Of a stretch of DNA of 64,000 nucleotides, positions 1 through 64,000 are shown piece by piece. The notes beneath the pieces are model-generated. The model saw only the letters and a list, made by a program, of their open reading frames with translations, was not told where the DNA came from and made no database searches. Source of the DNA: Thermococcus argininiproducens (lineage in GTDB: Archaea > Methanobacteriota_B > Thermococci > Thermococcales > Thermococcaceae); NCBI RefSeq assembly GCF_023746595.1, contig NZ_CP080572.1:868001-932000 (forward strand), read 5' to 3'. The position numbers were made by a program, and so were the translations under genes. Within the stretch, counting starts at the first letter, position 1. Each line of letters begins with the position of its first letter.

Positions 1-21
1 GGCTTCTTCAAGGGGGTTCAT
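1..21 (-). CDS. 5' end of a gene leaving the window (partial)
   Basis: On the minus strand an ATG at 21-19 opens a frame reading MNPLEEA before the window edge. A GGTG ribosome-binding-like stretch lies about six bases upstream. It would be co-oriented with, and directly downstream of, the membrane protein gene ending at 58. Only seven codons are visible, so no function can be given and even its reality is uncertain. Confidence 0.35.
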
Positions 22-57
22 AGTAAGCACCAGAATTAAGTAAATTAAAGGCCTATT

Positions 58-1092
58 TTAGCCTTTCGATGAGTATTTGTAGTAAACACCACCAAAAAGC
101 AACAACACAGAGAGCAAAAACGCATCAATTCCACTTTCAAGGGCATAGATTAAAGTTGCTAAAACAACACTTGCAGTTGTTTTATTCTTTTCTGAGAACC
201 TTAACAGGGTCCCAAGAAGATAAGCTTCTAATGCCCCGAAGATCCCAAAGTCTGCTATTGGCTGGCCAAAGAGAGAGTATGTGTATCTCCCATTAAGAGT
301 GAACATAAATGCAATTCTCCATCTTGGATCGCTGTGAAGCAAAAGTTTTCCATGGAAAAATCCAAATGGAAGTGAAACTGAGACTATGTTGTGGAATACT
401 AAGAAGGTAAAGCCCATTCTTGTTAAAAGACCCTCAAGGTTTCCGCTTAAATATATCACAAACAAGAATACAGGAAGGGCAATAAGAATTCTCTCAAAAC
501 TCAGCTTGTTATCGTAATAGTAAGGCAGAAAATAGAATAGAAATGCCAGAAGCATCAGAGACCTAAAAGTCCCAACAAAGAATAAGATTTCAAAGAGTAC
601 AAAGACTAATGTTTTGAGTTTCCAGTTTAATGTGCAGTATGTCAGAGAGATCCCTCCCAAAAATGCAAAAAGGACAAGTGGTTTGACAAGTTTGAATCTT
701 AGTTCCCAATGGAAAAGGGGTATCCCTTCAATGGCATAGAGGGAAATTATGGAGAGAATCGAGCCTAAGAGCACAAATTTCGCATATTTCTCAAAAACAT
801 TGTGTTCTTTAGAAAGGAAGAACATGATTAAAACAGCAAGTTGTCCATAACCGGGAAGTGCAAAAGAGAGAATAAATAGCATGAGCCAGTATACTGATTT
901 TGGTAGCTTTATTGGTTTTAAATATCCAAAAACGAGAACTCCAAAGAAGGCCAGTGAGATAAATATGGCAATGAGAATCTTGTGAAAAGGAAACTCGGCT
1001 GCATAAAGTTTTTCACTTAGAAAAGTGTTAGCATAAACCATTAAAAGTAGATGGGTAAAGAACGCAAGACTGAAAAGCTTTAGGGCCTTCAT
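58..1092 (-). CDS. polytopic membrane protein of unknown function
   Basis: A 344-residue, very hydrophobic protein with roughly ten predicted membrane spans and few charged loops. I recognise no catalytic motif. A loop around residues 255-280 carries several polar residues (HSDPRWR, NGRYTYS). The overall look recalls polysaccharide or glycan polymerase/ligase-type membrane proteins, but that is only an impression. It is divergent from the STT3-like gene at 1150 with about 57 bases between the starts, so the two may share a control region and a cell-surface glycan role; this is inference from position. Confidence 0.8.
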   Translation of the reverse strand: MKALKLFSLAFFTHLLLMVYANTFLSEKLYAAEFPFHKILIAIFISLAFFGVLVFGYLKPIKLPKSVYWLMLFILSFALPGYGQLAVLIMFFLSKEHNVFEKYAKFVLLGSILSIISLYAIEGIPLFHWELRFKLVKPLVLFAFLGGISLTYCTLNWKLKTLVFVLFEILFFVGTFRSLMLLAFLFYFLPYYYDNKLSFERILIALPVFLFVIYLSGNLEGLLTRMGFTFLVFHNIVSVSLPFGFFHGKLLLHSDPRWRIAFMFTLNGRYTYSLFGQPIADFGIFGALEAYLLGTLLRFSEKNKTTASVVLATLIYALESGIDAFLLSVLLLFGGVYYKYSSKG

Positions 1093-1149
1093 TGAACCAC
1101 CAACTTTAATAAAGTGAAAAGGATATTAAAAGAGTTAGGGGTGAAAAAG

Positions 1150-3585
1150 ATGAAAAGGTCCAAATTTGCATTGTTACTTATAACATCTTTCATTGTGAGA
1201 CTGATTCCTCATAGAACTTTGTTACTTGCTGTTTATGATGAATATCTTCACAGAGATCTTACTTTGAGAATAGTAAACAACGGAATAGGTGTACTTTCAA
1301 AGGATGTGGGTTCTCTTTTAGGGCTTAAAGCCTATAGTTATCCTCCATTATTCCATGTAATAGGTGCGTTCATATATTCCATTTTCGAGACTGATTATGT
1401 CTTTTTCATCCTGCCAGCTATCTATGGGATTTTATCTCTAGTTGCATTTTATTATCTATCCAAGGAGATTTTAGAAGATGAGAAAAAGGCTTTTCTAGCA
1501 ACTCTTTTAGTGGGTTTTGCTCCAAATTTTGTTTACAGGACAAGCCTCTACATTCCAGAAAATCTGGGAATATTGTTATTTGTAATTGGCTTATGGCTCT
1601 TAGTGCGGTTTTTTAAAACTGGAGAACCAAAGTATATAGCATCCTTAATAGTTTTACTACCTATTTACATGGTTACACACAGGGGATGGGTATTTTTTGT
1701 TGGTGTGGGAATTCTAATGGCATTTATATATTTCATTCCTTGGGTTAAGAAACATCTTCATTATTTAGTAGGGTTGGCCTTTATTGGTGTGTTACTTTAC
1801 TATGCTCCTGTTAGTGGTGAGTTTATAAGAGGTCTCATCTCAAGAATGCCAAGGGAAGAGGTTACAGCTTTAGGATACCTCAAGTGGATTGGTATTATCC
1901 AACTAATCTTTGGAGTTCTAGCCACTAAAAGATACTTTGAAGGGGGGCCAATCAGGCAAGGGCTAGCTTTATGGGCTTGGTCTTTCATGATTTTTGGGAG
2001 TATTGCCTTTAGGTTTAGAGATCCCTATGCTTCGTTACCTCTATCAATAATGGCAGCAGAATTTTTGGTTGATGAAGTATTTCCACGAGTTCAATGGGCC
2101 TTGGAGAAAATAACCGCCGACATAAGTGGGTGGGGAGCAGGAGTATTTAGAAAACTACTATTAAACAAAAAAATTGTATCTCTTGCGATAGCTTTACTCT
2201 TCCTTGGCCCCGTTTTTCAAGGTGCATATTCAGCTTATGCTTATATAACCCCTCCGACAGTGAAAGACAAAGAGGCTTTTGAGTGGATAAAAGAGAACAC
2301 ACCGGAAGACGCAGTATTCTTAGTATGGTGGGACTTAGGATATTTATTAATTGGTAACACTCATAGAAAAGACGTGGTGATGTGGAAGAAAGTTTATCAG
2401 GGGTTTTTTGAGAAAGCTCCTGACCCTCAGGAGGCAAAGAAGGCATACGCAGATCATGTGGTGATGTTTAGTTCTACTCAGAAAGATAGAGTTTACACTC
2501 TAATGAAAGCATACAATGTGAGCTATGTGTATGTGGATAAATACAGAAGAGCTTACGGTCTTATAAAGTATGGGCTTATGGAGTATGCACCTTATGATAC
2601 ACACTTTAAGACGCTTTTTGTCAATGGAAACTCAGAGCTTTACGAGTTTGTTCCAAACCCTCCCTTGCTACCCCCTACTCAGGATAAAATATTATATTCT
2701 GGAGAGCATGAGAAGTTTGTGGAGTTCTTAGAGCGTTTTTGGACGGGTTATAACTATGCCGACTTTGATGATGGATATAAAGGTGATTACTTCCTTAATG
2801 CCAGAATAGCTAGGATTTATTCATACCTCTATCAAGAAACCGGAAACGAATGGTTTAAAGAGAGGTATGAATGGTTACTCAGATGGCTCGCGTATAAACA
2901 ACTTGAAAACGGGGGGTTCCCAGAAGGGGTCCCGCCGAACGATTTTACTCTCTATACTGCGTTCACGATAGAGCCTCTTAAAGGATTATCCTTTGAAGGA
3001 CAGGAAAAAACCATGTCCTATCTGAGAACGAGGATTCAAGAGGATTATATTATGACAACATCAAAAGATAAGAAGGGAGATTTATTTGCCGAAGCTCAGA
3101 TGTTGCCTATTCTCTATGAGTATGGATTATTCAACAAGACTGTTTTGGATAATATAATAACAAAGATCTTGGATGAACAAAGAAGCGATGGGAGCTGGAA
3201 AAAGAGCTTGGGAGGTACAATAGTTACGGCATTTGGCTTGGCTAGATATTACCAACTTAGTGGAGATGAGAGAGTTTTGCCAGCAATTAAAAAGGCAGCA
3301 GAATGGATTAGAGAGCAGCAGGAGGATAATGGTAGATTTAAAGGCGAAAAAGGTTATGGTTATTCAAGAGCCACCTATGCAAATGTTCTTTTTGTTTATC
3401 ACATTGCAGGGATGGAACGTGAAAAAGAGCAAATGCTTGAGATCATCAAAACCACTTATGATCTTAATAAAGAACCGAGACCATTGCAGAGCACATTGGA
3501 TATCTTTCGGGCTTTAGAGTACATATATGGCATTAGGGGTGCTATCGATTTAGTTGAAGGGATGATCTCTTCCCAATCTTTTTGA
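1150..3585 (+). CDS. STT3-like GT-C membrane protein fused to an alpha/alpha-toroid-like C-terminus
   Basis: The N-terminal half has about 12 membrane spans and two STT3/AglB hallmarks: an acidic first-loop motif (YDEYLHRD, near residues 28-37), like the catalytic DPYYHLR-type motif, and WWDLG near residue 392, matching the acceptor-binding WWDxG. Known STT3 proteins transfer lipid-linked oligosaccharide to asparagine in secreted proteins. From about residue 540 the protein becomes a soluble helical region with repeated QLENGGF, QRSDGSW and QQEDNGRF segments, resembling QW-type repeats of prenyltransferase/squalene-cyclase toroids rather than an STT3 beta-rich domain. Start: an upstream GTG at 1114 is open, but ATG 1150 has GGGGTG seven bases before it. 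The substrate is unknown; a dedicated glycosyltransferase of cell-surface or lipid glycans is the likeliest role. Confidence 0.75.
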   Translation: MKRSKFALLLITSFIVRLIPHRTLLLAVYDEYLHRDLTLRIVNNGIGVLSKDVGSLLGLKAYSYPPLFHVIGAFIYSIFETDYVFFILPAIYGILSLVAFYYLSKEILEDEKKAFLATLLVGFAPNFVYRTSLYIPENLGILLFVIGLWLLVRFFKTGEPKYIASLIVLLPIYMVTHRGWVFFVGVGILMAFIYFIPWVKKHLHYLVGLAFIGVLLYYAPVSGEFIRGLISRMPREEVTALGYLKWIGIIQLIFGVLATKRYFEGGPIRQGLALWAWSFMIFGSIAFRFRDPYASLPLSIMAAEFLVDEVFPRVQWALEKITADISGWGAGVFRKLLLNKKIVSLAIALLFLGPVFQGAYSAYAYITPPTVKDKEAFEWIKENTPEDAVFLVWWDLGYLLIGNTHRKDVVMWKKVYQGFFEKAPDPQEAKKAYADHVVMFSSTQKDRVYTLMKAYNVSYVYVDKYRRAYGLIKYGLMEYAPYDTHFKTLFVNGNSELYEFVPNPPLLPPTQDKILYSGEHEKFVEFLERFWTGYNYADFDDGYKGDYFLNARIARIYSYLYQETGNEWFKERYEWLLRWLAYKQLENGGFPEGVPPNDFTLYTAFTIEPLKGLSFEGQEKTMSYLRTRIQEDYIMTTSKDKKGDLFAEAQMLPILYEYGLFNKTVLDNIITKILDEQRSDGSWKKSLGGTIVTAFGLARYYQLSGDERVLPAIKKAAEWIREQQEDNGRFKGEKGYGYSRATYANVLFVYHIAGMEREKEQMLEIIKTTYDLNKEPRPLQSTLDIFRALEYIYGIRGAIDLVEGMISSQSF

Positions 3586-3652
3586 TATTCTTTTTCTTTT
3601 GGTCGTTTTGAAGAGTATTTTATGGACTCAAAAGCCATTTTTGGACAGTTAA

Positions 3653-3662
3653 TTTTAAATAG
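3653..3662 (+). promoter_or_regulatory. TATA box of ppsA
   Basis: The sequence ATTTTAAATA lies about 50 bases before the ppsA ATG at 3708. It is the only good TATA element in the intergenic gap, and AGGAGG at 3695-3700 serves as ribosome binding site. Confidence 0.6.
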
Positions 3663-3672
3663 GCTCTCTCTA

Positions 3673-3689
3673 TATCACCCACGGTTATT
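3673..3689 (+). promoter_or_regulatory. candidate TGM (TrmBL1-type) operator of ppsA
   Basis: TATCAC-CCACG-GTTATT matches the Thermococcales glycolytic motif TATCAC-N5-GTGATA, as I recall it, at 10 of 12 positions. It lies just downstream of the TATA box near the expected transcription start. That is the arrangement described for sugar-induced (derepressed) glycolytic genes under TrmBL1. Confidence 0.5.
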
Positions 3690-3707
3690 CTAAAAGGAGG
3701 GATCGAG

Positions 3708-6074
3708 ATGGAATATAGATTCATAAAGTGGTTTGAGGAACTGAGAAAAGAAGACGTCCCACTTGTAGGTGGGAAGGGTGCAAACCTTGGAGAAATGACA
3801 AGCGCAGGAATACCAGTCCCACCGGGATTCTGTGTTACAGCTGAGGCATACAAGTATTTTGTTGAAAATGTCAAGGTTGAAGATGGAAGAACTCTTCAAG
3901 AGTGGATTATGGATGTTGTAAGTAAAACTAATGTTGACGACAGCAAACAACTCCAAGAGAACACTGCCAAGATTAGGGAGAAAATAATCTCAATGGAAAT
4001 GCCTGAGGAGATAGCTAAAGAAATAGAGCAGGCCTATAAAGAGCTTTCACAAAGATTTGGTAAGGAAGAGGTCTATGTTGCTGTTAGAAGCTCAGCTACA
4101 GCTGAAGATCTTCCAGAGGCCTCTTTTGCAGGTCAACAGGAGACATATCTTGATGTTGTTGGTGTTGATGACGTTAAGGAGAAAGTTAAAAGATGCTGGG
4201 CTTCACTTTGGACTGCAAGAGCTACCTTCTATAGAGCAAAACAAGGATTTGACCACTCAAAGGTTTACTTGAGTGCCGTTGTTCAAAAGATGGTTAACAG
4301 TGAGACAAGTGGTGTTATGTTCACTGCAAACCCTGTCACAAGTGATAGAAGCGAGATAATGATAAATGCTGCATGGGGACTTGGTGAAGCAGTAGTTAGT
4401 GGTGCTGTAAGCCCTGATGAGTATATTGTCGAGAAGGGCACATGGAAGATTAAGGAGAAATTCATTGCTAAGAAGGAAATAATGATTGTCAGGAACCCCG
4501 AGACAGGTAAGGGAACTGTTAAAGTTTCAACTGCTGAGTACCTTGGCCCAGAGTATGTTGAGAAGCAAGTACTTACAGATGAACAAATAATTGAAGTTGC
4601 CCAAATAGGTGCCAAGATTGAGGAACACTACGGATGGCCACAAGACATTGAGTGGGCCTATGATAAGGATGATGGCAAGCTTTATATCGTCCAGTCAAGG
4701 CCTGTTACAACATTAAAAGAGGAAGTTAAAACGGAGGAAGCTGAAATGACTGAAGAAATGAAGGTTCTTCTTAAGGGTCTTGGTGCCTCACCAGGAATTG
4801 GTGCAGGTAAGGTTGTCATCATATTTGAAGCTGATGAAATTGACAAGGTTAAGGAAGGAGACATCCTTGTTACTACAATGACCAACCCAGACATGGTCCC
4901 AGCAATGAAGAGGGCTGCAGCTATTGTTACTGACGAGGGTGGAAGAACATGCCACGCTGCCATTGTTTCAAGAGAACTTGGTATTCCAGCTGTCGTTGGT
5001 ACTAAGGAAGCTACAAAGGTTCTCAAGGATGGGATGCTCATAACTGTTGACGGTACAAGAGGTGTTGTTTACGAGGGTATCGTTAAGAGCCTTGTTAAAG
5101 AGAAGGAAGAGGAAAAAGCAGCTGGCCAAGTTGTGGTGGCTGGAGCTCCACTTGTCACAGCCACGGAGGTGAAGGTAAACGTTTCAATGCCTGAAGTTGC
5201 TGAGAGAGCAGCTGCTACTGGTGCTGATGGCGTAGGATTACTCAGAGCAGAGCACATGATTTTAGGTATTGGAGCACACCCAATCAAGTTTATCAACGAG
5301 GGTAAGGAAGAAGAACTCGTTGAGAAGCTTGTTGAAGGTATTAGAACAGTAGTTGAGGCATTCTATCCAAGGAGGGTCTGGTACAGAACTCTTGATGCCC
5401 CAACCAATGAGTTCAGAGAACTTCCTGGTGGAGAAGACGAACCAGAAGAAAGAAACCCAATGCTTGGATGGAGAGGAATTAGAAGAGGACTTGACCAACC
5501 AGAGCTTCTCAAGGCTGAGTTTAAGGCTATCAAGAGACTCGTTGATGAGGGTTATGATAACATAGGAGTAATGCTTCCACTTGTCAGCCATGTTGAACAA
5601 GTAAGAGAAGCAAAGAGAATCGCAAGAGAAGTCGGTCTTGAGCCACACAAGGATGTTGAGTTCGGTGTCATGGTTGAAACACCAGCATCAGCTCTCATTA
5701 TTGAAGACCTCTGTAAAGAAGGCATTGACTTTATCAGCTTTGGTACAAATGACCTTACTCAGTACACACTTGCAATAGACAGAGACAACGAGAGAGTCTT
5801 CAAACTTTACGATGAGACACACCCAGCAGTTGTCAAGCTTATTAAACATGTTATCAAGGTATGTAAGAAGTATGGTGTTGAGACAAGCATTTGTGGACAA
5901 GCAGCTAGCGATCCAAAGATGGCAAAGATCCTTGTTAGACTTGGTATTGACAGCCTCTCGGCTAACCCAGATGCAGTTGAGCTCATAAGGAAAGTAGTTG
6001 CAAGAGAAGAGCAGAGAATGATGCTTGAAGCTGCCAGAAAGCAGATATACAAGGAAGAAGAGCTCGAATTCTGA
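3708..6074 (+). CDS. ppsA: phosphoenolpyruvate synthase
   Basis: A 788-residue PEP synthase (pyruvate, water dikinase), which interconverts pyruvate + ATP and PEP + AMP + Pi. In Thermococcales it works in gluconeogenesis and is also argued to act in the modified glycolysis. The domains are in normal order: an N-terminal ATP-grasp domain (LVGGKGANLGEM at the start, AVRSSATAEDLPEASFAGQQE near 130), a central swivelling domain with the phosphohistidine motif GGRTCHAAIVSRELG (His near 416), and a C-terminal PEP/pyruvate-binding barrel with GTNDLTQYTLAIDRD and the ICGQAASD cysteine segment. Length is normal and no intein is present. It is preceded by AGGAGG and stands alone, followed by T-rich sequence likely to stop transcription. 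Confidence 0.97.
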   Translation: MEYRFIKWFEELRKEDVPLVGGKGANLGEMTSAGIPVPPGFCVTAEAYKYFVENVKVEDGRTLQEWIMDVVSKTNVDDSKQLQENTAKIREKIISMEMPEEIAKEIEQAYKELSQRFGKEEVYVAVRSSATAEDLPEASFAGQQETYLDVVGVDDVKEKVKRCWASLWTARATFYRAKQGFDHSKVYLSAVVQKMVNSETSGVMFTANPVTSDRSEIMINAAWGLGEAVVSGAVSPDEYIVEKGTWKIKEKFIAKKEIMIVRNPETGKGTVKVSTAEYLGPEYVEKQVLTDEQIIEVAQIGAKIEEHYGWPQDIEWAYDKDDGKLYIVQSRPVTTLKEEVKTEEAEMTEEMKVLLKGLGASPGIGAGKVVIIFEADEIDKVKEGDILVTTMTNPDMVPAMKRAAAIVTDEGGRTCHAAIVSRELGIPAVVGTKEATKVLKDGMLITVDGTRGVVYEGIVKSLVKEKEEEKAAGQVVVAGAPLVTATEVKVNVSMPEVAERAAATGADGVGLLRAEHMILGIGAHPIKFINEGKEEELVEKLVEGIRTVVEAFYPRRVWYRTLDAPTNEFRELPGGEDEPEERNPMLGWRGIRRGLDQPELLKAEFKAIKRLVDEGYDNIGVMLPLVSHVEQVREAKRIAREVGLEPHKDVEFGVMVETPASALIIEDLCKEGIDFISFGTNDLTQYTLAIDRDNERVFKLYDETHPAVVKLIKHVIKVCKKYGVETSICGQAASDPKMAKILVRLGIDSLSANPDAVELIRKVVAREEQRMMLEAARKQIYKEEELEF

Positions 6075-6127
6075 ACTCTTTAATTTCTTTTCTCTTAATT
6101 GTTTGTTTTGGGTTTTTAATGCTTTTT
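6075..6127 (+). terminator. T-rich termination region after ppsA
   Basis: Several runs of T (TTTCTTTTCTC, TTTGTTTTGGG, GCTTTTTTGC) follow the ppsA stop without a strong hairpin, as expected for intrinsic archaeal termination. Confidence 0.45.
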
Positions 6128-6151
6128 TGCGGATAATTTATCCATAATAAG

Positions 6152-6173
6152 CTTTTTATAATAACGTTTCGAT
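6152..6173 (+). promoter_or_regulatory. promoter of first MATE gene: TATA plus TTCGAT
   Basis: CTTTTTATAA at 6152-6161 is a TATA box, and TTCGAT lies at 6168-6173. The same pair at the same spacing precedes the MATE gene at 7659 and the MFS gene at 14613. A perfect palindrome, GATGATCATC, lies further down at 6223-6232, just before the coding region. Confidence 0.55.
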
Positions 6174-6242
6174 TTTCATTTAATTAACCTCGATGTCCAA
6201 TTTTGGAGGAACAAATATAGTAGATGATCATCAAATCCGCAG

Positions 6243-7625
6243 TTGGTGGAGAACTTGGATGGGGAAAAACTCCAAGCAATGCGACAAGAAATTGTAGAGG
6301 GAAACATAGAGAGAACTATGCTTAAGTTAGCTTATCCATTGATTATTAATAATATGGTCCAAGTTCTTTACAACTTAACTGATACGTTTTGGCTTGGCAG
6401 ACTTGGTACAGAGGAACTTTCTGCTCCAGGAACTTCTTGGCCTCTTGTGTGGTTCTTCATGAGCATTGGAATGGGATTTACCACTGCTGGGTTTGCCTTT
6501 GTAAGTCAGTATGTTGGAGCAAAGGATTATGAAAAAGCTAATCGCGCTGCTGGTGCTTTATACTCACTTATGATGATCTTCTCAGCGTTTGTAGCCATAT
6601 TTGGTTTAGTTATAGCGCCTTTTGCACTCAAGTTTATGAAGGTTACACCAGAAGTTTACCCCTATGCTCTTAGTTATATTAGGATAATTTTTATTGGAAT
6701 ACCTTTCTCGTTTACATTATTCGCCTTCAACTTCCTCTTAAGAGCAGTTGGGGATACAAAAACACCAGTAAAAATTAACATGTTTACAGTTTTCCTTAAT
6801 ATTATTCTTGATCCTCTCCTTATCTTTGGATGGCTGGGATTTCCGAAATTGGGGGTTATAGGTGCTGCTGTTGCCACAATGTTCTCAAATAGTGTTGGTT
6901 CATTAATTGGAGGGTATTTACTCTTCAGGGGAAAGGTAGGGATACATTTGACCCTTGAGAATCTTAAACCCGAATGGAGCTTTTATGAACGCATTTTTAG
7001 AGTCGGTTTGCCTTCAAGTGTAGGGTTCTCTACAGACGCTTTTGGATTTGTAGTCCTTACGAGGATAATCTACATCTATGGGACTGTTGCCTTTGCTACA
7101 TATACAATAGGAAACAGACTTACGAATTTTATGTTTGCTATAGCGAATGGAATAAGCCAAGCAATGGGAACCATGGTAGGACAGAATGTTGGTGCTGAGA
7201 AATATGAAAGGGCAAAAAAGATCGCTGAGAGGGCCATGCTTACCAATTTACTCGTGCTAGGGATTGGGACGATAATAGTAGTTGTATTTAGAGCCCAGAT
7301 ATTTGGCTTCTTTATTAAAGATGAGAGAGTGTTGAATGAGAGTGTTAAATTTGTGAGATACTTTGCATTCTCTTTGCCATTTTTTGGAATTTTTGCTGCC
7401 GTAAGTAATGTTTTCCAGAGTTCGGGGCATACAAAGAAGAGCATGGTTTTAGGTATGTTAAGACTGTGGATGCTTAGAATACCTCTAGCCTACTCTCTTG
7501 GGAAGTTCACTGCAGATACAATGGGAGTATGGCTTGGAATGGGGTTAAGCAATGTGCTAGCTGCTGTAATTGGGTTTTTGTGGTTCTTGAGAGGTTCATG
7601 GATGAAAAGGATAATAGACCATTAA
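6243..7625 (+). CDS. MATE family efflux transporter (first of a tandem pair)
   Basis: About 460 residues with 12 membrane spans. It has the MATE/DinF features: an N-terminal YPLIINNMVQVLYNLTDTFWLG segment, NG/GQNVGAEKYERA after span 7-8, and internal twofold repeat. Family members export cationic drugs or metabolites using Na+ or H+; the substrate is unknown here. The start is unclear. TTG 6243 and GTG 6246 are the first options and lack a good ribosome binding site, while ATG 6279 aligns with the start region of the downstream paralogue; a GGAGGA at 6205 is too far for any of them. It lies 33 bases upstream of its paralogue, which has its own promoter. Confidence 0.92.
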   Translation: MVENLDGEKLQAMRQEIVEGNIERTMLKLAYPLIINNMVQVLYNLTDTFWLGRLGTEELSAPGTSWPLVWFFMSIGMGFTTAGFAFVSQYVGAKDYEKANRAAGALYSLMMIFSAFVAIFGLVIAPFALKFMKVTPEVYPYALSYIRIIFIGIPFSFTLFAFNFLLRAVGDTKTPVKINMFTVFLNIILDPLLIFGWLGFPKLGVIGAAVATMFSNSVGSLIGGYLLFRGKVGIHLTLENLKPEWSFYERIFRVGLPSSVGFSTDAFGFVVLTRIIYIYGTVAFATYTIGNRLTNFMFAIANGISQAMGTMVGQNVGAEKYERAKKIAERAMLTNLLVLGIGTIIVVVFRAQIFGFFIKDERVLNESVKFVRYFAFSLPFFGIFAAVSNVFQSSGHTKKSMVLGMLRLWMLRIPLAYSLGKFTADTMGVWLGMGLSNVLAAVIGFLWFLRGSWMKRIIDH

Positions 7626-7647
7626 GTTTATATATTAACGCTTCGAT
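7626..7647 (+). promoter_or_regulatory. promoter of second MATE gene: TATA plus TTCGAT
   Basis: GTTTATATATTA at 7626-7637 is followed by TTCGAT at 7642-7647, with the ATG at 7659. The TATA-to-ATG distance is about 30 bases, and no Shine-Dalgarno sequence is visible, so the transcript is probably leaderless. Confidence 0.6.
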
Positions 7648-7658
7648 AAGTATTTAAT

Positions 7659-9032
7659 ATGGCAAAGATAGACCAGATGCGGATCGAAATTCTAGAAGGG
7701 AACATAGAAAAGACACTTTTCAGACTAGCTTATCCATTAATAATCAACAACCTTATTCATGTGCTCTATAACATAACTGATACTTTTTGGCTTGGAAAAA
7801 TTGGGAGAGAGGCATTATCAGCTCCAGGAGTATCTTGGCCTCTTATTGGAACTCTTATGAATTTAGGACAAGGATTTGCTATTGCAGGATTTGCTTTTGT
7901 GGGTCAGTATATAGGGGCGAAAGAATACCAAAAAGCCAATAAGGCTGCTGGGGCATTGTATTCTCTGGTTCTATTTTTTGCTTCTTTAACTGCTATTGTA
8001 GGGTTTCTTATCACACCCAAGGCTTTGGAATTCATGAAGGTTACTCCCAATGTCTATCCTTATGCCTTAACTTATGTTAGGATAATCTTTTTGGGTTTGC
8101 CGTTTTCATTCATGGGATTTGCGTTTAGTGCCCTTATGAGGGCCACGGGGGATACAAAAACACCAGTTAAGATAAATATCTTCACAGTGTTGCTTAATGT
8201 TATTCTTGATCCAATTTTGATATTTGGGTTCTTTGGGGTTCCGAGACTTGGAGTGGCTGGAGCTGCAATAGCTACGGTCTTTTCAAATACTTTGGGATCA
8301 ATAATCGGTACATACCTTCTTTTCACAGGAAAAGCTGGTTTGCATCTTACTTTTACTTCTTTGAGACCGGATTTTGTCTTTTATAAGAAAATTTTTAGAG
8401 TAGGCCTTCCCTCCGGAATTGGCCAATCTGCGAACAGTTTTGGATTTGTTATCTTAACTCGTATAATATTTGGCTTTGGTGATGTTACATACGCTGCTTA
8501 TACAATTACAACTCGCCTTGTGAATTTTCTCACGAGCATCTCTAGGGGGATAAGCATGGCGATGGGAACTATGATAGCCCAAAACGTTGGCGCTGAGAAC
8601 TATGAGAGGGCAAGGAAGATTGCCGAGAGGACGATGATAGTAAACGTTGCTATAGCAACTACAGCCGTCATTGTCATTGGAGCCTTAAGAGTGCCGATTT
8701 TTAGAATTTTCCTCGATGATAGAGCGGTTGTTGAGGAGAGTGCAATTGTTTGGAGATACTTCTTAACTTCTGTTCCATTTTTTAATGGTCTCTTTGTTGT
8801 AGTTAATAACGTCTTTAGAGCTTCAGGGCATACAAAGAAGAGCATGATGCTTGGAATCCTAAGACTTTGGGGCCTAAGAATACCTTTGAGTTATTTTCTT
8901 GGCTATATTATCATTGGATCATCTATGGGAGTTTTCCTAGGTATGGGACTTAGTAATGTTATAGCAGGGCTTTTTGGTTTTGCATGGTTTTTAAGGGGAA
9001 CATGGATGAAGAGGATTATAGATGAAGAATAG
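7659..9032 (+). CDS. MATE family efflux transporter (second of a tandem pair)
   Basis: A 457-residue MATE exporter, clearly a paralogue of the gene at 6243. Shared features include the opening motif (MRIEILEGNIEKT against MRQEIVEGNIERT), YPLIINN, FRASGHTKKSMMLGILRLWGLRIPLSY and the WFLRGTWMKRIID end. Twelve membrane spans are expected. Start ATG 7659 fits a leaderless transcript. Keeping two diverged copies with separate but alike promoters suggests related, not redundant, substrates or expression conditions (inference). Confidence 0.93.
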   Translation: MAKIDQMRIEILEGNIEKTLFRLAYPLIINNLIHVLYNITDTFWLGKIGREALSAPGVSWPLIGTLMNLGQGFAIAGFAFVGQYIGAKEYQKANKAAGALYSLVLFFASLTAIVGFLITPKALEFMKVTPNVYPYALTYVRIIFLGLPFSFMGFAFSALMRATGDTKTPVKINIFTVLLNVILDPILIFGFFGVPRLGVAGAAIATVFSNTLGSIIGTYLLFTGKAGLHLTFTSLRPDFVFYKKIFRVGLPSGIGQSANSFGFVILTRIIFGFGDVTYAAYTITTRLVNFLTSISRGISMAMGTMIAQNVGAENYERARKIAERTMIVNVAIATTAVIVIGALRVPIFRIFLDDRAVVEESAIVWRYFLTSVPFFNGLFVVVNNVFRASGHTKKSMMLGILRLWGLRIPLSYFLGYIIIGSSMGVFLGMGLSNVIAGLFGFAWFLRGTWMKRIIDEE

Positions 9033-9086
9033 AGTATCATAATATTTATATTCTACACAATTCTCTATATAGATCGGGTGATATAT

Positions 9087-10001
9087 ATGGAGTTTAGAAA
9101 GATACAATTTACGGGAAGAAGCTCATATATAATATCACTTCCAAAAAAATGGGTTAGAGAGAATAATCTGAAACAAGGGGATATAGTTCCTATAACTATA
9201 AACCCTGATGGATCGCTTTTGATATTCCCTAAGGAACCAAGAGAAATAAGTGAAAGTAGAGAACTTTTAATCTCTAAAGAAATTTCCCCGGACATGGCTG
9301 TGAGGCTATTAATTTCTGCTTATATTCAAGGCTATGATATTATAGATGTGAAATTTACAGAAGACATGCCAATATATAAAGTGAAAATACGCCAAACGAT
9401 TCAAAACCTTCCAGGACTAGAGATAATCTTAGAAGAGCCGCTTAGAATTACAAGTAAAAGCTTGCTCGCTGATGAAGAGGTAAACCTGAAGGAGATCATA
9501 GAAAGATTAACTTCAATTTTAATCTCCATGATTGAGGATCTGACACTTATAAGTGAGTTCGAGAAAAAGGAAGTACTTAGAGATATAAATGGACTAGAAA
9601 ATGAGCTCGACCGCTTTTACTTTCTAACCTTAAGGGCAGTGAATAAGATTCTCTCCGGAGGAAGCATAGTTAAGGATGGTGGGTTAATTAAACGAAATTT
9701 CGACCTTCTTGGAGTGCTGTTTATAGTTCGTAATATTGAAAGAATAGGAGATCATATGGTGCGGATTGCTGAGAATTTTGATCCAGATCTTAATATTGCA
9801 TACTTAAAAGAAATAATCCAAAAAGTGATGAGTCAGATGACTAGAAAAGACCTAAAGAAAATTGATGCAATAATGCTCGAATTAAAAGAACATATAAAGT
9901 CAATAGATTATAGAAAATCCTTGGCCATGGATAGCTATCGTAGGATACTCGAGTATCTCGAAAATATAGGAGAAACCATAATCAACATGAGTCTAAGCTA
10001 A
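9087..10001 (+). CDS. PhoU-like regulator with N-terminal AbrB/SpoVT DNA-binding domain
   Basis: About 304 residues. Residues 1-45 (MEFRKIQFTGRSSYIISLPKKW) form the swapped-hairpin AbrB-type domain common in archaeal phosphate regulators. The rest is helical with two PhoU-type three-helix bundles, including NIERIGDHMVRIAENF, matching the PhoU ExxxDH metal/helix motif. Such proteins usually control phosphate uptake. Here no pst or phosphate transporter gene is adjacent, so the target is not obvious. The start at ATG 9087 is favoured because GGGTGAT lies just before it; the GTG at 9078 is part of that site. Confidence 0.85.
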   Translation: MEFRKIQFTGRSSYIISLPKKWVRENNLKQGDIVPITINPDGSLLIFPKEPREISESRELLISKEISPDMAVRLLISAYIQGYDIIDVKFTEDMPIYKVKIRQTIQNLPGLEIILEEPLRITSKSLLADEEVNLKEIIERLTSILISMIEDLTLISEFEKKEVLRDINGLENELDRFYFLTLRAVNKILSGGSIVKDGGLIKRNFDLLGVLFIVRNIERIGDHMVRIAENFDPDLNIAYLKEIIQKVMSQMTRKDLKKIDAIMLELKEHIKSIDYRKSLAMDSYRRILEYLENIGETIINMSLS

Positions 10002-10088
10002 TGAGGGCTATGGACGTATTAAGGCTACTCTCTTTCCGTTTCCATAATGCTTTTAACCTTTCGAAGACATTAATTGATGGTGGCGTTC

Positions 10089-11006
10089 ATGAAGGCGATT
10101 ATTGTTCATGGTGGGGCCGGTACAATAAGAAATGAAGAGAGAATTCCAAAGATTCTTGAAGGAGTAAGAGAGGCTGTTTTAGCAGGTTGGAAAGAATTAA
10201 AAAGGGGTTCAGCTCTTGATGCAGTTGAAGAGGCTGTTAAAGTGTTGGAGGATAATCCCATCTTTAATGCAGGAACTGGCAGTGTTTTAACCTTGGATGG
10301 TAAAGTTGAGATGGATGCAGCTATTATGAGTTCTAATCTGGAAGCAGGAGCTGTAGCTGGTGTATGGGGTGTTAAAAATCCAATAAGTGTTGCGAGAAAG
10401 GTCATGGAAAAAACAGATCATGTACTCCTTGTGGGAGAGGGGGCCGTTAAATTTGCTCGTTTGGTAGGGTTTGAAGAGTATGACCCAATAACAGAAGAAA
10501 GACTTGAACAATGGAAAAAACTCAAAGAGAAGCTTCTCAACGAGGGATCTATACCTCACTGGAAAAGAATAAGTGAGCTGATAAGGGAATATCCTGAACT
10601 TCTTAGAAGCACGGTGGGGGCTGTAGCATTTGACGGAGAAGAAATTGTGGCTGGCACATCAACAGGAGGAGTATTCCTAAAAATGTTTGGGAGGGTTGGC
10701 GATACTCCAATAATTGGGAGTGGAACTTATGCTAACGAATTTGCAGGAGCTTCATGTACTGGCCTTGGGGAAGTCGCTATGAAATTAGCCCTGGCTAAAA
10801 CAGCGACAGATTTTGTTAAATCTGGTATGAATGCTCAAAAAGCTAGTGAAGCTGCCATTGAGCTAGCTACTCGGTATTTTGGAAATGATAATATGGGAAT
10901 AATAATGGTTGATATAAATGGTAACATAGGTTTTGCGAGAAATACAAAACATATGAGTGTTGCATATCTAAAAGAGGGTATGGAAAAGCCAATTGCCGAC
11001 ATTTAG
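10089..11006 (+). CDS. plant-type (Ntn-hydrolase) L-asparaginase / isoaspartyl peptidase
   Basis: About 305 residues of the type III asparaginase family, which hydrolyses asparagine and isoaspartyl dipeptides after self-cleavage. Seen are the N-terminal IIVHGGAGT, NPIFNAGTGSVLT, and the cleavage/nucleophile site ST-VGAVAFDG, with the Thr near residue 175. GGVFLKMFGRVGDTPIIGSGTYA forms the substrate and glycine-rich region. Cleavage before this Thr would give alpha and beta chains of about 19 and 14 kDa. ATG 10089 is chosen because GGTGG precedes it by five bases; TTG 10074 and ATG 10077 are also open. It lies 11 bases before the MFS gene, so it probably shares its transcript. Confidence 0.93.
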   Translation: MKAIIVHGGAGTIRNEERIPKILEGVREAVLAGWKELKRGSALDAVEEAVKVLEDNPIFNAGTGSVLTLDGKVEMDAAIMSSNLEAGAVAGVWGVKNPISVARKVMEKTDHVLLVGEGAVKFARLVGFEEYDPITEERLEQWKKLKEKLLNEGSIPHWKRISELIREYPELLRSTVGAVAFDGEEIVAGTSTGGVFLKMFGRVGDTPIIGSGTYANEFAGASCTGLGEVAMKLALAKTATDFVKSGMNAQKASEAAIELATRYFGNDNMGIIMVDINGNIGFARNTKHMSVAYLKEGMEKPIADI

Positions 11007-11017
11007 GAGATAGGGCC

Positions 11018-12187
11018 ATGGAAAGAAAAGATCTTTGGCTTCTTCACTTTTCGACATTTTTCTTCTTCTTAGGATATATTTTAGTAGCTCCTCTAATTTC
11101 TCCGCTTGCTATTCAGCTTGGGGCAACTCCCTTTGTTGTAGGAACTGTGGCTTCAGTCTCATCAATTTTCGCTTTTGCCTTAAAACCAGTAGGAGGAATT
11201 TTGGGAGATAGGGGAAAGAGTTTTGAAGTTATGATGCTTGGTACTCTCTTTGGAGCAGTAGCTGGTATGTTTTATGTACTCTCTTTCTTCATGAAAAGCT
11301 TGGTGATCTTTGCTGTAGGACGGGCAGTTCATGGGATGGCCGCCGCGTTTTTCTTCCCATCATCTCTCTCAACAGCCATAGACCTTGCACCTAAGGGCAG
11401 GGTGGGAGAGACATTAGGATGGAGAGGAACGATGTTTTCTATAAGCCAGCTTATAGGTCCTGCATTAGGAGGGTTTATGGCTGATTATCTTGGGTTCCAG
11501 TCAGCGTTTTTATTCACCATCATCATTTCTTTAGTCGGTTTTCTGTTTGTTCTAAAGGCGTATAGGGAGGTTAGAACTAAAGTAGAGGCAAGAGCGCAGG
11601 AAGAAATCAAAGGATCTTACAGAGATCTAATAACGGCCCCATTTATTTTTGCGTCTTTTTCACTCCTTTTCATGGTTTTTGCATATAGTGGGATGTACAC
11701 ATTCCTTCCTGCATATTACAAAATTTCAGGTCTTGGGACAAGTGTTTTTGGTATCTATGCTAGTATTATGGGTGGTTTCAGTCTCTTAACTAGGGTTTTT
11801 GGAGGCAAAGAAGCTGATAAGAGAGGGCCTGTACCAGTGGCTTCGATAGGAATCATTTTAATAACTTCAGCATATTTAGCCTTATTTTCGTATTTACTAC
11901 CTCCCAAGGCATATTTAAGTGCTATTGTCCTTGGAGCAGGGTTTGGTCTAACGGTTCCTTCTCTGCAGATGCTGGCTTTGGCAAATTTGCCTAAAAATAT
12001 ACGTGGAATGGGATCGAGTGTTTATACGATGTTTTTTGATCTTGGTTATCTTTCGGGCCCCTTAATTTTGGGGTATGTTGCAGAGCTTGAAGGGTATGAG
12101 AGGATATTCCTCTTCCTCCCAATCCTAACCTTTTTATCCCTCCTAAGTCTCATAATTCTTAAGGTAGTAAGGAGGAGTAAAAAATGA
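11018..12187 (+). CDS. MFS transporter
   Basis: A 389-residue major facilitator protein with 12 membrane spans. The loop 2-3 motif appears as GGILGDRGKSFEVM near residue 65, and a second-half equivalent as GGKEADKRGP. The substrate cannot be read from sequence. It lies between the asparaginase gene and a radical SAM gene whose ATG overlaps its stop by four bases, so these two are translationally coupled. Confidence 0.9.
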   Translation: MERKDLWLLHFSTFFFFLGYILVAPLISPLAIQLGATPFVVGTVASVSSIFAFALKPVGGILGDRGKSFEVMMLGTLFGAVAGMFYVLSFFMKSLVIFAVGRAVHGMAAAFFFPSSLSTAIDLAPKGRVGETLGWRGTMFSISQLIGPALGGFMADYLGFQSAFLFTIIISLVGFLFVLKAYREVRTKVEARAQEEIKGSYRDLITAPFIFASFSLLFMVFAYSGMYTFLPAYYKISGLGTSVFGIYASIMGGFSLLTRVFGGKEADKRGPVPVASIGIILITSAYLALFSYLLPPKAYLSAIVLGAGFGLTVPSLQMLALANLPKNIRGMGSSVYTMFFDLGYLSGPLILGYVAELEGYERIFLFLPILTFLSLLSLIILKVVRRSKK

Positions 12188-13134
12188 AAATCAGAGTTTC
12201 CTATGGAACTGCAGTAATGTTAGGGTTAAAAAGAGGCAGAATGTTAGCAAGGCCTACGACAGCCTATTTTATGACATATTACGAAGGAAAGTGCCTCAAT
12301 AATTGTGCTTTCTGTGTCCAGGCAAGAGAAAGCAGAGCAGATGTAGAGAAACTTTCCAGAATAACTTGGCCTGCCTTTGATTTAAATGACGTAGTGTCTA
12401 GACTCGGAGATTCGAACTTTGCGAGGATATGTCTTCAAACTATAGACTATCCAAATCTTGTGAAAGACGTGTTAGTACTTCTTAAGGCATTTTCTGGAGT
12501 TGAGCTGCCGGTTTCTCTTTCAATTACTCCTGTAAATAGGGAGTATCTTAGACAATTTAAGAAATTTGGTGTCGATTACGTGGGAGTGGGTTTAGATGTC
12601 GCAAGTGAAGAAATTTATAACATGATAAAGGACTCTATGTACACTTGGGATGAAATGTGGGAGTTTGCAAAGGACATTATACAGATTTTTGGAGAAAGAA
12701 GTGCGTTTATCCATTTAATCTTTGGGTTAGGCGAAAGTGAGGAGGAATTTTTGGGTACAATTCAAAGGGCATACGATATTGGGGCGGAAGTTTCCATTTT
12801 TGCGTTTACTCCAGTTAGGGGGACTGCTCTTGAGAGGAGGTCTCCTCCACCTCTTGAAAGATACAGATTGATGCAGATTGGTCTCTATCTAATTAAGAAC
12901 GGAATAAAAAGGATTGAAGATTTTAAGTTTAAAGATGGAAAGCTCGTTAGTTTTGACCTCTCACGAGAAGAGTTTTTCAAAGTGCTTAGTGAAGGAGCTT
13001 TCATGACTCATGGATGTCCAGGATGTAATAGGCCGTATTATAACGAAAAGCCAAGCAGTGAACCATACAACTTTCCTATAAGGCCAGAGAAAGAATACTT
13101 AAATAAAGTTCTTCAAGGGTTATTCCAAAAGTAA
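12184..13134 (+). CDS. radical SAM protein, biotin-synthase-related (possible lipoyl synthase type)
   Basis: A 316-residue radical SAM enzyme. The SAM-binding 4Fe-4S motif is CLNNCAFC (CxxxCxxC) near residue 38. A C-terminal THGCPGCNRPYYNE near residue 280 has two more cysteines that could bind an auxiliary cluster. These traits fit the archaeal biotin-synthase-related group (COG2516 as I recall), part of which was reported as the two-protein lipoyl synthase LipS1/LipS2 in Thermococcus. The assignment to that pair is tentative and no partner gene is in the window. The gene overlaps the upstream MFS gene by four bases and the convergent gene at 13120 by 15. Confidence 0.75.
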   Translation: MKIRVSYGTAVMLGLKRGRMLARPTTAYFMTYYEGKCLNNCAFCVQARESRADVEKLSRITWPAFDLNDVVSRLGDSNFARICLQTIDYPNLVKDVLVLLKAFSGVELPVSLSITPVNREYLRQFKKFGVDYVGVGLDVASEEIYNMIKDSMYTWDEMWEFAKDIIQIFGERSAFIHLIFGLGESEEEFLGTIQRAYDIGAEVSIFAFTPVRGTALERRSPPPLERYRLMQIGLYLIKNGIKRIEDFKFKDGKLVSFDLSREEFFKVLSEGAFMTHGCPGCNRPYYNEKPSSEPYNFPIRPEKEYLNKVLQGLFQK

Positions 13135-13599
13135 ACGAATTATGTTTTTGAGTTCATTTGTTTTTAAACTATTTATAATTGATTGGGCTTCTCTGTGATT
13201 ACCTCTTGCGATAGCATTTATAGCTCTTGAGAAGTCATACAGCTCTTCATTTTTCTTCTCTGTTACAGTTTCAAAATTGCTACTTAAAGAACTTATTTTA
13301 TTATTTTTCTTTATTATTATGAAAATGCTTTTGAGTCTTTCTAATCCTAGGAAATACATTTCTTGGTTTGGAGCATATAGAATAGCTTTAAAAGCATTAT
13401 TTATTGCATTCTTGTAGTTTTCTTCTTCTATATAAGTCTCCACAAGGCCAAAACAAGCTTCAAAATATAACCATGGATGAGAGCCCTCTGCTAATTCCAT
13501 AACGGTGCTAAATTTTTCTTTTGCTATTTCTAGTTGTTTATTATTTAAAGCCTTTTGAGCATCTTTAAATACCAGTACTGCAAGCTCTTCTTTTTTCAT
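13120..13599 (-). CDS. small TPR-like helical protein, unknown function
   Basis: 159 residues, nearly all helical and rich in Lys/Glu/Asn, with TPR-like spacing (AQKALNNKQLEIAKEKFSTV, ACFGLVETYIEEENYKNAINNAFKAIL). No catalytic motif is seen. It starts five bases downstream of the rio2 stop, so it is very likely co-transcribed with the Rio2 kinase, and may be a scaffold for it or for ribosome assembly (inference). Its 3' end overlaps the radical SAM gene tail-to-tail by 15 bases. Confidence 0.75.
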   Translation of the reverse strand: MKKEELAVLVFKDAQKALNNKQLEIAKEKFSTVMELAEGSHPWLYFEACFGLVETYIEEENYKNAINNAFKAILYAPNQEMYFLGLERLKSIFIIIKKNNKISSLSSNFETVTEKKNEELYDFSRAINAIARGNHREAQSIINSLKTNELKNIIRLLLE

Positions 13600-13604
13600 C
13601 TTTA

Positions 13605-14528
13605 TTACTCCCTTCTAAGGCTCATTTTGAAGGCTGCTTCGAATTCTTCCCAGACTTCTTCCCAATTTAATTTTACTCCCCATTTTTTCTTAAATGAGTT
13701 CAAAAGCACTTGTAGATCTCTTTCAAGATAATATTTAGCATCCGGAAATCCTGTTGTCAGATATTGGGGCCAATCAATTATTAATATGTCTCCATTACTT
13801 TTAAGGACTATGTTGTAAAGGCTCATATCAGAGTGTATTATGCCGAATTCCACTATCTTTTTGTATTCTTCTAGAACTTTATTAAGTATTTCAAGGGCTT
13901 CTTCTCTTGTTAGGTCTGTATCTGTAAGTTCTATAAGCTCAACACCTTCTATGAACTCCATGACAATTGCATGTCTGTTCCATGCAATTGGTTTTGGAAC
14001 TTTTGCTATTGGGTTTAGAAGTTGAAGTGCCTCGTATTCTCTTTGGGCAACAAGTCTGGAAATATATAACCAGGAAATATGTCTTTTATCTATAAAATCG
14101 GGTCTGTAAAGTTTTATTCTTGTATAACTTGTTCTTCCAATTCGGTTAAACTTAACCGCAACTTTTTCTTCGCTGGGAGTTATCCCGATATATACATCGG
14201 CCTCTTTTCCAACGCCGATCTGGGTTTGGCTTATTGCTTTGATGACTCCTTTTTGGGCAAATGCCCTTATCACTAAAGCATCATATCCATGAATTGTTAG
14301 CTGATAACCAATATATCCTATATCACTCCTTCTTCTCACGAGCCCCCAGTTGTCAAGCTTTCCTAATCGATGAGAAGCAGTTTCGATATCAACTTTTGCA
14401 AATTTTGCAATATTCTCTAGAGGCACCCATTCGTAATGGCGCATATTTAACTCTACTCCTCTTAATACCTTAAAATCGAGATCTCTCAAGTTTGGATAGA
14501 CTTCAAGTGCGAGAAGTTTGCTTACCAT
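13605..14528 (-). CDS. rio2: Rio2 serine protein kinase/ATPase
   Basis: 307 residues with the Rio2 layout: an N-terminal winged helix (residues 1-90) and a RIO kinase domain. The ATP loop is IGVGKEADVYIG, the catalytic loop HSDMSLYNI (Asp near 226) and the metal-binding segment IIDWPQ. Rio2 acts in the final maturation of the small ribosomal subunit. It heads a two-gene minus-strand unit with the TPR-like gene, and is divergent from the MFS gene at 14613 with an 84-base gap. Confidence 0.95.
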   Translation of the reverse strand: MVSKLLALEVYPNLRDLDFKVLRGVELNMRHYEWVPLENIAKFAKVDIETASHRLGKLDNWGLVRRRSDIGYIGYQLTIHGYDALVIRAFAQKGVIKAISQTQIGVGKEADVYIGITPSEEKVAVKFNRIGRTSYTRIKLYRPDFIDKRHISWLYISRLVAQREYEALQLLNPIAKVPKPIAWNRHAIVMEFIEGVELIELTDTDLTREEALEILNKVLEEYKKIVEFGIIHSDMSLYNIVLKSNGDILIIDWPQYLTTGFPDAKYYLERDLQVLLNSFKKKWGVKLNWEEVWEEFEAAFKMSLRRE

Positions 14529-14556
14529 GTTCCTCCCATTCTCCCTACTTTCTCCC

Positions 14557-14579
14557 CTTTTTATACTTAACTCTTCGAT
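14557..14579 (+). promoter_or_regulatory. promoter of MFS gene: TATA plus TTCGAT
   Basis: CTTTTTATACTT at 14557-14568 followed by TTCGAT at 14574-14579 repeats the element seen before both MATE genes, at the same spacing. It lies in the short divergent region shared with rio2. Confidence 0.55.
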
Positions 14580-14612
14580 AAATTTTTAAGCGTTTAATTA
14601 TTCACCTAAAAC

Positions 14613-15716
14613 ATGCGTAAAAAGCTTCTCATACTGCTATCTCTTGGATGGATATTCAACTATGCCCACAGAATGTCTATTCCTCCTCTTATTCCTATTA
14701 TTAAAGGAGAGTTTAGCATAACAAATGCTCAGGCAGGGTTGTTGATGACATCTCTTTTGCTTCCTTATGCATTAATTCAAGTTCCTGCGGGATATTTTGG
14801 GGATAAACTCGGCAGAAAAAGGCTTGTTGTAATGAGTATATTAGGATACTCACTGGCAAGTGCTTTTATGCTATTTGCAAGAGATTACTGGCATCTATTG
14901 GCTGTCAGAGCACTTTATGGTCTTTTTGCAGGGCTCTATTATGCTCCCTCTACTGCATTAATAAGTGAAATTTACAAAGAAAGAAAAGGCTCAGCATTGG
15001 GGATTTTCATGATTGGACCTCCCGTGGGAAGTGCGATTGCTCCAGCTATTGCAGTTCCAATAGCCTTAACTTTGGAGTGGAGATATTCATTTTTAGTCCT
15101 TTCTCTAATGAGTGCCACAATAGGAGTTGCTTTAATGTTCGCTATTAAAGGGGAAGTAAAACAGGTTGAAAGACCAAGGTTCCAGATTCCCAAAAATATT
15201 CTTGGCTTAAGTGTAATGAATTTTCTATTATTGGCTGCGTTCTTTGGAATATTGACTTTTCTTCCTGACTTCTTTGTTAACAAGGGTAGAAGTTTAGAGG
15301 AAGCCTCATTCTATTTTTCCATCCTTTCCATTGTTGGAATTTTTGGATCCATCGCAGGTGGAACAGTATACGATAAAATTAGGGAAGCTAGTTTGATATG
15401 CATTCTGTCCTTTAACGCTGTTTTGTCATTCATTCTGGTAAAAACGTCTTACCCGCCACTAGTCCTGCCTTTAGGTTTGTTTTTTTATTCAGTGGGTCCT
15501 GCAGTAACAGCTTACACCAGTGAGCATGCAACACCCGAGAACCTTGGAACTGTTATGGGGTTTGTTAATATGATGGGATTCTTTGGAGCGACGACTGGTC
15601 CGTATTTTGTAGGCTTCCTAATCGACAAAATAGGTTATGAAGGGGCTTTTTACTCGATTTCAGGGATGTATTTAGTGAGTATGTTAATCCTGGCCTTTGA
15701 AAAGATCCACTATTAG
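14613..15716 (+). CDS. MFS transporter
   Basis: A 367-residue, 11-12 span carrier. The canonical loop 2-3 motif GYFGDKLGRKRLVV is near residue 65 and RALYGLFAGLYYAPSTALISE near 100, as in anion/sugar and drug MFS carriers. The start is ATG 14613, with no clear Shine-Dalgarno sequence. It is not closely related to the MFS protein at 11018. Substrate unknown. Confidence 0.9.
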   Translation: MRKKLLILLSLGWIFNYAHRMSIPPLIPIIKGEFSITNAQAGLLMTSLLLPYALIQVPAGYFGDKLGRKRLVVMSILGYSLASAFMLFARDYWHLLAVRALYGLFAGLYYAPSTALISEIYKERKGSALGIFMIGPPVGSAIAPAIAVPIALTLEWRYSFLVLSLMSATIGVALMFAIKGEVKQVERPRFQIPKNILGLSVMNFLLLAAFFGILTFLPDFFVNKGRSLEEASFYFSILSIVGIFGSIAGGTVYDKIREASLICILSFNAVLSFILVKTSYPPLVLPLGLFFYSVGPAVTAYTSEHATPENLGTVMGFVNMMGFFGATTGPYFVGFLIDKIGYEGAFYSISGMYLVSMLILAFEKIHY

Positions 15717-15737
15717 GATTTCATTTCATGTTCTTCG

Positions 15738-15746
15738 GTGTTTAAC
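15738..15746 (+). promoter_or_regulatory. weak SurR-like half site
   Basis: GTGTTTAAC differs by one base from GTTnnnAAC. A reverse-oriented near match, GTTAAATAC, lies at 15813-15821. Both are upstream of the stronger site at 15855, in the 264-base hydrogenase control region. Confidence 0.3.
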
Positions 15747-15854
15747 TAATACATTTGGGGACAAAAGTCTACATTGATGGAATGGATTAAACCATGTTGT
15801 AGTCTTCTGTTGGTTAAATACTTGATGACATAACTTTACAAAGGCAAGCTTGGT

Positions 15855-15871
15855 GTATTTAACCTTTGGTT
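15855..15871 (+). promoter_or_regulatory. candidate SurR operator of the sulfhydrogenase operon
   Basis: GTAtttAACctttgGTT fits the extended SurR consensus GTTn3AACn5GTT with one mismatch. It lies about 25 bases upstream of the TATA box (15896-15904), the position of an activator site. SurR activates hydrogenase genes and is switched off by sulfur through its CxxC redox switch. Confidence 0.6.
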
Positions 15872-15895
15872 AAAAAGCTAAGGGTTTAGAAATCC

Positions 15896-15904
15896 TTTTT
15901 TATA
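15896..15904 (+). promoter_or_regulatory. TATA box of the hyd operon
   Basis: CTTTTTATACAC is a strong TATA element. The expected transcription start is near 15925, leaving a leader of about 55 bases before the TTG start at 15981. Confidence 0.65.
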
Positions 15905-15980
15905 CACAAAACAAGGCTTCATTGAGGATGAATAAAAATGTTCATTAATAGTATTTGTGTACATTGGTGGGGTGATAAAG

Positions 15981-17081
15981 TTGAGGTACGTTAAGCTACC
16001 AAAGGAGAATACTTATGAGTTCCTAGAACGTTTGAAGGATTGGGGAACACTTTATGCTCCCATAAAGATATCAGAAAAGTTCTATGACTTCAGAGAAGTT
16101 GATGATGTTAAGAAGATAGAGTTCAAGTACAATAGAACAATAATGCCACCGAAGAAGTTCTTCTTCCTACCTAGGGAGAAAATATTTGAGTTCAGCATCT
16201 CAAAGGCAGAGTACAATGAGGTTATTGAAAATGTGGAGCCGTTTATTATTTTTGGAGTGCATGCATGTGATATCTTTGGACTCAAGATAATGGATACAAT
16301 ATACCTTGATGATCTTCCGGACAAGTACTACAAGGTTAGAAGAGAAAAAGGCATAATAATAGGAATAAGCTGTATTCCAGACGAATATTGTTTTTGTAAC
16401 TTAAGGGAAACAGACTTTGCAGACGATGGGTTTGATTTGTTCTTCCATGAGCTTCCAGATGGCTGGCTTGTAAGGGTAGGAAGTCCAAAGGGACACAGAA
16501 TAGTGGATAAAAATATCAAGCTCTTTGAGGAAGTAACAAGTCAGGATGTATGCAACTTTAGAGACTTTGAAAACAAGAAGCACCAGCAGTTTAAGTACCA
16601 TGAGGATTGGGGTAACCTCCGCTATTTGCTTGAGATGGAGATGGAGCACCCAATGTGGGATGAACAAAGTGAACTTTGTTTGGCCTGTGGTAATTGTAAC
16701 TTAACCTGTCCAACCTGTAGATGCTATGAGGTTCAAGACATTCCAAATCTTGATGGGGATACAGGTGTTAGGATTAGGAGATGGGATTCTTGTCAGTTAA
16801 GAAGTCACGGCCTTGTAGCTGGAAATCACAACTTTAGACCAACGAAAAAATCTCGTTTTATGAACAGGTATCTATGTAAGAACTCATACAACGAGAAGCT
16901 TGGCATAAGTTATTGTGTTGGATGTGGAAGGTGTACTTACTTCTGTCCAGCAGAGATAAGCTTTGTAGAAAACTTGAGAACTATTTTGGGAGTAAAAGAC
17001 AATTCATGTCCACCTGAGGTGGCGGAGGAGATGCCGAAGAGAGGATTCGCCTATGGCAGTTCTATGGGAGGTGAAGAATGA
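15981..17081 (+). CDS. hydB: sulfhydrogenase beta subunit (iron-sulfur protein)
   Basis: About 366 residues. It is the electron-transfer subunit of the cytosolic NADP-type [NiFe] sulfhydrogenase, which moves electrons between NAD(P)H and H+, or sulfur/polysulfide. Two ferredoxin-like cluster motifs are present in the last third: [14 protein letters not shown] and [21 protein letters not shown] ribosome binding site places the start at TTG 15981 ([14 protein letters not shown]), not the GTG at 15957. It is the first gene of hydBGDA and its stop overlaps the hydG start (ATGA). Confidence 0.95.
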
Positions 17082-17974
17082 TGAGCACGCCGGGAGAACT
17101 CATCCCTAAGGAAATTATGATGCCTAAAGAGAACCCTTACGTCCTTCATAAGGCAAAAGTACTTAAGCTTTACACATTAACCGAGACAGAGAAACTCTTC
17201 CTATTCCGTTTTGAAGACCCAGAATTAGCTGAAAAGTGGACTTTCAAACCTGGTCAATTTGTTCAGCTTACCATTCCAGGAGTCGGAGAAGTTCCAATTA
17301 GTATATGTTCATCAGCTATGAGAAAAGGATTCTTTGAGTTATGTATCAGAAAGGCAGGTAGGGTAACTGCAGTAATTCACAAGCTTAAGCCTGGAGACAC
17401 GGTTCTAGTTAGAGGTCCTTATGGAAATGGGTTCCCTGTTGATGAGTGGGAAGGGATGGATTTACTCCTTATAGCAGCAGGCCTTGGAACTGCACCTCTT
17501 AGAAGCGTCTTTCTCTATGCAATGGACAACAGATGGAAGTACGGAAATATTACATTCATAAATACTGCAAGATATGGAAAAGATTTGCTATTTTACAAAG
17601 AGTTAGAGGCAATGAAAGATCTTGCTGAGGCAGAAAATGTCAAGATAATCCAGAGTGTTACTAGAGATCCAGATTGGCCAGGACTAAAAGGAAGACCCCA
17701 GCAATTTATTGTCGAGGCCAATACAAATCCAAAGAACACTGCAGTAGCTGTGTGTGGACCTCCAAGAATGTACAAGGCAGTTTTTGAGTCCCTTATAAAC
17801 TATGGCTACCGCCCAGAGAACATCTATGTCACACTTGAGAGGAAAATGAAATGTGGAATAGGGAAGTGTGGACACTGTAATGTGGGAACAAGCACCTCTT
17901 GGAAATACATATGTAAAGATGGCCCTGTATTTGGGTACTTTGATATAATCTCAACACCTGGATTGCTTGACTGA
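17078..17974 (+). CDS. hydG: sulfhydrogenase gamma subunit (FAD, NAD(P)H-binding)
   Basis: About 298 residues of the ferredoxin-NADP reductase fold. The FAD-binding barrel contains PISICSS, the nucleotide domain has [14 protein letters not shown] and [15 protein letters not shown], and a C-terminal [12 protein letters not shown] binds a 2Fe-2S cluster. It passes electrons between NADP(H) and the cluster subunits. It overlaps hydB by four bases. Two adjacent ATGs (17078 and 17081) are possible starts after GGGAGGTGA. Confidence 0.95.
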
Positions 17975-17984
17975 GGTGAGAAGA

Positions 17985-18773
17985 ATGAGCGAGAAAGTTA
18001 AAATTGGATTTTACGCTTTAACTTCATGCTATGGCTGTCAGCTTCAATTTGCCATGATGGATGAAGTGCTCCAACTTTTAGATAAAGCAAATATAGAATG
18101 CTGGTTTATGGTAGAGAGAGACAGTGATGAAGATAGAGAAGTTGATATAGCCTTCATAGAGGGGAGCGTCTCCACAGAGGAAGAAGTGGAGCTCGTGAAA
18201 AAGATCAGAGAAAAAGCAAAGATAGTAATTGCAGTGGGTTCATGTGCAATTCATGGTGGTGTGCAAAGCTGGGGTAAGGATAAGGGACTTAGTGAACTTT
18301 GGAAGAAGGTTTACGGCGAATCTCATGTTAAATTTGAACCTAAAATGGCTGAACCAGTGGAAAAATACATCAAAGTTGATTATAAGCTCTACGGATGTCC
18401 ACCAGAGAAGAAAGACTTCCTCTATGCCTTGGGAACTTTCCTCGTAGGTTCATGGCCTGAGGACATTGACTATCCTGTTTGTGTGGAGTGCAGGATTAAG
18501 GGCAATCCCTGTATCCTTATAGAAAAAGGGGAGCCATGTTTAGGTCCATTGACAGTAGCCGGCTGTGATGCAAGGTGTCCAGGATTCAATGTTGCATGTA
18601 TTGGATGTAGGGGTGCTGTAGGATACGATGTTGCATGGTTTGACTCCCTCGCATTGGAGTTCAAGAAAAAAGGCCTAACAAAGGAGGAAATACTGGAGAG
18701 AATGAAAATATTCAACGCTCACAACCCCAAGCTTGAGGAAATGGTTAACAAGATATTTGAGGAGGGAGAATGA
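17985..18773 (+). CDS. hydD: sulfhydrogenase delta subunit (hydrogenase small subunit)
   Basis: About 262 residues of the [NiFe] hydrogenase small subunit family, carrying the proximal clusters. Cysteine motifs seen are LTSCYGCQ at the N-terminus, [19 protein letters not shown], and C-terminal [11 protein letters not shown] with [17 protein letters not shown]. The start ATG 17985 follows GAGGTGAGAAG; an upstream TTG at 17967 lies inside hydG. Its stop overlaps hydA. Confidence 0.95.
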
Positions 18774-20053
18774 TGTACATTCCGATTACAGTTGATCATA
18801 TAGCCCGTGTGGAAGGAAAGGGTGGAATCGAGATAGTAACAAGTGACGAGGGTGTTAAAGAAGTAAAGCTCAACATAATAGAAGGTCCTAGGTTTTTTGA
18901 GGCCATAACCATAGGGAAGAAACTGGACGAGGCATTAGCAATTTATCCAAGGGTATGTTCTTTTTGTTCTGCAGCTCATAAGCTCACCGCCTTAGAGGCT
19001 GCTGAGAAAGCCGTGGGTTTCACACCAAGGCCTGAGATACAAGATTTGAGAGATCTATTATATATAGGGGATATGATAGAAAGCCATGCCTTGCATCTTT
19101 ACCTCTTAGTCCTTCCTGACTATCTCGGTTACTCAAATCCCCTCGCTATGGTTGACAAATATAAAAAAGAAATAGAATATGCGATGGCTCTCAAAAACAT
19201 AGGCTCAAAGACAATGGATTACTTGGGTTCAAGGGCAATACACCAAGAAAATGCTATCTTAGGAGGTTTTGGAAAACTTCCAACAAAACGCCAATTCGAG
19301 GAGCTTAAGAGGGAATTAAAAGAAGTTCTCCCAATGGCAGAGTACACAGTAGAACTATTTGCAAAACTTGAGCAATACAAGGAAGTTAAAGATGAGGAAA
19401 TGGTTCACATGGCTGTGAAACCAAGAAACGATGTTTATGGGATATACGGAGATTACATTAAAGTTAGTGATGGGTTTGAGTTTCCTGTGGAGGACTATAA
19501 AAAGTATATAGTGGAAAAGGTAGTTGAACACAGCTTTGCAAAGCATTCCTTTTACAAGGACAAACCCTTCATGGTTGGTGCGATCTCAAGAATAGTCAAT
19601 AATGCTGACCTTCTCTACGGAAAAGCGAAGGAACTCTACAGCCAGTATAAAGACCTCCTAAGATACGACAACTGCTTTGCTAACAACTTTGCCCAAGCAT
19701 TAGAGCTTGTATACTTTGTAGAGAGAGCAATAGACATAATTGATGACACTCTCGCAAAATGGCCTATAAAAGAAAGGGACGAAGTCGAGTTAAAGGACGG
19801 TTTTGGAGTAAGCATCACTGAGGCTCCAAGAGGATTACTGGTTTATGCTCTTGAAGTCAAAGATGGAAAAGTCAACTATGCAGATATCATAACTCCAACT
19901 GCAATGAACCTTGCAATAATGGAACGCCATGTTAGATTAATGGCAGAAAAACACTGGCAAGATGATCCTGAAAAGCTTAAATTACTTGCAGAGATGACTG
20001 TTAGAGCATACGATCCATGTATCTCCTGTTCAGTCCATGTTGTCAAACTCTGA
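18770..20053 (+). CDS. hydA: sulfhydrogenase alpha subunit (NiFe large subunit)
   Basis: 427 residues, the catalytic subunit. Nickel ligands come from the N-terminal [10 protein letters not shown] and the C-terminal DPCISCSVH. Only four residues (VVKL) follow the His, the very short tail that a dedicated endopeptidase removes after nickel insertion in group 3b enzymes. It is the last gene of the four-gene operon, followed by T-rich sequence. The protease-like gene at 20103 is the likely processing enzyme, though genes elsewhere could serve. Confidence 0.96.
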
Positions 20054-20102
20054 TTTTTTAGATTTTTAAACTCATTCTTATATTTTAGTTTTGGTGAAGG
20101 AA

Positions 20103-20549
20103 ATGGAAGCTTTAATCCTAGCTCTTGGCAATGAGCTTATGAAAGATGATGGTGTAGGATTAAAAGTTGGTAGAATATTGGCTGAAAGAGGTTATAATGT
20201 AATTGAGGTTGGAACTGATATATTCAAGTTACAGCGTTACTATAATGGGGAAGATATAATTATTATAATAGATGCTGTTTTGAGTAATGAGTATGGGCCA
20301 GGTGAAGTGATTTACCTAAAGGGGGATGAAGTCTTTGAGAAATTAAGGGCTGAAATAAGGAGTGCTCACTTTATGGGGGCTGTTGATGGACTTAAACTTT
20401 TAATGGCTATTGATAAACGACTTACTAGGGCAGAAATTCACTTTATTGGGGTTGTTGCCAAGGAGATTGATCTTGGCATGGAGCTTAGTGAAGAGGTGAA
20501 GAATAGTATTCCTAATATTATTAATATAGTAGAGTCAATTATTAAATAG
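20103..20549 (+). CDS. hydrogenase maturation endopeptidase (HycI/HyaD family)
   Basis: About 149 residues. The family's metal-sensing motifs are present: GNELMKDDGVG at the N-terminus, an acidic IIIDAVLSNEYGPGEV segment, and SAHFMGAVDGLKLL with the conserved His. Such proteases clip the C-terminal tail of [NiFe] large subunits once nickel is in place. ATG 20103 follows GGTGAAGG; TTG 20091 is an unlikely alternative. It has its own TATA-like GATTTTTAAACTC near 20061. Confidence 0.9.
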   Translation: MEALILALGNELMKDDGVGLKVGRILAERGYNVIEVGTDIFKLQRYYNGEDIIIIIDAVLSNEYGPGEVIYLKGDEVFEKLRAEIRSAHFMGAVDGLKLLMAIDKRLTRAEIHFIGVVAKEIDLGMELSEEVKNSIPNIINIVESIIK

Positions 20550-20551
20550 TT

Positions 20552-20566
20552 TGCAAAAATTTTGCA
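20552..20566. repeat. short perfect inverted repeat
   Basis: TGCAAAA and TTTTGCA flank a single A, directly after the protease stop. It could be an operator for the downstream ribosomal promoter or a small termination hairpin. Confidence 0.35.
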
Positions 20567-20595
20567 TGCTCTTGGAAGCCTAGGAGGGTGGAATA

Positions 20596-20615
20596 GTTCG
20601 AAAGCCTTTTAAATA
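20596..20615 (+). promoter_or_regulatory. main promoter of the ribosomal protein cluster
   Basis: TTCGAAAGCC followed by TTTTAAATAC forms a BRE-like plus TATA element about 60 bases before the SPOUT methyltransferase gene. It is the only strong promoter before rpl3, so it probably drives the long S10/spc-type operon. Confidence 0.6.
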
Positions 20616-20670
20616 CATTCTTTTTACCCCCCTACAGCTTTAAGGTATAGAAATGTAAAGGATGACTAAA

Positions 20671-21447
20671 ATGGCGTGGCATATCTTTATTCCAGATTCA
20701 CTCCTTGAGGAGACATCGGATCCAAAAATAAGGACATACAAAGTTGGCCAGATCGGCAGGGCAGCGGCAATCTTTGGTGTAGAACACATCTGGATTTACA
20801 AAGCAGGCGGGAAAGACGGTAAGTTCATCAAACTCATCTTGGAATATATGGAGACCCCTCAATATCTGCGAAAGGCCTTAATCCCCCTTACCAAGGAGCT
20901 CAAATACGCTGGTGTTTTACCTCCATTAAGAACACCCCATCACAAACTAAAAGGAAGACCAAAGATCGGGGAAATTCGAGAAGGCGTTATAATCAGAAGG
21001 GGTAAAAGACTGTATGCAGATATCGGCCTTGATGACTTTGCTCTCGTCGAGGGAACTGGAGAAGGTCGTATGACGTTTGAAATTATCTCTACAACACCTC
21101 TCAAAGTGACGCCGACAAAACCCAAAGAATATTGGGGGTATCGGGTCCATTTAACAAGGGGGTCTCTGGCAAAAACACTTAAAAAGGCAAAGCTTAACCT
21201 TGCAATCGCGACCTCACGAATGGGTGAGGATGTGAGAAAAGTGAACCTTCCTCCGTTGGAGGGGGAAGTGGGATTTGTATTTGGATCTCCCCGGAAAGGG
21301 ATAATGGAAATCCTGAGAGACTTCAATGAGGATTATTCCTTTGATCTAATCCTCAATACTATTCCAAATCAAAAGACAAAGACCGTTAGAACGGAGGAAG
21401 CTGTGTTGGCGACATTGGCGATATTTAATTTCATAAGGAGGGATTGA
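20671..21447 (+). CDS. SPOUT-superfamily RNA methyltransferase (COG2106 type)
   Basis: About 258 residues. The C-terminal part has the SPOUT trefoil-knot signature ([59 protein letters not shown]). A central insert (about 85-150) looks like an OB-type RNA-binding domain. It stands immediately before rpl3 (one base gap), an arrangement common in archaea, which supports a role in ribosomal RNA modification. ATG 20671 ([12 protein letters not shown]) is preferred because GGATGA lies before it; ATG 20662 is in frame too. Confidence 0.88.
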
Positions 21448-21448
21448 A

Positions 21449-22528
21449 ATGGGAAAAATTAGCAGACCAAGAAGAGGTTCATTGGCATATTCCCCAAGAA
21501 AAAGAGCAAAGAGTATAGTACCAAAGATTAGAACTTGGCCTCAAGAGCAAGAAGTTAGAATGCTTGGATTTGCAGGATACAAAGTTGGAATGACCCATGT
21601 ACTTATGATTGACGACACTCCTGGGCTCACAAATGGAAAAGAAATTTTCATGCCAGTTACCATAGTTGAAGCTCCACCACTCATAGTATATGGGGTCAGA
21701 GCATATAGAAAGGGTTACTTTGGACTAGAAACTGCCACTGAAGTCATGGTTCCAGACTTTAAGCTTGAAAACTACCCATCAAAGAAGGCAAAAAATGTTA
21801 CATTCTATAGTCTTCTTGGAAGAAGAATTAAGACTCTTCCAAAGAACTACACTGAAGAGGTTTTCCAGCAAAAACTTGGGGAGCTTGAAGAGCTAGTGGA
21901 GTCTGGCGAAATAGTTGAGGTTAGGGCATTAGTAGCAACCCAACCATGGCTCGCCCGCATAAAGAAGAAACCGGAAGTTATGGAATACGCTGTTGGTGGA
22001 ACCAACATTGAAGAAAAGTTTGGTTTCATTAAAGACAAACTTGGAAAGGAACTTAGAGTCAGAGAGATTCTCAAAGAAGGGGAGCTTCTTGATATAGTGG
22101 CCGTGACCAAAGGAAAAGGAACACAAGGCCCAGTTAAGAGATGGGGTGTTAAGTTGACTTCTCACAAAGACAGCAAAGGTAGGAGAAAAGTGGCAACAAT
22201 AGGTCCTTGGCATCCAGCAAGAGTCATGTGGACAGTGCCAAGAGCTGGTCAGATGGGTTTCCACCACAGGACAGAGTTTAACAAAAGACTCTTGAGAATA
22301 GGAGAGAACGGCAAGCTTTCTCTCAATGGAGAGGAGATTGAAATAACACCAAAAGGTGGATTCCCACACTATGGAATAGTCAGAAATGACTTCCTCATGA
22401 TAGCTGGTACTATTCCAGGGGCAATAAAGAGGATCGTTAGAGTGAGGCCCGCAATAAGGCCACCTGCAAAAAGACCACCTGTTGAAGCTCCACAAATCAC
22501 GTACATTAGTAGAGAATCAAAGCAATGA
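21449..22528 (+). CDS. rpl3: ribosomal protein L3 (uL3)
   Basis: 359 residues. It has the archaeal/eukaryal L3 start ([19 protein letters not shown]) and the [14 protein letters not shown] and [17 protein letters not shown] segments that reach the peptidyl transferase centre. AGGAGGGATTGAA precedes the ATG. It is the first ribosomal gene of the cluster. Confidence 0.98.
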
Positions 22529-22539
22529 GGTGAGGATTG

Positions 22540-23307
22540 ATGAAAGTTAAGGTATTTTCACTCAATGGCGAGCCAATTGAGGAAATAGAACTTCCAAGAG
22601 TATTTCGCACTCCCTTTAGACCAGATCTTATTAAAAGAGCGGTCATTGCTTCATGGACACACAGAATTCAGCCACAGGGTAGAGATCCCTTGGCAGGTAA
22701 GAGGAGAGTTACGGAGAACATAGGAAAAGGTCATGGGATGGCAAGGGTAGAAAGAATAAAGACTTCCCCTAGGTTTGCCGCATTTGTTCCCTTTGCAAGA
22801 GGTGGAAGAAGAGCACACCCACCAAAAGTTGAGAAAATAATCTGGGAAGGTATAAACAAGAAGGAGAAGAGACTTGCTTTGATGAGTGCAATTGCAGCTA
22901 CTGCTAACTATGACCTTGTAAAAGCTAGAGGTCACATGGTTGATAATCTGCCTCAAGTTCCTCTTGTGGTTGAGGATGAGCTTGAGAAGATATACAAAAC
23001 AGCACAGACAAGAGAGATCTTCAAAAAGCTTGGTGTATGGAACGACATTGAAAGGGCAAAGAAAAACACCAAAGTGAGAGCAGGAAAGGGTAAGATGAGG
23101 GGTAGAAGATACAAAAAGGCAAAAGGGCCACTTATTGTAGTTGCAAAGAATGAGGGAATAATTCAAGGTGCAAGGAATCATCCAGGTGTTGATGTAGTTG
23201 TAGTTGATAACTTAGGTGTAGAGCTATTAGCACCAGGTGCCCATCCTGGAAGACTTACTATCTGGACAAAAGGGGCCATAGAGAGATTAAGGGAGATTTA
23301 TGGGTGA
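22540..23307 (+). CDS. rpl4: ribosomal protein L4 (uL4)
   Basis: About 255 residues of the long archaeal L4, with the extended internal loop [22 protein letters not shown] lining the exit tunnel. Start ATG 22540 follows GAGGTGAGGATTG; the TTG at 22537 is one codon earlier. The gap to rpl3 is 11 bases. Confidence 0.97.
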
Positions 23308-23313
23308 TGTAAC

Positions 23314-23574
23314 ATGGATCCCTATAAAGTTATTGTAAGGCCTGTAGTTACAGAAAAAGCAATTTCAATGGTAGAGAGGGAGAATAAACTCACTTTCATA
23401 GTGGACAAAAGAGCAACAAAGCCGGAAATAAAGAAAGCAGTTGAAACAATTTATGATGTAAAAGTAGAAAAAGTGAATATCATTATAACTATGAAGGGAG
23501 AAAAGAAAGCTTACGTAAAATTGAAGCCTGAATACAGTGCAAGTGAGGTTGCTGCTAGAATAGGATTATTCTGA
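23314..23574 (+). CDS. rpl23: ribosomal protein L23 (uL23)
   Basis: 86 residues, the normal archaeal length. It contains the [11 protein letters not shown] opening and [20 protein letters not shown] core. L23 sits at the tunnel exit and is the docking site for SRP and the translocon. Confidence 0.97.
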
Positions 23575-23585
23575 GGTGAGTGAGA

Positions 23586-24305
23586 ATGGGTAAAAGTTTA
23601 ATTCAACAAAGGAGAGGAAAAGGAACAACAACATTTAGAGCTCCATCTCATAGGTATAGGGGTGCTGTTAAGTACATTCCACTAAGCTTTACTAAAGAAA
23701 AAACTCTTGCGGGAAAGGTCGTTGAAATACTCCATGACCCAGGAAGAACCGCCCCTGTTGCTAGGGTTAAGTTTGATAATGGATTGGAGAAACTTATCCT
23801 TGCTCCAGAAGGCCTTTTGGTTGACCAGGAGATCTATGTTGGTCCAGAAGCACCAATTGCAATCGGAAACACACTCCCCCTTGCAAAGATCCCAGAAGGA
23901 ACATATGTTTACAACCTTGAAGGGTCACCTGGCGATGGTGGAAAGTACGTGAGAGCTGGAGGGAGCTATGCTTTGGTAGTTTCAAGGGAGAAGAATAGAG
24001 TTATTGTTCAACTCCCAAGTGGTGAGCTTAAAGGATTTAACCCCAGATGCAGGGCGACAATAGGTGTAGTTGCTGGTGGAGGAAGGCTTGAGAAGCCAAT
24101 AGTTAAAGCTGGTAAGGCTTACTATATCATGAAGGCTAGAAACAGGTTCTGGCCAAAGCCAAGAGGTGTCAAGATGAACGCCGTTAACCACCCACACGGT
24201 GGTAAGGAACACCACATTGGTAAACCAAGTACTGTTTCAAAGAGAGCTCCACCTGGAAGAAAAGTTGGTCACATAGGAGCGAGAAGAACTGGGAGAAGGA
24301 AGTGA
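23586..24305 (+). CDS. rpl2: ribosomal protein L2 (uL2)
   Basis: About 239 residues. The conserved C-terminal [14 protein letters not shown] segment, with the histidine at the subunit interface near the catalytic centre, is intact. Start ATG 23586 follows GAGGTGAGTGAGA; the GTG at 23580 is part of the ribosome binding region. Confidence 0.98.
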
Positions 24306-24315
24306 GGTGGTTTGA

Positions 24316-24717
24316 ATGGCAAGAAAAAAGGAATTTAAATATCGCGGTTACACATTTGAGGAACTTGCAAATATGTCTCTTGAGGATTTAGCCAAGCTCT
24401 TTCCTTCAAGACAGAGGAGAAGTCTTAAACGTGGTTTAACACCAGAACAGAAGAAACTCCTTAGGAAAATTAGACTTGCAAAGAAGGGTAAGTATAAAAA
24501 GCCAATAAGAACCCACAGCAGAGACATGGTCATCCTCCCAGAAATGGTTGGAATGACAATTCATGTCCACAATGGTAAAGAATTCGTTCCAATAGAGATT
24601 AGAGAAGAAATGATTGGTCATTATCTTGGAGAATTTGCTCTAACAAGAAGAAGGGTCCAACACGGATCACCTGGTGTTGGTGCTACAAGATCATCAATGT
24701 TCGTGGCAATCAAGTGA
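24316..24717 (+). CDS. rps19: ribosomal protein S19 (uS19)
   Basis: 133 residues, archaeal S19 with the N-terminal extension ([19 protein letters not shown]) seen in archaea and eukaryotes. The core is [30 protein letters not shown]. It binds 16S rRNA in the head of the small subunit. Confidence 0.98.
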
Positions 24718-24728
24718 GGTGATTAGGA

Positions 24729-25193
24729 ATGGCAAAGTTTTCCTACTCTTTCCAAAATTTTGATCCTGAGAGAATGGCAAAAGCAAGTGGGAGAGATTTG
24801 AGGATATCACCAAAGCTTTCAATAGAAGTTTGCAGAGAAATCAAAGGAATGATGCTTAATGATGCTATAAAACTACTTGATGAGGTAATTGCTAAGAAAA
24901 GACCTATCCACTTAAGGAGATTCAACGACTCACAAGGGCACAAGAGAGGCGAGGGCTTTGGTCCTGGAAGATATCCAGTTAAAGTTGCTAAAGAAATCAA
25001 GAAGTTGCTCTTAAATGTAAGAAATAATGCAGAACAGAAGGGCTTAGATCCAGATAGATTAAGGATCATCCATGCAGCAGCTCACAGGGGCCCAGTATTG
25101 AGAGGTTATATTCCAAGGGCATTCGGAAGAGCCACCCAGTTCAACGAACAGACAACACACATTGAGATAGTTGTGGAGGAAATTAGGAGGTGA
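24729..25193 (+). CDS. rpl22: ribosomal protein L22 (uL22)
   Basis: 154 residues. The tunnel-lining beta hairpin corresponds to [35 protein letters not shown] near the C-terminus. The gene lies 11 bases after rps19 and five before rps3. Confidence 0.97.
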
Positions 25194-25197
25194 GCCT

Positions 25198-25821
25198 ATG
25201 GCGATCGAGAGATACTTCATAAAGGAAGGCATAAAAGAGATGCTCATCGATGAATATCTTGAGAAGGAGTTGAGAAGAGCAGGATACGGTGGACTCGACA
25301 TTAAAAAGACTCCCCTTGGAACTAAGGTCGTTATATTTGTCGAACGGCCGGGTTTTGTTATTGGAAGGGGAGGTAGAAAGATTAGAGAACTCACAAGGAT
25401 TCTTGAGAGACGGTTTAATCTAGAAAATCCACAAATAGAAGTTGAAGAAATCAAAAATCCGTACTTTAATGCTAAAGTTCAGGCAACCAGACTTGCTCAA
25501 GCATTAGAGAGAGGAGTTCACTTCAGAAGGGCAGCATATGCTGCAATACGAGCCATAATGAACAACGGGGCAAGAGGAGTGGAGATTAGAATTAGTGGCA
25601 AATTAACAGGAGAAAGAGCTAAGAGCGTCAGATTTTATCAAGGATACATTGCAAAGGTTGGAAATCCAGCTGAGACATTAGTTTCAAGAGGATATGCACA
25701 AGCACTACTAAAGCTTGGCGTGCTTGGTGTGAAGGTATCAATCATGCCTCCGGACGCAAGACTTCCCGATGAAATTGAGATCGTGGAGAAGCCAATTGAA
25801 GAAGAGGTGAGCGAGCAATGA
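25198..25821 (+). CDS. rps3: ribosomal protein S3 (uS3)
   Basis: About 207 residues with the KH-type RNA-binding motif [16 protein letters not shown] near residue 55 and the [13 protein letters not shown] tail. Start ATG 25198 follows AGGAGGTGAGCCT; the longer frame from 25171 would overlap rpl22. It overlaps rpl29 by four bases. Confidence 0.97.
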
Positions 25822-26018
25822 AGCCAAGTGAGATTAGAGAGATGAGCATAGAAGAGATTGAAGCAAAAATTAGAGAACTTAGACTTGAACTTGCGAAGGA
25901 GAGAGGAATGCTTACTATGGGTACCTCCTTGGAGAACCCTATGGTTATTAGGAACCTTAGGAGGGATATTGCCCGCCTACTAACAATAAAGAAGGAAAAG
26001 TTGAGGAGTAAAAGGTGA
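25818..26018 (+). CDS. rpl29: ribosomal protein L29 (uL29)
   Basis: 66 residues, a two-helix protein with the family motif [15 protein letters not shown]...[15 protein letters not shown]. It sits at the tunnel exit next to L23. Translationally coupled to rps3 (ATGA). Confidence 0.97.
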
Positions 26019-26024
26019 TGGTTA

Positions 26025-26321
26025 GTGCCTAGGATTGTGAATCCCCTGGATGAGATGTTGTTTAAAGAAGTGTTAAAGGAACAACAAAGAATAAGAATCT
26101 ATATTGAAAAGGCTCGATACGGAAAACTCAAGACTATAATTGAAGGTATTGATGAGAAAGAGTTTAACCTTGATGAAATAGCAAAAAAACTCAAGGCGAA
26201 GTTGGCATGCGGTGGAACAGCGAAAAACGGAAGAATAGAGCTTCAAGGAGACCACAGAGAAAAGGTGAAGCGCTTATTGGCAGAACTTGGATTTTCAGAG
26301 GACTTAATAGAAGTGGAATGA
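26025..26321 (+). CDS. translation initiation factor 1 (SUI1/aIF1)
   Basis: 98 residues starting at GTG 26025 after AGGTGATG. The SUI1 fold is shown by YGKLKTIIEGID and KLKAKLACGGTAKNGRIELQGDHREKVKRLL. aIF1 controls start-codon fidelity on the small subunit. Its stop overlaps the Rpp29 start (ATGA). Confidence 0.95.
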   Translation: MPRIVNPLDEMLFKEVLKEQQRIRIYIEKARYGKLKTIIEGIDEKEFNLDEIAKKLKAKLACGGTAKNGRIELQGDHREKVKRLLAELGFSEDLIEVE

Positions 26322-26575
26322 CAAGGAAAACACTAATCCTCCATGAACTCATAGGACTGAAAGTTAAAGTGGTAAAGAGCTCTCATCCGGGGTTGATAGG
26401 AATTGAAGGATATGTGATTGACGAGACTAAAAATACTCTCACAATCCTTGGAAGGAAAGTATGGAAAATTCCCAAAATCGTTGCGGAGTTTGAATTTGAG
26501 GTTGATGATAAAAAAATTCGAATAAAGGGAGAAGAACTGGTTGGAAGGCCCGAGATGAGATTGAAAAAGAGGTGA
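26318..26575 (+). CDS. rnp1: ribonuclease P protein component 1 (Rpp29)
   Basis: About 85 residues starting at ATG 26318, overlapping the aIF1 stop. The Sm-like barrel is seen in [33 protein letters not shown]. It is a protein subunit of archaeal RNase P, which trims the 5' leader of tRNAs. A frame open from 26207 is not used, as it lies inside aIF1. Its place between aIF1 and rps17 is usual in euryarchaea. Confidence 0.95.
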
Positions 26576-26580
26576 AAGAC

Positions 26581-26916
26581 ATGAGAGACATTGGATTGAG
26601 AATACAGCCTCCTGCGGAAAAGTGTGATGACCCAAAATGCCCTTGGCATGGCCATATAAAAGTGCACGGTCGAGTATTCGAAGGAATAGTGGTTAGCGAT
26701 AAGCCAAGACACACAGTTACTGTTGAGAGACAGTACTATCACTATCTAAAAAAATACGAGCGTTATGAACTTAGAAGAAGCAAAGTTCATGCTCACAATC
26801 CACCATGCATTAATGCAAAGGCTGGGGACAAAGTAATTATAGCTGAAACCAGGCCACTTAGTAAAACAAAGAGCTTTGTAGTAGTTGCAGTCACGCAAAA
26901 GGCAGAGGAGAGGTGA
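26581..26916 (+). CDS. rps17: ribosomal protein S17 (uS17)
   Basis: About 111 residues of the archaeal S17 (S11 in eukaryotes). The [21 protein letters not shown] segment carries the extended cysteine-containing opening and [33 protein letters not shown] is the OB core. ATG 26581 follows GAGGTGAAAGAC; GTG 26572 is a weaker option. Confidence 0.97.
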
Positions 26917-26922
26917 TAAGAC

Positions 26923-27348
26923 ATGGCGAAAAAGGGTGCTGGTGCTACAAGAGGTATATCTCCGGTAAGACCAACAAGGGCTCTTCCCATTGGGGCTTAC
27001 CTCACTGTAGCAGACAACTCTGGAGCAAAGATTATTCAAATTATTGGAGTAGTTGGGTACAAAGGAGTTAGAAGAAGACTAGCTTCAGCAGGCGTTGGAG
27101 ACATGGTCATCGCAACAGTGAAGAAAGGAAGACCCGACATAAGACATCAAGTAGTTAGGGCAGTTATAGTCAGACAAAGAAAGGAATACAAAAGGCTTGA
27201 TGGAATGAGAGTTAAGTTTGAAGACAATGCAGCAATTATAACAACACCAGAGGGTGTTCCAAGAGGGACTGAGATTAGAGGTCCTGTGGCAAGAGAGGCT
27301 GCTGAAAAGTGGGTTAGAGTTGGAAGTATTGCGAGCATAGTATTGTGA
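26923..27348 (+). CDS. rpl14: ribosomal protein L14 (uL14)
   Basis: 141 residues. The uL14 motif [21 protein letters not shown] and the C-terminal [23 protein letters not shown] are complete. It sits at the intersubunit face. Six-base gap from rps17. Confidence 0.98.
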
Positions 27349-27358
27349 GGTGGGATAA

Positions 27359-27721
27359 ATGAGATTGAAAAGTAAACAACCGAGAAAGCAAAGAAAGTTT
27401 TTGTACAATGCTCCTCTTCATTTGAGGCACAAAATCGTTAGTGCCACACTCTCAAGGGAACTCAGACAAAAGTACGGTATTAGAAGTTTGCCAATAAGGA
27501 GTGGAGATAAGGTAAAGATACTTAGAGGGGACTTCAAGGGTCATGAAGGAAAAGTGATTGAAGTAGATCTTAAGAGGTATAGACTTCATATCGAGGGAGT
27601 TACTGTAAAGAAAGTAAGTGGAACTGAAGTATTCTATCCGATCCATCCATCAAATGTTATGATTGTTGATCTTAACCTTGAAGATGAGAGAAGAAAGAAA
27701 ATAATTGAGAGGAGGGCTTGA
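27359..27721 (+). CDS. rpl24: ribosomal protein L24 (uL24)
   Basis: 120 residues. The KOW motif is [33 protein letters not shown], near residue 45. It initiates large-subunit assembly. Its stop is just before the rps4e ATG. Confidence 0.97.
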
Positions 27722-27723
27722 AC

Positions 27724-28470
27724 ATGGCGAGGAAGGGTGCTAAGAGACACCTTAAAAGACTTGCTGCCCCAACTCAATGGTATATCGAAAGAAAAGTTTT
27801 CAAATGGGCAGTTAGACCGTCACCAGGGCCTCACACTATGAGGACTTCAATACCTCTCATCTACATAATTAGGGATTACTTGGGCTATGCTAGAACAGGA
27901 AGAGAGGCTAGGAAAGTCCTCAATGAAGGCAAAGTACTTGTTGATGGAAAAGTAAGAAAGGACTACAAATTCCCAGTAGGTATAATGGATGTCGTTTCAA
28001 TTCCAGAAACTGAAGAATACTACAGAGTGCTTCCAAATAGGATTGGAAAATTAATTCTCCATCCAATAAGTGAAGAAGAGGCCAAAATAAAACCCCTCAG
28101 GATAAGCAATAAGAGGATGGTAAAGGGAGGTAATCTGCAACTTAACTTCCATGATGGTACAAACCACTTAGTTAAGCTCAGTTCACTCACAGATGAGACC
28201 AAAGATGCCTTTAGAACTGCAGATACAGTTCTAGTAAAAGTTCCAGAGAGAGAAATAGTTGAAGTTCTACCGTTTGATGTAGGGGCTTTTGTCTTTGTCG
28301 TACAAGGTAAAAACGTTGCAAGAATGGGTAAAATAGTTGAAGTGAGACACTTCCCAGGTGGATGGCCCGATGTGGTTACAATTGAAGACAAAGAAGGAGA
28401 GCTATTTGATACATTGAAAGATTATGCATTCGTTTTGGGTAAGGAAGAGCCAAAAATTTCATTACCGTGA
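27724..28470 (+). CDS. rps4e: ribosomal protein S4e (eS4)
   Basis: About 249 residues, archaeal/eukaryal specific. An S4-like RNA-binding domain ([31 protein letters not shown]) is followed by a central S4e domain and a C-terminal KOW-like segment. Start ATG 27724 follows GGAGGGCTTGAAC. Confidence 0.97.
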
Positions 28471-28481
28471 GGTGAAAGAGA

Positions 28482-29033
28482 ATGATAACTAACAGAGAGG
28501 CAATCTTGGCCGATTGGGAAGCTCATCCCATGAGGAGACCAAGAATTGGAAAGATAACAATAAACATTGGTGTGGGAGAGAGTGGTGAGAGATTGACAAA
28601 GGCAGAGACAATGTTAGAAGCTCTGGTAGGCCAGAAGCCAATAAGAAGGAAGGCCAAGAAAACAAATAGGGACTTTGGAATAAGAAGAGGAGAGCCAATT
28701 GCAGTCAAAGTAACTCTCAGAGGACAAAAAGCCTATGATCTCTTAAAGAGATTGCTCGCTGCCGTTGATAACAGACTCAAAGCCTCAAGTTTCGATGAAC
28801 ATGGAAATGTATGCTTTGGAATTGACGAGCACATAAACATACCGGGAGTTGAATATGATCCAGAGATAGGTATCTTCGGTATGGACGTTTGTGTAACACT
28901 AGAGAGGCCAGGATATAGAATAGCAATAAGGAAGAGAAGGAGGCATCACATTCCAACAAAGCATAAGCTTACCAAAGAAGAAGGAATGGTTTTTATGCAG
29001 GAGGAGTTTGGAGTCCAGATTGTGGAGGGATGA
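28482..29033 (+). CDS. rpl5: ribosomal protein L5 (uL5)
   Basis: 183 residues. The family segments [16 protein letters not shown] and [25 protein letters not shown] are intact. It binds 5S rRNA in the central protuberance. The start follows GAGGTGAAAGAG. Confidence 0.97.
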
Positions 29034-29035
29034 TT

Positions 29036-29206
29036 ATGGCAAAAGCTGATTACAATAAAAGAAAATCAAGGAAGTTTGGTAAAGGCGCGAGAAGATGCGT
29101 TAGATGCGGGCAATTTGGACCAATAGTTAGAATTCATGGGCTGATGCTTTGCAGACACTGCTTTAGAGAGGTAGCTCCAAAATTAGGATTTAAGAAATAC
29201 GACTGA
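29036..29206 (+). CDS. rps14: ribosomal protein S14 (uS14, zinc-binding type)
   Basis: A 56-residue gene in the gap between rpl5 and rps8: [17 protein letters not shown] at the start and LGFKKYD at the end. Two CxxC pairs, CVRCG and CRHCF, form the zinc site of the short, archaeal-type S14. GGAGGGATGATT precedes its ATG, two bases after the rpl5 stop. Confidence 0.97.
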
Positions 29207-29217
29207 GGTGAGATGAG

Positions 29218-29610
29218 ATGACTTTGTTAGATCCTTTGGCAAATGCATTGTCACATATCACAAATAGCGAGAGAGTTGGTAAGAAAGAGGTATACATAAA
29301 ACCAGCTTCAAAACTTATTGGAGAAGTACTAAGAGTTATGCAAGAGAACGGCTATATTGGAGAATTTGAGTTTATTGATGATGGTAGAGCGGGAATTTAC
29401 AGAGTTCAACTCTTAGGAAAAGTAAACAGAGCGGGTGCAATAAAGCCAAGATTCTCAGTAAAGGCCAAAGAATACGAGAAATGGGAAAAGAGGTTCCTTC
29501 CTGCATTCGAATTTGGTATACTGGTAGTATCAACCTCTCAAGGAGTTATGACTCACAAAGAGGCCCTAGAGAAGGGTATTGGTGGAAGGTTAATAGCTTA
29601 CATCTACTGA
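29218..29610 (+). CDS. rps8: ribosomal protein S8 (uS8)
   Basis: 130 residues. Typical segments are [21 protein letters not shown] and the C-terminal [28 protein letters not shown]. It binds the central domain of 16S rRNA. An out-of-frame ATG sits five bases before the true start. Confidence 0.98.
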
Positions 29611-29620
29611 GGTGAGAGAA

Positions 29621-30175
29621 ATGCCAGTTGATGCATGGGTGAGGGAAGAAGTTGAAATTCCAGAAGGAGTTACAGTTGAAATAAATGGTAACCTTGTAAA
29701 AGTGAAAGGACCAAAAGGAGAAGTTGAACGAGAACTCAGTTATCCTGGCTTTAAGCTCTTTGCAGAGGACAATAAGGTTGTCATCTACAAGGACTTTCCA
29801 AGGAGAAAAGATATTGCAATCGCAAGGACATTCAAGGCACACATAACAAACATGATTAAGGGAGTCACGGAGGGCCTTACTTACAAGCTTAAGGTGGTTT
29901 ACAGTCACTTTCCAATAACAGTAAAAGTGCAAGGTGACAAAGTTTACATCGAGAATTTCCTTGGTGAAAAGGCTCCTAGAGTTGCCAAGATACTTCCGGG
30001 AGTCACTGTGAGGGTTAGAGGTGGAGAAATTCTTGTAGAAGGAATCGACAAAGAGAAGGTAGGACAAACCGCAGCAAACATCGAGCAAGCAACTAAGGTG
30101 GTTGGTAGAGATAGAAGAGTATTCCAAGATGGTATCTACATTGTGGAAAAAGCTGGTAAACCTATAAAGTTCTGA
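29621..30175 (+). CDS. rpl6: ribosomal protein L6 (uL6)
   Basis: About 184 residues with the two homologous L6 domains; the second carries [33 protein letters not shown] 29621 follows GAGGTGAGAGAA. It lies near the GTPase-associated region. Confidence 0.97.
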
Positions 30176-30185
30176 GGTGTGAGAG

Positions 30186-30569
30186 ATGAACGAAAAAGCG
30201 AGACTGTTGAGAATAAGAGCTAAACTCAAGAGAAAGAAACCCAAATTCCTCAGACAGGAGTGGTGGAGGTTTCCAAAGTTCAAAAATGATCCTAAATGGA
30301 GAAAGCCAAAAGGAACTGACAGTAAGATGAGAGTTAAACTGAAAGGTAAAGCAAGGTCTCCAAGTATTGGATGGAGCTCACCAAAGGCTGTTAGAGGGCT
30401 TCATCCAAGCGGATATGAGGAAGTGCTTGTCCACAATGCTAAAGAACTTGAATCTATTGATCCAACAAGACAAGCAGCTAGGATCGCAAGTACCGTTGGG
30501 AAGAAGAAGAGGATCATGATAATTGAGAGGGCTAAGGAATTGGGTATTAAGGTGCTCAATGCGAGGTGA
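30186..30569 (+). CDS. rpl32e: ribosomal protein L32e (eL32)
   Basis: 127 residues, archaeal/eukaryal specific. [23 protein letters not shown] is the family signature. It overlaps the ribosome binding region of rpl19e by a few bases. Confidence 0.97.
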
Positions 30570-30574
30570 ATGTC

Positions 30575-31021
30575 ATGCTTAAGATGCAGAGAAGAATTGC
30601 AGCTGAACTGTTGAAGTGTGGCGAGAATAGGATTTGGATTGATCCTGAGAGGATTGAGGACGTTAAATCCGCAATCACTAGGGAGGACATTAGGAGATTG
30701 ATAAATGAAGGGGTTGTTAAGAAAAAGCCCCTTAAAGGACAAAGCAGGTACAGAGCAAAAGTTAGGCAAGAAGCAAAGAAGAAAGGTAGACACAGGGGAC
30801 ATGGAAATAGAAAAGGTAAAAAGACAGCAAGAATGGGTAAGAAGGAGAAGTGGATAATGACTATAAGAGCACTTAGAAAAGAGCTCAGGAAGCTCAAAGC
30901 TGAGAAAAAAATTGATGAACATACATACCGCAATCTTTACATAAGGGCTAAAGGTGGCCAGTTTAAGAACAAACACCAGCTTTACCTGTTCATGGAAGAG
31001 AGGGGTATATTAAAGAGGTGA
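30575..31021 (+). CDS. rpl19e: ribosomal protein L19e (eL19)
   Basis: About 148 residues. It has the signature [28 protein letters not shown] and a very basic central helix ([22 protein letters not shown]-type). Start ATG 30575 follows GAGGTGAATGTC; GTG 30566 overlaps rpl32e. Confidence 0.97.
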
Positions 31022-31026
31022 TATAA

Positions 31027-31632
31027 ATGGCTCACGGACCAAGATATAGAGTTCCATTTAGGAGAAGAAGGGAAGGTAAGACTAATTATCACAAGAGGCT
31101 TGCACTCTTAAAATCGGGCAAGCCTAGATTAGTCGTGAGAAAAACACTTAATCATCATATCGCTCAGATAGTCCTTTATGGTTCAGAAGGTGACAAAACG
31201 GTTGTTTCAGCTCACACGAGAGAACTCATGAGAGACTTTGGATGGAAAGGTCATGGAGGGAACACTCCAAGTGCATATCTCCTTGGACTATTGATTGGAT
31301 ATAAAGCATTAGAAAAGGGCATTGAAGAGGCAATACTTGATATAGGACTCCACCCACCTACAAAAGGCTCAAGCATCTTCGCTGTCCTTAAAGGAGCAGT
31401 TGATGCTGGTCTTGATGTTCCTCATAGCGAAGAAATTTACCCCGGAGAGGATAGAGTAAATGGTGAACACATAGCTAGATATGCAAAGATGCTCAAAGAA
31501 GAGAATGAAGAAAAGTACAGAAAGCAATTTGGAGGATACCTTGTTAAAGGGCTTGAACCTGAAAAGCTTCCTGAACACTTTGAAGAGGTTAAAGCGAGAA
31601 TCATTGAGAAATTTGAGAAGGTGAGAGCATGA
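31027..31632 (+). CDS. rpl18: ribosomal protein L18 (uL18)
   Basis: 201 residues of the long archaeal/eukaryal L18 (L5 in eukaryotes). It binds 5S rRNA together with L5. Seen are [22 protein letters not shown] and [21 protein letters not shown]. It overlaps rps5 by four bases. Confidence 0.97.
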
Positions 31633-32336
31633 GTCAGGAGTGGAAAGAGTACGCTCAAAGGGTTTTAGAAGAATGGCAACCAAGAACAAAACTAGGTATG
31701 CTCGTTAAGGAAGGCCAAATTACTGATATTCATGAAGTCTTTAGGAGAGGTTATCAGATAAAAGAACCAGAAATAGTTGATGTGCTCCTTCCAGAGGTTA
31801 ACACAAGGGAAAACCAGGAAGTGCTTGATATAGCTCTAACAGTGAGAATGACCGACAGTGGTAGGAGAGTTAGATTTAGAGTATTGGCAGCAGTAGGTAA
31901 CAGAGATGGTTATGTGGGACTTGGAATAGGTCATGGAAAGGAAGTAGGTATTGCAATTAGGAAGGCAATAAACTATGCTAAAATGAACATCATTGAAATA
32001 AAAAGAGGTTGTGGTTCATGGGAATGCAGGTGCAGAAGACCACACTCAATTCCATTTGCAGTTGAGGGTAAAAGCAGTAGCGTAAAAGTCAGACTCATGC
32101 CTGGGCCAAGAGGACTTGGACTTGTTATTGGTGACGTAGGTAAAAAGATACTTGCCTTGGCAGGAGTTAAAGATGTTTGGTCACAGACTCTTGGTGAGAC
32201 AAGAACAACAGTTAACTTTGCAAAAGCAGTTTTTGAGGCCTTATACAACACCAATAGTGTCGCTGTAAAACCTGAAATGATTGAGCGCTATGGTATAGTT
32301 ATAGGTAGAGAGATGCCACAGAACTTTGAACTGTGA
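31629..32336 (+). CDS. rps5: ribosomal protein S5 (uS5)
   Basis: 235 residues with the archaeal N-terminal extension. The S5 dsRNA-binding segment is [32 protein letters not shown], followed by the C-terminal S5 domain. It acts in decoding fidelity near the mRNA entry site. Confidence 0.97.
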
Positions 32337-32346
32337 GGTGAGCTAA

Positions 32347-32811
32347 ATGGCAAAACTTGCATTGATTAGGGTAAGAGGCAGAGTAAATGTAAAGAGGCCT
32401 GTAAAGGATACATTAGGCATGCTTAGACTTCATAAGATAAACCACTTAGTGATAATAGATGAAACTCCCGCGTATACTGGGATGATCCAGAAAGTCAAGG
32501 ATTACATAACTTGGGGGGAGATAACTGCAGAAACTTTAGCAAAGCTTATTGAGAAAAGAGGAAGATTATCTGGGAACAGACGTGTAACAGAAGAATATGT
32601 TCAAGAAAAACTTGGAATGAGCATCAAGGAATTTGCAGAAAAAGTTATAACAGGGGAAATGAAGCTTAGTGATTTACCAGGTCTTAAGCCAGTCTTCAGG
32701 ATGCACCCACCAAGAGGAGGATTCAAGAGCAAGAAGAGGACCTTCAAAGAGGGTGGCGCTTTAGGTTATAGAGGAGAGGCCATTAACGAGCTTATAGAGA
32801 GAATGCTATGA
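32347..32811 (+). CDS. rpl30: ribosomal protein L30 (uL30)
   Basis: 154 residues of archaeal L30 (L7 in eukaryotes): [33 protein letters not shown] at the start and [24 protein letters not shown] near the end. GAGGTGAGCTAA precedes its ATG. Confidence 0.97.
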
Positions 32812-32821
32812 GGTGTGCGAG

Positions 32822-33265
32822 ATGATTAGAAGAAAGAAAAAAGTGAGAAAGCTTCGCGGTTCCCACACTCACGGATGGGGTTGTAAAAAGAAGCACCGTG
32901 GTGGAGGGCACAAAGGCGGTAGAGGTATGGCAGGAACAGGAAAAAGAAAGAAGACGAAGTGGACATGGGTTATCAAGTATATGCCAGATCACCTAGGTAA
33001 GAGAGGGTTTAAAAGGCCTGTTGAGGCACAGAGGGAAATAATGGCAGTTAATCTTAGATTTATAGAAGAGCACTTGGACGAACTTATGCAGCTTGGCATT
33101 GCTTATGAGGAAGAAGGAAAAATAGTTGTTGACACAACCCAGTTTGCAGACAAAGTCCTTGGAAGCGGAAAGTTAACTAAACCTCTCGTTATCAAGGCTA
33201 GGGCATTCTCCCCCAAAGCTGAAGAAAAAATTGTTCAAGCTGGTGGAGAGGCCCTCCTTGCCTGA
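32822..33265 (+). CDS. rpl15: ribosomal protein L15 (uL15)
   Basis: About 147 residues. [23 protein letters not shown] is the glycine/histidine-rich rRNA-threading N-terminus of the archaeal/eukaryal L15 (L27a). ATG 32822 follows GAGGTGTGCGAG. A run of T follows its stop, before secY. Confidence 0.97.
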
Positions 33266-33298
33266 TTTTTTATTATTAATATTTTTGGGGTGTAATCC

Positions 33299-34684
33299 AT
33301 GGGAGCAAGGGATATAATCTATAAAATAGAACATGCATTCCCAGAAATTGATCGACCAAAAAGACATGTGCCGTTGAAGGAGAAGTTTGCTTGGACCGTA
33401 GTTGCATTACTGCTATATTTTGCTATGGCGGAGATTCCTCTTTTTGGAATACCAGAAAGAGTTCAGGATTACTTCCTAACATTAAGAGTTGTTCTTGCAG
33501 GTAGAAATGGTAGCCTTTTGACATTAGGTATTGGACCTATCGTCACAGCGGGAATTATCATGCAACTCTTAGTTGGTTCAGAGATCATAAGACTTGACCT
33601 CTCAAATCCAGAAGATAGAAGGTTTTATCAGGCACTCCAGAAGGTTTTTGCAGTTTTCATGTGTTTCTTTGAAGCTGGAGTGTATGTATTTGCAGGAGCT
33701 TTTGGAAATCCAACGCTTACAATTAAGGTACTCTTAGTGCTTCAGCTTGCATTTGGTGGAGTAATGGTCATGATCATGGATGAACTTGTAAGCAAGTGGG
33801 GAATCGGGAGTGGTATAAGTCTTTTCATTGCTGCTGGAGTTTCTCAGACAATTGTGACTCAATCTCTTAACCCTCTCACAACGAGTGCTGCAATTGATCC
33901 CCTTACAGGTGAACCGGCAATAATTGGAGCTATACCTGCTTTCATTCAGCATATAATTCAAGGAGATCTCATGGGAGCCCTTTATAGAAGGGGAATGCCA
34001 GATATGCTTAGTGTTATAGCTACCGTAGTGATATTTCTAATAGTTGTTTATCTTGAGAGCATGCGCGTGGAGATACCCCTTAGCTATGGAAGAGTAACTG
34101 TAAGAGGAAGATATCCAATTAGATTCATGTATGTTAGTAATATCCCAATTATCCTTACTTTTGCTCTCTATGCGAATATACAACTCTGGGCTAGGCTTCT
34201 TCAGAGAATAGGTTATCCAATACTTGGAACATTTGATGAAAGTGGAGCTGCAATTTCAGGATTTGTTAGATATGTCTTACCACCTAGAGATATATTCAGC
34301 GTAATGGCAGACCCAATAAGGGCTCTGGTTTATGCTTTGTTGACAATAACGTTTTCATTGATCTTTGGATTTCTATGGGTTGAGCTCACAGGTCTAGACG
34401 CAAGAAGCATTGCAAGACAGCTTCAAAGGGCTGGACTCCAAATCCCTGGATTCAGAAGAGATCCAAGAATACTTGAAAGAGTTCTCCAAAGATATATTCC
34501 CTATGTCACGTTCTGGGGAGCTTTTACATTAGCAGTCGTGGCAGTATTGGCAGATTTCCTTGGTGCTCTGGGAACTGGAACTGGTATATTGCTTACCGTT
34601 GGTATTCTCTATAGATTCTATGAAGAAATAGCAAGAGAACAGGCCACTGAGATGTTCCCAGCATTGCGTAGATTCTTTGGATGA
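33299..34684 (+). CDS. secY: preprotein translocase subunit SecY
   Basis: 461 residues with ten membrane spans, forming the protein-conducting channel of the Sec translocon. Seen are the plug/early-span region ([20 protein letters not shown]), [25 protein letters not shown] and the cytoplasmic loop [28 protein letters not shown] lies nine bases before the ATG. It ends the spc-type block. Confidence 0.98.
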
Positions 34685-34715
34685 TTGTCGTTTTTCTATC
34701 TTTTTCCCAAAAAAC

Positions 34716-34723
34716 CTTATAAA
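34716..34723 (+). promoter_or_regulatory. TATA box upstream of adk
   Basis: CTTATAAAC stands about 60 bases before the adk ATG after the T-rich sequence following secY, suggesting a new transcription start for the adk-EMC3 pair. GGGTGAT precedes the start codon. Confidence 0.5.
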
Positions 34724-34776
34724 CCAATTTCTCTTTGTAGTGTTTGGAGCGCGAGTTTTCATCAGGGTGATATAAA

Positions 34777-35367
34777 ATGCCGTTTGTAGTGGTTATTACA
34801 GGGATTCCGGGAGTAGGAAAAAGTACAATCACACGACTGGCTTTGCAGAGGACTCGAGCAAGGTTTAGGGTTATTAACTTTGGAGACATAATGTTTGAGG
34901 AGGCAGTTAGGGCTAATTTAGTTTCCCATAGAGATGAAATGAGGAGATTAAGTTTAAAAACCCAGAGAGAGCTTCAATTAAAAGCAGCTCAAAGAATCTT
35001 AGAAATATCTCGAAAAGAACCAGTATTACTTGATACACATGCTACAATTAAGACTCCTCTAGGTTACATGTTAGGATTTCCAAAAGAAGTTATTGAGGTC
35101 ATAAATCCAAAGTTTATGGTCATAATAGAGGCTAATCCAAGTGAGATACTTGGCAGACGTTTGAGAGATCTAAAAAGAGACAGGGATGTTGAAACTGAAG
35201 AGCAAATTCAAAGACACCAAGATTTAAATAGGGCTGCTGCAATCAGCTATGCAATGCATTCCAATGCACTTATAAAGATAATTGAGAATCATGAAGACAA
35301 AGGTTTGGAAGAAGCTGTTAATGAGTTGGTAAAAATACTGGATCTGGCGGTGGAAGAAGATGCTTGA
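34777..35367 (+). CDS. adk: archaeal-type adenylate kinase
   Basis: 196 residues of the AdkA family, which equilibrates ATP, AMP and ADP. The P-loop is [12 protein letters not shown] near residue 8, with [15 protein letters not shown] and [14 protein letters not shown] as the AMP and lid regions. The secY-adk order is conserved in archaea. It overlaps the next gene by eight bases. Confidence 0.96.
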
Positions 35368-35887
35368 GGGAATTTATTTGGCTCTGGATAAGTTGTTCGG
35401 GCCGTTGGTAATGAATGCTCATCCAATGTGGGTAGTAACAATTTCAGGTGCCATACTTGGTGGATTTTTCACCTTAGTAAATCACTTTTTAATTGACCAA
35501 GAGAAAATGAAGAGACTTCAAAAGATGAGCAAGGAGTTCCAAAAGGAGTGGAAAGAAGCTCAAAAAGCAAAAGATGAAAAGAAACTAAGAAAGTTACAGC
35601 AAAAACAAATGGAACTACTAAAGCTCCAAAACGAGGTTATGAAAGACTCGATGTTTAAGCCAATGCTCTTCACAATGCCGATATTCTTTATCTTCTTTGG
35701 CTGGATGAGGAGATGGTACGTTGAGACTGCAATTGTAAAGTCACCCTTCAACTTTTTCCTCTTTGATTTGTTCCATGGGTTCTATCATTCATCTCTTCAG
35801 GCCAACGAGCTTGGCTACATTGGATGGTATATCCTAACTTCAATGGCTGTTGGTCAGGTATTGAGAAAACTACTTGATTCAGTTTAG
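35360..35887 (+). CDS. EMC3/DUF106-family membrane insertase homologue
   Basis: 175 residues: an N-terminal span ([21 protein letters not shown]), a long charged coiled coil (about 55-100, [29 protein letters not shown]), and two more spans. This is the layout of the YidC/Oxa1/EMC3 superfamily proteins common next to secY and adk in euryarchaea. It probably helps insert membrane proteins alongside the Sec channel; function is inferred from family and neighbourhood. Confidence 0.87.
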
Positions 35888-35934
35888 TTAAATTTAAAAA
35901 TACTCTGCAAAAAAGCTAAGCGAGGTGGAGAGAT

Positions 35935-36201
35935 ATGAAGCCAATGTACAGATCAAGATCATGGAGAAGGAAATACGTTAGGACTCCTGGAGGGAGGACT
36001 GTAATACACTTTGAGAGGAAGAAACCAAAGGCAGCACACTGTGCAATTTGTGGAAAGCCCCTCAATGGGGTTCCTAGGGGAAGACCTAGTGAACTCAGGA
36101 AATTGCCCAAAACAAAGAAGAGACCAGAGAGACCAATGCCAAATCTTTGTCCAACCTGTATGCGCAGGGTTATAAAAGCCCAGGTAAGAGCTGCTCTTTA
36201 A
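35935..36201 (+). CDS. rpl34e: ribosomal protein L34e (eL34)
   Basis: 88 residues. [32 protein letters not shown] with a later CPTC forms the zinc site of this archaeal/eukaryal protein. GAGGTGGAGAG precedes the start, and TTTAAAAATAC near 35895 may be a TATA box. Confidence 0.97.
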
Positions 36202-36229
36202 AATTATTAGGTTGAATAAGTGATGAAAT

Positions 36230-36787
36230 ATGTCAAAGGGATGTCTAGTAATAACAGTAAGCGGCTTGGCGGGAAGCGGTACAACCACTCTATGCAAAAA
36301 CTTAGCTAAATATTACGGATTTAAGCATATCTACGCAGGCTTGATCTTTCGCCAAATGGCAAAAGAGAGAGGTATGAGCCTACAAGAATTCCAAGAATAT
36401 GCAGAAATGCACCCCGAAATAGATAGAGAAGTTGACAAGAGGCAAGTAGAGGCTGCAAAAGAGTGCAATGTTGTCATAGAAGGTCGTCTAGCAGGGTGGA
36501 TGGTAAAGACAGCTGACTTAAAAATATGGCTTGATGCACCAATTCAAGTGAGGGCCCAACGCGTAGCAAGAAGAGAAGGTGTAAGTGTTGAAGAAGCTTT
36601 CATGCAAATTGCTGAAAGGGAAATGCAGAATAGAAAAAGATATTTAAACCTATATGGAGTCGACATTAACGACCTCTCGATTTATGACTTAACGATTAAT
36701 ACTGCTAAATGGGGTCCCGATGGGGTCTTCAAAATTGTGAAGGCCGCCATCGACCACCTGTACCCCGATGGTGACACGGGGAAATAA
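36230..36787 (+). CDS. cmk: cytidylate kinase
   Basis: 185 residues, archaeal CMP kinase (phosphorylates CMP/dCMP). The P-loop is VSGLAGSGTTTLCKNLAKYYG near residue 8, with VIEGRLAGWM and RVARREGVSVEEA further on. It lies between L34e and L14e, a usual place in archaea. Confidence 0.95.
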   Translation: MSKGCLVITVSGLAGSGTTTLCKNLAKYYGFKHIYAGLIFRQMAKERGMSLQEFQEYAEMHPEIDREVDKRQVEAAKECNVVIEGRLAGWMVKTADLKIWLDAPIQVRAQRVARREGVSVEEAFMQIAEREMQNRKRYLNLYGVDINDLSIYDLTINTAKWGPDGVFKIVKAAIDHLYPDGDTGK

Positions 36788-36807
36788 AAATAGTGGAGGT
36801 GGGATGA

Positions 36808-37056
36808 ATGCCTGCAATTGACATTGGAAGATTAGCTGTTGTTATTGCTGGACGAAGAGCTGGGCAAAAAGTAGTTGTTGTGGATATAATTGACAAAAAC
36901 TTCGTCCTTGTGACTGGTGCTGGCTTTAACAAGGTTAAGAGAAGAAGGATGAACATAAAGCACCTTGAGCCTCTTCCAGAAAAGATTGCCATTGAGCGCG
37001 GTGCTGAGGACGAAGTTGTTAAGGCTGCTCTTGAGCAGGCTGGAATAAGTCTTTAG
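36808..37056 (+). CDS. rpl14e: ribosomal protein L14e (eL14)
   Basis: 82 residues. The KOW-type core is [32 protein letters not shown]. The gene follows cmk by 20 bases after GGAGGTGGGATGA. In the usual archaeal order cbf5 would come next; here an islet intervenes. Confidence 0.96.
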
Positions 37057-37060
37057 TGAT

Positions 37061-37086
37061 TTCGGGCGATTTGCCCATTCCCTTTT
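37061..37086 (+). terminator. hairpin plus T-run after rpl14e
   Basis: GGGC and GCCC around a GATTT loop, followed shortly by CCCTTTTTCAC, lie just after the rpl14e stop. Confidence 0.45.
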
Positions 37087-37178
37087 TCACGTTGTAAACT
37101 TTCTCTTCTTAAATTTCTCATTTGGGAATAAAAACTTACTTAACAATTCATGCAAAGTTTACATTGGAGATGAATGAA

Positions 37179-37490
37179 ATGGTTAAAGCTATTTGGAATG
37201 GAGAAATTATTGCTGAGGCTAAAAGAGACGAAGTTATTCTTTTGGAAGGCAATGTCTATTTTCCACCAGACACTGTGAGAAAGGAATTCCTCCGAAAAAG
37301 CTCCACTCATACAACATGTTCATGGAAAGGAGAAGCAAGCTACTATCATGTTGTTGTGGGAGAGGAGGTAAATGAAGATGCTGCATGGTATTATCCAAAT
37401 CCTAAAGAAGCAGCAAACACAATCCAGGGTTATATTGCCTTTTGGAAGGGTGTTAAGATAGTGTGGGATGAAAAAGATGAGAAAGTTTGA
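37179..37490 (+). CDS. DUF427 family protein
   Basis: About 103 residues with the DUF427 signature: WNGEIIAEAKRDEVILLEGNVYFP, then CSWKGEASYYHVVV and DAAWYYPNPKEAA. The family forms small beta-rich proteins of uncertain function found widely in bacteria and some archaea. ATG 37179 is preferred (GGAGATGA before it); ATG 37170 and an upstream start at 37122 are open. It overlaps the flavoprotein gene, so the two are probably translated together. Confidence 0.8.
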   Translation: MVKAIWNGEIIAEAKRDEVILLEGNVYFPPDTVRKEFLRKSSTHTTCSWKGEASYYHVVVGEEVNEDAAWYYPNPKEAANTIQGYIAFWKGVKIVWDEKDEKV

Positions 37491-38802
37491 TGTAGTTGTT
37501 ATTGGAACTGGTGTAGCTGGTTCTTCTGCTGTTTATAAGTTTGCAAAGGCTGGCTTGAGTGTTGCTATTGTTGACGAGAGACCCTTTGGTGGAACATGTG
37601 CTCTTAGGGGTTGTGACCCAAAGAAAATTCTCATTGGGGGAGCCGAACTTGTAGATTGGATTAAGAGAATGAACGACAAAGGTATTGAAGGAAAAGTACA
37701 CATAAACTGGAAAAAGCTCATGGCCTTTAAGAGAGAATGGACTAAAGATTTTCCAGAAAAGATGGAAAATGCTCTCAAAAAGGCAGGGATTGAAACAATT
37801 CATGGGAGAGCTCAGTTTATAGATAAAGATAGGATACAAGTTAATGGGGATGTTATAATATCTGACAAATTTCTGATAGCAACTGGTGCAAAGCCGAGAG
37901 AACTCAACATTCCGGGGGAGGAGTATGTTATAACCAGTGATGAATTTCTTGAACTTGATGAGTTGCCGGAGAGGATAGTTTTCATCGGTGGGGGGTACAT
38001 ATCATTTGAATTTGCACATTTAGCAGCACGCGCTGGAACTTCTGTGATAATACTTCATAGAAGTGAGAGGCCCCTGAAGAACTTTGAGCCTTATATAGTG
38101 GATATCCTTCTCAAAGCTACTGAAGATGCTGGTATAAATGTTATAACTAACGCTCCTGTGAAAGAAGTAAAGAAAAAAGAGGAAGTATTTGTTGTGAAAA
38201 CCCCCCAAGGTGATTTTGAAGCTGATCTTGTGGTCCATGGGGCTGGTAGGGTTCCCAATATAAATAATCTTGGACTAGATGAAGCTGGAGTTGAGTATGA
38301 TAAAAGAGGAATAAAAGTGAATGAGTATATGCAAACAACGAATGAAACTATTTATGCTGCTGGAGATTGTGCCAAAGGTGGTTTACCATTGACACCAGTT
38401 GCAGCGGTAGAGGGAAGTATAGCTGCAAGCAATATTATCGAAGGAAACCATGTGAAAATTAACTATACTGCAATACCTACGGTAGTCTTTACAATCCCTC
38501 CAATGGCCTCGGTTGGCTTAAAGGAAGAGGAGGCTAGAAAAAAAGGCCTCAAATTCGTCATAAAAAAAGGTGATACCTCAAAATGGTACAACTCCATTAG
38601 AATAAATCAAAAGTATTCATGTTATGAGATTCTAATCGGAGAAGGAAATAGAATTCTTGGGGCACATTTGCTTGGTCAAAATGCAGAGGAAATTATGAAT
38701 ATCTTTGCTCTTGCAATTAAACTGGGCCTAACAGCTAAAGATCTAAAACATGCTTACTATACATATCCAAGTCATTCATATGACATCTTGTATATGCTCT
38801 AA
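37477..38802 (+). CDS. FAD-dependent pyridine nucleotide-disulfide oxidoreductase
   Basis: About 441 residues of the dihydrolipoamide dehydrogenase/mercuric and glutathione reductase family. It has FAD-binding VVVIGTGVAGSSAVYK, the redox pair GGTCALRGCDPKK (CxxxxC), a second nucleotide site IVFIGGGYISFEFAHLAARAG, and IYAAGDCAKGG. The usual C-terminal HxHPTxxE active-site motif is replaced by YTYPSHSYD, so the acid-base His is missing and the substrate may be unusual. It is not evidently the E3 of a 2-oxoacid dehydrogenase; no such genes are near. ATG 37468 is an alternative start. It lies in an islet between rpl14e and cbf5. Confidence 0.9.
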   Translation: MRKFDVVVIGTGVAGSSAVYKFAKAGLSVAIVDERPFGGTCALRGCDPKKILIGGAELVDWIKRMNDKGIEGKVHINWKKLMAFKREWTKDFPEKMENALKKAGIETIHGRAQFIDKDRIQVNGDVIISDKFLIATGAKPRELNIPGEEYVITSDEFLELDELPERIVFIGGGYISFEFAHLAARAGTSVIILHRSERPLKNFEPYIVDILLKATEDAGINVITNAPVKEVKKKEEVFVVKTPQGDFEADLVVHGAGRVPNINNLGLDEAGVEYDKRGIKVNEYMQTTNETIYAAGDCAKGGLPLTPVAAVEGSIAASNIIEGNHVKINYTAIPTVVFTIPPMASVGLKEEEARKKGLKFVIKKGDTSKWYNSIRINQKYSCYEILIGEGNRILGAHLLGQNAEEIMNIFALAIKLGLTAKDLKHAYYTYPSHSYDILYML

Positions 38803-38888
38803 AAGGAAAATCGGTTTAAGAAGGCTTTCTTAGTTTTTCTCATTCCTAGAAGAAGTGCTTCAGAGTGCTTCTTGAAAGTCTCGTTCTT

Positions 38889-38966
38889 TAGGGTGGGGAT
38901 GGAGTGATTGAGGGCTATGACTCCCGAGAGGAATCCCCCCTTCCGGACAAGGAAGGGGTCAGGAAG
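38889..38966 (+). ncRNA. solitary IS605-end / omega-RNA-like structured element
   Basis: Two adjacent hairpins: GGAGT/ACTCC (38901-38905 with 38920-38924), whose loop is framed by TGA on both sides, then CCCCTTCC/GGAAGGGG (38937-38944 with 38951-38958) with loop GGACAA. The arrangement 'TGA-framed stem, GAA, C-run hairpin' matches the 3' end of the decayed tnpB element at 49218-49275. Upstream TCGTTCTTTAGGGTGGGGAT also recalls IS200/IS605 right ends. No transposase gene adjoins it. It could be a relic insertion end or a domesticated guide-type RNA. GGGGAT/ATCCCC (38895-38900/38933-38938) is an alternative outer stem. Confidence 0.45.
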
Positions 38967-39015
38967 AAAGTCTCCCATAAAGTGGGGTAAGAATTATGAT
39001 GGGGGATATTCTAAA

Positions 39016-39024
39016 GATTTATAA
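39016..39024 (+). promoter_or_regulatory. TATA box of cbf5
   Basis: GATTTATAAC about 35 bases before the cbf5 ATG shows that this half of the cluster has its own promoter, downstream of the islet. Confidence 0.5.
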
Positions 39025-39056
39025 CCATCTCTTTCAATTTTTTGTAGGTGAGGAGA

Positions 39057-40067
39057 ATGGCTAAGAAAAGGAAAAAGCGAGAGCTTGTACTTCCTGCTGA
39101 TCTCAAGAGAGAGGTTGTTATAAAGGACGAGAATGCTGAGACCAATCCAAAGTGGGGATGTCCTCCAGATAAGAGACCTATTGAACTTCATCTCCAGTTT
39201 GGTGTGATAAATCTTGACAAGCCTCCTGGTCCAACTAGCCACGAGGTTGTGGCATGGATTAAGAAATTGCTTAATCTTCAAAAAGCTGGTCATGGGGGAA
39301 CTCTCGATCCAAAAGTTACGGGAGTTTTACCAGTAGCTCTTGAAAGGGCTACTAGAGTTGTACAGGCCCTTTTACCTGCAGGAAAAGAATATATTGCTTT
39401 AATGCATCTTCATGGGAATGTTTCAGAGGATAAGATAAGAGCTGTCATGAGGGAATTTGAAGGAGAGATAATTCAAAGACCGCCATTAAGGAGTGCTGTT
39501 AAAAGGAGATTAAGGACTAGAAAAGTTTACTATATTGAAGTTTTAGAGATTGATGGTAAAGATGTTCTTTTTAGGGTCGGTGTTGAAGCAGGTACTTACA
39601 TACGTTCTCTAATTCATCACTTGGGCCTGGCTTTAGGTGTTGGGGCACATATGGCTGAACTTAGAAGAAGCAGAAGTGGGCCTTTCCGAGAAGATGAGAC
39701 ACTTGTAAGCCTTCATGATTTGATAGATGCTTATCATTTCTGGAAAGATGATGGGATTGAGAATTACTTTAGAAATGCAATTCAACCAATGGAAAAGGCA
39801 GTAGAACATTTACCTAAAGTTTGGATTAGGGATTCAGCAGTAGCAGCGGTTACCTATGGTGCTGATTTAGCAGTTCCAGGCATAGTGAGGCTTCATAAAG
39901 GTATCAAGCCAGGTGATTTAATTGCAATAATGACTCTCAAAGATGAGCTTGTGGCATTAGGGAAAGCAAAAATGAGCACTCAAGATATGTTAACTAGGGC
40001 AAAAGGGATTGCAGTAGATGTTGAAAAGGTATTTATGCCACGAGATTGGTATCCGAAAATGTGGTAG
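39057..40067 (+). CDS. cbf5: Cbf5 tRNA/rRNA pseudouridine synthase
   Basis: About 336 residues. The TruB-family catalytic motif is HGGTLDPKVTGVLP, with Asp near residue 85, followed by a C-terminal PUA domain (AAVTYGADLAVPGIVRLHKGIKPGDLIAIMT). Cbf5 is the catalytic core of H/ACA ribonucleoproteins and can also make pseudouridine 55 in tRNA. Start ATG 39057 follows AGGTGAGGAGA. In most Thermococcales it follows rpl14e directly (recall). Confidence 0.97.
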   Translation: MAKKRKKRELVLPADLKREVVIKDENAETNPKWGCPPDKRPIELHLQFGVINLDKPPGPTSHEVVAWIKKLLNLQKAGHGGTLDPKVTGVLPVALERATRVVQALLPAGKEYIALMHLHGNVSEDKIRAVMREFEGEIIQRPPLRSAVKRRLRTRKVYYIEVLEIDGKDVLFRVGVEAGTYIRSLIHHLGLALGVGAHMAELRRSRSGPFREDETLVSLHDLIDAYHFWKDDGIENYFRNAIQPMEKAVEHLPKVWIRDSAVAAVTYGADLAVPGIVRLHKGIKPGDLIAIMTLKDELVALGKAKMSTQDMLTRAKGIAVDVEKVFMPRDWYPKMW

Positions 40068-40121
40068 TTTGTTTTCTTTTCTCCCACTTAGATTTATAAA
40101 CTCCTTTGCTAACCTTCGATC

Positions 40122-40709
40122 ATGAGCCATTATTACTCTAAAGAACCACAAGTACCACTGAAAACTAAAATGATTGAAGTATTTATTAGAGGGGAGTATT
40201 TTAAATTCATCACTGCTAGCGGTGTTTTCTCCTTTGGAAAGCTTGATAGAGGGACCCAACTCCTAATAGAGAGTGCAGTGTTAGATAAAGACTGGGAAGT
40301 GCTTGATCTCGGTTGTGGATATGGTGTTATTGGTATAGTTGTCTCTAAATTTGTGAAGCGGGTTGTAATGACGGATGTTAATAGGAGGGCTGTGAACATA
40401 GCGAAGAAAAACTTAAAAATCAATAACATTAAGAATGCCGAGGTAAGATGGGGTTATCTTTATGAACCCGTCACAGATGAAAAGTTTCATAGCATAATTA
40501 CAAACCCTCCAGTACATGCAGGTAAGGATGTGTTGAGGGAAATAGTTATAAATGCACCCCTTCATCTCTACGATGGAGGATTACTTCAAATTGTAATTCG
40601 CACTAATCAAGGCGCAAAATATATTAAGACTTTAATGGAGGAGAGCTTTAAAGAAGTGGTTGAACTTGCGAAGGGCTCGGGCTTTAGAGTGTATGCCGGG
40701 ATAGCCTAG
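40122..40709 (+). CDS. class I methyltransferase, RsmC-like
   Basis: 195 residues, Rossmann-type SAM-dependent methyltransferase. Motif I is [15 protein letters not shown] near residue 60, motif [18 protein letters not shown], and motif IV NPPVHAG, typical of guanine N2 methylases acting on RNA (RsmC/MJ0882 group). The last 15 bases (YAGIA plus stop) also encode the 5' end of tRNA-Ser. TTTATAAA at 40093 is its TATA box and the message is probably leaderless. Confidence 0.88.
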
Positions 40710-40781
40710 CCTGGGATGGCGCGGGCCTTGAGAGCCCGTGGGCGTTTGCCCGCCGGGGTTCAAATCCCCGTCCCGGCGCCA
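40695..40781 (+). tRNA. tRNA-Ser (anticodon TGA)
   Basis: Acceptor GCCGGGA (40695-40701) pairs with TCCCGGC (40771-40777); discriminator G, encoded CCA at 40779-40781. The anticodon arm is CGGGC-CTTGAGA-GCCCG, and the long variable arm (GGGCG/TGCCC) marks a serine tRNA. T-arm CGGGGTTCAAATCCCCG. No intron. Its 5' end overlaps the methyltransferase stop. Confidence 0.96.
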
Positions 40782-40822
40782 AAATCCTCTTTAAAGGATT
40801 GAGATATGGAGGTGTGATTATA

Positions 40823-41269
40823 ATGGCTGACTTTAGACATATCGTGCGTGTAGCAAATGTTGATATAGATGGCCACAAACAACTTAGATTGGCCCTTACT
40901 GGGATCAAAGGAATAGGTGTAAACTTTGCAACAATAATATGCAAGGTTGCAGGTTTAGATCCAAAGATGAAAGCGGGTTATCTTACAGAAGAGCAAGTAA
41001 AGGCTATTGAAGCAGTTCTTGAAGATCCTGGAAAGCATGGTATTCCTGGATGGATACTTAACAGACCTAAAGATTACGAAAGTGGAAGGGATCTACATCT
41101 TACTGGGGCAAAACTCGTCATGGCATGGCGTGAGGATGTTAATAGGCTCAGGAGAATCAGGGCTTACAGAGGTATCAGGCATGAGCTTGGTCTGCCACTA
41201 AGAGGACAAAGGACTAAGTCGAACTTTAGAAGAGGTTCTACACTTGGTGTTAGCAGAAGGAAGAAGTGA
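40823..41269 (+). CDS. rps13: ribosomal protein S13 (uS13)
   Basis: About 148 residues. The helix-two-turn-helix opening [21 protein letters not shown] and the basic tail [22 protein letters not shown] are intact. Start ATG 40823 follows GGAGGTGTGATTAT; the frame from 40799 is longer but lacks support. It sits 41 bases after tRNA-Ser. Confidence 0.97.
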
Positions 41270-41279
41270 GGTGGTATAA

Positions 41280-41822
41280 ATGGGAGATCCAAAAAGACAA
41301 AGGAAAAGGTATGAAACTCCCTCTCATCCATGGATTAAAGAAAGGCTTGATAGAGAGAGGGTATTGGTTCAAAAATATGCTCTTAAAAATAAAAAGGAGC
41401 TATGGAAGCACGAAACCCAACTCAAGAACTTTAGAAGAAGAGCCAGGCGTTTACTAGCTGCGAGAGGAAAACAGGCAGAGATTGAGAGGGCTCAGCTTCT
41501 TCAGAGACTTGTGAGACTTGGTATGCTTCCAGAAGGAGCACACCTTGATGATGTTCTTTCACTTACAATAGATGATATTCTTGGGAGAAGGCTTCAAACA
41601 TTGGTATTCAAAAAAGGTCTGGCAAGGACAATCAAACAAGCAAGACAGCTAATTGTTCACGGACATATTGAGGTAAATGGCCAAGTAATTAGATCACCAA
41701 GTTACTTAGTACTCAAAGAGGAAGAAACCGGGATAACATATTCAAGAGCATCACCATTTGCGAATTCTCAACATCCTGAAAGAATGATGATTGAAGAGGC
41801 TCAGAAGGGTGAGGCACAATGA
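41280..41822 (+). CDS. rps4: ribosomal protein S4 (uS4)
   Basis: 180 residues. The S4 RNA-binding domain is [35 protein letters not shown] near residue 105. Archaeal form, shorter than the bacterial one. It overlaps rps11 by four bases. Confidence 0.98.
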
Positions 41823-42238
41823 GTGAGGAACAACAAGTTGTTAATATAAAGAAAAAAGAAAAATGGGGCGTAGCCCACATCTATGCCTCTTACAATAACA
41901 CAATTATTCACATAACAGATCTAACTGGAGCTGAGACTATTTCAAAATGGAGCGGTGGGATGGTAGTTAAGGCAGACAGAGATGAATCATCACCCTATGC
42001 AGCAATGATTGCTGCTAGGAGGGCAGCAGAAGAGGCTATTGAAAAGGGCATAACTGGAGTTCATATAAAAGTTAGAGCTCCTGGAGGAAGTAGAAGTAAA
42101 AACCCAGGTCCCGGTGCTCAAGCAGCAATTAGAGCACTTGCAAGAGCAGGTCTTAGAATAGGAAGAGTAGAGGATGCTACACCCATACCGCACGATGGTA
42201 CAAGGCCAAAAGGCGGTAGAAGAGGAAGAAGAGTTTGA
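41819..42238 (+). CDS. rps11: ribosomal protein S11 (uS11)
   Basis: 139 residues. [47 protein letters not shown] and the C-terminal [21 protein letters not shown] are the family hallmarks. It forms part of the platform at the mRNA exit. Confidence 0.98.
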
Positions 42239-42272
42239 TTTTTTCCTTAAAACCTCTTTTTTGGTGAGAAAA

Positions 42273-43049
42273 ATGCAAATAAAGGTTCTTGAAAAAAGAG
42301 ATGATGCAATCCGTTTTATTTTAGAAGGAGTGGATGTTGCATTTGCAAATGCGCTTAGGAGAACTATCCTAGGAGAAGTTCCAACTTTTGCGATCGATGA
42401 AGTAGAGTTCTATGAAAATGATTCAGCCCTTTTTGATGAGATAATAGCTCATAGACTAGCACTGATTCCTCTAACAACCCCCTTTGATAGATTTGAATTG
42501 GATAGCATGGAGTTAGAGGATTACACTGTTACTCTAAGTTTAGAAGCTGAGGGTCCGGCTATAGTGTATTCAGGTGATTTGAAGAGTGATGATCCTGATG
42601 TAAGGCCAGTGACTCCAAATATTCCTATAGTAAAACTCGCAGAGGGGCAACGGTTAGTTTTTAATGCATATGCAAAATTAGGGAAAGGAAAGGATCATGT
42701 CAAATGGCAACCGGGATTTGCTTACTATAAATACTTAACAAAAGTTCATGTAAGTAAAGAAATTCCAAATTGGGAAAAGATTAAGGAAATTGCAAAAAGG
42801 AAAAAGCTTCCCATTGAAGAGACTGAGGATGAACTAATACTAACTACAATAACAAGCTTTTACATTCCAAGGGAATTTGAGCAGTACATTGAGAACAAAA
42901 TAAAAGAAAAGGTAATCCCCAATACATTTGTCTTTACAGTGGAAAGTAACGGAGAACTCCCTGTTGAGGAAATTGTAAGCTTAGCACTTAAAATTCTAAT
43001 GAGAAAGAGCGATAAATTTATAAACGAGCTTCATAAATTAGCCGAATAG
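42273..43049 (+). CDS. rpoD: RNA polymerase subunit D (Rpo3)
   Basis: About 258 residues, the archaeal homologue of bacterial alpha N-terminus/Rpb3. Dimerisation helix [23 protein letters not shown] and the C-terminal [21 protein letters not shown] are seen. No cysteines for the Fe-S cluster found in some archaeal D subunits are visible. ATG 42273 follows GGTGAGAAAA; a longer frame from 42174 would overlap rps11. Its stop abuts tRNA-Leu. Confidence 0.96.
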
Positions 43050-43050
43050 C

Positions 43051-43138
43051 GCGGGGGTTGCCGAGCCTGGCCAAAGGCGCGGGATTTAGGGTCCCGTCCC
43101 GTAGGGGTTCCGGGGTTCAAATCCCCGCCCCCGCACCA
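43051..43138 (+). tRNA. tRNA-Leu (anticodon TAG)
   Basis: Acceptor GCGGGGG (43051-43057) pairs with CCCCCGC (43128-43134), discriminator A, CCA encoded at 43136-43138. The anticodon arm is CGGGA-TTTAGGG-TCCCG, and the long variable arm fits a class II leucine tRNA. No intron. It starts one base after the rpoD stop. Confidence 0.95.
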
Positions 43139-43188
43139 TGATGATCACCCCGTCCCTTGGTGCGAGAAGTAGGAAAGGAGGAATGCTC

Positions 43189-43551
43189 ATGAAGAGGACT
43201 GGTCCAACTGATATTAATTTGAGAAGACTCATTCGCTATCTAAGAAAGAAGTCAAATGAAGAGGATGTTAAGATATGGAAGGATGTAGCTTGGCGCTTAG
43301 AGAGGCCAAGAAGACAAAGAGCTGAAGTAAATCTTAGCAGAATAAATAGGCATACAAAGGAAGGAGACATTGTAATAGTGCCTGGAAGTGTTCTTGGAGC
43401 TGGGACATTAGATCATAAGGTCATTGTGGCAGCATGGAAGTTCAGTGAAAAAGCAAAAGAAAAGATTCTCCAAGCTGGTGGGGAAGCGATAGCAATTGAA
43501 GATCTCGTCGAGAGAAACCCAAAAGGTAGTGGAGTAATCATAATGGAGTGA
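43189..43551 (+). CDS. rpl18e: ribosomal protein L18e (eL18)
   Basis: About 120 residues. [21 protein letters not shown] and [26 protein letters not shown] are typical. AAAGGAGG at 43174-43181 selects ATG 43189; an ATG at 43183 is too close and the frame open from 43138 would begin inside tRNA-Leu. Confidence 0.96.
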
Positions 43552-43557
43552 TGAGCC

Positions 43558-43986
43558 ATGAGAATTATTAATGCTGAAGGGTTAATCCTTGGGAGACTTG
43601 CATCAAAAGTTGCAAAAATGCTCCTTGAAGGAGAGGAGATCATTATTGTCAATGCGGAGAAGGCAATAATCACTGGGAACAGGGAGTTTATCTTTGAAAA
43701 GTATAAGCAAAGGACAGAACTCAGGACAAGAACAAATCCGAGAAAAGGGCCATTCTATCCAAAAAGAAGTGACGAACTAGTTAGGAGAACCATCAGAGGA
43801 ATGCTTCCATGGAAGACAGAGAGAGGACGAAAAGCATTTAAGAGGCTTAAAGTATATGCAGGAGTCCCAAAAGAGTTCGAGGGTAAGGAGTTTGAGACAA
43901 TAATTGAAGCCCACATGTCAAGGATTAAAACTCCTAAATATGTGACCGTTGGAGAGGTTGCTAAGTTCCTTGGTGGAAAATTCTGA
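43558..43986 (+). CDS. rpl13: ribosomal protein L13 (uL13)
   Basis: 142 residues. [39 protein letters not shown] and [28 protein letters not shown] are the family segments. An early assembly protein of the large subunit. Confidence 0.98.
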
Positions 43987-43996
43987 GGTGATGATA

Positions 43997-44404
43997 ATGA
44001 GGATAATTCAAACCGCAGGAAAAAGAAAAAGTGCAGTTGCGAGAGCTACTATAAGGGAAGGAAAGGGCAGAGTGAGAGTTAACCACAAGCCCGTTGAGAT
44101 ACTTGAACCAGAAATAGCCAGATTCACAATAATGGAGCCATTAGTTCTTGCTGGAGAAGAGATATTGAGTAAAGTGGATATTGATGTTAAGGTTGAAGGT
44201 GGAGGCTTTATGGGACAAGCTGAAGCAGCCAGAATTGCAATAGCAAGAGCATTAGTAGAGTGGACTGGGGACATGAACCTCAAAGAAAAGTTTATGAAGT
44301 ACGATAGGACTATGCTTGTTGGTGATTCAAGAAGAACAGAGCCGCACAAACCAAACCGCTCCACAAAAGGTCCAAGAGCAAAAAGGCAAAAGAGTTATCG
44401 TTGA
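43997..44404 (+). CDS. rps9: ribosomal protein S9 (uS9)
   Basis: About 135 residues. [25 protein letters not shown] at the start and [11 protein letters not shown] at the end, where the tail contacts P-site tRNA. GAGGTGATGATA selects ATG 43997; ATG 43991 is within the binding site. Confidence 0.97.
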
Positions 44405-44451
44405 TTCCCTTTAAAATTTCCTTAAATCTAAAAACTAAAAAGGTGGTTCGT

Positions 44452-44649
44452 TTGATAGTTCCCGTGAGATGTTTCACCTGTGGAAAGGTGATTGGAGATA
44501 AGTATTACATATTCAAAGAGCGTGTTGAAAAAGGAGAAGATCCAGAGAAAGTCCTTGATGATCTTGGACTTGAAAGATATTGCTGTAGAAGAATGCTCCT
44601 AAGTCATGTTGAACTCATAGATGAGATCATGCATTATAGGGTGTACTAA
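44452..44649 (+). CDS. rpoN: RNA polymerase subunit N (Rpo10)
   Basis: About 65 residues. The zinc-bundle motif is [14 protein letters not shown] with the second pair RYCCRRM, as in Rpb10. AGGTGG at 44441-44446 points to TTG 44452 (MIVPVRCF) as start; the frame is open back to 44401. Confidence 0.95.
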
Positions 44650-44669
44650 AACAACCACATTTCTTTGGA

Positions 44670-44747
44670 GGGGCCGTGGGGTAGCTTGGTCCATCCTCCC
44701 GGCTTGGGGTGCCGGAGACCCGGGTTCAAATCCCGGCGGCCCCACCA
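44670..44747 (+). tRNA. tRNA-Pro (anticodon GGG)
   Basis: Acceptor GGGGCCG (44670-44676) pairs with CGGCCCC (44737-44743), discriminator A, encoded CCA at 44745-44747. The anticodon arm is CCGGC-TTGGGGT-GCCGG and the T arm CCGGGTTCAAATCCCGG. No intron. It lies between rpoN and rpoK. Confidence 0.95.
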
Positions 44748-44769
44748 AAATTTGCATGGGTGATATGTG

Positions 44770-44943
44770 ATGTTTAGATATACAAGATTTGAAAAGGCGA
44801 GGATTATAGGTGCAAGGGCGTTGCAGATAGCTATGGGTGCACCAGTGTTAATTAATATTCCAGAAGGAGCAAGCCCGTTGGACGCTGCAATAGTAGAGTT
44901 TGAAAAAGGGATAATCCCAATAACCGTTATAAGGCCTAGTTAG
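44770..44943 (+). CDS. rpoK: RNA polymerase subunit K (Rpo6)
   Basis: 57 residues: [19 protein letters not shown], then [19 protein letters not shown] and IIPITVIRP, the Rpb6/omega-like core. GGGTGAT at 44758-44764 precedes the ATG at 44770. It begins 23 bases after tRNA-Pro and is followed eight bases later by the enolase-like gene. Confidence 0.95.
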
Positions 44944-44951
44944 GTGATCCG

Positions 44952-45977
44952 ATGACAGTAATTGAAAATGTAGTTGGTAGAATCTCAGTCCTTAAAGGTG
45001 GCAAATACTCTGTTGAGATTGATGTCATTACTACTTCCGGCTTTGGGAGATTTGCAGCCCCTATTGATGAAAATCCCTCCTTATATATCGTGGAGGCACA
45101 CAGAGCTGTGAGTGAAGTTGATGAAATAATTGGTCCAGAGTTAATTGGCTTTGATTCTCAAGAACAAGAGCTTATAGACTCTTATCTTTGGGAAATAGAT
45201 GGGACTGAGGACTTAAGCCATATTGGTGCCAACACAGCTTTAGCAGTTTCAGTAGCTGTTGCAAAGGCCGCGGCGAACGTGAAAAAAGTGCCCCTGTATA
45301 GTTACGTTGGAGGGACTTTTACTACTGAGCTCCCAGTTCCAATGCTTAAATTTGCTGAAGATGATAATTTTGAGTACATTGTGCTTGTGAGGGATTTAAT
45401 GGAGATCTCCGATGTAATTGATGCTATGGTGAAAATTAAAGAGAACAGTAAAGGAATCAGTTTAGAAGAACTTTCAAGGGCTTCAGAAGTAGCAAGTGAT
45501 GAACTGGGGCTTGAAGTTGCACTGGGATTGATACAAAAGAGAGAGATGAAAATTGAAGAGGTACTCCAAGCGGTTGAGGATTATAATATTGCTTACATTA
45601 AGCCGTTAGGAGAGGAAGAACTTTTCCTTGAACTTATAGCTGGGACTCATGGAGTATTTATTGATGGGGAATATCTCTTCAAAACAAAGGACATACTTGA
45701 TAGAAGATATTACAATGCTCTTTCAATTAAACCAATTAACTTAGGAACTCTCACAGATCTTTACAATTTGATTAATGATGTTAAGTCTGAAAGGATAGCT
45801 CCAATATTGGCTGAAGCAAAATATGAGTCTGCTGATGAAGCGTTGTCCCACTTAGCAGTGGGCTTTAAGTGCCCCGCCATAATGCTCCAAGAGAGTTCTC
45901 TTATTAAAATAAACGAGCTTATTAGGATAGCGGAGGATTTGGGTGAAAGAGGAAGGATAATAACATTTGAGGGGTGA
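44952..45977 (+). CDS. enolase-like protein, probably non-catalytic
   Basis: 341 residues, against about 430 for enolase. Homology is shown by GANTALAVSVAVAKAAANVKKVPLYSYVGG, matching enolase GANAILGVSLAVAKAAA...PLYRYLGG, and SIKPINLGTL against VKVNQIGTL. Yet metal-binding and catalytic segments are lost: the IEDP motif reads YIKPLGEE, and the second acidic site reads FIDGEYL. True enolase is often encoded between rpoK and rps2 in euryarchaea, so this looks like a decayed, retained copy with a structural or regulatory role (inference). Confidence 0.85.
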   Translation: MTVIENVVGRISVLKGGKYSVEIDVITTSGFGRFAAPIDENPSLYIVEAHRAVSEVDEIIGPELIGFDSQEQELIDSYLWEIDGTEDLSHIGANTALAVSVAVAKAAANVKKVPLYSYVGGTFTTELPVPMLKFAEDDNFEYIVLVRDLMEISDVIDAMVKIKENSKGISLEELSRASEVASDELGLEVALGLIQKREMKIEEVLQAVEDYNIAYIKPLGEEELFLELIAGTHGVFIDGEYLFKTKDILDRRYYNALSIKPINLGTLTDLYNLINDVKSERIAPILAEAKYESADEALSHLAVGFKCPAIMLQESSLIKINELIRIAEDLGERGRIITFEG

Positions 45978-45983
45978 AGAAAG

Positions 45984-46589
45984 ATGGAGGAATATTTAGT
46001 TCCACTTGATCAATATCTAGCTGCAGGTGTTCACATTGGAACACAGCAGAAGACAAAAGATATGAAGCGCTTTATATACAGAGTCAGGCAAGATGGCCTT
46101 TATGTGCTTGATGTCAGAAAGACAGACGAAAGACTTAGGGCAGCAGGTAAGTTCCTTGCAAAGTTTGATCCTGAGAGAATATTGGCAGTAAGTGTTAGGC
46201 TATATGGTCAGAAACCAGTTAAAAAGTTTGGAGAAATTACAGGAGCAAGATCAATACCTGGAAGATTTCTCCCAGGAACGATGACAAACCCATTAGTCAA
46301 GAATTTCTTTGAGCCAGATGTCCTTGTGGTTACAGATCCAAGGGCAGATCACCAAGCTATGAAAGAGGCAATTGATGTTGGAATCCCAATAGTCGCTCTT
46401 GTAGACACTGAGAACTTGTTAAGTTATGTTGACCTAGCAATACCAACAAACAATAAAGGAAGAAAAGCACTAGCTCTTATTTACTGGGTGCTGGCTAGAG
46501 AGGTTCTCTTTAACAGAGGCGACATAACAGCCAGAGAAGACTTTAAAGTTCCAGTAGAAGAGTTTGAAATGAGAATTGGTGGCGGTTAA
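45984..46589 (+). CDS. rps2: ribosomal protein S2 (uS2)
   Basis: 201 residues. [48 protein letters not shown] and [26 protein letters not shown] are the archaeal S2 (SA) hallmarks. It is the last gene of the cluster. Confidence 0.98.
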
Positions 46590-46678
46590 ACGCCTTTCAA
46601 CATTTTAATTTCTTCGCCACTTCTTGTTCTATCGAAAATATCTTAACTTGAGAGATTCTATTCTTTTCGGTGAAGCTC

Positions 46679-47287
46679 ATGGAACTAAAAGAAGCGATAT
46701 CCAAAAGAGTGTCCATAAGGTATTATGATAATAGGGAGGTTGAAGAAGAAAAGATAAAATCCCTTATAGAGGCAGCAATAAGAGCACCAACTGCAAGTGC
46801 TCTGGAAAATTGGCTCTTTGTAATTTATAAAAGTGAGCAAGCAAGAAAAAGAATTCATGAAATAATGTTTGAATCTCACATTGAATATTATCAAGCGCAA
46901 GGATTACCAGAAGAAAAACTTGAGAAGCTAAAGTCAAAGATACTTGAAAATGGGATGTATAAAGCCCCTATGTATATTGGGGTTTTCATTGATAAGAGAA
47001 TAGGGATTTTGAAAGATAGTAGATATAGTCAATTGGAATTTATATGGGCTATAGAGAGTGCTGCAGGTGCAATAGAAAATCTCATGCTCAAAGCTGTTGA
47101 GCTGGGCCTTGGAACATGTTACATTGGAGTAACAAGTTTTGATAAGTATCAGAAGGAACTTAGGGAGATGGCAGGCTTAGAAGATAACTGGTATCTTGTT
47201 GGGTTAATCCCTGTTGGTTATCCTAGTGAGAAAATTGCCCCAAGGAGAAGAAGAAAATCTCTTGATGCTATCATGAGAGTTGTCTAG
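46679..47287 (+). CDS. nitroreductase family FMN-dependent oxidoreductase
   Basis: About 202 residues. KEAISKRVSIRYYDNREVEEEKI, AAIRAPTASALENWLFVI and the C-terminal WYLVGLIPVGYPSEKIAPRRRR are the nitroreductase FMN-binding segments. Members reduce nitro compounds, quinones or flavins with NAD(P)H; the natural substrate is unknown. ATG 46679 follows GGTGAAGCTC; GTG 46670 is part of that site. Confidence 0.9.
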   Translation: MELKEAISKRVSIRYYDNREVEEEKIKSLIEAAIRAPTASALENWLFVIYKSEQARKRIHEIMFESHIEYYQAQGLPEEKLEKLKSKILENGMYKAPMYIGVFIDKRIGILKDSRYSQLEFIWAIESAAGAIENLMLKAVELGLGTCYIGVTSFDKYQKELREMAGLEDNWYLVGLIPVGYPSEKIAPRRRRKSLDAIMRVV

Positions 47288-47333
47288 TTATAAAGGGTTA
47301 TTTTTAACGAAGATCTAAAGAAAGGGAGTGACA

Positions 47334-47867
47334 ATGACCAAGTGGCTGAAAATCTTAGGCCTTTTGCTTCCAATTTTTACGTTTGGTGGTCTTGGCGTAG
47401 TGATCTATCTAAACCCTTGGTTTTCTTTTACTGAGAATGCTCTAAGTGATATGGGCTCTATTCATAATCCAATATCTTATGTATTTAACTCTTTAATGAT
47501 TCTCGTTGGCTCTTTTGGGCTTTTGTTTGGAATTGAAACTGCTAGAAGAAAGTTAACTACTCCTCTGTTTCTGATTGGAATGTCATGTTTAATCTTTGTG
47601 GGGATTTTCCCCGAAGAGTATAGTCCACACTCCCTTTTTGCAGTTGCATTTTACTTGTTTATTTTTGCGGATATTTTTTATGGTGGTCTAAAAATGATTA
47701 AGAGAGGCATGAAATCTGGATTTCTATGGGTTCTTGGAAGTGTAACAGTGTTCTTTGTTATGTTGTATCTTACTGAAGTATTCAAAGGGCTTGCAATTCC
47801 AGAACTTCTGGGAGCAGTTTTTATAAATGCATGGATAATATTCTTGGCTTTAAATATTGAGAAATAA
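47334..47867 (+). CDS. DUF998 family membrane protein
   Basis: About 177 residues with five to six membrane spans. The family feature is NPWFSFTENALSDMGS after span 1, then FPEEYSPHSLFAVAFY. Function unknown. GGGAGTGACA precedes ATG 47334. It stands alone upstream of the tnpB element. Confidence 0.8.
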   Translation: MTKWLKILGLLLPIFTFGGLGVVIYLNPWFSFTENALSDMGSIHNPISYVFNSLMILVGSFGLLFGIETARRKLTTPLFLIGMSCLIFVGIFPEEYSPHSLFAVAFYLFIFADIFYGGLKMIKRGMKSGFLWVLGSVTVFFVMLYLTEVFKGLAIPELLGAVFINAWIIFLALNIEK

Positions 47868-47899
47868 CATGATATCTTGGTATTTTCTTAGGATTACCT

Positions 47900-49283
47900 T
47901 CTTTGTGAAGACTCCTTCCGAGAGGGAGGGGGTGCAAGCACTCTAAAAGCAAACACCGAAAGACTTAAATACTTTTTACTCTGCTGCATAGTAATGAGTG
48001 ATGTCAATGTACTTAACGCAAAAGAATCACTTACGAGTGGACAAGAAGACTTACAAACTCCTTCGCACTTTAACTCACTTATCCAAAGACTTGTACAACC
48101 TCACCCTCTACGTGACTAGGCAACACTACGAGTTGAACGGTTCATTCCTACCATTCGTTAAAGCCTATCACTTGGTCAAAAACAGCATCCCCTACAAATT
48201 ATTGCCAAGCCAAGTTGCCCAGCAAACCATGAAAATCGTGGAGAGAAACTACCGCTCATTCTTCAAACTTTTAAAGGAAAGGCAAAAAGGAACTACAATA
48301 GGCCAATTCGCCCGCCAAGGTTTTTGCCCAAGGACGGGCACTTTGTGTTAATTTTCCCCTACCAATCCTTCAAGGTTAAAGAGGATAGAGTGATCCTCAC
48401 TCTCGGACGAAACTTTGCGAAAAAGTTTGGCGTAATGTACTTGGAAATTCCCCTCCCAAAGAATGTCAAGGGGCATAGAATAAAGGAAATCCGCATTTTG
48501 CCAAAGTATAACGCCTTGTGGTTTGAGGTTGAGTACGTTTATGAAGTCCAACCAGAAAAGAGGGATTTAAACTGTTCAAAGTACTTGGCCATTGATTTGG
48601 ATGTCGATAATTTTGCAACTTGTGTAGACACCACCGGGACGGCCTTCATCGTTGAAGGCCGGTAGTTGAAGAGTTTTAACCAGTGGTGGAATAAGAAAAA
48701 AGCCAAGTTGCAAAGCCAATATGACAAACAAGGAGTAAAATTCGGCAGAAGGATGGCTCGGCTTTTGAGGAAGAGAAAGAACGTGATGAATAATTTTATG
48801 AATCAAGCCGTGAATTACATCATCAAGTACTGCTTGGAGAATAAAATCGGGAATATACTTATTGGAGAGTTGGAAGAGGCGAAGCAAAGGGCCTCCTTGG
48901 GGAAAGTGAATAATCAGAATTTTCAGTTCATTCCTTACGGCCTCTTCAAGCGAAAATTAAAGGCAAAGTGCGAGCGTTACGGGATTAATTACATCGAAGT
49001 TGATGAGGCTTACATTAGCAAGACGGACGCTTTGGCTTTAGAGCCTTTGGAAAAGAAGGAGAAGTATTGGGGGAAGAGGGTGAAGAGAGGCCTCTTTCAG
49101 TCTTCAACTGGAGTTTTAATTAATGCTGATGTGAATGATGCTTTGAACATTTTGCGGAAAGTAGCCGGCGATTCCCTCGTTGGGGGGATAGCTGGTAGTG
49201 GCCGTGTGAACCGGCCGGTGAGAGTGAGGGTTGTCCCGGTGAACTCTCACGAAGCCCCACCCGCAAGGGCGGGGCAGTTCACT
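47900..49283 (+). mobile_element. decayed IS200/IS605-family element carrying only tnpB
   Basis: The element contains a broken tnpB, no tnpA, and hairpins near both ends: CTCCTTCC/GGGAGGGG (47912-47919 with 47924-47931, loop GAGA) on the left, and GCCCC-A-CCC/GGG-C-GGGGC (49254-49275) on the right, followed by AGTTCAC. Boundaries are estimated from these hairpins, not from target duplication, which this family does not make. It sits between the DUF998 gene and a cysteine-synthase-like gene. Confidence 0.7.
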
Positions 49284-49331
49284 GCCGCAAGAGCAATGTT
49301 TATAAACACAATACGGAATCTCGAACGGTGA
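48001..49331 (+). pseudogene. tnpB: tnpB (IS605 OrfB) with frameshift and in-frame amber codon
   Basis: Three fragments of one protein. One base appears lost near 48290 (GGAACTAC where the family reads G-N-Y-N-R, GGAAACTAC), moving the frame; the second frame reads NYNRPIRPPRFLPKDGHF. It then meets TAG at 48663, where homologues have Gln (CAG), and resumes in frame to 49331. All three RuvC acidic residues remain (AIDLDVDN, IGELEEA, NADVNDAL). The usual C-terminal zinc-finger cysteines are absent, as in some thermococcal relatives. The last codons probably extend beyond the element end near 49283. TnpB is an RNA-guided nuclease; this copy cannot be made full length without recoding. Confidence 0.88.
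49218..49282 (+). ncRNA. 3' end of the element: omega-RNA-like double hairpin
   Basis: GTGAGAGT (49218-49225) pairs perfectly with ACTCTCAC (49243-49250) around a 17-base loop that ends in GGTGA. GAA follows, then the GC-rich hairpin at 49254-49275 with a GCAA tetraloop. In TnpB systems the guide RNA overlaps the 3' end of tnpB and ends at the element boundary, so this is the expected scaffold; transcription is not shown. Confidence 0.5.
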
Positions 49332-49337
49332 TCAAAA

Positions 49338-50247
49338 ATGAACGTTTTTCAAAATACTCTTGAGTTGTTTGAAAAGTTTAAGCCAACCCCCCTAGTTAGG
49401 CTTTCCCTTTCAGATGAGAGGGGGGATGTATTTTGCCAAGCTAGAGTTCTTTAATCCTTTCAGCAGAAGCATAAAAGATAGAGCAGTTTTCAATCTTCTC
49501 ATGAAGGCTCTTGACCGTAAAGACATCAACGGAACAAGGATTCTTTTTGAGGCAACTTCAGGCAACGTTGGAATATCAATGGCAGCAATGGCAAACATTT
49601 TGGGAATTGAATTCAGAGCATATCTCCCTAAACCGACACCAAAGAGCACACAAATCCTTCTAAATGTCCTAGGAGCAGAACTCATAAATACCGAATTCGA
49701 GACAATTGATCCGGCGATGATAGAATTTGTTAAAAAGGAAGCAGAGGAAGCTGGGGCGGTGAATTTAAACCAATTTGAAAACGATGACAACTTTGAGGCG
49801 CACTATAAATATACAGCTAGAGAAATTGAGGAACAACTTAAAAGTATAGGGAAGCAAGCTGATGTTATTGTGGCAGGAGTGGGAACATCAGGTCATATAG
49901 CAGGAATTGCTAAATACTTTAAGGAGCACTATAATACAAAAGTCATTGGAGTAGTCCCAGCCAAGGGGGAGAAGATACCAGGAATAAAAAGACTTGAAAC
50001 GAGGCCTAAATGGTTTTTCCAAGTGGATATAGATCAAGTGGTCGAAGTTACCCAAAAGGAGGCCATTGAAGGTTCAATAAAAATTGCGAGGAGAGATGGA
50101 TTGTTAATAGGACTGAGCTCTGGTGCAGTGGTCAAAGCTCTCGAAAAATTCCGCAATGAGTACAGCGGAACAGCAGTCTTGATTTTTCCTGACGATGGGT
50201 TTAAATATGTTGAGGCATTTGAGAGGTACTTGAGGGAGGATCAATGA
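49338..50247 (+). pseudogene. cysteine-synthase-family PLP enzyme, frameshifted near its start
   Basis: From ATG 49338 (after GGTGATCAAAA) the frame reads MNVFQNTLELFEKFKPTPLV and continues to DERGDVF, where an extra T in TTTT (49431-49434) breaks it. The other frame continues AKLEFFNPFSRSIKDR, with the PLP lysine, then EATSGNVGISMA and GLSSGAVVKALEKF. Members make cysteine or related amino acids from O-acetyl- or O-phosphoserine. An internal ATG at 49414 would give 277 residues lacking about 30. It may be a true frameshift, a base-call error, or use the internal start. TTTATAAAC at 49299 is a likely TATA box. Confidence 0.75.
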
Positions 50248-50582
50248 AACTTGCAGTATATTTACTTTTTCTTCAATCGCTTTTCCTTTTGTATTATTCT
50301 GCTGAAGCTAGTGGAATTGAGAAGTCCATGCTTTTGAGTTTTGGACTCTTGAATTTTCTCCTTGCATGGGGTATAATTAAAGGAAAAAACCAAGCTGTGA
50401 AAGCTACCATAGTATACAAAGGGATAGACTTCTTTCTTGCCCTTTTAATGTTGATGGCAGGTTCTCTCTCCCAAGCTCTTAATGCTGGCATTGATTTGGT
50501 AATACTTCATGACTTAATTGGTCTTTTTGGCAGGAAAGAAGAGGGAGTCATGGAAGAAAATGAAACTTCTCATAATGTTTGA
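50244..50582 (+). CDS. small membrane protein, unknown function
   Basis: 112 residues with three to four hydrophobic spans (LAVYLLFLQSLFLLYYS, MLLSFGLLNFLLAWGII, FFLALLMLMAG) and a polar acidic tail. No recognised motif. It overlaps the cysteine-synthase-like gene by four bases, suggesting coupled translation, and converges on the PfkB kinase gene with a 35-base overlap. Confidence 0.65.
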   Translation: MKLAVYLLFLQSLFLLYYSAEASGIEKSMLLSFGLLNFLLAWGIIKGKNQAVKATIVYKGIDFFLALLMLMAGSLSQALNAGIDLVILHDLIGLFGRKEEGVMEENETSHNV

Positions 50583-51483
50583 TTTTCTCTAATGTGGGTA
50601 CACTCCATGCTCCCATTGTTGTCGTGGAAAGTGCTGCTACAAAATTAGCAAAACGTCCAGCTTCTCTCAGTTCTTCTCTTGAGAACTCTAAAGTATATAG
50701 CTTGTTCATATATTTTAAACTGGCCAAAAGAGCTGCCATAAAGGCATCTCCTGCACCGGTAGTATCGAGAGGTTGAATTTCATAGGAGGGAATATCAACT
50801 TTAAGATCGCTGTGTAAAATGGTGCAACCTCTGGCACCTTTTGTTATTGCCACGAGAGCAAAGTTGAAATCATTTATCTCGATTCCATTTTTTTGGAGAT
50901 ATTCTAATTCAGTATCTCCTATTTTGACTATATTAGCAAGTTTAAGACCTCTTTCGATATCTTTGATCATCTCTTCTTCTCTTTCCCTCCAAAGATCAAG
51001 TCTTATATTAACATCGTAACTGATAGGGACTTTTCCTTTAGATCTTCTGAGCACTTCAAATATAGTGGATCTACTGGGTTCTCTTGCAAAGAGTACACTC
51101 CCAAAGTGAATGAGCTCTGCTTTTTCGATATTCACTTTTATATCTTGAGGTTTTATGTTAAAATAAGCCACTCCATCGTAAAGTATAAATTCTGGTTTTG
51201 CTCCTATGAGTTGAACAAAAACTATCCCAGTATGTTTTTCTGGATCTTTTGCTATATATTTGGTTTCTACTCCTTCTTTGTTGAGAGATTCGATGAGAAA
51301 TTCTCCAAAGGGGTCATCTCCTACTTTACTTACCAACGCACTTTCTATTCCCAATCTGCTCAATCCAACACTAACATTGGCTGGTGCCCCTCCTGGATGT
51401 CTTTCAAATTCTTTTATGTTCTTTAACATTCCCTCTTCCTTTGCAATAAAGTCTATTAAAACTTCTCCTATCGAGATTATCAT
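50548..51483 (-). CDS. PfkB family carbohydrate kinase
   Basis: 311 residues. Substrate motif HPGGAPANVSVGLSRLG near residue 30 and the C-terminal catalytic motif PLDTTGAGDAFMAALLAS, with the Asp base, are complete. Closest in look to fructokinases/ribokinase-like enzymes. It is divergent from the sugar ABC operon, with a TrmB-site-like sequence over its own promoter, so it likely phosphorylates a sugar brought in or released by that pathway. Confidence 0.9.
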   Translation of the reverse strand: MIISIGEVLIDFIAKEEGMLKNIKEFERHPGGAPANVSVGLSRLGIESALVSKVGDDPFGEFLIESLNKEGVETKYIAKDPEKHTGIVFVQLIGAKPEFILYDGVAYFNIKPQDIKVNIEKAELIHFGSVLFAREPSRSTIFEVLRRSKGKVPISYDVNIRLDLWREREEEMIKDIERGLKLANIVKIGDTELEYLQKNGIEINDFNFALVAITKGARGCTILHSDLKVDIPSYEIQPLDTTGAGDAFMAALLASLKYMNKLYTLEFSREELREAGRFANFVAALSTTTMGAWSVPTLEKIKHYEKFHFLP

Positions 51484-51530
51484 GTTATTGCCCCCTTTCT
51501 TAGGTAGTCATAAAGGTTTAAATCTCTTTG

Positions 51531-51548
51531 TTTATTATACTTAAAGTG
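51531..51548 (-). promoter_or_regulatory. kinase promoter with TrmB-like site
   Basis: On the minus strand a TATA-like AGTATAATAAAC (51531-51542) lies about 50 bases from the kinase start. TACT-TAA-AGTG (51538-51548, plus strand) overlaps it and differs by one base from the TACT-N3-AGTA operator. Confidence 0.4.
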
Positions 51549-51672
51549 AATAGTTTTTGATTATTTGTTTGAATTATTTGAGTCTCACTTAAAATGGGGG
51601 TTTCACCGCTTTTTTGTGGATGATTAATCAGAATATCCCCTAAAACTCATGTACAAGTTTGAGCAATAAGAT

Positions 51673-51693
51673 ATATATACTTTTAGTATATAT
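51673..51693 (+). promoter_or_regulatory. TrmB operator overlapping the TATA box of the sugar operon
   Basis: Perfect 9-base arms ATATATACT and AGTATATAT flank TTT; the core TACT-TTT-AGTA (51678-51688) matches the TrmB recognition sequence reported for Thermococcus mal promoters, as I recall it. It covers the TATA region 20-40 bases before the malE-like ATG, so bound TrmB would block transcription. Confidence 0.75.
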
Positions 51694-51711
51694 CCATACC
51701 GAGGTGTTCCT

Positions 51712-52965
51712 ATGAGTGTTAAGAAAATATGGTTTAGTTTTTTGTTGATAGGACTCTTGGCAGTGGCAGTTGTAGCAAGTGGATGTATTGGTGGAGAGAC
51801 TACAACTACTACAACAACTACAACCCAAATCCAAGAGCAAATTACCCTGAAAGTGATAGGGCCTTGGTCTGGGGCCGAGTTTGATGCATTCAGGGAGGTT
51901 ATTAAGGCCTTTGAAGCTGAGCATCCAAACATAAAAATTGAGTATAAGACTTATAGAGCTGAAGATCTTTCAACAATTCTACCCTTGCAATTTGAGTCAG
52001 GAGACACTCCTGCAGACATAATCTTCATGTGGGGATGGTTCATTGCGGACATGGCTAAAAAAGGCCATGTAATGGAACTTAATGAGGTCATTAATCCAGA
52101 TGAATATGTTCCTGGGATTTTAGATACAACCACAGTTGATGGAAAGATTTATGGGGCACCATTCACAGCAGCAGCCAAGCCTGGTTTCTGGTATAGAAAA
52201 TCCTTCTTTGAAAAACATGGATTAAAACCGCCTGAGACATGGGATGAATTTGTGGCATTGCTTGAACAAATAAAACAAATACCTGGGATAAAGGCACCAA
52301 TAGTTAGTGGAGACAGTGTTGGATGGCCTATTTCCGATGTGACTGAGCACTTTATTCTGACTTTTGGGGGAGCAGAACTCCAACAAAAGCTCATAAATGG
52401 TGAAGTTAAGTGGCAAGATCCACAAGTAAGAAGCATATTTGAGGAGAGACTCGTCCCACTGCTGAATGCTGGTTATTTCAGCGATCCAATAGAGTGGACA
52501 TCCGCTGTAGACCTCTGGTGGAAGGGAGATTATGCACTCTACTTTATGGGGACTTGGCTAACTGGAATGGTAGAAGATCCAACAGACTTGGGTCTTATAT
52601 CGTTACCTGGTGTTAAGGCTATGGTGCTTGCACCGGATTACTTCATGGTACCAAAGTACACAACCCATCCGACTGAGGCATTAGAACTTGCTAAGTTCCT
52701 AGCCACAGAAGGACAAAGAATTCACGTTGGAACCAGCTCTGGAAAGCTTGCAACATGGAAAGAAGTTACAATAGATGATTACTGGGAACCTATGAAGGAC
52801 GTTGCCAAAATTGTTACTAACGTTGAGTCAGCACCTGATTTGGATGATAGCGTTGGAGGAGAATGGCAAAAAACATTCTGGGATCAGCTAAAACTTCTAT
52901 GGGTACAACCAGATAGATTGGATGATGTTCTAAAGACGCTTGATGAGAAGTTCCCAAAAGAATGA
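51712..52965 (+). CDS. sugar ABC transporter substrate-binding lipoprotein
   Basis: 417 residues. The signal peptide ends in a lipobox, VVASGC, with Cys near residue 25, followed by a threonine-rich linker, typical of Thermococcales membrane-anchored binding proteins. The mature part is a family 1 extracellular solute-binding protein (VIKAFEAEHPNIKIEYKTY, WYRKSFFEKHGLKPPETWDEFVALL). It stands where malE stands in the trehalose/maltose cluster, but its mature sequence does not look like the T. litoralis/P. furiosus trehalose/maltose-binding protein that I remember. The sugar bound is therefore open. GAGGTG precedes the ATG. Confidence 0.9.
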   Translation: MSVKKIWFSFLLIGLLAVAVVASGCIGGETTTTTTTTTQIQEQITLKVIGPWSGAEFDAFREVIKAFEAEHPNIKIEYKTYRAEDLSTILPLQFESGDTPADIIFMWGWFIADMAKKGHVMELNEVINPDEYVPGILDTTTVDGKIYGAPFTAAAKPGFWYRKSFFEKHGLKPPETWDEFVALLEQIKQIPGIKAPIVSGDSVGWPISDVTEHFILTFGGAELQQKLINGEVKWQDPQVRSIFEERLVPLLNAGYFSDPIEWTSAVDLWWKGDYALYFMGTWLTGMVEDPTDLGLISLPGVKAMVLAPDYFMVPKYTTHPTEALELAKFLATEGQRIHVGTSSGKLATWKEVTIDDYWEPMKDVAKIVTNVESAPDLDDSVGGEWQKTFWDQLKLLWVQPDRLDDVLKTLDEKFPKE

Positions 52966-52978
52966 AAGGGGGATCCTA

Positions 52979-53860
52979 ATGAAAAGGCCTAAGTCTTTGG
53001 TTTCTCTCTTTTTCCTTTTACCAGCTTTGATTTTAATGGTCCCATTCGTGATATACCCTGTATTCAAGACTATATATCTTAGCTTCTTTTTTGGTGATGA
53101 ATTTGTAGGGTTAGAAAATTATAAAAACGTGCTTTTAAGTTCTGATATTGTAAATCTTGAAAGATTTCCTACCAATTCTCCCCCTTGGGGAGCTCTTGTG
53201 CATAATGTGGTATGGATAGTGATTCATCTTCCAGTCACTGTATTTTTGGGATTAGGAATTGCTCTCTTATTAAGAAAGAAGGAGGTTAAAGGGAGTTCCA
53301 TAGTCAAATCAATAGTTTTCTTGGGAATGGTAATTCCTATGATTGTTGGAGGTTTAATCATTCGCTTCCTTTTTGAGGAAGGTGCTGGTGTTGTACCAGC
53401 CATATTTAAGGCATTGGGAATTGAAAGATTGGCGATCACTTGGACAGCGTATCCACAGACTGCATTATTCGCAGCTATTCTAGGGTCAATATGGATATGG
53501 ACAGGTTTTAGCATGTTAATGTATTCGGCAGGGTTGGCTTCAATACCTAGGGATTATTACGAGGCGGCTTTGATAGATGGTGCTAGTAGATTTCAGATTT
53601 TTAAAAATGTAACATGGCCTTTGTTAAAGCCAATAACAATAGTAATAGTGGCAATGACTCTCTTGTGGGATCTTAAGATATTTGATATCGTTTACGTGGC
53701 TACAGGAGGAGGACCAGGTGGGGCTTCAATGGTTCTTGCACTTCAAATGTGGGATTACTTTGCAAGAGCTCTCAATTACAATTATGCGGCAGTAGTGGCA
53801 GTATTATTGACTACACTAACTATCATACCTGCCCTATGGCTAATTAGGAGGAGGGAGTAA
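52979..53860 (+). CDS. malF: sugar ABC transporter permease, MalF-like
   Basis: About 293 residues with six spans. The cytoplasmic EAA loop, which docks the ATPase, is EAALIDGASRFQIFKNVTWPLLKP near residue 200. AAAGGGGGATCCTA selects ATG 52979; the longer frame from 52940 would overlap the binding-protein gene. The name is by position and family and does not fix the substrate. Confidence 0.92.
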   Translation: MKRPKSLVSLFFLLPALILMVPFVIYPVFKTIYLSFFFGDEFVGLENYKNVLLSSDIVNLERFPTNSPPWGALVHNVVWIVIHLPVTVFLGLGIALLLRKKEVKGSSIVKSIVFLGMVIPMIVGGLIIRFLFEEGAGVVPAIFKALGIERLAITWTAYPQTALFAAILGSIWIWTGFSMLMYSAGLASIPRDYYEAALIDGASRFQIFKNVTWPLLKPITIVIVAMTLLWDLKIFDIVYVATGGGPGGASMVLALQMWDYFARALNYNYAAVVAVLLTTLTIIPALWLIRRRE

Positions 53861-53862
53861 AG

Positions 53863-54708
53863 ATGGATATCCCAAAATACAAACTCAGAAAATATATAGT
53901 TTCAACTAGTATCGCATGGTTTTTAGGTTTGATTTGGTTAATACCATTCATAGGGGTGTTAATGGCTTCAATAAGGCCTTATACAGAAATTGTAGGTGGA
54001 TGGTGGCACTTTAGTCCATTTACTATAACTCTAAAGAATTTCGTTAATGCTTTTAATCATCCAATGTTTCCTATAAGTGAAGGTCTAAAGAATTCTCTGA
54101 TAATAGCAATTCCATCAACAATTATACCTCTTTTAGTGGCTGCATTGGCTGCATACGCTTTTGCAAGATACAGTTTTCCTATAAAACACTATCTTTTTGC
54201 TTTTATAATTTTCTTAATGGCCTTACCTCAGCAGATGACCATAGTGCCATTGTACTTCCTTCTTAGGAATCTCCATCTGTTAAACAAATTCCAAGGGTTA
54301 ATACTTGTGCATTCAGCTTGGGGGTTGGCATGGATAATATTTTTCATGAGAAATTACTTTTCAATGCTTCCAACAGATGTTGAAGAAGCTGCAAAGATAG
54401 ATGGGGCCTCTGATTTTAAGATATTTTATAAAATAGTTCTTCCAATGGCACTACCAGGACTAATTTCGGCAGCAATACTCCAATTCACATGGGTTTGGAG
54501 CGACTTCTTCCTTGCTTTAGTCTTCTTACAGAATCCGGAAAAATACGTAGCTACACAAAGACTTCCATTACTTAGAGGACAGTATTTTGTTGATTGGGGG
54601 GTATTAACAGCTGCATCAATCATGGTCTTACTCGTCCCATTGCTTGTGTATGCACTTTTCCAAAAGTATTACATAAGTGGTATGATAGGATGGTCAACAG
54701 AAAAGTGA
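53863..54708 (+). CDS. malG: sugar ABC transporter permease, MalG-like
   Basis: 281 residues with six spans, the partner of the preceding permease. The EAA loop is EEAAKIDGASDFKIFYKIVLPMALPGL near residue 185. It begins two bases after the malF stop, following GGAGGAGGG. Confidence 0.93.
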   Translation: MDIPKYKLRKYIVSTSIAWFLGLIWLIPFIGVLMASIRPYTEIVGGWWHFSPFTITLKNFVNAFNHPMFPISEGLKNSLIIAIPSTIIPLLVAALAAYAFARYSFPIKHYLFAFIIFLMALPQQMTIVPLYFLLRNLHLLNKFQGLILVHSAWGLAWIIFFMRNYFSMLPTDVEEAAKIDGASDFKIFYKIVLPMALPGLISAAILQFTWVWSDFFLALVFLQNPEKYVATQRLPLLRGQYFVDWGVLTAASIMVLLVPLLVYALFQKYYISGMIGWSTEK

Positions 54709-54723
54709 AAGGAGGGATGAAAA

Positions 54724-55962
54724 ATGTTTGAAGTGACAAAATTTGGAGGAGAAGGAAAGAGGCTTGAAGACTATGTAGAAATAATAGGTGAAAAAGCTTT
54801 ATATGAGCTTAAAGAGAAGGCAGAAAATCTCAAAGGCAAAAGCTTTGTTCATGTTAACTCCACTTCCTTTGGTGGAGGTGTTGCGGAAATTTTGCATAAT
54901 CTGGTTCCGTTAATGAGGAACATTGGACTTGATACAAAATGGTTTGTTATTGAGGGAACGAATGAGTTTTTTAATGTCACAAAGAGCTTTCATAATGCTC
55001 TTCAAGGAAACAAAGACCTCAGGCTAACTGAGGATATGAAATCTTTATACATAGAAATCAACAAAAGGAATGCTCAAGAGTTTGATCCTAGTGCTTTTGA
55101 TTATCTCCTAATACACGACCCTCAACCAGCACCATTAATAGAGTTCTATGAGAAAAAACAACCCTGGATATGGAGATGTCACATTGACTTAAGCGATCCC
55201 AATATGCAATTCTGGAAGTTTTTAAGAGGGTTTGTGGAAAAATACGATCGTTATATATTTCATATGGAAGAATATGTTCGAGAGGATTTGGAAAAGGAAA
55301 AAGTAGTCATAATGCCTCCCTCAATTGATCCCCTTAGTGAAAAGAATAAAGAGTTAAGCGAAAATGAGATTCTAAAAACTCTCGAAAAATTTGATGTGGA
55401 CCCAGATAGACCAATATTGACTCAAGTGGCTCGTTTTGATCCCTGGAAAGGCGTTTTTGATGTCATTGATGTCTATAGAAAAGTTAAAGAGAAAATACCT
55501 GATGTACAGCTTTTACTGGTTGGAGTAATGGCTCATGATGACCCAGAAGGGTGGATATACTTTGAAAAAACTCTAAGAAAAATAGGGGAGGACTACGATG
55601 TCAAGGTGCTTACGAATCTCACTGGAGTTCATGCAAGGGAAGTAAATGTTTTTCAACGAGCAAGTGACATAATCTTGCAGATGTCCATAAGGGAGGGATT
55701 TGGTCTAACAATTACAGAAGCGATGTGGAAGGAGAAGCCAGTGATTGGAAGAGCAGTTGGAGGGATAAGACTTCAAATAGTCGATGGTGAAACAGGATTC
55801 CTTGTAAAGGATATTAATGAGGCTGTTGAAAAATCGATTTATCTTCTTAGACATCCAGAAGTAGCTAAGACTATGGGAGAAAAGGCAAAGAAGAGGGTTA
55901 AAGAAAACTTCATTATAACAAAACATCTTGAGAGATACCTTGATATCCTAAACTCTTTTTAA
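54724..55962 (+). CDS. treT: trehalose glycosyltransferring synthase TreT
   Basis: 412 residues, GT4 family. TreT reversibly makes trehalose from ADP-glucose (or UDP-glucose) and glucose. Hallmarks are FVHVNSTSFGGGVAEILHNLVPL at the N-terminus, HDPQPAPLIEFYE, QVARFDPWKGVFDVI and the nucleotide-sugar motif REGFGLTITEAMWKEKPVIGRAVGG. It sits between the permeases and trmB as in known trehalose/maltose clusters, so trehalose may be among the imported or internal sugars. Confidence 0.94.
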   Translation: MFEVTKFGGEGKRLEDYVEIIGEKALYELKEKAENLKGKSFVHVNSTSFGGGVAEILHNLVPLMRNIGLDTKWFVIEGTNEFFNVTKSFHNALQGNKDLRLTEDMKSLYIEINKRNAQEFDPSAFDYLLIHDPQPAPLIEFYEKKQPWIWRCHIDLSDPNMQFWKFLRGFVEKYDRYIFHMEEYVREDLEKEKVVIMPPSIDPLSEKNKELSENEILKTLEKFDVDPDRPILTQVARFDPWKGVFDVIDVYRKVKEKIPDVQLLLVGVMAHDDPEGWIYFEKTLRKIGEDYDVKVLTNLTGVHAREVNVFQRASDIILQMSIREGFGLTITEAMWKEKPVIGRAVGGIRLQIVDGETGFLVKDINEAVEKSIYLLRHPEVAKTMGEKAKKRVKENFIITKHLERYLDILNSF

Positions 55963-55992
55963 CTTGACTCTTAATATTTTTAGGTGACGAAA

Positions 55993-57009
55993 ATGGAGAT
56001 ACATCCTGAAATCTTACATGCGTTGAGTGAAATTGGATTTACAAAATATGAAATCTTGACTTACTGGACACTCCTTGTTCATGGCCCAAGTACTGCGAAG
56101 GAGATTTCTTCCAAAAGCGGTATTCCTTACAATAGGGTTTATGACACTATTTCATCTCTTAAAATTAGAGGCTTCGTAACTGAGATCGAAGGAACTCCTA
56201 AAGTTTATGCGGCATATTCTCCAAGAATAGCCTTTTTTAGGTTCAAGAAAGAACTTGAGAGTATAATGGAGAAACTAGAAAGTGAGCTTAAAAAGTTCAA
56301 ACGTGAGGAACAGAGACCAGCAATATGGAGGAGTCAGAGCTTTGAAGAAGCTCTTGAGATGTTCAGAGAAACTCTCAAATCAGCAAAAAATGAAGTTATA
56401 GTAGTGACTCCTAGTGAGTTTTTTGAAGATATACAAGAAGAACTATTAAAAACCCTTGAAAAAGGAGTAACAGTATCTCTTTATATTGATAGAATACCTA
56501 ACCTCTTGGAATTTGAAGGAGCAGGAAACCTCTTTGTTCGACAGTTTTATAAATTAAACCATTTGATTGGTATGTCTGATGGCAAAGAAGTGGTTAATAT
56601 TCAAAATGTGAGTTTTAGACCAAGTTTTCCACCAAGCTTTAAAGCTACCTATCCGGAGGTAATATTCTCCCAGTATAGCCTCATAATTGAGATTTTCAAG
56701 GAGTCTTCATTAGAGAGGGAGTACATAGCTAATCCACAGGATATCAGATTCTTTGCAATGTTCCATGCTTCAGACTTTGTTAAGAGACATATAGACTCTA
56801 CTCCTATAATGGCAGAGATTATCGGCAGAAACGTAAAAACTGGTGAAATAGAGAACATCTATGGGAATGTCGTAGGATATACACTATCTTTTAGAAAAGC
56901 TGTTAGCAATATTCATTTGGAGACGGAAAAGGGTATAGTAAAAGTAGGAGGTATCTTTGCTGTCATTGAAGATTATGAAAGCACGGACATAAAATTTATG
57001 ATAGGGTGA
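55993..57009 (+). CDS. trmB: sugar-sensing transcription regulator TrmB
   Basis: 338 residues, the usual TrmB length. An N-terminal winged helix ([47 protein letters not shown]) is followed by a coiled segment and the sugar-binding C-terminal domain. TrmB represses mal-type promoters and is released by maltose/trehalose or other sugars. AGGTGACGAAA selects ATG 55993 over the upstream in-frame start at 55984. Its probable operator is at 51673. Confidence 0.95.
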
Positions 57010-57014
57010 GTTGA

Positions 57015-58133
57015 ATGGCAGAGGTAAAACTCATTGGCGTATGGAAGAAGTTTGAAGACGTTGTGGCTGTTAGGGACATAAATCTGGAAGTTAGAGATGG
57101 GGAGTTTGTAATACTCTTAGGTCCAAGCGGTTGTGGTAAGACAACAACGCTTAGAATGATTTCAGGTCTTGAAGAACCTACTAAGGGAAAGATATACATT
57201 GGTGAAAAACTCGTGGCTGATTCAGAGAAGGGTATTTTTATTCCTCCTAAAGATAGGGATATTGCAATGGTTTTTCAAAGCTATGCATTATATCCTCATA
57301 TGACTGTTTACGATAACATTGCCTTTCCATTAAAGTTGAGAAAGATTCCTAAGCAGGAAATTGATGAACGTGTAAGAGAAGTTGCTGAGATGCTGGGATT
57401 AACAGAGTTGCTCAAGAGAAAACCAAGAGAGCTCTCTGGTGGTCAAAGACAGAGAGTGGCTTTAGGAAGGGCTATTGTAAGAAGGCCTCAGGTATTCCTT
57501 ATGGATGAACCTCTCTCAAATCTTGATGCAAAGCTTAGGGTCAGGATGAGAGCAGAGTTAAAGAAATTGCAACGTCAACTTGGAGTGACTACTATTTACG
57601 TGACTCATGATCAAGTTGAGGCCATGACAATGGGAGATAAAATTGCTGTTATGAACAATGGTGCTCTGCATCAAGTGGGCACTCCAACTGAAATTTATAA
57701 TAAACCTGCAAATATGTTTGTTGCTGGGTTTATAGGTTCTCCACCAATGAACTTTTTAGAGGCTACCGTAAGTGAGGATGGATTTGTAGACTTTGGAGCA
57801 TTTAGACTCAAACTATTAGATGACATGTTTGAGTTGATTCAAGAGGAAGGCTATGTTGGTAAAAGCGTTATATTTGGCATAAGGCCGGAAGATATCTATG
57901 ATGCGCTATTTGCACAAGTGAAGGTTCCAGGAGAGAACATGGCCAAGGTTTTTGTAGACATTATAGAAAATCTAGGGGGAGAAAAGATTGTTCACTTAAA
58001 AGCTGATGATTTGATGTTTATTGCTAAATTCCCACCTGAATCTTTAGTCAAAGAGGGACAAGAGATCGATATTGTTTTTGATATGAAGAAGATTCACATA
58101 TTTGATAAAACAACACAAAAGGTAGTACTTTAA
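57015..58133 (+). CDS. malK: sugar ABC transporter ATPase MalK
   Basis: 372 residues. Walker A GPSGCGKTTTLRM near residue 40, signature LSGGQRQRVALGRA near 137, Walker B VFLMDEPLSNLDAKLR and the switch His in YVTHDQVEAMTMGD. The C-terminal OB-type regulatory domain runs from about 240. It powers the MalF/MalG permease and in T. litoralis also contributes to regulation. It ends the operon. Confidence 0.95.
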   Translation: MAEVKLIGVWKKFEDVVAVRDINLEVRDGEFVILLGPSGCGKTTTLRMISGLEEPTKGKIYIGEKLVADSEKGIFIPPKDRDIAMVFQSYALYPHMTVYDNIAFPLKLRKIPKQEIDERVREVAEMLGLTELLKRKPRELSGGQRQRVALGRAIVRRPQVFLMDEPLSNLDAKLRVRMRAELKKLQRQLGVTTIYVTHDQVEAMTMGDKIAVMNNGALHQVGTPTEIYNKPANMFVAGFIGSPPMNFLEATVSEDGFVDFGAFRLKLLDDMFELIQEEGYVGKSVIFGIRPEDIYDALFAQVKVPGENMAKVFVDIIENLGGEKIVHLKADDLMFIAKFPPESLVKEGQEIDIVFDMKKIHIFDKTTQKVVL

Positions 58134-58197
58134 GATTTTTTTCTTTCCTTAAATTTTAAAAACAGTTCATGCTTATCTGGGCATAAGGTGATGTGGT

Positions 58198-59682
58198 ATG
58201 CTTGCCGTTGTAACCTTTACAGACCCACGAAAGACGTCTCTTTCCATAGAAAGAGAAAATGCTCTTCTTGAGAAACACAAAAAACTTGTAAAAGACTTGG
58301 AAGATTCTGGATTTAGGGTTTTTGATGTTAATAGAGCTCTTGGAAAATATGAATCCTTGAAAAATGGTAAAAACTTCGGAATAGATGATAAAGATGAAGT
58401 AATTAGAGCCTCTGAACTTATAGGATCCCAGCACATCAGTGGCATTATTCTTGGTCTATGGCATTGGACTGAGAGCAATCTTGTAACTCTCTTAGCAAAA
58501 GAAACAAATAAACCACTTCTTTTATATACCGATGATGATCCAGCGTGGGCTGGAACTACTTGCATAACATCTGTTGGTGCCTCTCTTTGGGAAAGTAATG
58601 TAAATTACTATGCTTTGCACCATACAAGGCTTAAGGGCAATGTTGAAAAAGTAAAAGCCTGGGCAAGGGCTGTTGAGGCCATTTCGAAGCTTTCTAGAAA
58701 ATCTTTACTTTTGTGGGGGGCTCCATATACCCTTGGAATGGAGCATCTTATGGATGATCTCCCAAGGCTGAAACGGTTCGTTGGGGACTTTCTTCTTTTT
58801 GATCAATATCTTATAATTAAAAAGGCGGATTCAATGTTCAGTGATGAGAAAGAAAGGATTCGTGTTGAGGAGTTTTTTGATTGGATCCACAAAAACATGG
58901 ATATTAAATACGATGACACAATGTTAACACCAGAAGTCTTAAGGAGACAAATAGCAATATATCTAGCGGCTAAGGATATATGGGAGGAATATAAAGGAGA
59001 AACTGCTGCAGTCTCTATAAAATGCCAGCCAGAACTAAGCGAAGTTTATGGTGTTACAGCTTGTCTAATTCCAGCACTCTTCCCATTCAATAGAGATGCA
59101 AAGGGTGAAAAACCGGTTATTCCAGCCACGTGCGAGGGGGACATAAAAGGAACAATAAGCTCGGCTTTGCTTTTCTACTTAAGTGGGAAGCCACCTCTCT
59201 TTGGTGACATAAAATATGTTGATGATGATGTTGTACTAGTAGCTAATTGTGGAGCCTCCTCTCTATACTATGCAGATCTTAGTGAAGAGCCTGAGAAAAA
59301 CTTGAAAGCTACTACTATTCAGCCTCAATGTCAAGGTGCAAGTGGGGGGGCCTTAACATATAGAACTCCATCAACACTATTAACTTTTGCAAGACTCATA
59401 AGAAAAGCAGGGGAATACTATCTTCTCTACTTCATTGGAGAAAGTCTTGAAATAACTGATGAAATGGAGTCAAAGCTACGGTGGGGAAAACAATGGCCGC
59501 ATACAGCCATAAAGAATCCTCTCGACAAAGAGAAGTTCTTGAATGTTATGGGTGCAAACCATCTCTCTGCAGTTCCAGGGGATTTTAAGAGTGAAATAGA
59601 ATTTGTGGCAAAACTTTGGGGGGTTAAGGCTATAGATCTAGGGAATGAAAGGGATGTGGAGTTGTTTTTGCAGTCTCTCTGA
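58198..59682 (+). CDS. L-fucose/L-arabinose isomerase-like protein
   Basis: 494 residues resembling the FucI/AraA aldose-ketose isomerase superfamily: an N-terminal SQHISGIILGLWHWTESN, central AVSIKCQPELSEVYGVTACLIPALF, then PATCEGDIKGTISSALLFYLSGKPPLFGD with the acidic residues expected to bind Mn2+, and a C-terminal barrel. The exact sugar cannot be told. It follows malK by 65 bases after GGTGATGTGGT and opens a second run of catabolic genes. Confidence 0.8.
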   Translation: MLAVVTFTDPRKTSLSIERENALLEKHKKLVKDLEDSGFRVFDVNRALGKYESLKNGKNFGIDDKDEVIRASELIGSQHISGIILGLWHWTESNLVTLLAKETNKPLLLYTDDDPAWAGTTCITSVGASLWESNVNYYALHHTRLKGNVEKVKAWARAVEAISKLSRKSLLLWGAPYTLGMEHLMDDLPRLKRFVGDFLLFDQYLIIKKADSMFSDEKERIRVEEFFDWIHKNMDIKYDDTMLTPEVLRRQIAIYLAAKDIWEEYKGETAAVSIKCQPELSEVYGVTACLIPALFPFNRDAKGEKPVIPATCEGDIKGTISSALLFYLSGKPPLFGDIKYVDDDVVLVANCGASSLYYADLSEEPEKNLKATTIQPQCQGASGGALTYRTPSTLLTFARLIRKAGEYYLLYFIGESLEITDEMESKLRWGKQWPHTAIKNPLDKEKFLNVMGANHLSAVPGDFKSEIEFVAKLWGVKAIDLGNERDVELFLQSL

Positions 59683-59703
59683 TTTTAATTTTGAGGTGAT
59701 AGG

Positions 59704-61617
59704 ATGTCAGTTATTTTATCTTACAATGGAGCTTTTGTGGTTACCAGAGAAAATGGGGATATGAAAGGAACCTATGATGGCTTTTACATCTTTGATACAC
59801 GCTTTTTGAGGGGAGTTAGACTCAAGTTAAATCATCATAGTGTGCTTATTGGGGCTGCTCAGGAAGGTCCAAGAAAAGCGTATTCTCATTTTTCAATAGG
59901 GGACAGAGCAGTTTTACTGAGAAAAAGAGAGATAAGAGATGATTGGACTTATAGGGAGGAATTTCAGCTATATAACACATCAAGAGAGATCATAGAGCTT
60001 AGGATAGAGTACACATTTAAGGTTCCCATTGAGGATGTCTTTGAGGTTAGAAAATTTGGGGGGGAGAAAATAAAACGACGAGTCAAACGATCTTTCAAAG
60101 AGGAAAGCGAGTATCTCTATTTGGGAAAGGATAAAATTGAGAGAAATTTAAAACTAAGAACGAATCTTCGAAGAGAAAAGAACATGTTATTTGCTGAAGT
60201 GACTTTAGAACCTCTTCAGAAGGAGATTTTCTATGTTGAGTTTTCTCCTCGAATCTCAAGAGATCGGTTAGATGTTTTTCTTACTGAAAAAAGTCTTAAC
60301 TTGCCTAATGTAGTCTCTACAAACATGACTTGGTTGGATAGGGTCTTTGAAAGGGCAGTAGAGGATTTGGTTGCTTTAACAGCATACACAAACCATGGCA
60401 TGGTTCCATTTGCAGGGATCCCTTACTATGCTTGCCCATTTGGAAGAGACAGTATCATAACTTCTTGGTTCTTACTTCCATATTATCCCCAATATGCCCA
60501 AGGCACATTAAGGTTCTTTGCAAAGATCCAAGGAAAGAAGTTTGATCCACTTAATGAAGAAGAACCTGGTAAGATCCCTCATGAATTTCGTTTTGGAGAG
60601 CTTTCTCATGCAAAGAGAATTCCCTTTGCCCCTTACTATGGAACTGTAGATGCCACCCCACTTTACATCATCCTTGCTTCAGAATATCTACAGTGGAGTG
60701 GAGATAAGGACCTCATAGAAAAGCTTAAACCTAATTTAACAGCTGCTGTTGAGTGGATTCTGAGAAAACTAGAGGAGGGAGGAGGGTATATAAGATATAA
60801 GGCAGGGATGTTAGCAAATCAAGGATGGAAGGACTCAAAGGAGGGGATCCCTACTGAAAAAGGTCTTCCAACAAAGCATCCTATTGCCTTGGTTGAAGTT
60901 CAAGGGTATGCCTACAAAGCTCTAAGAGATGCTGCTTTACTTGAACTTACTTTCCTTGATTCAAAGATGCTCGAAAGAGAAGCTAAAAAATTAAAGAAAC
61001 GCTTTAATAAAGACTTTTGGACTGGGAACTTCTATGCTTTGGCTTTAGATGGTGAAAATAACCCATCTAAAGTCGTATCTTCAAACGTAGGCCATCTATT
61101 GTTCACTGGCATAGCTAAGTATGAAAAGGAGATATCTGAAAGACTATTCGAAGAGGATATGTTTTCTGGATGGGGCATTAGAACTTTAAGTTCAAAAGAA
61201 GAGGCCTATAATCCATTCAGTTATCATAATGGGAGTATATGGCCTCACGACAATGCAATAATAGCTCTTGGACTTTCCTTGAGAAGAGAAAAAGAAAAGG
61301 TGAGAATACTTTCTGAGGCCGTGCTTAAAGCTGCAAAGCTTCTTCCCAATGCTCAACTCCCTGAGCTTTATAGCGGGCTTGACAGTGAGTACCCTCTCCT
61401 TTGTCCACGGGCAAATGCTCCTCAAGCTTGGAGTGCAGCAAGTGTTTTTGCATTTCTTACAGCGTTATTGGGTCTAAGAGTGGATGAAAAGCTCATTGTA
61501 GATCCCTCTTTGCCAGAGGGTATTAGAATCACTACTCGGGTCATATTTAGAGGGAAGTCGCACTGGATTAAAGCTAAGGATAAGGAGGTTGTTAGACTTG
61601 AAGGGAGAATCTTTTGA
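59704..61617 (+). CDS. amylo-alpha-1,6-glucosidase / glycogen-debranching-like protein
   Basis: 637 residues. The N-terminal beta domain (SYNGAFVVTRENGDMKGTYDGFYIFDTRFLRG) is the GDE N-terminal module, and from about residue 210 an (alpha/alpha)6 glycosidase barrel follows, with YYACPFGRDSIITSWFLLPY, TPLYIILASEYLQWSGD and YHNGSIWPHDNAIIALGL carrying likely catalytic acids. Related enzymes remove alpha-1,6-glucose branches or act on other glucosides/mannosides. Its 3' end overlaps the GH130 gene. Confidence 0.87.
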   Translation: MSVILSYNGAFVVTRENGDMKGTYDGFYIFDTRFLRGVRLKLNHHSVLIGAAQEGPRKAYSHFSIGDRAVLLRKREIRDDWTYREEFQLYNTSREIIELRIEYTFKVPIEDVFEVRKFGGEKIKRRVKRSFKEESEYLYLGKDKIERNLKLRTNLRREKNMLFAEVTLEPLQKEIFYVEFSPRISRDRLDVFLTEKSLNLPNVVSTNMTWLDRVFERAVEDLVALTAYTNHGMVPFAGIPYYACPFGRDSIITSWFLLPYYPQYAQGTLRFFAKIQGKKFDPLNEEEPGKIPHEFRFGELSHAKRIPFAPYYGTVDATPLYIILASEYLQWSGDKDLIEKLKPNLTAAVEWILRKLEEGGGYIRYKAGMLANQGWKDSKEGIPTEKGLPTKHPIALVEVQGYAYKALRDAALLELTFLDSKMLEREAKKLKKRFNKDFWTGNFYALALDGENNPSKVVSSNVGHLLFTGIAKYEKEISERLFEEDMFSGWGIRTLSSKEEAYNPFSYHNGSIWPHDNAIIALGLSLRREKEKVRILSEAVLKAAKLLPNAQLPELYSGLDSEYPLLCPRANAPQAWSAASVFAFLTALLGLRVDEKLIVDPSLPEGIRITTRVIFRGKSHWIKAKDKEVVRLEGRIF

Positions 61618-62557
61618 GAAACTGTTTAGAATTGAGGGAAGGAACATCCTAGTGGAACCACCTGAAAAACTTCCACGACCAATTATCTCACCTTCAGAGG
61701 AAGGTTTTGATTCAAGGAATACATACAACCCAGCTGTTATCAAGGAGAGAGATAGTATTGTGATGCTATACAGGGCCGAGTCCAAAGATGACAAGATTAC
61801 AGGCAGGATTGGACTTGCAATAAGCGAAGATGGAATTAACTTCTTACAACATCCCGAACCTGTCATAGAGCCCGAATACAAATGGGAAAGTGCAGGAGTA
61901 GAAGATCCTCGAGTTGTAAAAGTTGGAAAGACATATTACATGACCTATACAGGTTATGATAGAAAAACTGCCAGATTATGCTTGGCTACATCAAAGAACC
62001 TCTTAACATGGAAGAAACATGGGCCGATATTTGGAGATTTCAAATATGAGAAAAACAATATTGAAGGGTGGACAAAAAGTGGATCAATACTGCCTGAGAA
62101 GCTTAGAGATGGAGAGTTTAGAGGTAAGTATATTATGTATTTTGGAGATTCCCACATTTGGATGGGAGTTTCAAAAGACTTAATAAACTGGGAATACATA
62201 GAGGAGCCAGTTCTTTCTCCTAGAAAAGAAAATTTTGATAATGTTTTAGTAGAACCAGGCCCGCCCTTAGTTTCTATGGATGAAAAAATACTCTTGATAT
62301 ACAATAGTGCTGGCAAAGAAGAAGGAACATTAAAGTACAGAGTTGGGGCAGCGATCTTTAGTAAGGATGATCCAAGAGAGGTTATTGCACGAACTGAGAA
62401 TCCTATAATGCTTCCAGAGTATGAATGGGAGATATGGGGTTATGTTAATAATGTGGTTTTCCTAGAAGGCATGGTTGAACATGATGGAAAAATCCTCCTC
62501 TACTATGGGGGAGCTGATAGATACATAGGTTTGGCATATTGGACAACAGACTTATAA
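61598..62557 (+). CDS. GH130 family glycoside phosphorylase-like protein
   Basis: About 319 residues, five-bladed propeller of GH130. NTYNPAVIKERDSIVMLYRAES, WESAGVEDPRVVKVGKTYYMTYTGYD and LLYYGGADRYIGLA are family segments. Known members phosphorolyse beta-mannosides, yielding mannose 1-phosphate. TTG 61598 has AGGAGG nine bases upstream and is preferred; TTG 61589 is also open. Either start overlaps the debranching-like gene, so both are co-translated. Confidence 0.88.
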   Translation: MKGESFEKLFRIEGRNILVEPPEKLPRPIISPSEEGFDSRNTYNPAVIKERDSIVMLYRAESKDDKITGRIGLAISEDGINFLQHPEPVIEPEYKWESAGVEDPRVVKVGKTYYMTYTGYDRKTARLCLATSKNLLTWKKHGPIFGDFKYEKNNIEGWTKSGSILPEKLRDGEFRGKYIMYFGDSHIWMGVSKDLINWEYIEEPVLSPRKENFDNVLVEPGPPLVSMDEKILLIYNSAGKEEGTLKYRVGAAIFSKDDPREVIARTENPIMLPEYEWEIWGYVNNVVFLEGMVEHDGKILLYYGGADRYIGLAYWTTDL

Positions 62558-62560
62558 AAT
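62551..62560 (+). promoter_or_regulatory. TATA box of the terminal ABC permease gene
   Basis: CTTATAAAATAC overlaps the GH130 stop, about 28 bases before ATG 62582, suggesting a separate leaderless transcript. Confidence 0.45.
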
Positions 62561-62581
62561 ACTATAACTCACTAAAACACG

Positions 62582-64000
62582 ATGAAAATGAGGTGGAGAA
62601 GTGTAATCTTAGTATTTCCTTTAGCTTTCTTGGTACTCTTTTTCTATTTCCCTTTAACTAGTATATTAAAGGAAGGCTTGTGGGAGAATGGATTTACATT
62701 AAGGTATATTCTCCAAGTACTTTCAAACAGCTATCATAGGAGGGTTATATTTTTCACATTTTGGCAAGCATTGGCTTCTACACTCTTGACACTCCTTCTT
62801 GGTTTTCCAGGGGCTTACATATTTGCAAAATACGAATTTCCTGGAAAAGGTATTCTAAAAGCCATCCTGACCGTCCCCTTTGTGATGCCAAGTATTATGG
62901 TTGCTTTAGGATTTATTCTCCTTTTTGGCCGCGTGGGAATCATAACTCAGATTTTAGGAAGGGATTTGGGGATCCTTTACTCCTGGAAGGCCATAATTCT
63001 TGCTCATGCATTTTACAATTTCCCTGTTGTTGTTCGAATGGTCTCTTCCCTTTGGCAGCGCATAAATCCTCATTATGAGGAAGCTGCAATAAGCCTTGGG
63101 GCAAGAGGTTTCACACTCTTTAGAAAAGTAACTTTACCAATGCTCATGCCCGCTATTTTTGCTTCTTCTATGTTAACATTTGTTTTCTGTTTTCTAAGTT
63201 TTTCTATCCCCCTTATTCTAGGTGGATATCAGTATGCTACTATAGAGGTGGATATTTTTACCTCCATAATGACACTCCTTGATTTTAAGACTGGCGCTGC
63301 ACTAGCAATAATCCAAATTTTCTTAAGCCTCATTTTTATGTATCTCTACCTTAAAAGTTTGGACTTATATGCAAAAGCTGAGAAGCAAAAAGTGTTCAGA
63401 GAACCTGTTTACTTAACATTTAAAAAGCTAATAAGTGTGAGAGGTCTGTTGATAATCTTTTATTCTCTTGTGGTTTTTCTATTTATATTATCCCCTCTTC
63501 TTGCTGTTATTTATCATTCTTTCACATATGGGGGTGGTTTCACACTCGAATGGTACAAAAGAGTTTTTTCTCCTGAATATAATCCTATATTTGGTGCAAA
63601 TAGCATAACTGCAATTAGGAACTCTCTTCTGTTTGGGTTTTCTGCAGTAGTTCTATCAACGCTCTTAGCCCTGAGTATAGCATACATTATGTATAGATGG
63701 AGGTTTAAAGGCAAAAATTTCTTTGATGCTATTGTAATGCTCCCCCTAGCTTCTTCGGCAATTACACTTGGATTAGGATACATAAGAGCTTTCCATAAGC
63801 CTCCACTTGAGTTTCTTGGTACATGGTATTTAATAGTCTTTGCTCATACAATAATAGCCTATCCGTTTGTTCTAAGATCTGTTTCCACTAGCCTGAAAAA
63901 AATAAATCCAAACTTAAAGGAAGCTGCAATGAGTCTGGGAGTCAATGAACTTGGAGCGTTTCTAAAAGTTGAGCTTCCATTAGCATTTGGTGGGATAATT
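62582..64000 (+). CDS. ABC transporter permease with two fused transmembrane domains (partial)
   Basis: An open frame of 473 codons runs from ATG 62582 to the window edge with no stop. It has two homologous permease domains, each with an EAA loop: EEAAISLGARGFTLFRKVTLPMLMP near residue 175 and KEAAMSLGVNELGAFLKVELPLAFG near 450. This is the iron(III)/thiamine type (FbpB/ThiP), distinct from the preceding sugar permeases. The cognate binding protein and ATPase are not visible before it and probably lie downstream. Confidence 0.9.
   Translation, partial: MKMRWRSVILVFPLAFLVLFFYFPLTSILKEGLWENGFTLRYILQVLSNSYHRRVIFFTFWQALASTLLTLLLGFPGAYIFAKYEFPGKGILKAILTVPFVMPSIMVALGFILLFGRVGIITQILGRDLGILYSWKAIILAHAFYNFPVVVRMVSSLWQRINPHYEEAAISLGARGFTLFRKVTLPMLMPAIFASSMLTFVFCFLSFSIPLILGGYQYATIEVDIFTSIMTLLDFKTGAALAIIQIFLSLIFMYLYLKSLDLYAKAEKQKVFREPVYLTFKKLISVRGLLIIFYSLVVFLFILSPLLAVIYHSFTYGGGFTLEWYKRVFSPEYNPIFGANSITAIRNSLLFGFSAVVLSTLLALSIAYIMYRWRFKGKNFFDAIVMLPLASSAITLGLGYIRAFHKPPLEFLGTWYLIVFAHTIIAYPFVLRSVSTSLKKINPNLKEAAMSLGVNELGAFLKVELPLAFGGII

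Follow-up and report, generated by a model that had tools for sequence, protein, structure and literature searches.

Elements of the IS200/IS605 type insert at a fixed target site without duplicating it, and IS605-type MITE or PATE elements are short, non-autonomous sequences bounded by IS200/IS605 ends. In archaea, omega RNAs associated with IS200/IS605 elements have been described for Halobacterium, in a paper in which HgcC is not mentioned (PMC12558985). Regarding HgcC, five such RNAs are expressed in T. kodakarensis, three with start sites inside transposase genes and two with start sites elsewhere (PMC4247193), and their function was called unresolved in 2017 (PMC5732400). No TnpB-type RNA-only or MITE element was found for Thermococcales in the open literature searched, and an earlier description elsewhere is possible.

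The stretch analyzed here (64,000 nucleotides of Thermococcus argininiproducens, hereafter the window) carries upstream of cbf5 a 94-bp member of a family that has much in common with the tnpB elements of IS200/IS605 (IS1341-type), namely both ends, the RNA found at the tnpB 3' end and a mode of insertion that places the element 3' of TTAC and duplicates no target. Unlike these elements, intact members of the family are RNA-only, with neither tnpA nor tnpB, and they contain a promoter-like sequence of their own and an additional 5' RNA domain of about 150 nt; the window copy, for its part, is only 94 bp long. Intact copies also differ from IS605-type MITEs and PATEs, as they carry a conserved structured RNA and a promoter-like sequence and not two ends alone. 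The features of the window copy are as follows.

38865..38868, forward strand: degenerate target site, GTGC (TTAC in the sister genome G079, CTAC in the sister genome G084), from the three-locus sister alignment; TTAC stands in front of other copies and of their empty sites.
38869..38911, forward strand: GAAAGTCTCGTTCTTTAGGGTGGGGATG..., the part of the left end that precedes the deletion junction; it fits the left-end pattern exactly, and RNA-only and tnpB elements carry the same left end.
38911..38912, no strand: approximate internal deletion junction, from alignment to the G084 copy (330 bp) and to the own-genome copy L038 (410 bp).
38912..38962, forward strand: degenerate right-end remnant, GGGCTATGACTCCCGAGAGGAATCCCC...GGGGTCAG, matching the right ends of L038, L039, L040 and L048 and ending in TCAG like the family.
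38901..38924, forward strand: first hairpin, GGAGT/ACTCC, chimeric, its arms coming from the two sides of the deletion.
38937..38958, forward strand: second hairpin, CCCCTTCC/GGAAGGGG, in the right-end hairpin region but in a shifted register, by comparison with the family right end CCTCGCCCTTCAGGGCGGGGAGGAGGTCAG.

A first-pass annotation of the window had pointed to a solitary omega-RNA-like fold at this place. Both hairpins are indeed where it located them (GGAGT at 38901-38905 with ACTCC at 38920-38924; CCCCTTCC at 38937-38944 with GGAAGGGG at 38951-38958), tnpB is absent from the site as it said, and the location upstream of cbf5 holds, while the proposed interval of 38815-38995 proved too wide, the element being 38869-38962. 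The fold energy of 38885-38995 is indistinguishable from that of shuffled sequences (z = -0.13, single-strand folding), as is that of the entire intergenic region (z = -0.16). Perfect 8-bp hairpins with loops of 3-8 nt arose in 27 of 2000 shuffles of the intergenic region and occur 10 times in the 64-kb window; such a stem is uncommon, not extraordinary. Hairpins arising by chance, or an intergenic structure of another kind (a terminator, for instance), would give fold energies no better than shuffles, but the homology to element ends lies about 14 SD above shuffles and a sister genome holds a longer orthologous copy, leaving this explanation with hardly any likelihood. Indeed, the left-end motif is present in the window copy with 0 mismatches and has 36 matches genome-wide (up to 3 mismatches) versus 0 for the reversed control, and the 94 bp align to the full-length element L038 with a score of 101.9 (shuffles, 21.4 +/- 5.6) and to the G084 copy with a score of 92.9 (shuffles, 20.0 +/- 5.4). 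With the fold at shuffle level and the sequence homology far beyond chance, the signal is thus in the sequence and not in the fold. Moreover, the two halves of the intergenic region match own-genome sites that are about 350-400 bp apart, so they represent the two ends of a longer element. Among the options initially listed, a relic insertion end and a non-autonomous element are therefore both borne out by the homology to element ends and the longer G084 orthologue.

Compared with intact relatives, about 240 bp (versus the G084 copy) or about 315 bp (versus L038) are missing at the junction, including the promoter, the 5' domain and the RNA core. The GGAGT arm of the first hairpin belongs to the left-end side of this deletion and the ACTCC arm to its right-end side; the hairpin was hence brought together by the deletion, and what had been taken for an omega-RNA feature is a chimera. 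The local stem of intact copies, as annotated with the Rfam HgcC model, is CTCC-CGAGA-GGAG. Subterminal hairpins are visible at both ends of intact copies; in the window copy the register of the right-end hairpin is shifted, so that it pairs positions displaced toward the TCAG end. While the left end fits without mismatch the motif shared with tnpB-bearing elements, the right end is degenerate, and most of the 12 RNA helices of intact copies are gone. With promoter and RNA core lost by internal deletion, the window copy can make no such RNA, and an Rfam search of the window returned two tRNAs only, with no HgcC match for this copy. Judging from these alignments, 38869-38962 is most probably (probability about 0.92) a dead, internally deleted copy of a non-autonomous Thermococcaceae element of the IS200/IS605 type of about 0.4 kb. 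Internal deletion is recurrent in this genome, since L045 and L046 are also left-end/right-end fusions, of about 75 bp, and several single-hairpin sites of about 34 bp exist, some of which may be plain right ends.

The sister genomes show other states of the site. G084 has a 330-bp element copy at the same place before cbf5, without tnpB and matched at 38.3 bits by R1, the covariance model that was derived for the RNA core from RNA-only copies alone. In G079, at most a scar of about 14 bp is found, and this genome may have lost the element by deletion rather than never having had it; a precise empty site is not concluded because TTACTTTTTGATAGTCTC can be a left-end scar left by deletion between AGTCTC repeats. 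The target has itself decayed at this locus, reading GTGC in the window where G079 has TTAC. Could the 94 bp instead be what remains of a tnpB-bearing element after loss of the whole tnpB gene? Elements with the same ends do carry tnpB (group L054-L061), and at least one short derivative, L045, has tnpB-type 3' sequence, but the orthologous G084 copy has an RNA core and no tnpB, and the window motif GAGGGYTATGACTCCCGAGAGGA is that of the RNA-only L038, L040 and L048 and not of the tnpB right ends shown, which makes such an origin improbable. Descent from an RNA-only element is thus preferred. Kinship with the tnpB element at 48-49.3 kb of the window, on which the initial comparison had relied, is not upheld. 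That element belongs to another group, with the right end ...GGGGCAGTTCAC and not ...GGAGGAGGTCAG, and it is broken: the gene (47998-49331) is a pseudogene split into three pieces of 117, 113 and 221 aa that overlap or adjoin, and the R1 model gave no match to it.

The place of the element before an H/ACA enzyme gene had been considered intriguing. Within the window, a DUF427 protein gene and a pyridine-nucleotide oxidoreductase gene (37122-38802) lie between rpl14e and cbf5; in G074 and G085, rpl14e directly precedes cbf5. An RNA domesticated beside cbf5, or a cis-regulatory element of that gene, would fit the location of the element, some 95 bp before the cbf5 start and on the same strand, and a further copy just before cbf5 is found in G077. 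The latter is nevertheless an independent insertion event as judged from its position, a full-length copy after TTAC inside the neighboring oxidoreductase gene, and among the nine genomes of the genus in which the cbf5 upstream region was readable in detail, no element precedes cbf5 in G074, G085, G075, G076 and G080. Furthermore, the element lies upstream of a promoter-like sequence, TTTATAACC, which persists in genomes without the element, and it is 82% identical between the window's own genome (G000) and G084 while its flanks are 88-95% identical; such divergence, faster than in the flanks, means that the sequence is not being conserved. The check proposed at the outset, conservation amid diverged neighboring sequence, thus gave the opposite pattern. 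A role in the service of cbf5 is therefore very improbable: the nine-genome upstream comparison and the divergence lead us to reject domestication, the idea of a "kept" RNA is not supported, given the deleted promoter and RNA core, the faster divergence and the absence from other species, and a link with cbf5 finds no support, the element being missing before this gene in other species. In G077 (L274, G077:C1:551900-553800), the RNA-only element sits inside a FAD oxidoreductase gene, about half of which is gone downstream.

The interest of the locus hence lies in the family and not in its dead window copy. Full-length copies of 376-410 bp exist in the own genome and across Thermococcaceae, a significant match to the full-length query being obtained in 77 of 94 Thermococcaceae genomes, partial matches counted. 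Two own-genome copies are 99% identical and have thus been recently mobile. The start of the copies read is GAAAGCCTCG...GGGGATG, which in most cases follows TTAC by a few bases, and their end is ...GGAGGAGGTCAG (TCAG). For three of them, empty sites were identified in relatives, with TTAC joined directly to the downstream flank and no target duplication: L185 (G079, G084, G077 and G080, the last with GC for AC), L182 (G077, G080, G075, G081 and G074, a 7-bp difference being allowed) and L188 (first ~17 bp of the flank, in G079, G084 and G082, the last reading TTCAC for TTTAC). This junction without duplication is the insertion pattern of IS200/IS605. Beyond these ~17 bp, the flanks of L188 (G000:C1:130560-131568) match different places in relatives, which suggests a rearrangement after insertion. 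The RNA-only element at L182/L043 (G000:C1, about 1517.1-1517.8 kb) is near the H/ACA RNA HgcF, and a different insert of about 37 bp is found at this site in G079 and G084.

Similar copies next to intact tnpB genes had been named as a test of the first idea; elsewhere, intact tnpB genes are indeed bounded by these ends. The proteins of the tnpB group L054-L061 have about 430-440 aa, L057 having both TnpB Pfam domains, and the members read share the left end and the TCAG right end of the RNA-only elements. An intact RNA-only copy is 86-93% identical to the tnpB elements L055-L061 at the left end and 88-92% at the right end. In the own genome, 20 matches to the TnpB zinc-ribbon family were obtained, 19 of them above the cut-off, together with a single Y1 transposase gene. 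The element that holds this gene ends differently, with ...GTAGTTCAC, so that an action of the transposase on TCAG ends is assumed.

The RNA of the intact copies was aligned from 30 copies below 93% identity, over about 310 nt, and its structure, which applies to intact copies only, comprises 62 pairs in 12 helices. Paired cells amount to 92.0%, versus 37-53% in slid-partner controls, and two-sided changes were counted in 86 cells, versus 27.1 +/- 5.3 after shuffling and 15-26 after sliding. Because the helices were chosen with knowledge of these sequences, the slid control is biased in their favor and the two-sided changes are the stronger measure; 21 pairs show such changes, versus 14.6 +/- 2.3 in shuffles. 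Covariation, which had been proposed as a test, is thus present in the intact family copies. By sequence inspection, a promoter-like TTTTTAAAC box stands some 25 bp before the presumed start. The omega-RNA resemblance also proved well placed for the family, which carries an RNA homologous to that of tnpB 3' ends. Indeed, R1 matches the 3' ends of all eight L054-L061 tnpB genes with 39-50 bits, over its full length and overlapping the C-terminal part of the gene, which is the position of an omega RNA. For the RNA-only copies themselves, this result speaks of homology, not of position. RNA and TnpB counts per genome are correlated (Spearman 0.81), a value that we do not count as evidence because tnpB-linked copies are included in the RNA count and relatedness is uncorrected.

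Two Rfam families match the same RNA. HgcC (RF00062) and the sense overlapping transcript sot0042 (RF02656) both match RNA-only copies and tnpB 3' ends with significant E-values, at best with 47.2 bits (cut-off 50) and 39.8 bits (cut-off 88), respectively; the HgcC gathering cut-off is reached by no related copy. The likeness to HgcC resides in the same 3' segment on both kinds of element, with the differences that the Rfam model is limited to ~130 nt of the 3' part and that scores remain below its cut-off. Like sot0042 and TnpB omega RNA, the RNA extends at the tnpB 3' end to the right end, where the matches are weak, significant and at the expected position; unlike them, it also occurs without tnpB, and it scores well below the Rfam cut-off. 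In genome G024, an R1 match of 117.7 bits and an HgcC match coincide, apparently inside an interrupted reading frame. The coincidence of HgcC, sot0042 and R1 matches at tnpB 3' ends, considered together with the T. kodakarensis transcripts and the Halobacterium omega RNAs, indicates that HgcC is very probably the omega RNA of TnpB in Thermococcales and relatives, some of it being borne by RNA-only elements. The decayed insertion in the window would thereby have led from an unremarkable fold to a tie between HgcC and TnpB omega RNA.

How intact elements might work can be outlined from their composition: a tnpB-type left end, an archaeal-type promoter-like sequence, a structured RNA of ~310 nt, the 3' half of which is homologous to the omega RNA of tnpB 3' ends and to HgcC/sot0042, and a tnpB-type right end. 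A Y1 transposase acting in trans would excise the element and insert it after TTAC. The RNA of the intact copies of this genome, if transcribed, would continue past the right end into the adjoining DNA, yielding an omega RNA with the downstream flank as guide and TTAC as target motif. TnpB supplied in trans might load this RNA and could cut element-free sites, favoring element retention. We see about even odds that intact RNA-only elements are TnpB satellites of this kind, promoter-driven cassettes providing omega RNAs in trans whose spread or retention is favored by cutting of empty sites, with HgcC4 and HgcC5 of T. kodakarensis, which come without a transposase gene, being such RNAs and the window copy a dead relic. 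Many Thermococcaceae genomes contain a nuclease-less, promoter-bearing version of this RNA between transposon ends, making the action in trans of TnpB guide RNAs for satellite elements directly testable.

Finally, at one common place in three genomes (L198, L199 and L201), an RNA-only element is found in which the stem segment of the right end has the opposite orientation to that of L038; between G076 and G077, this element is 97.6% identical and its flanks 94.3 and 91.4%.
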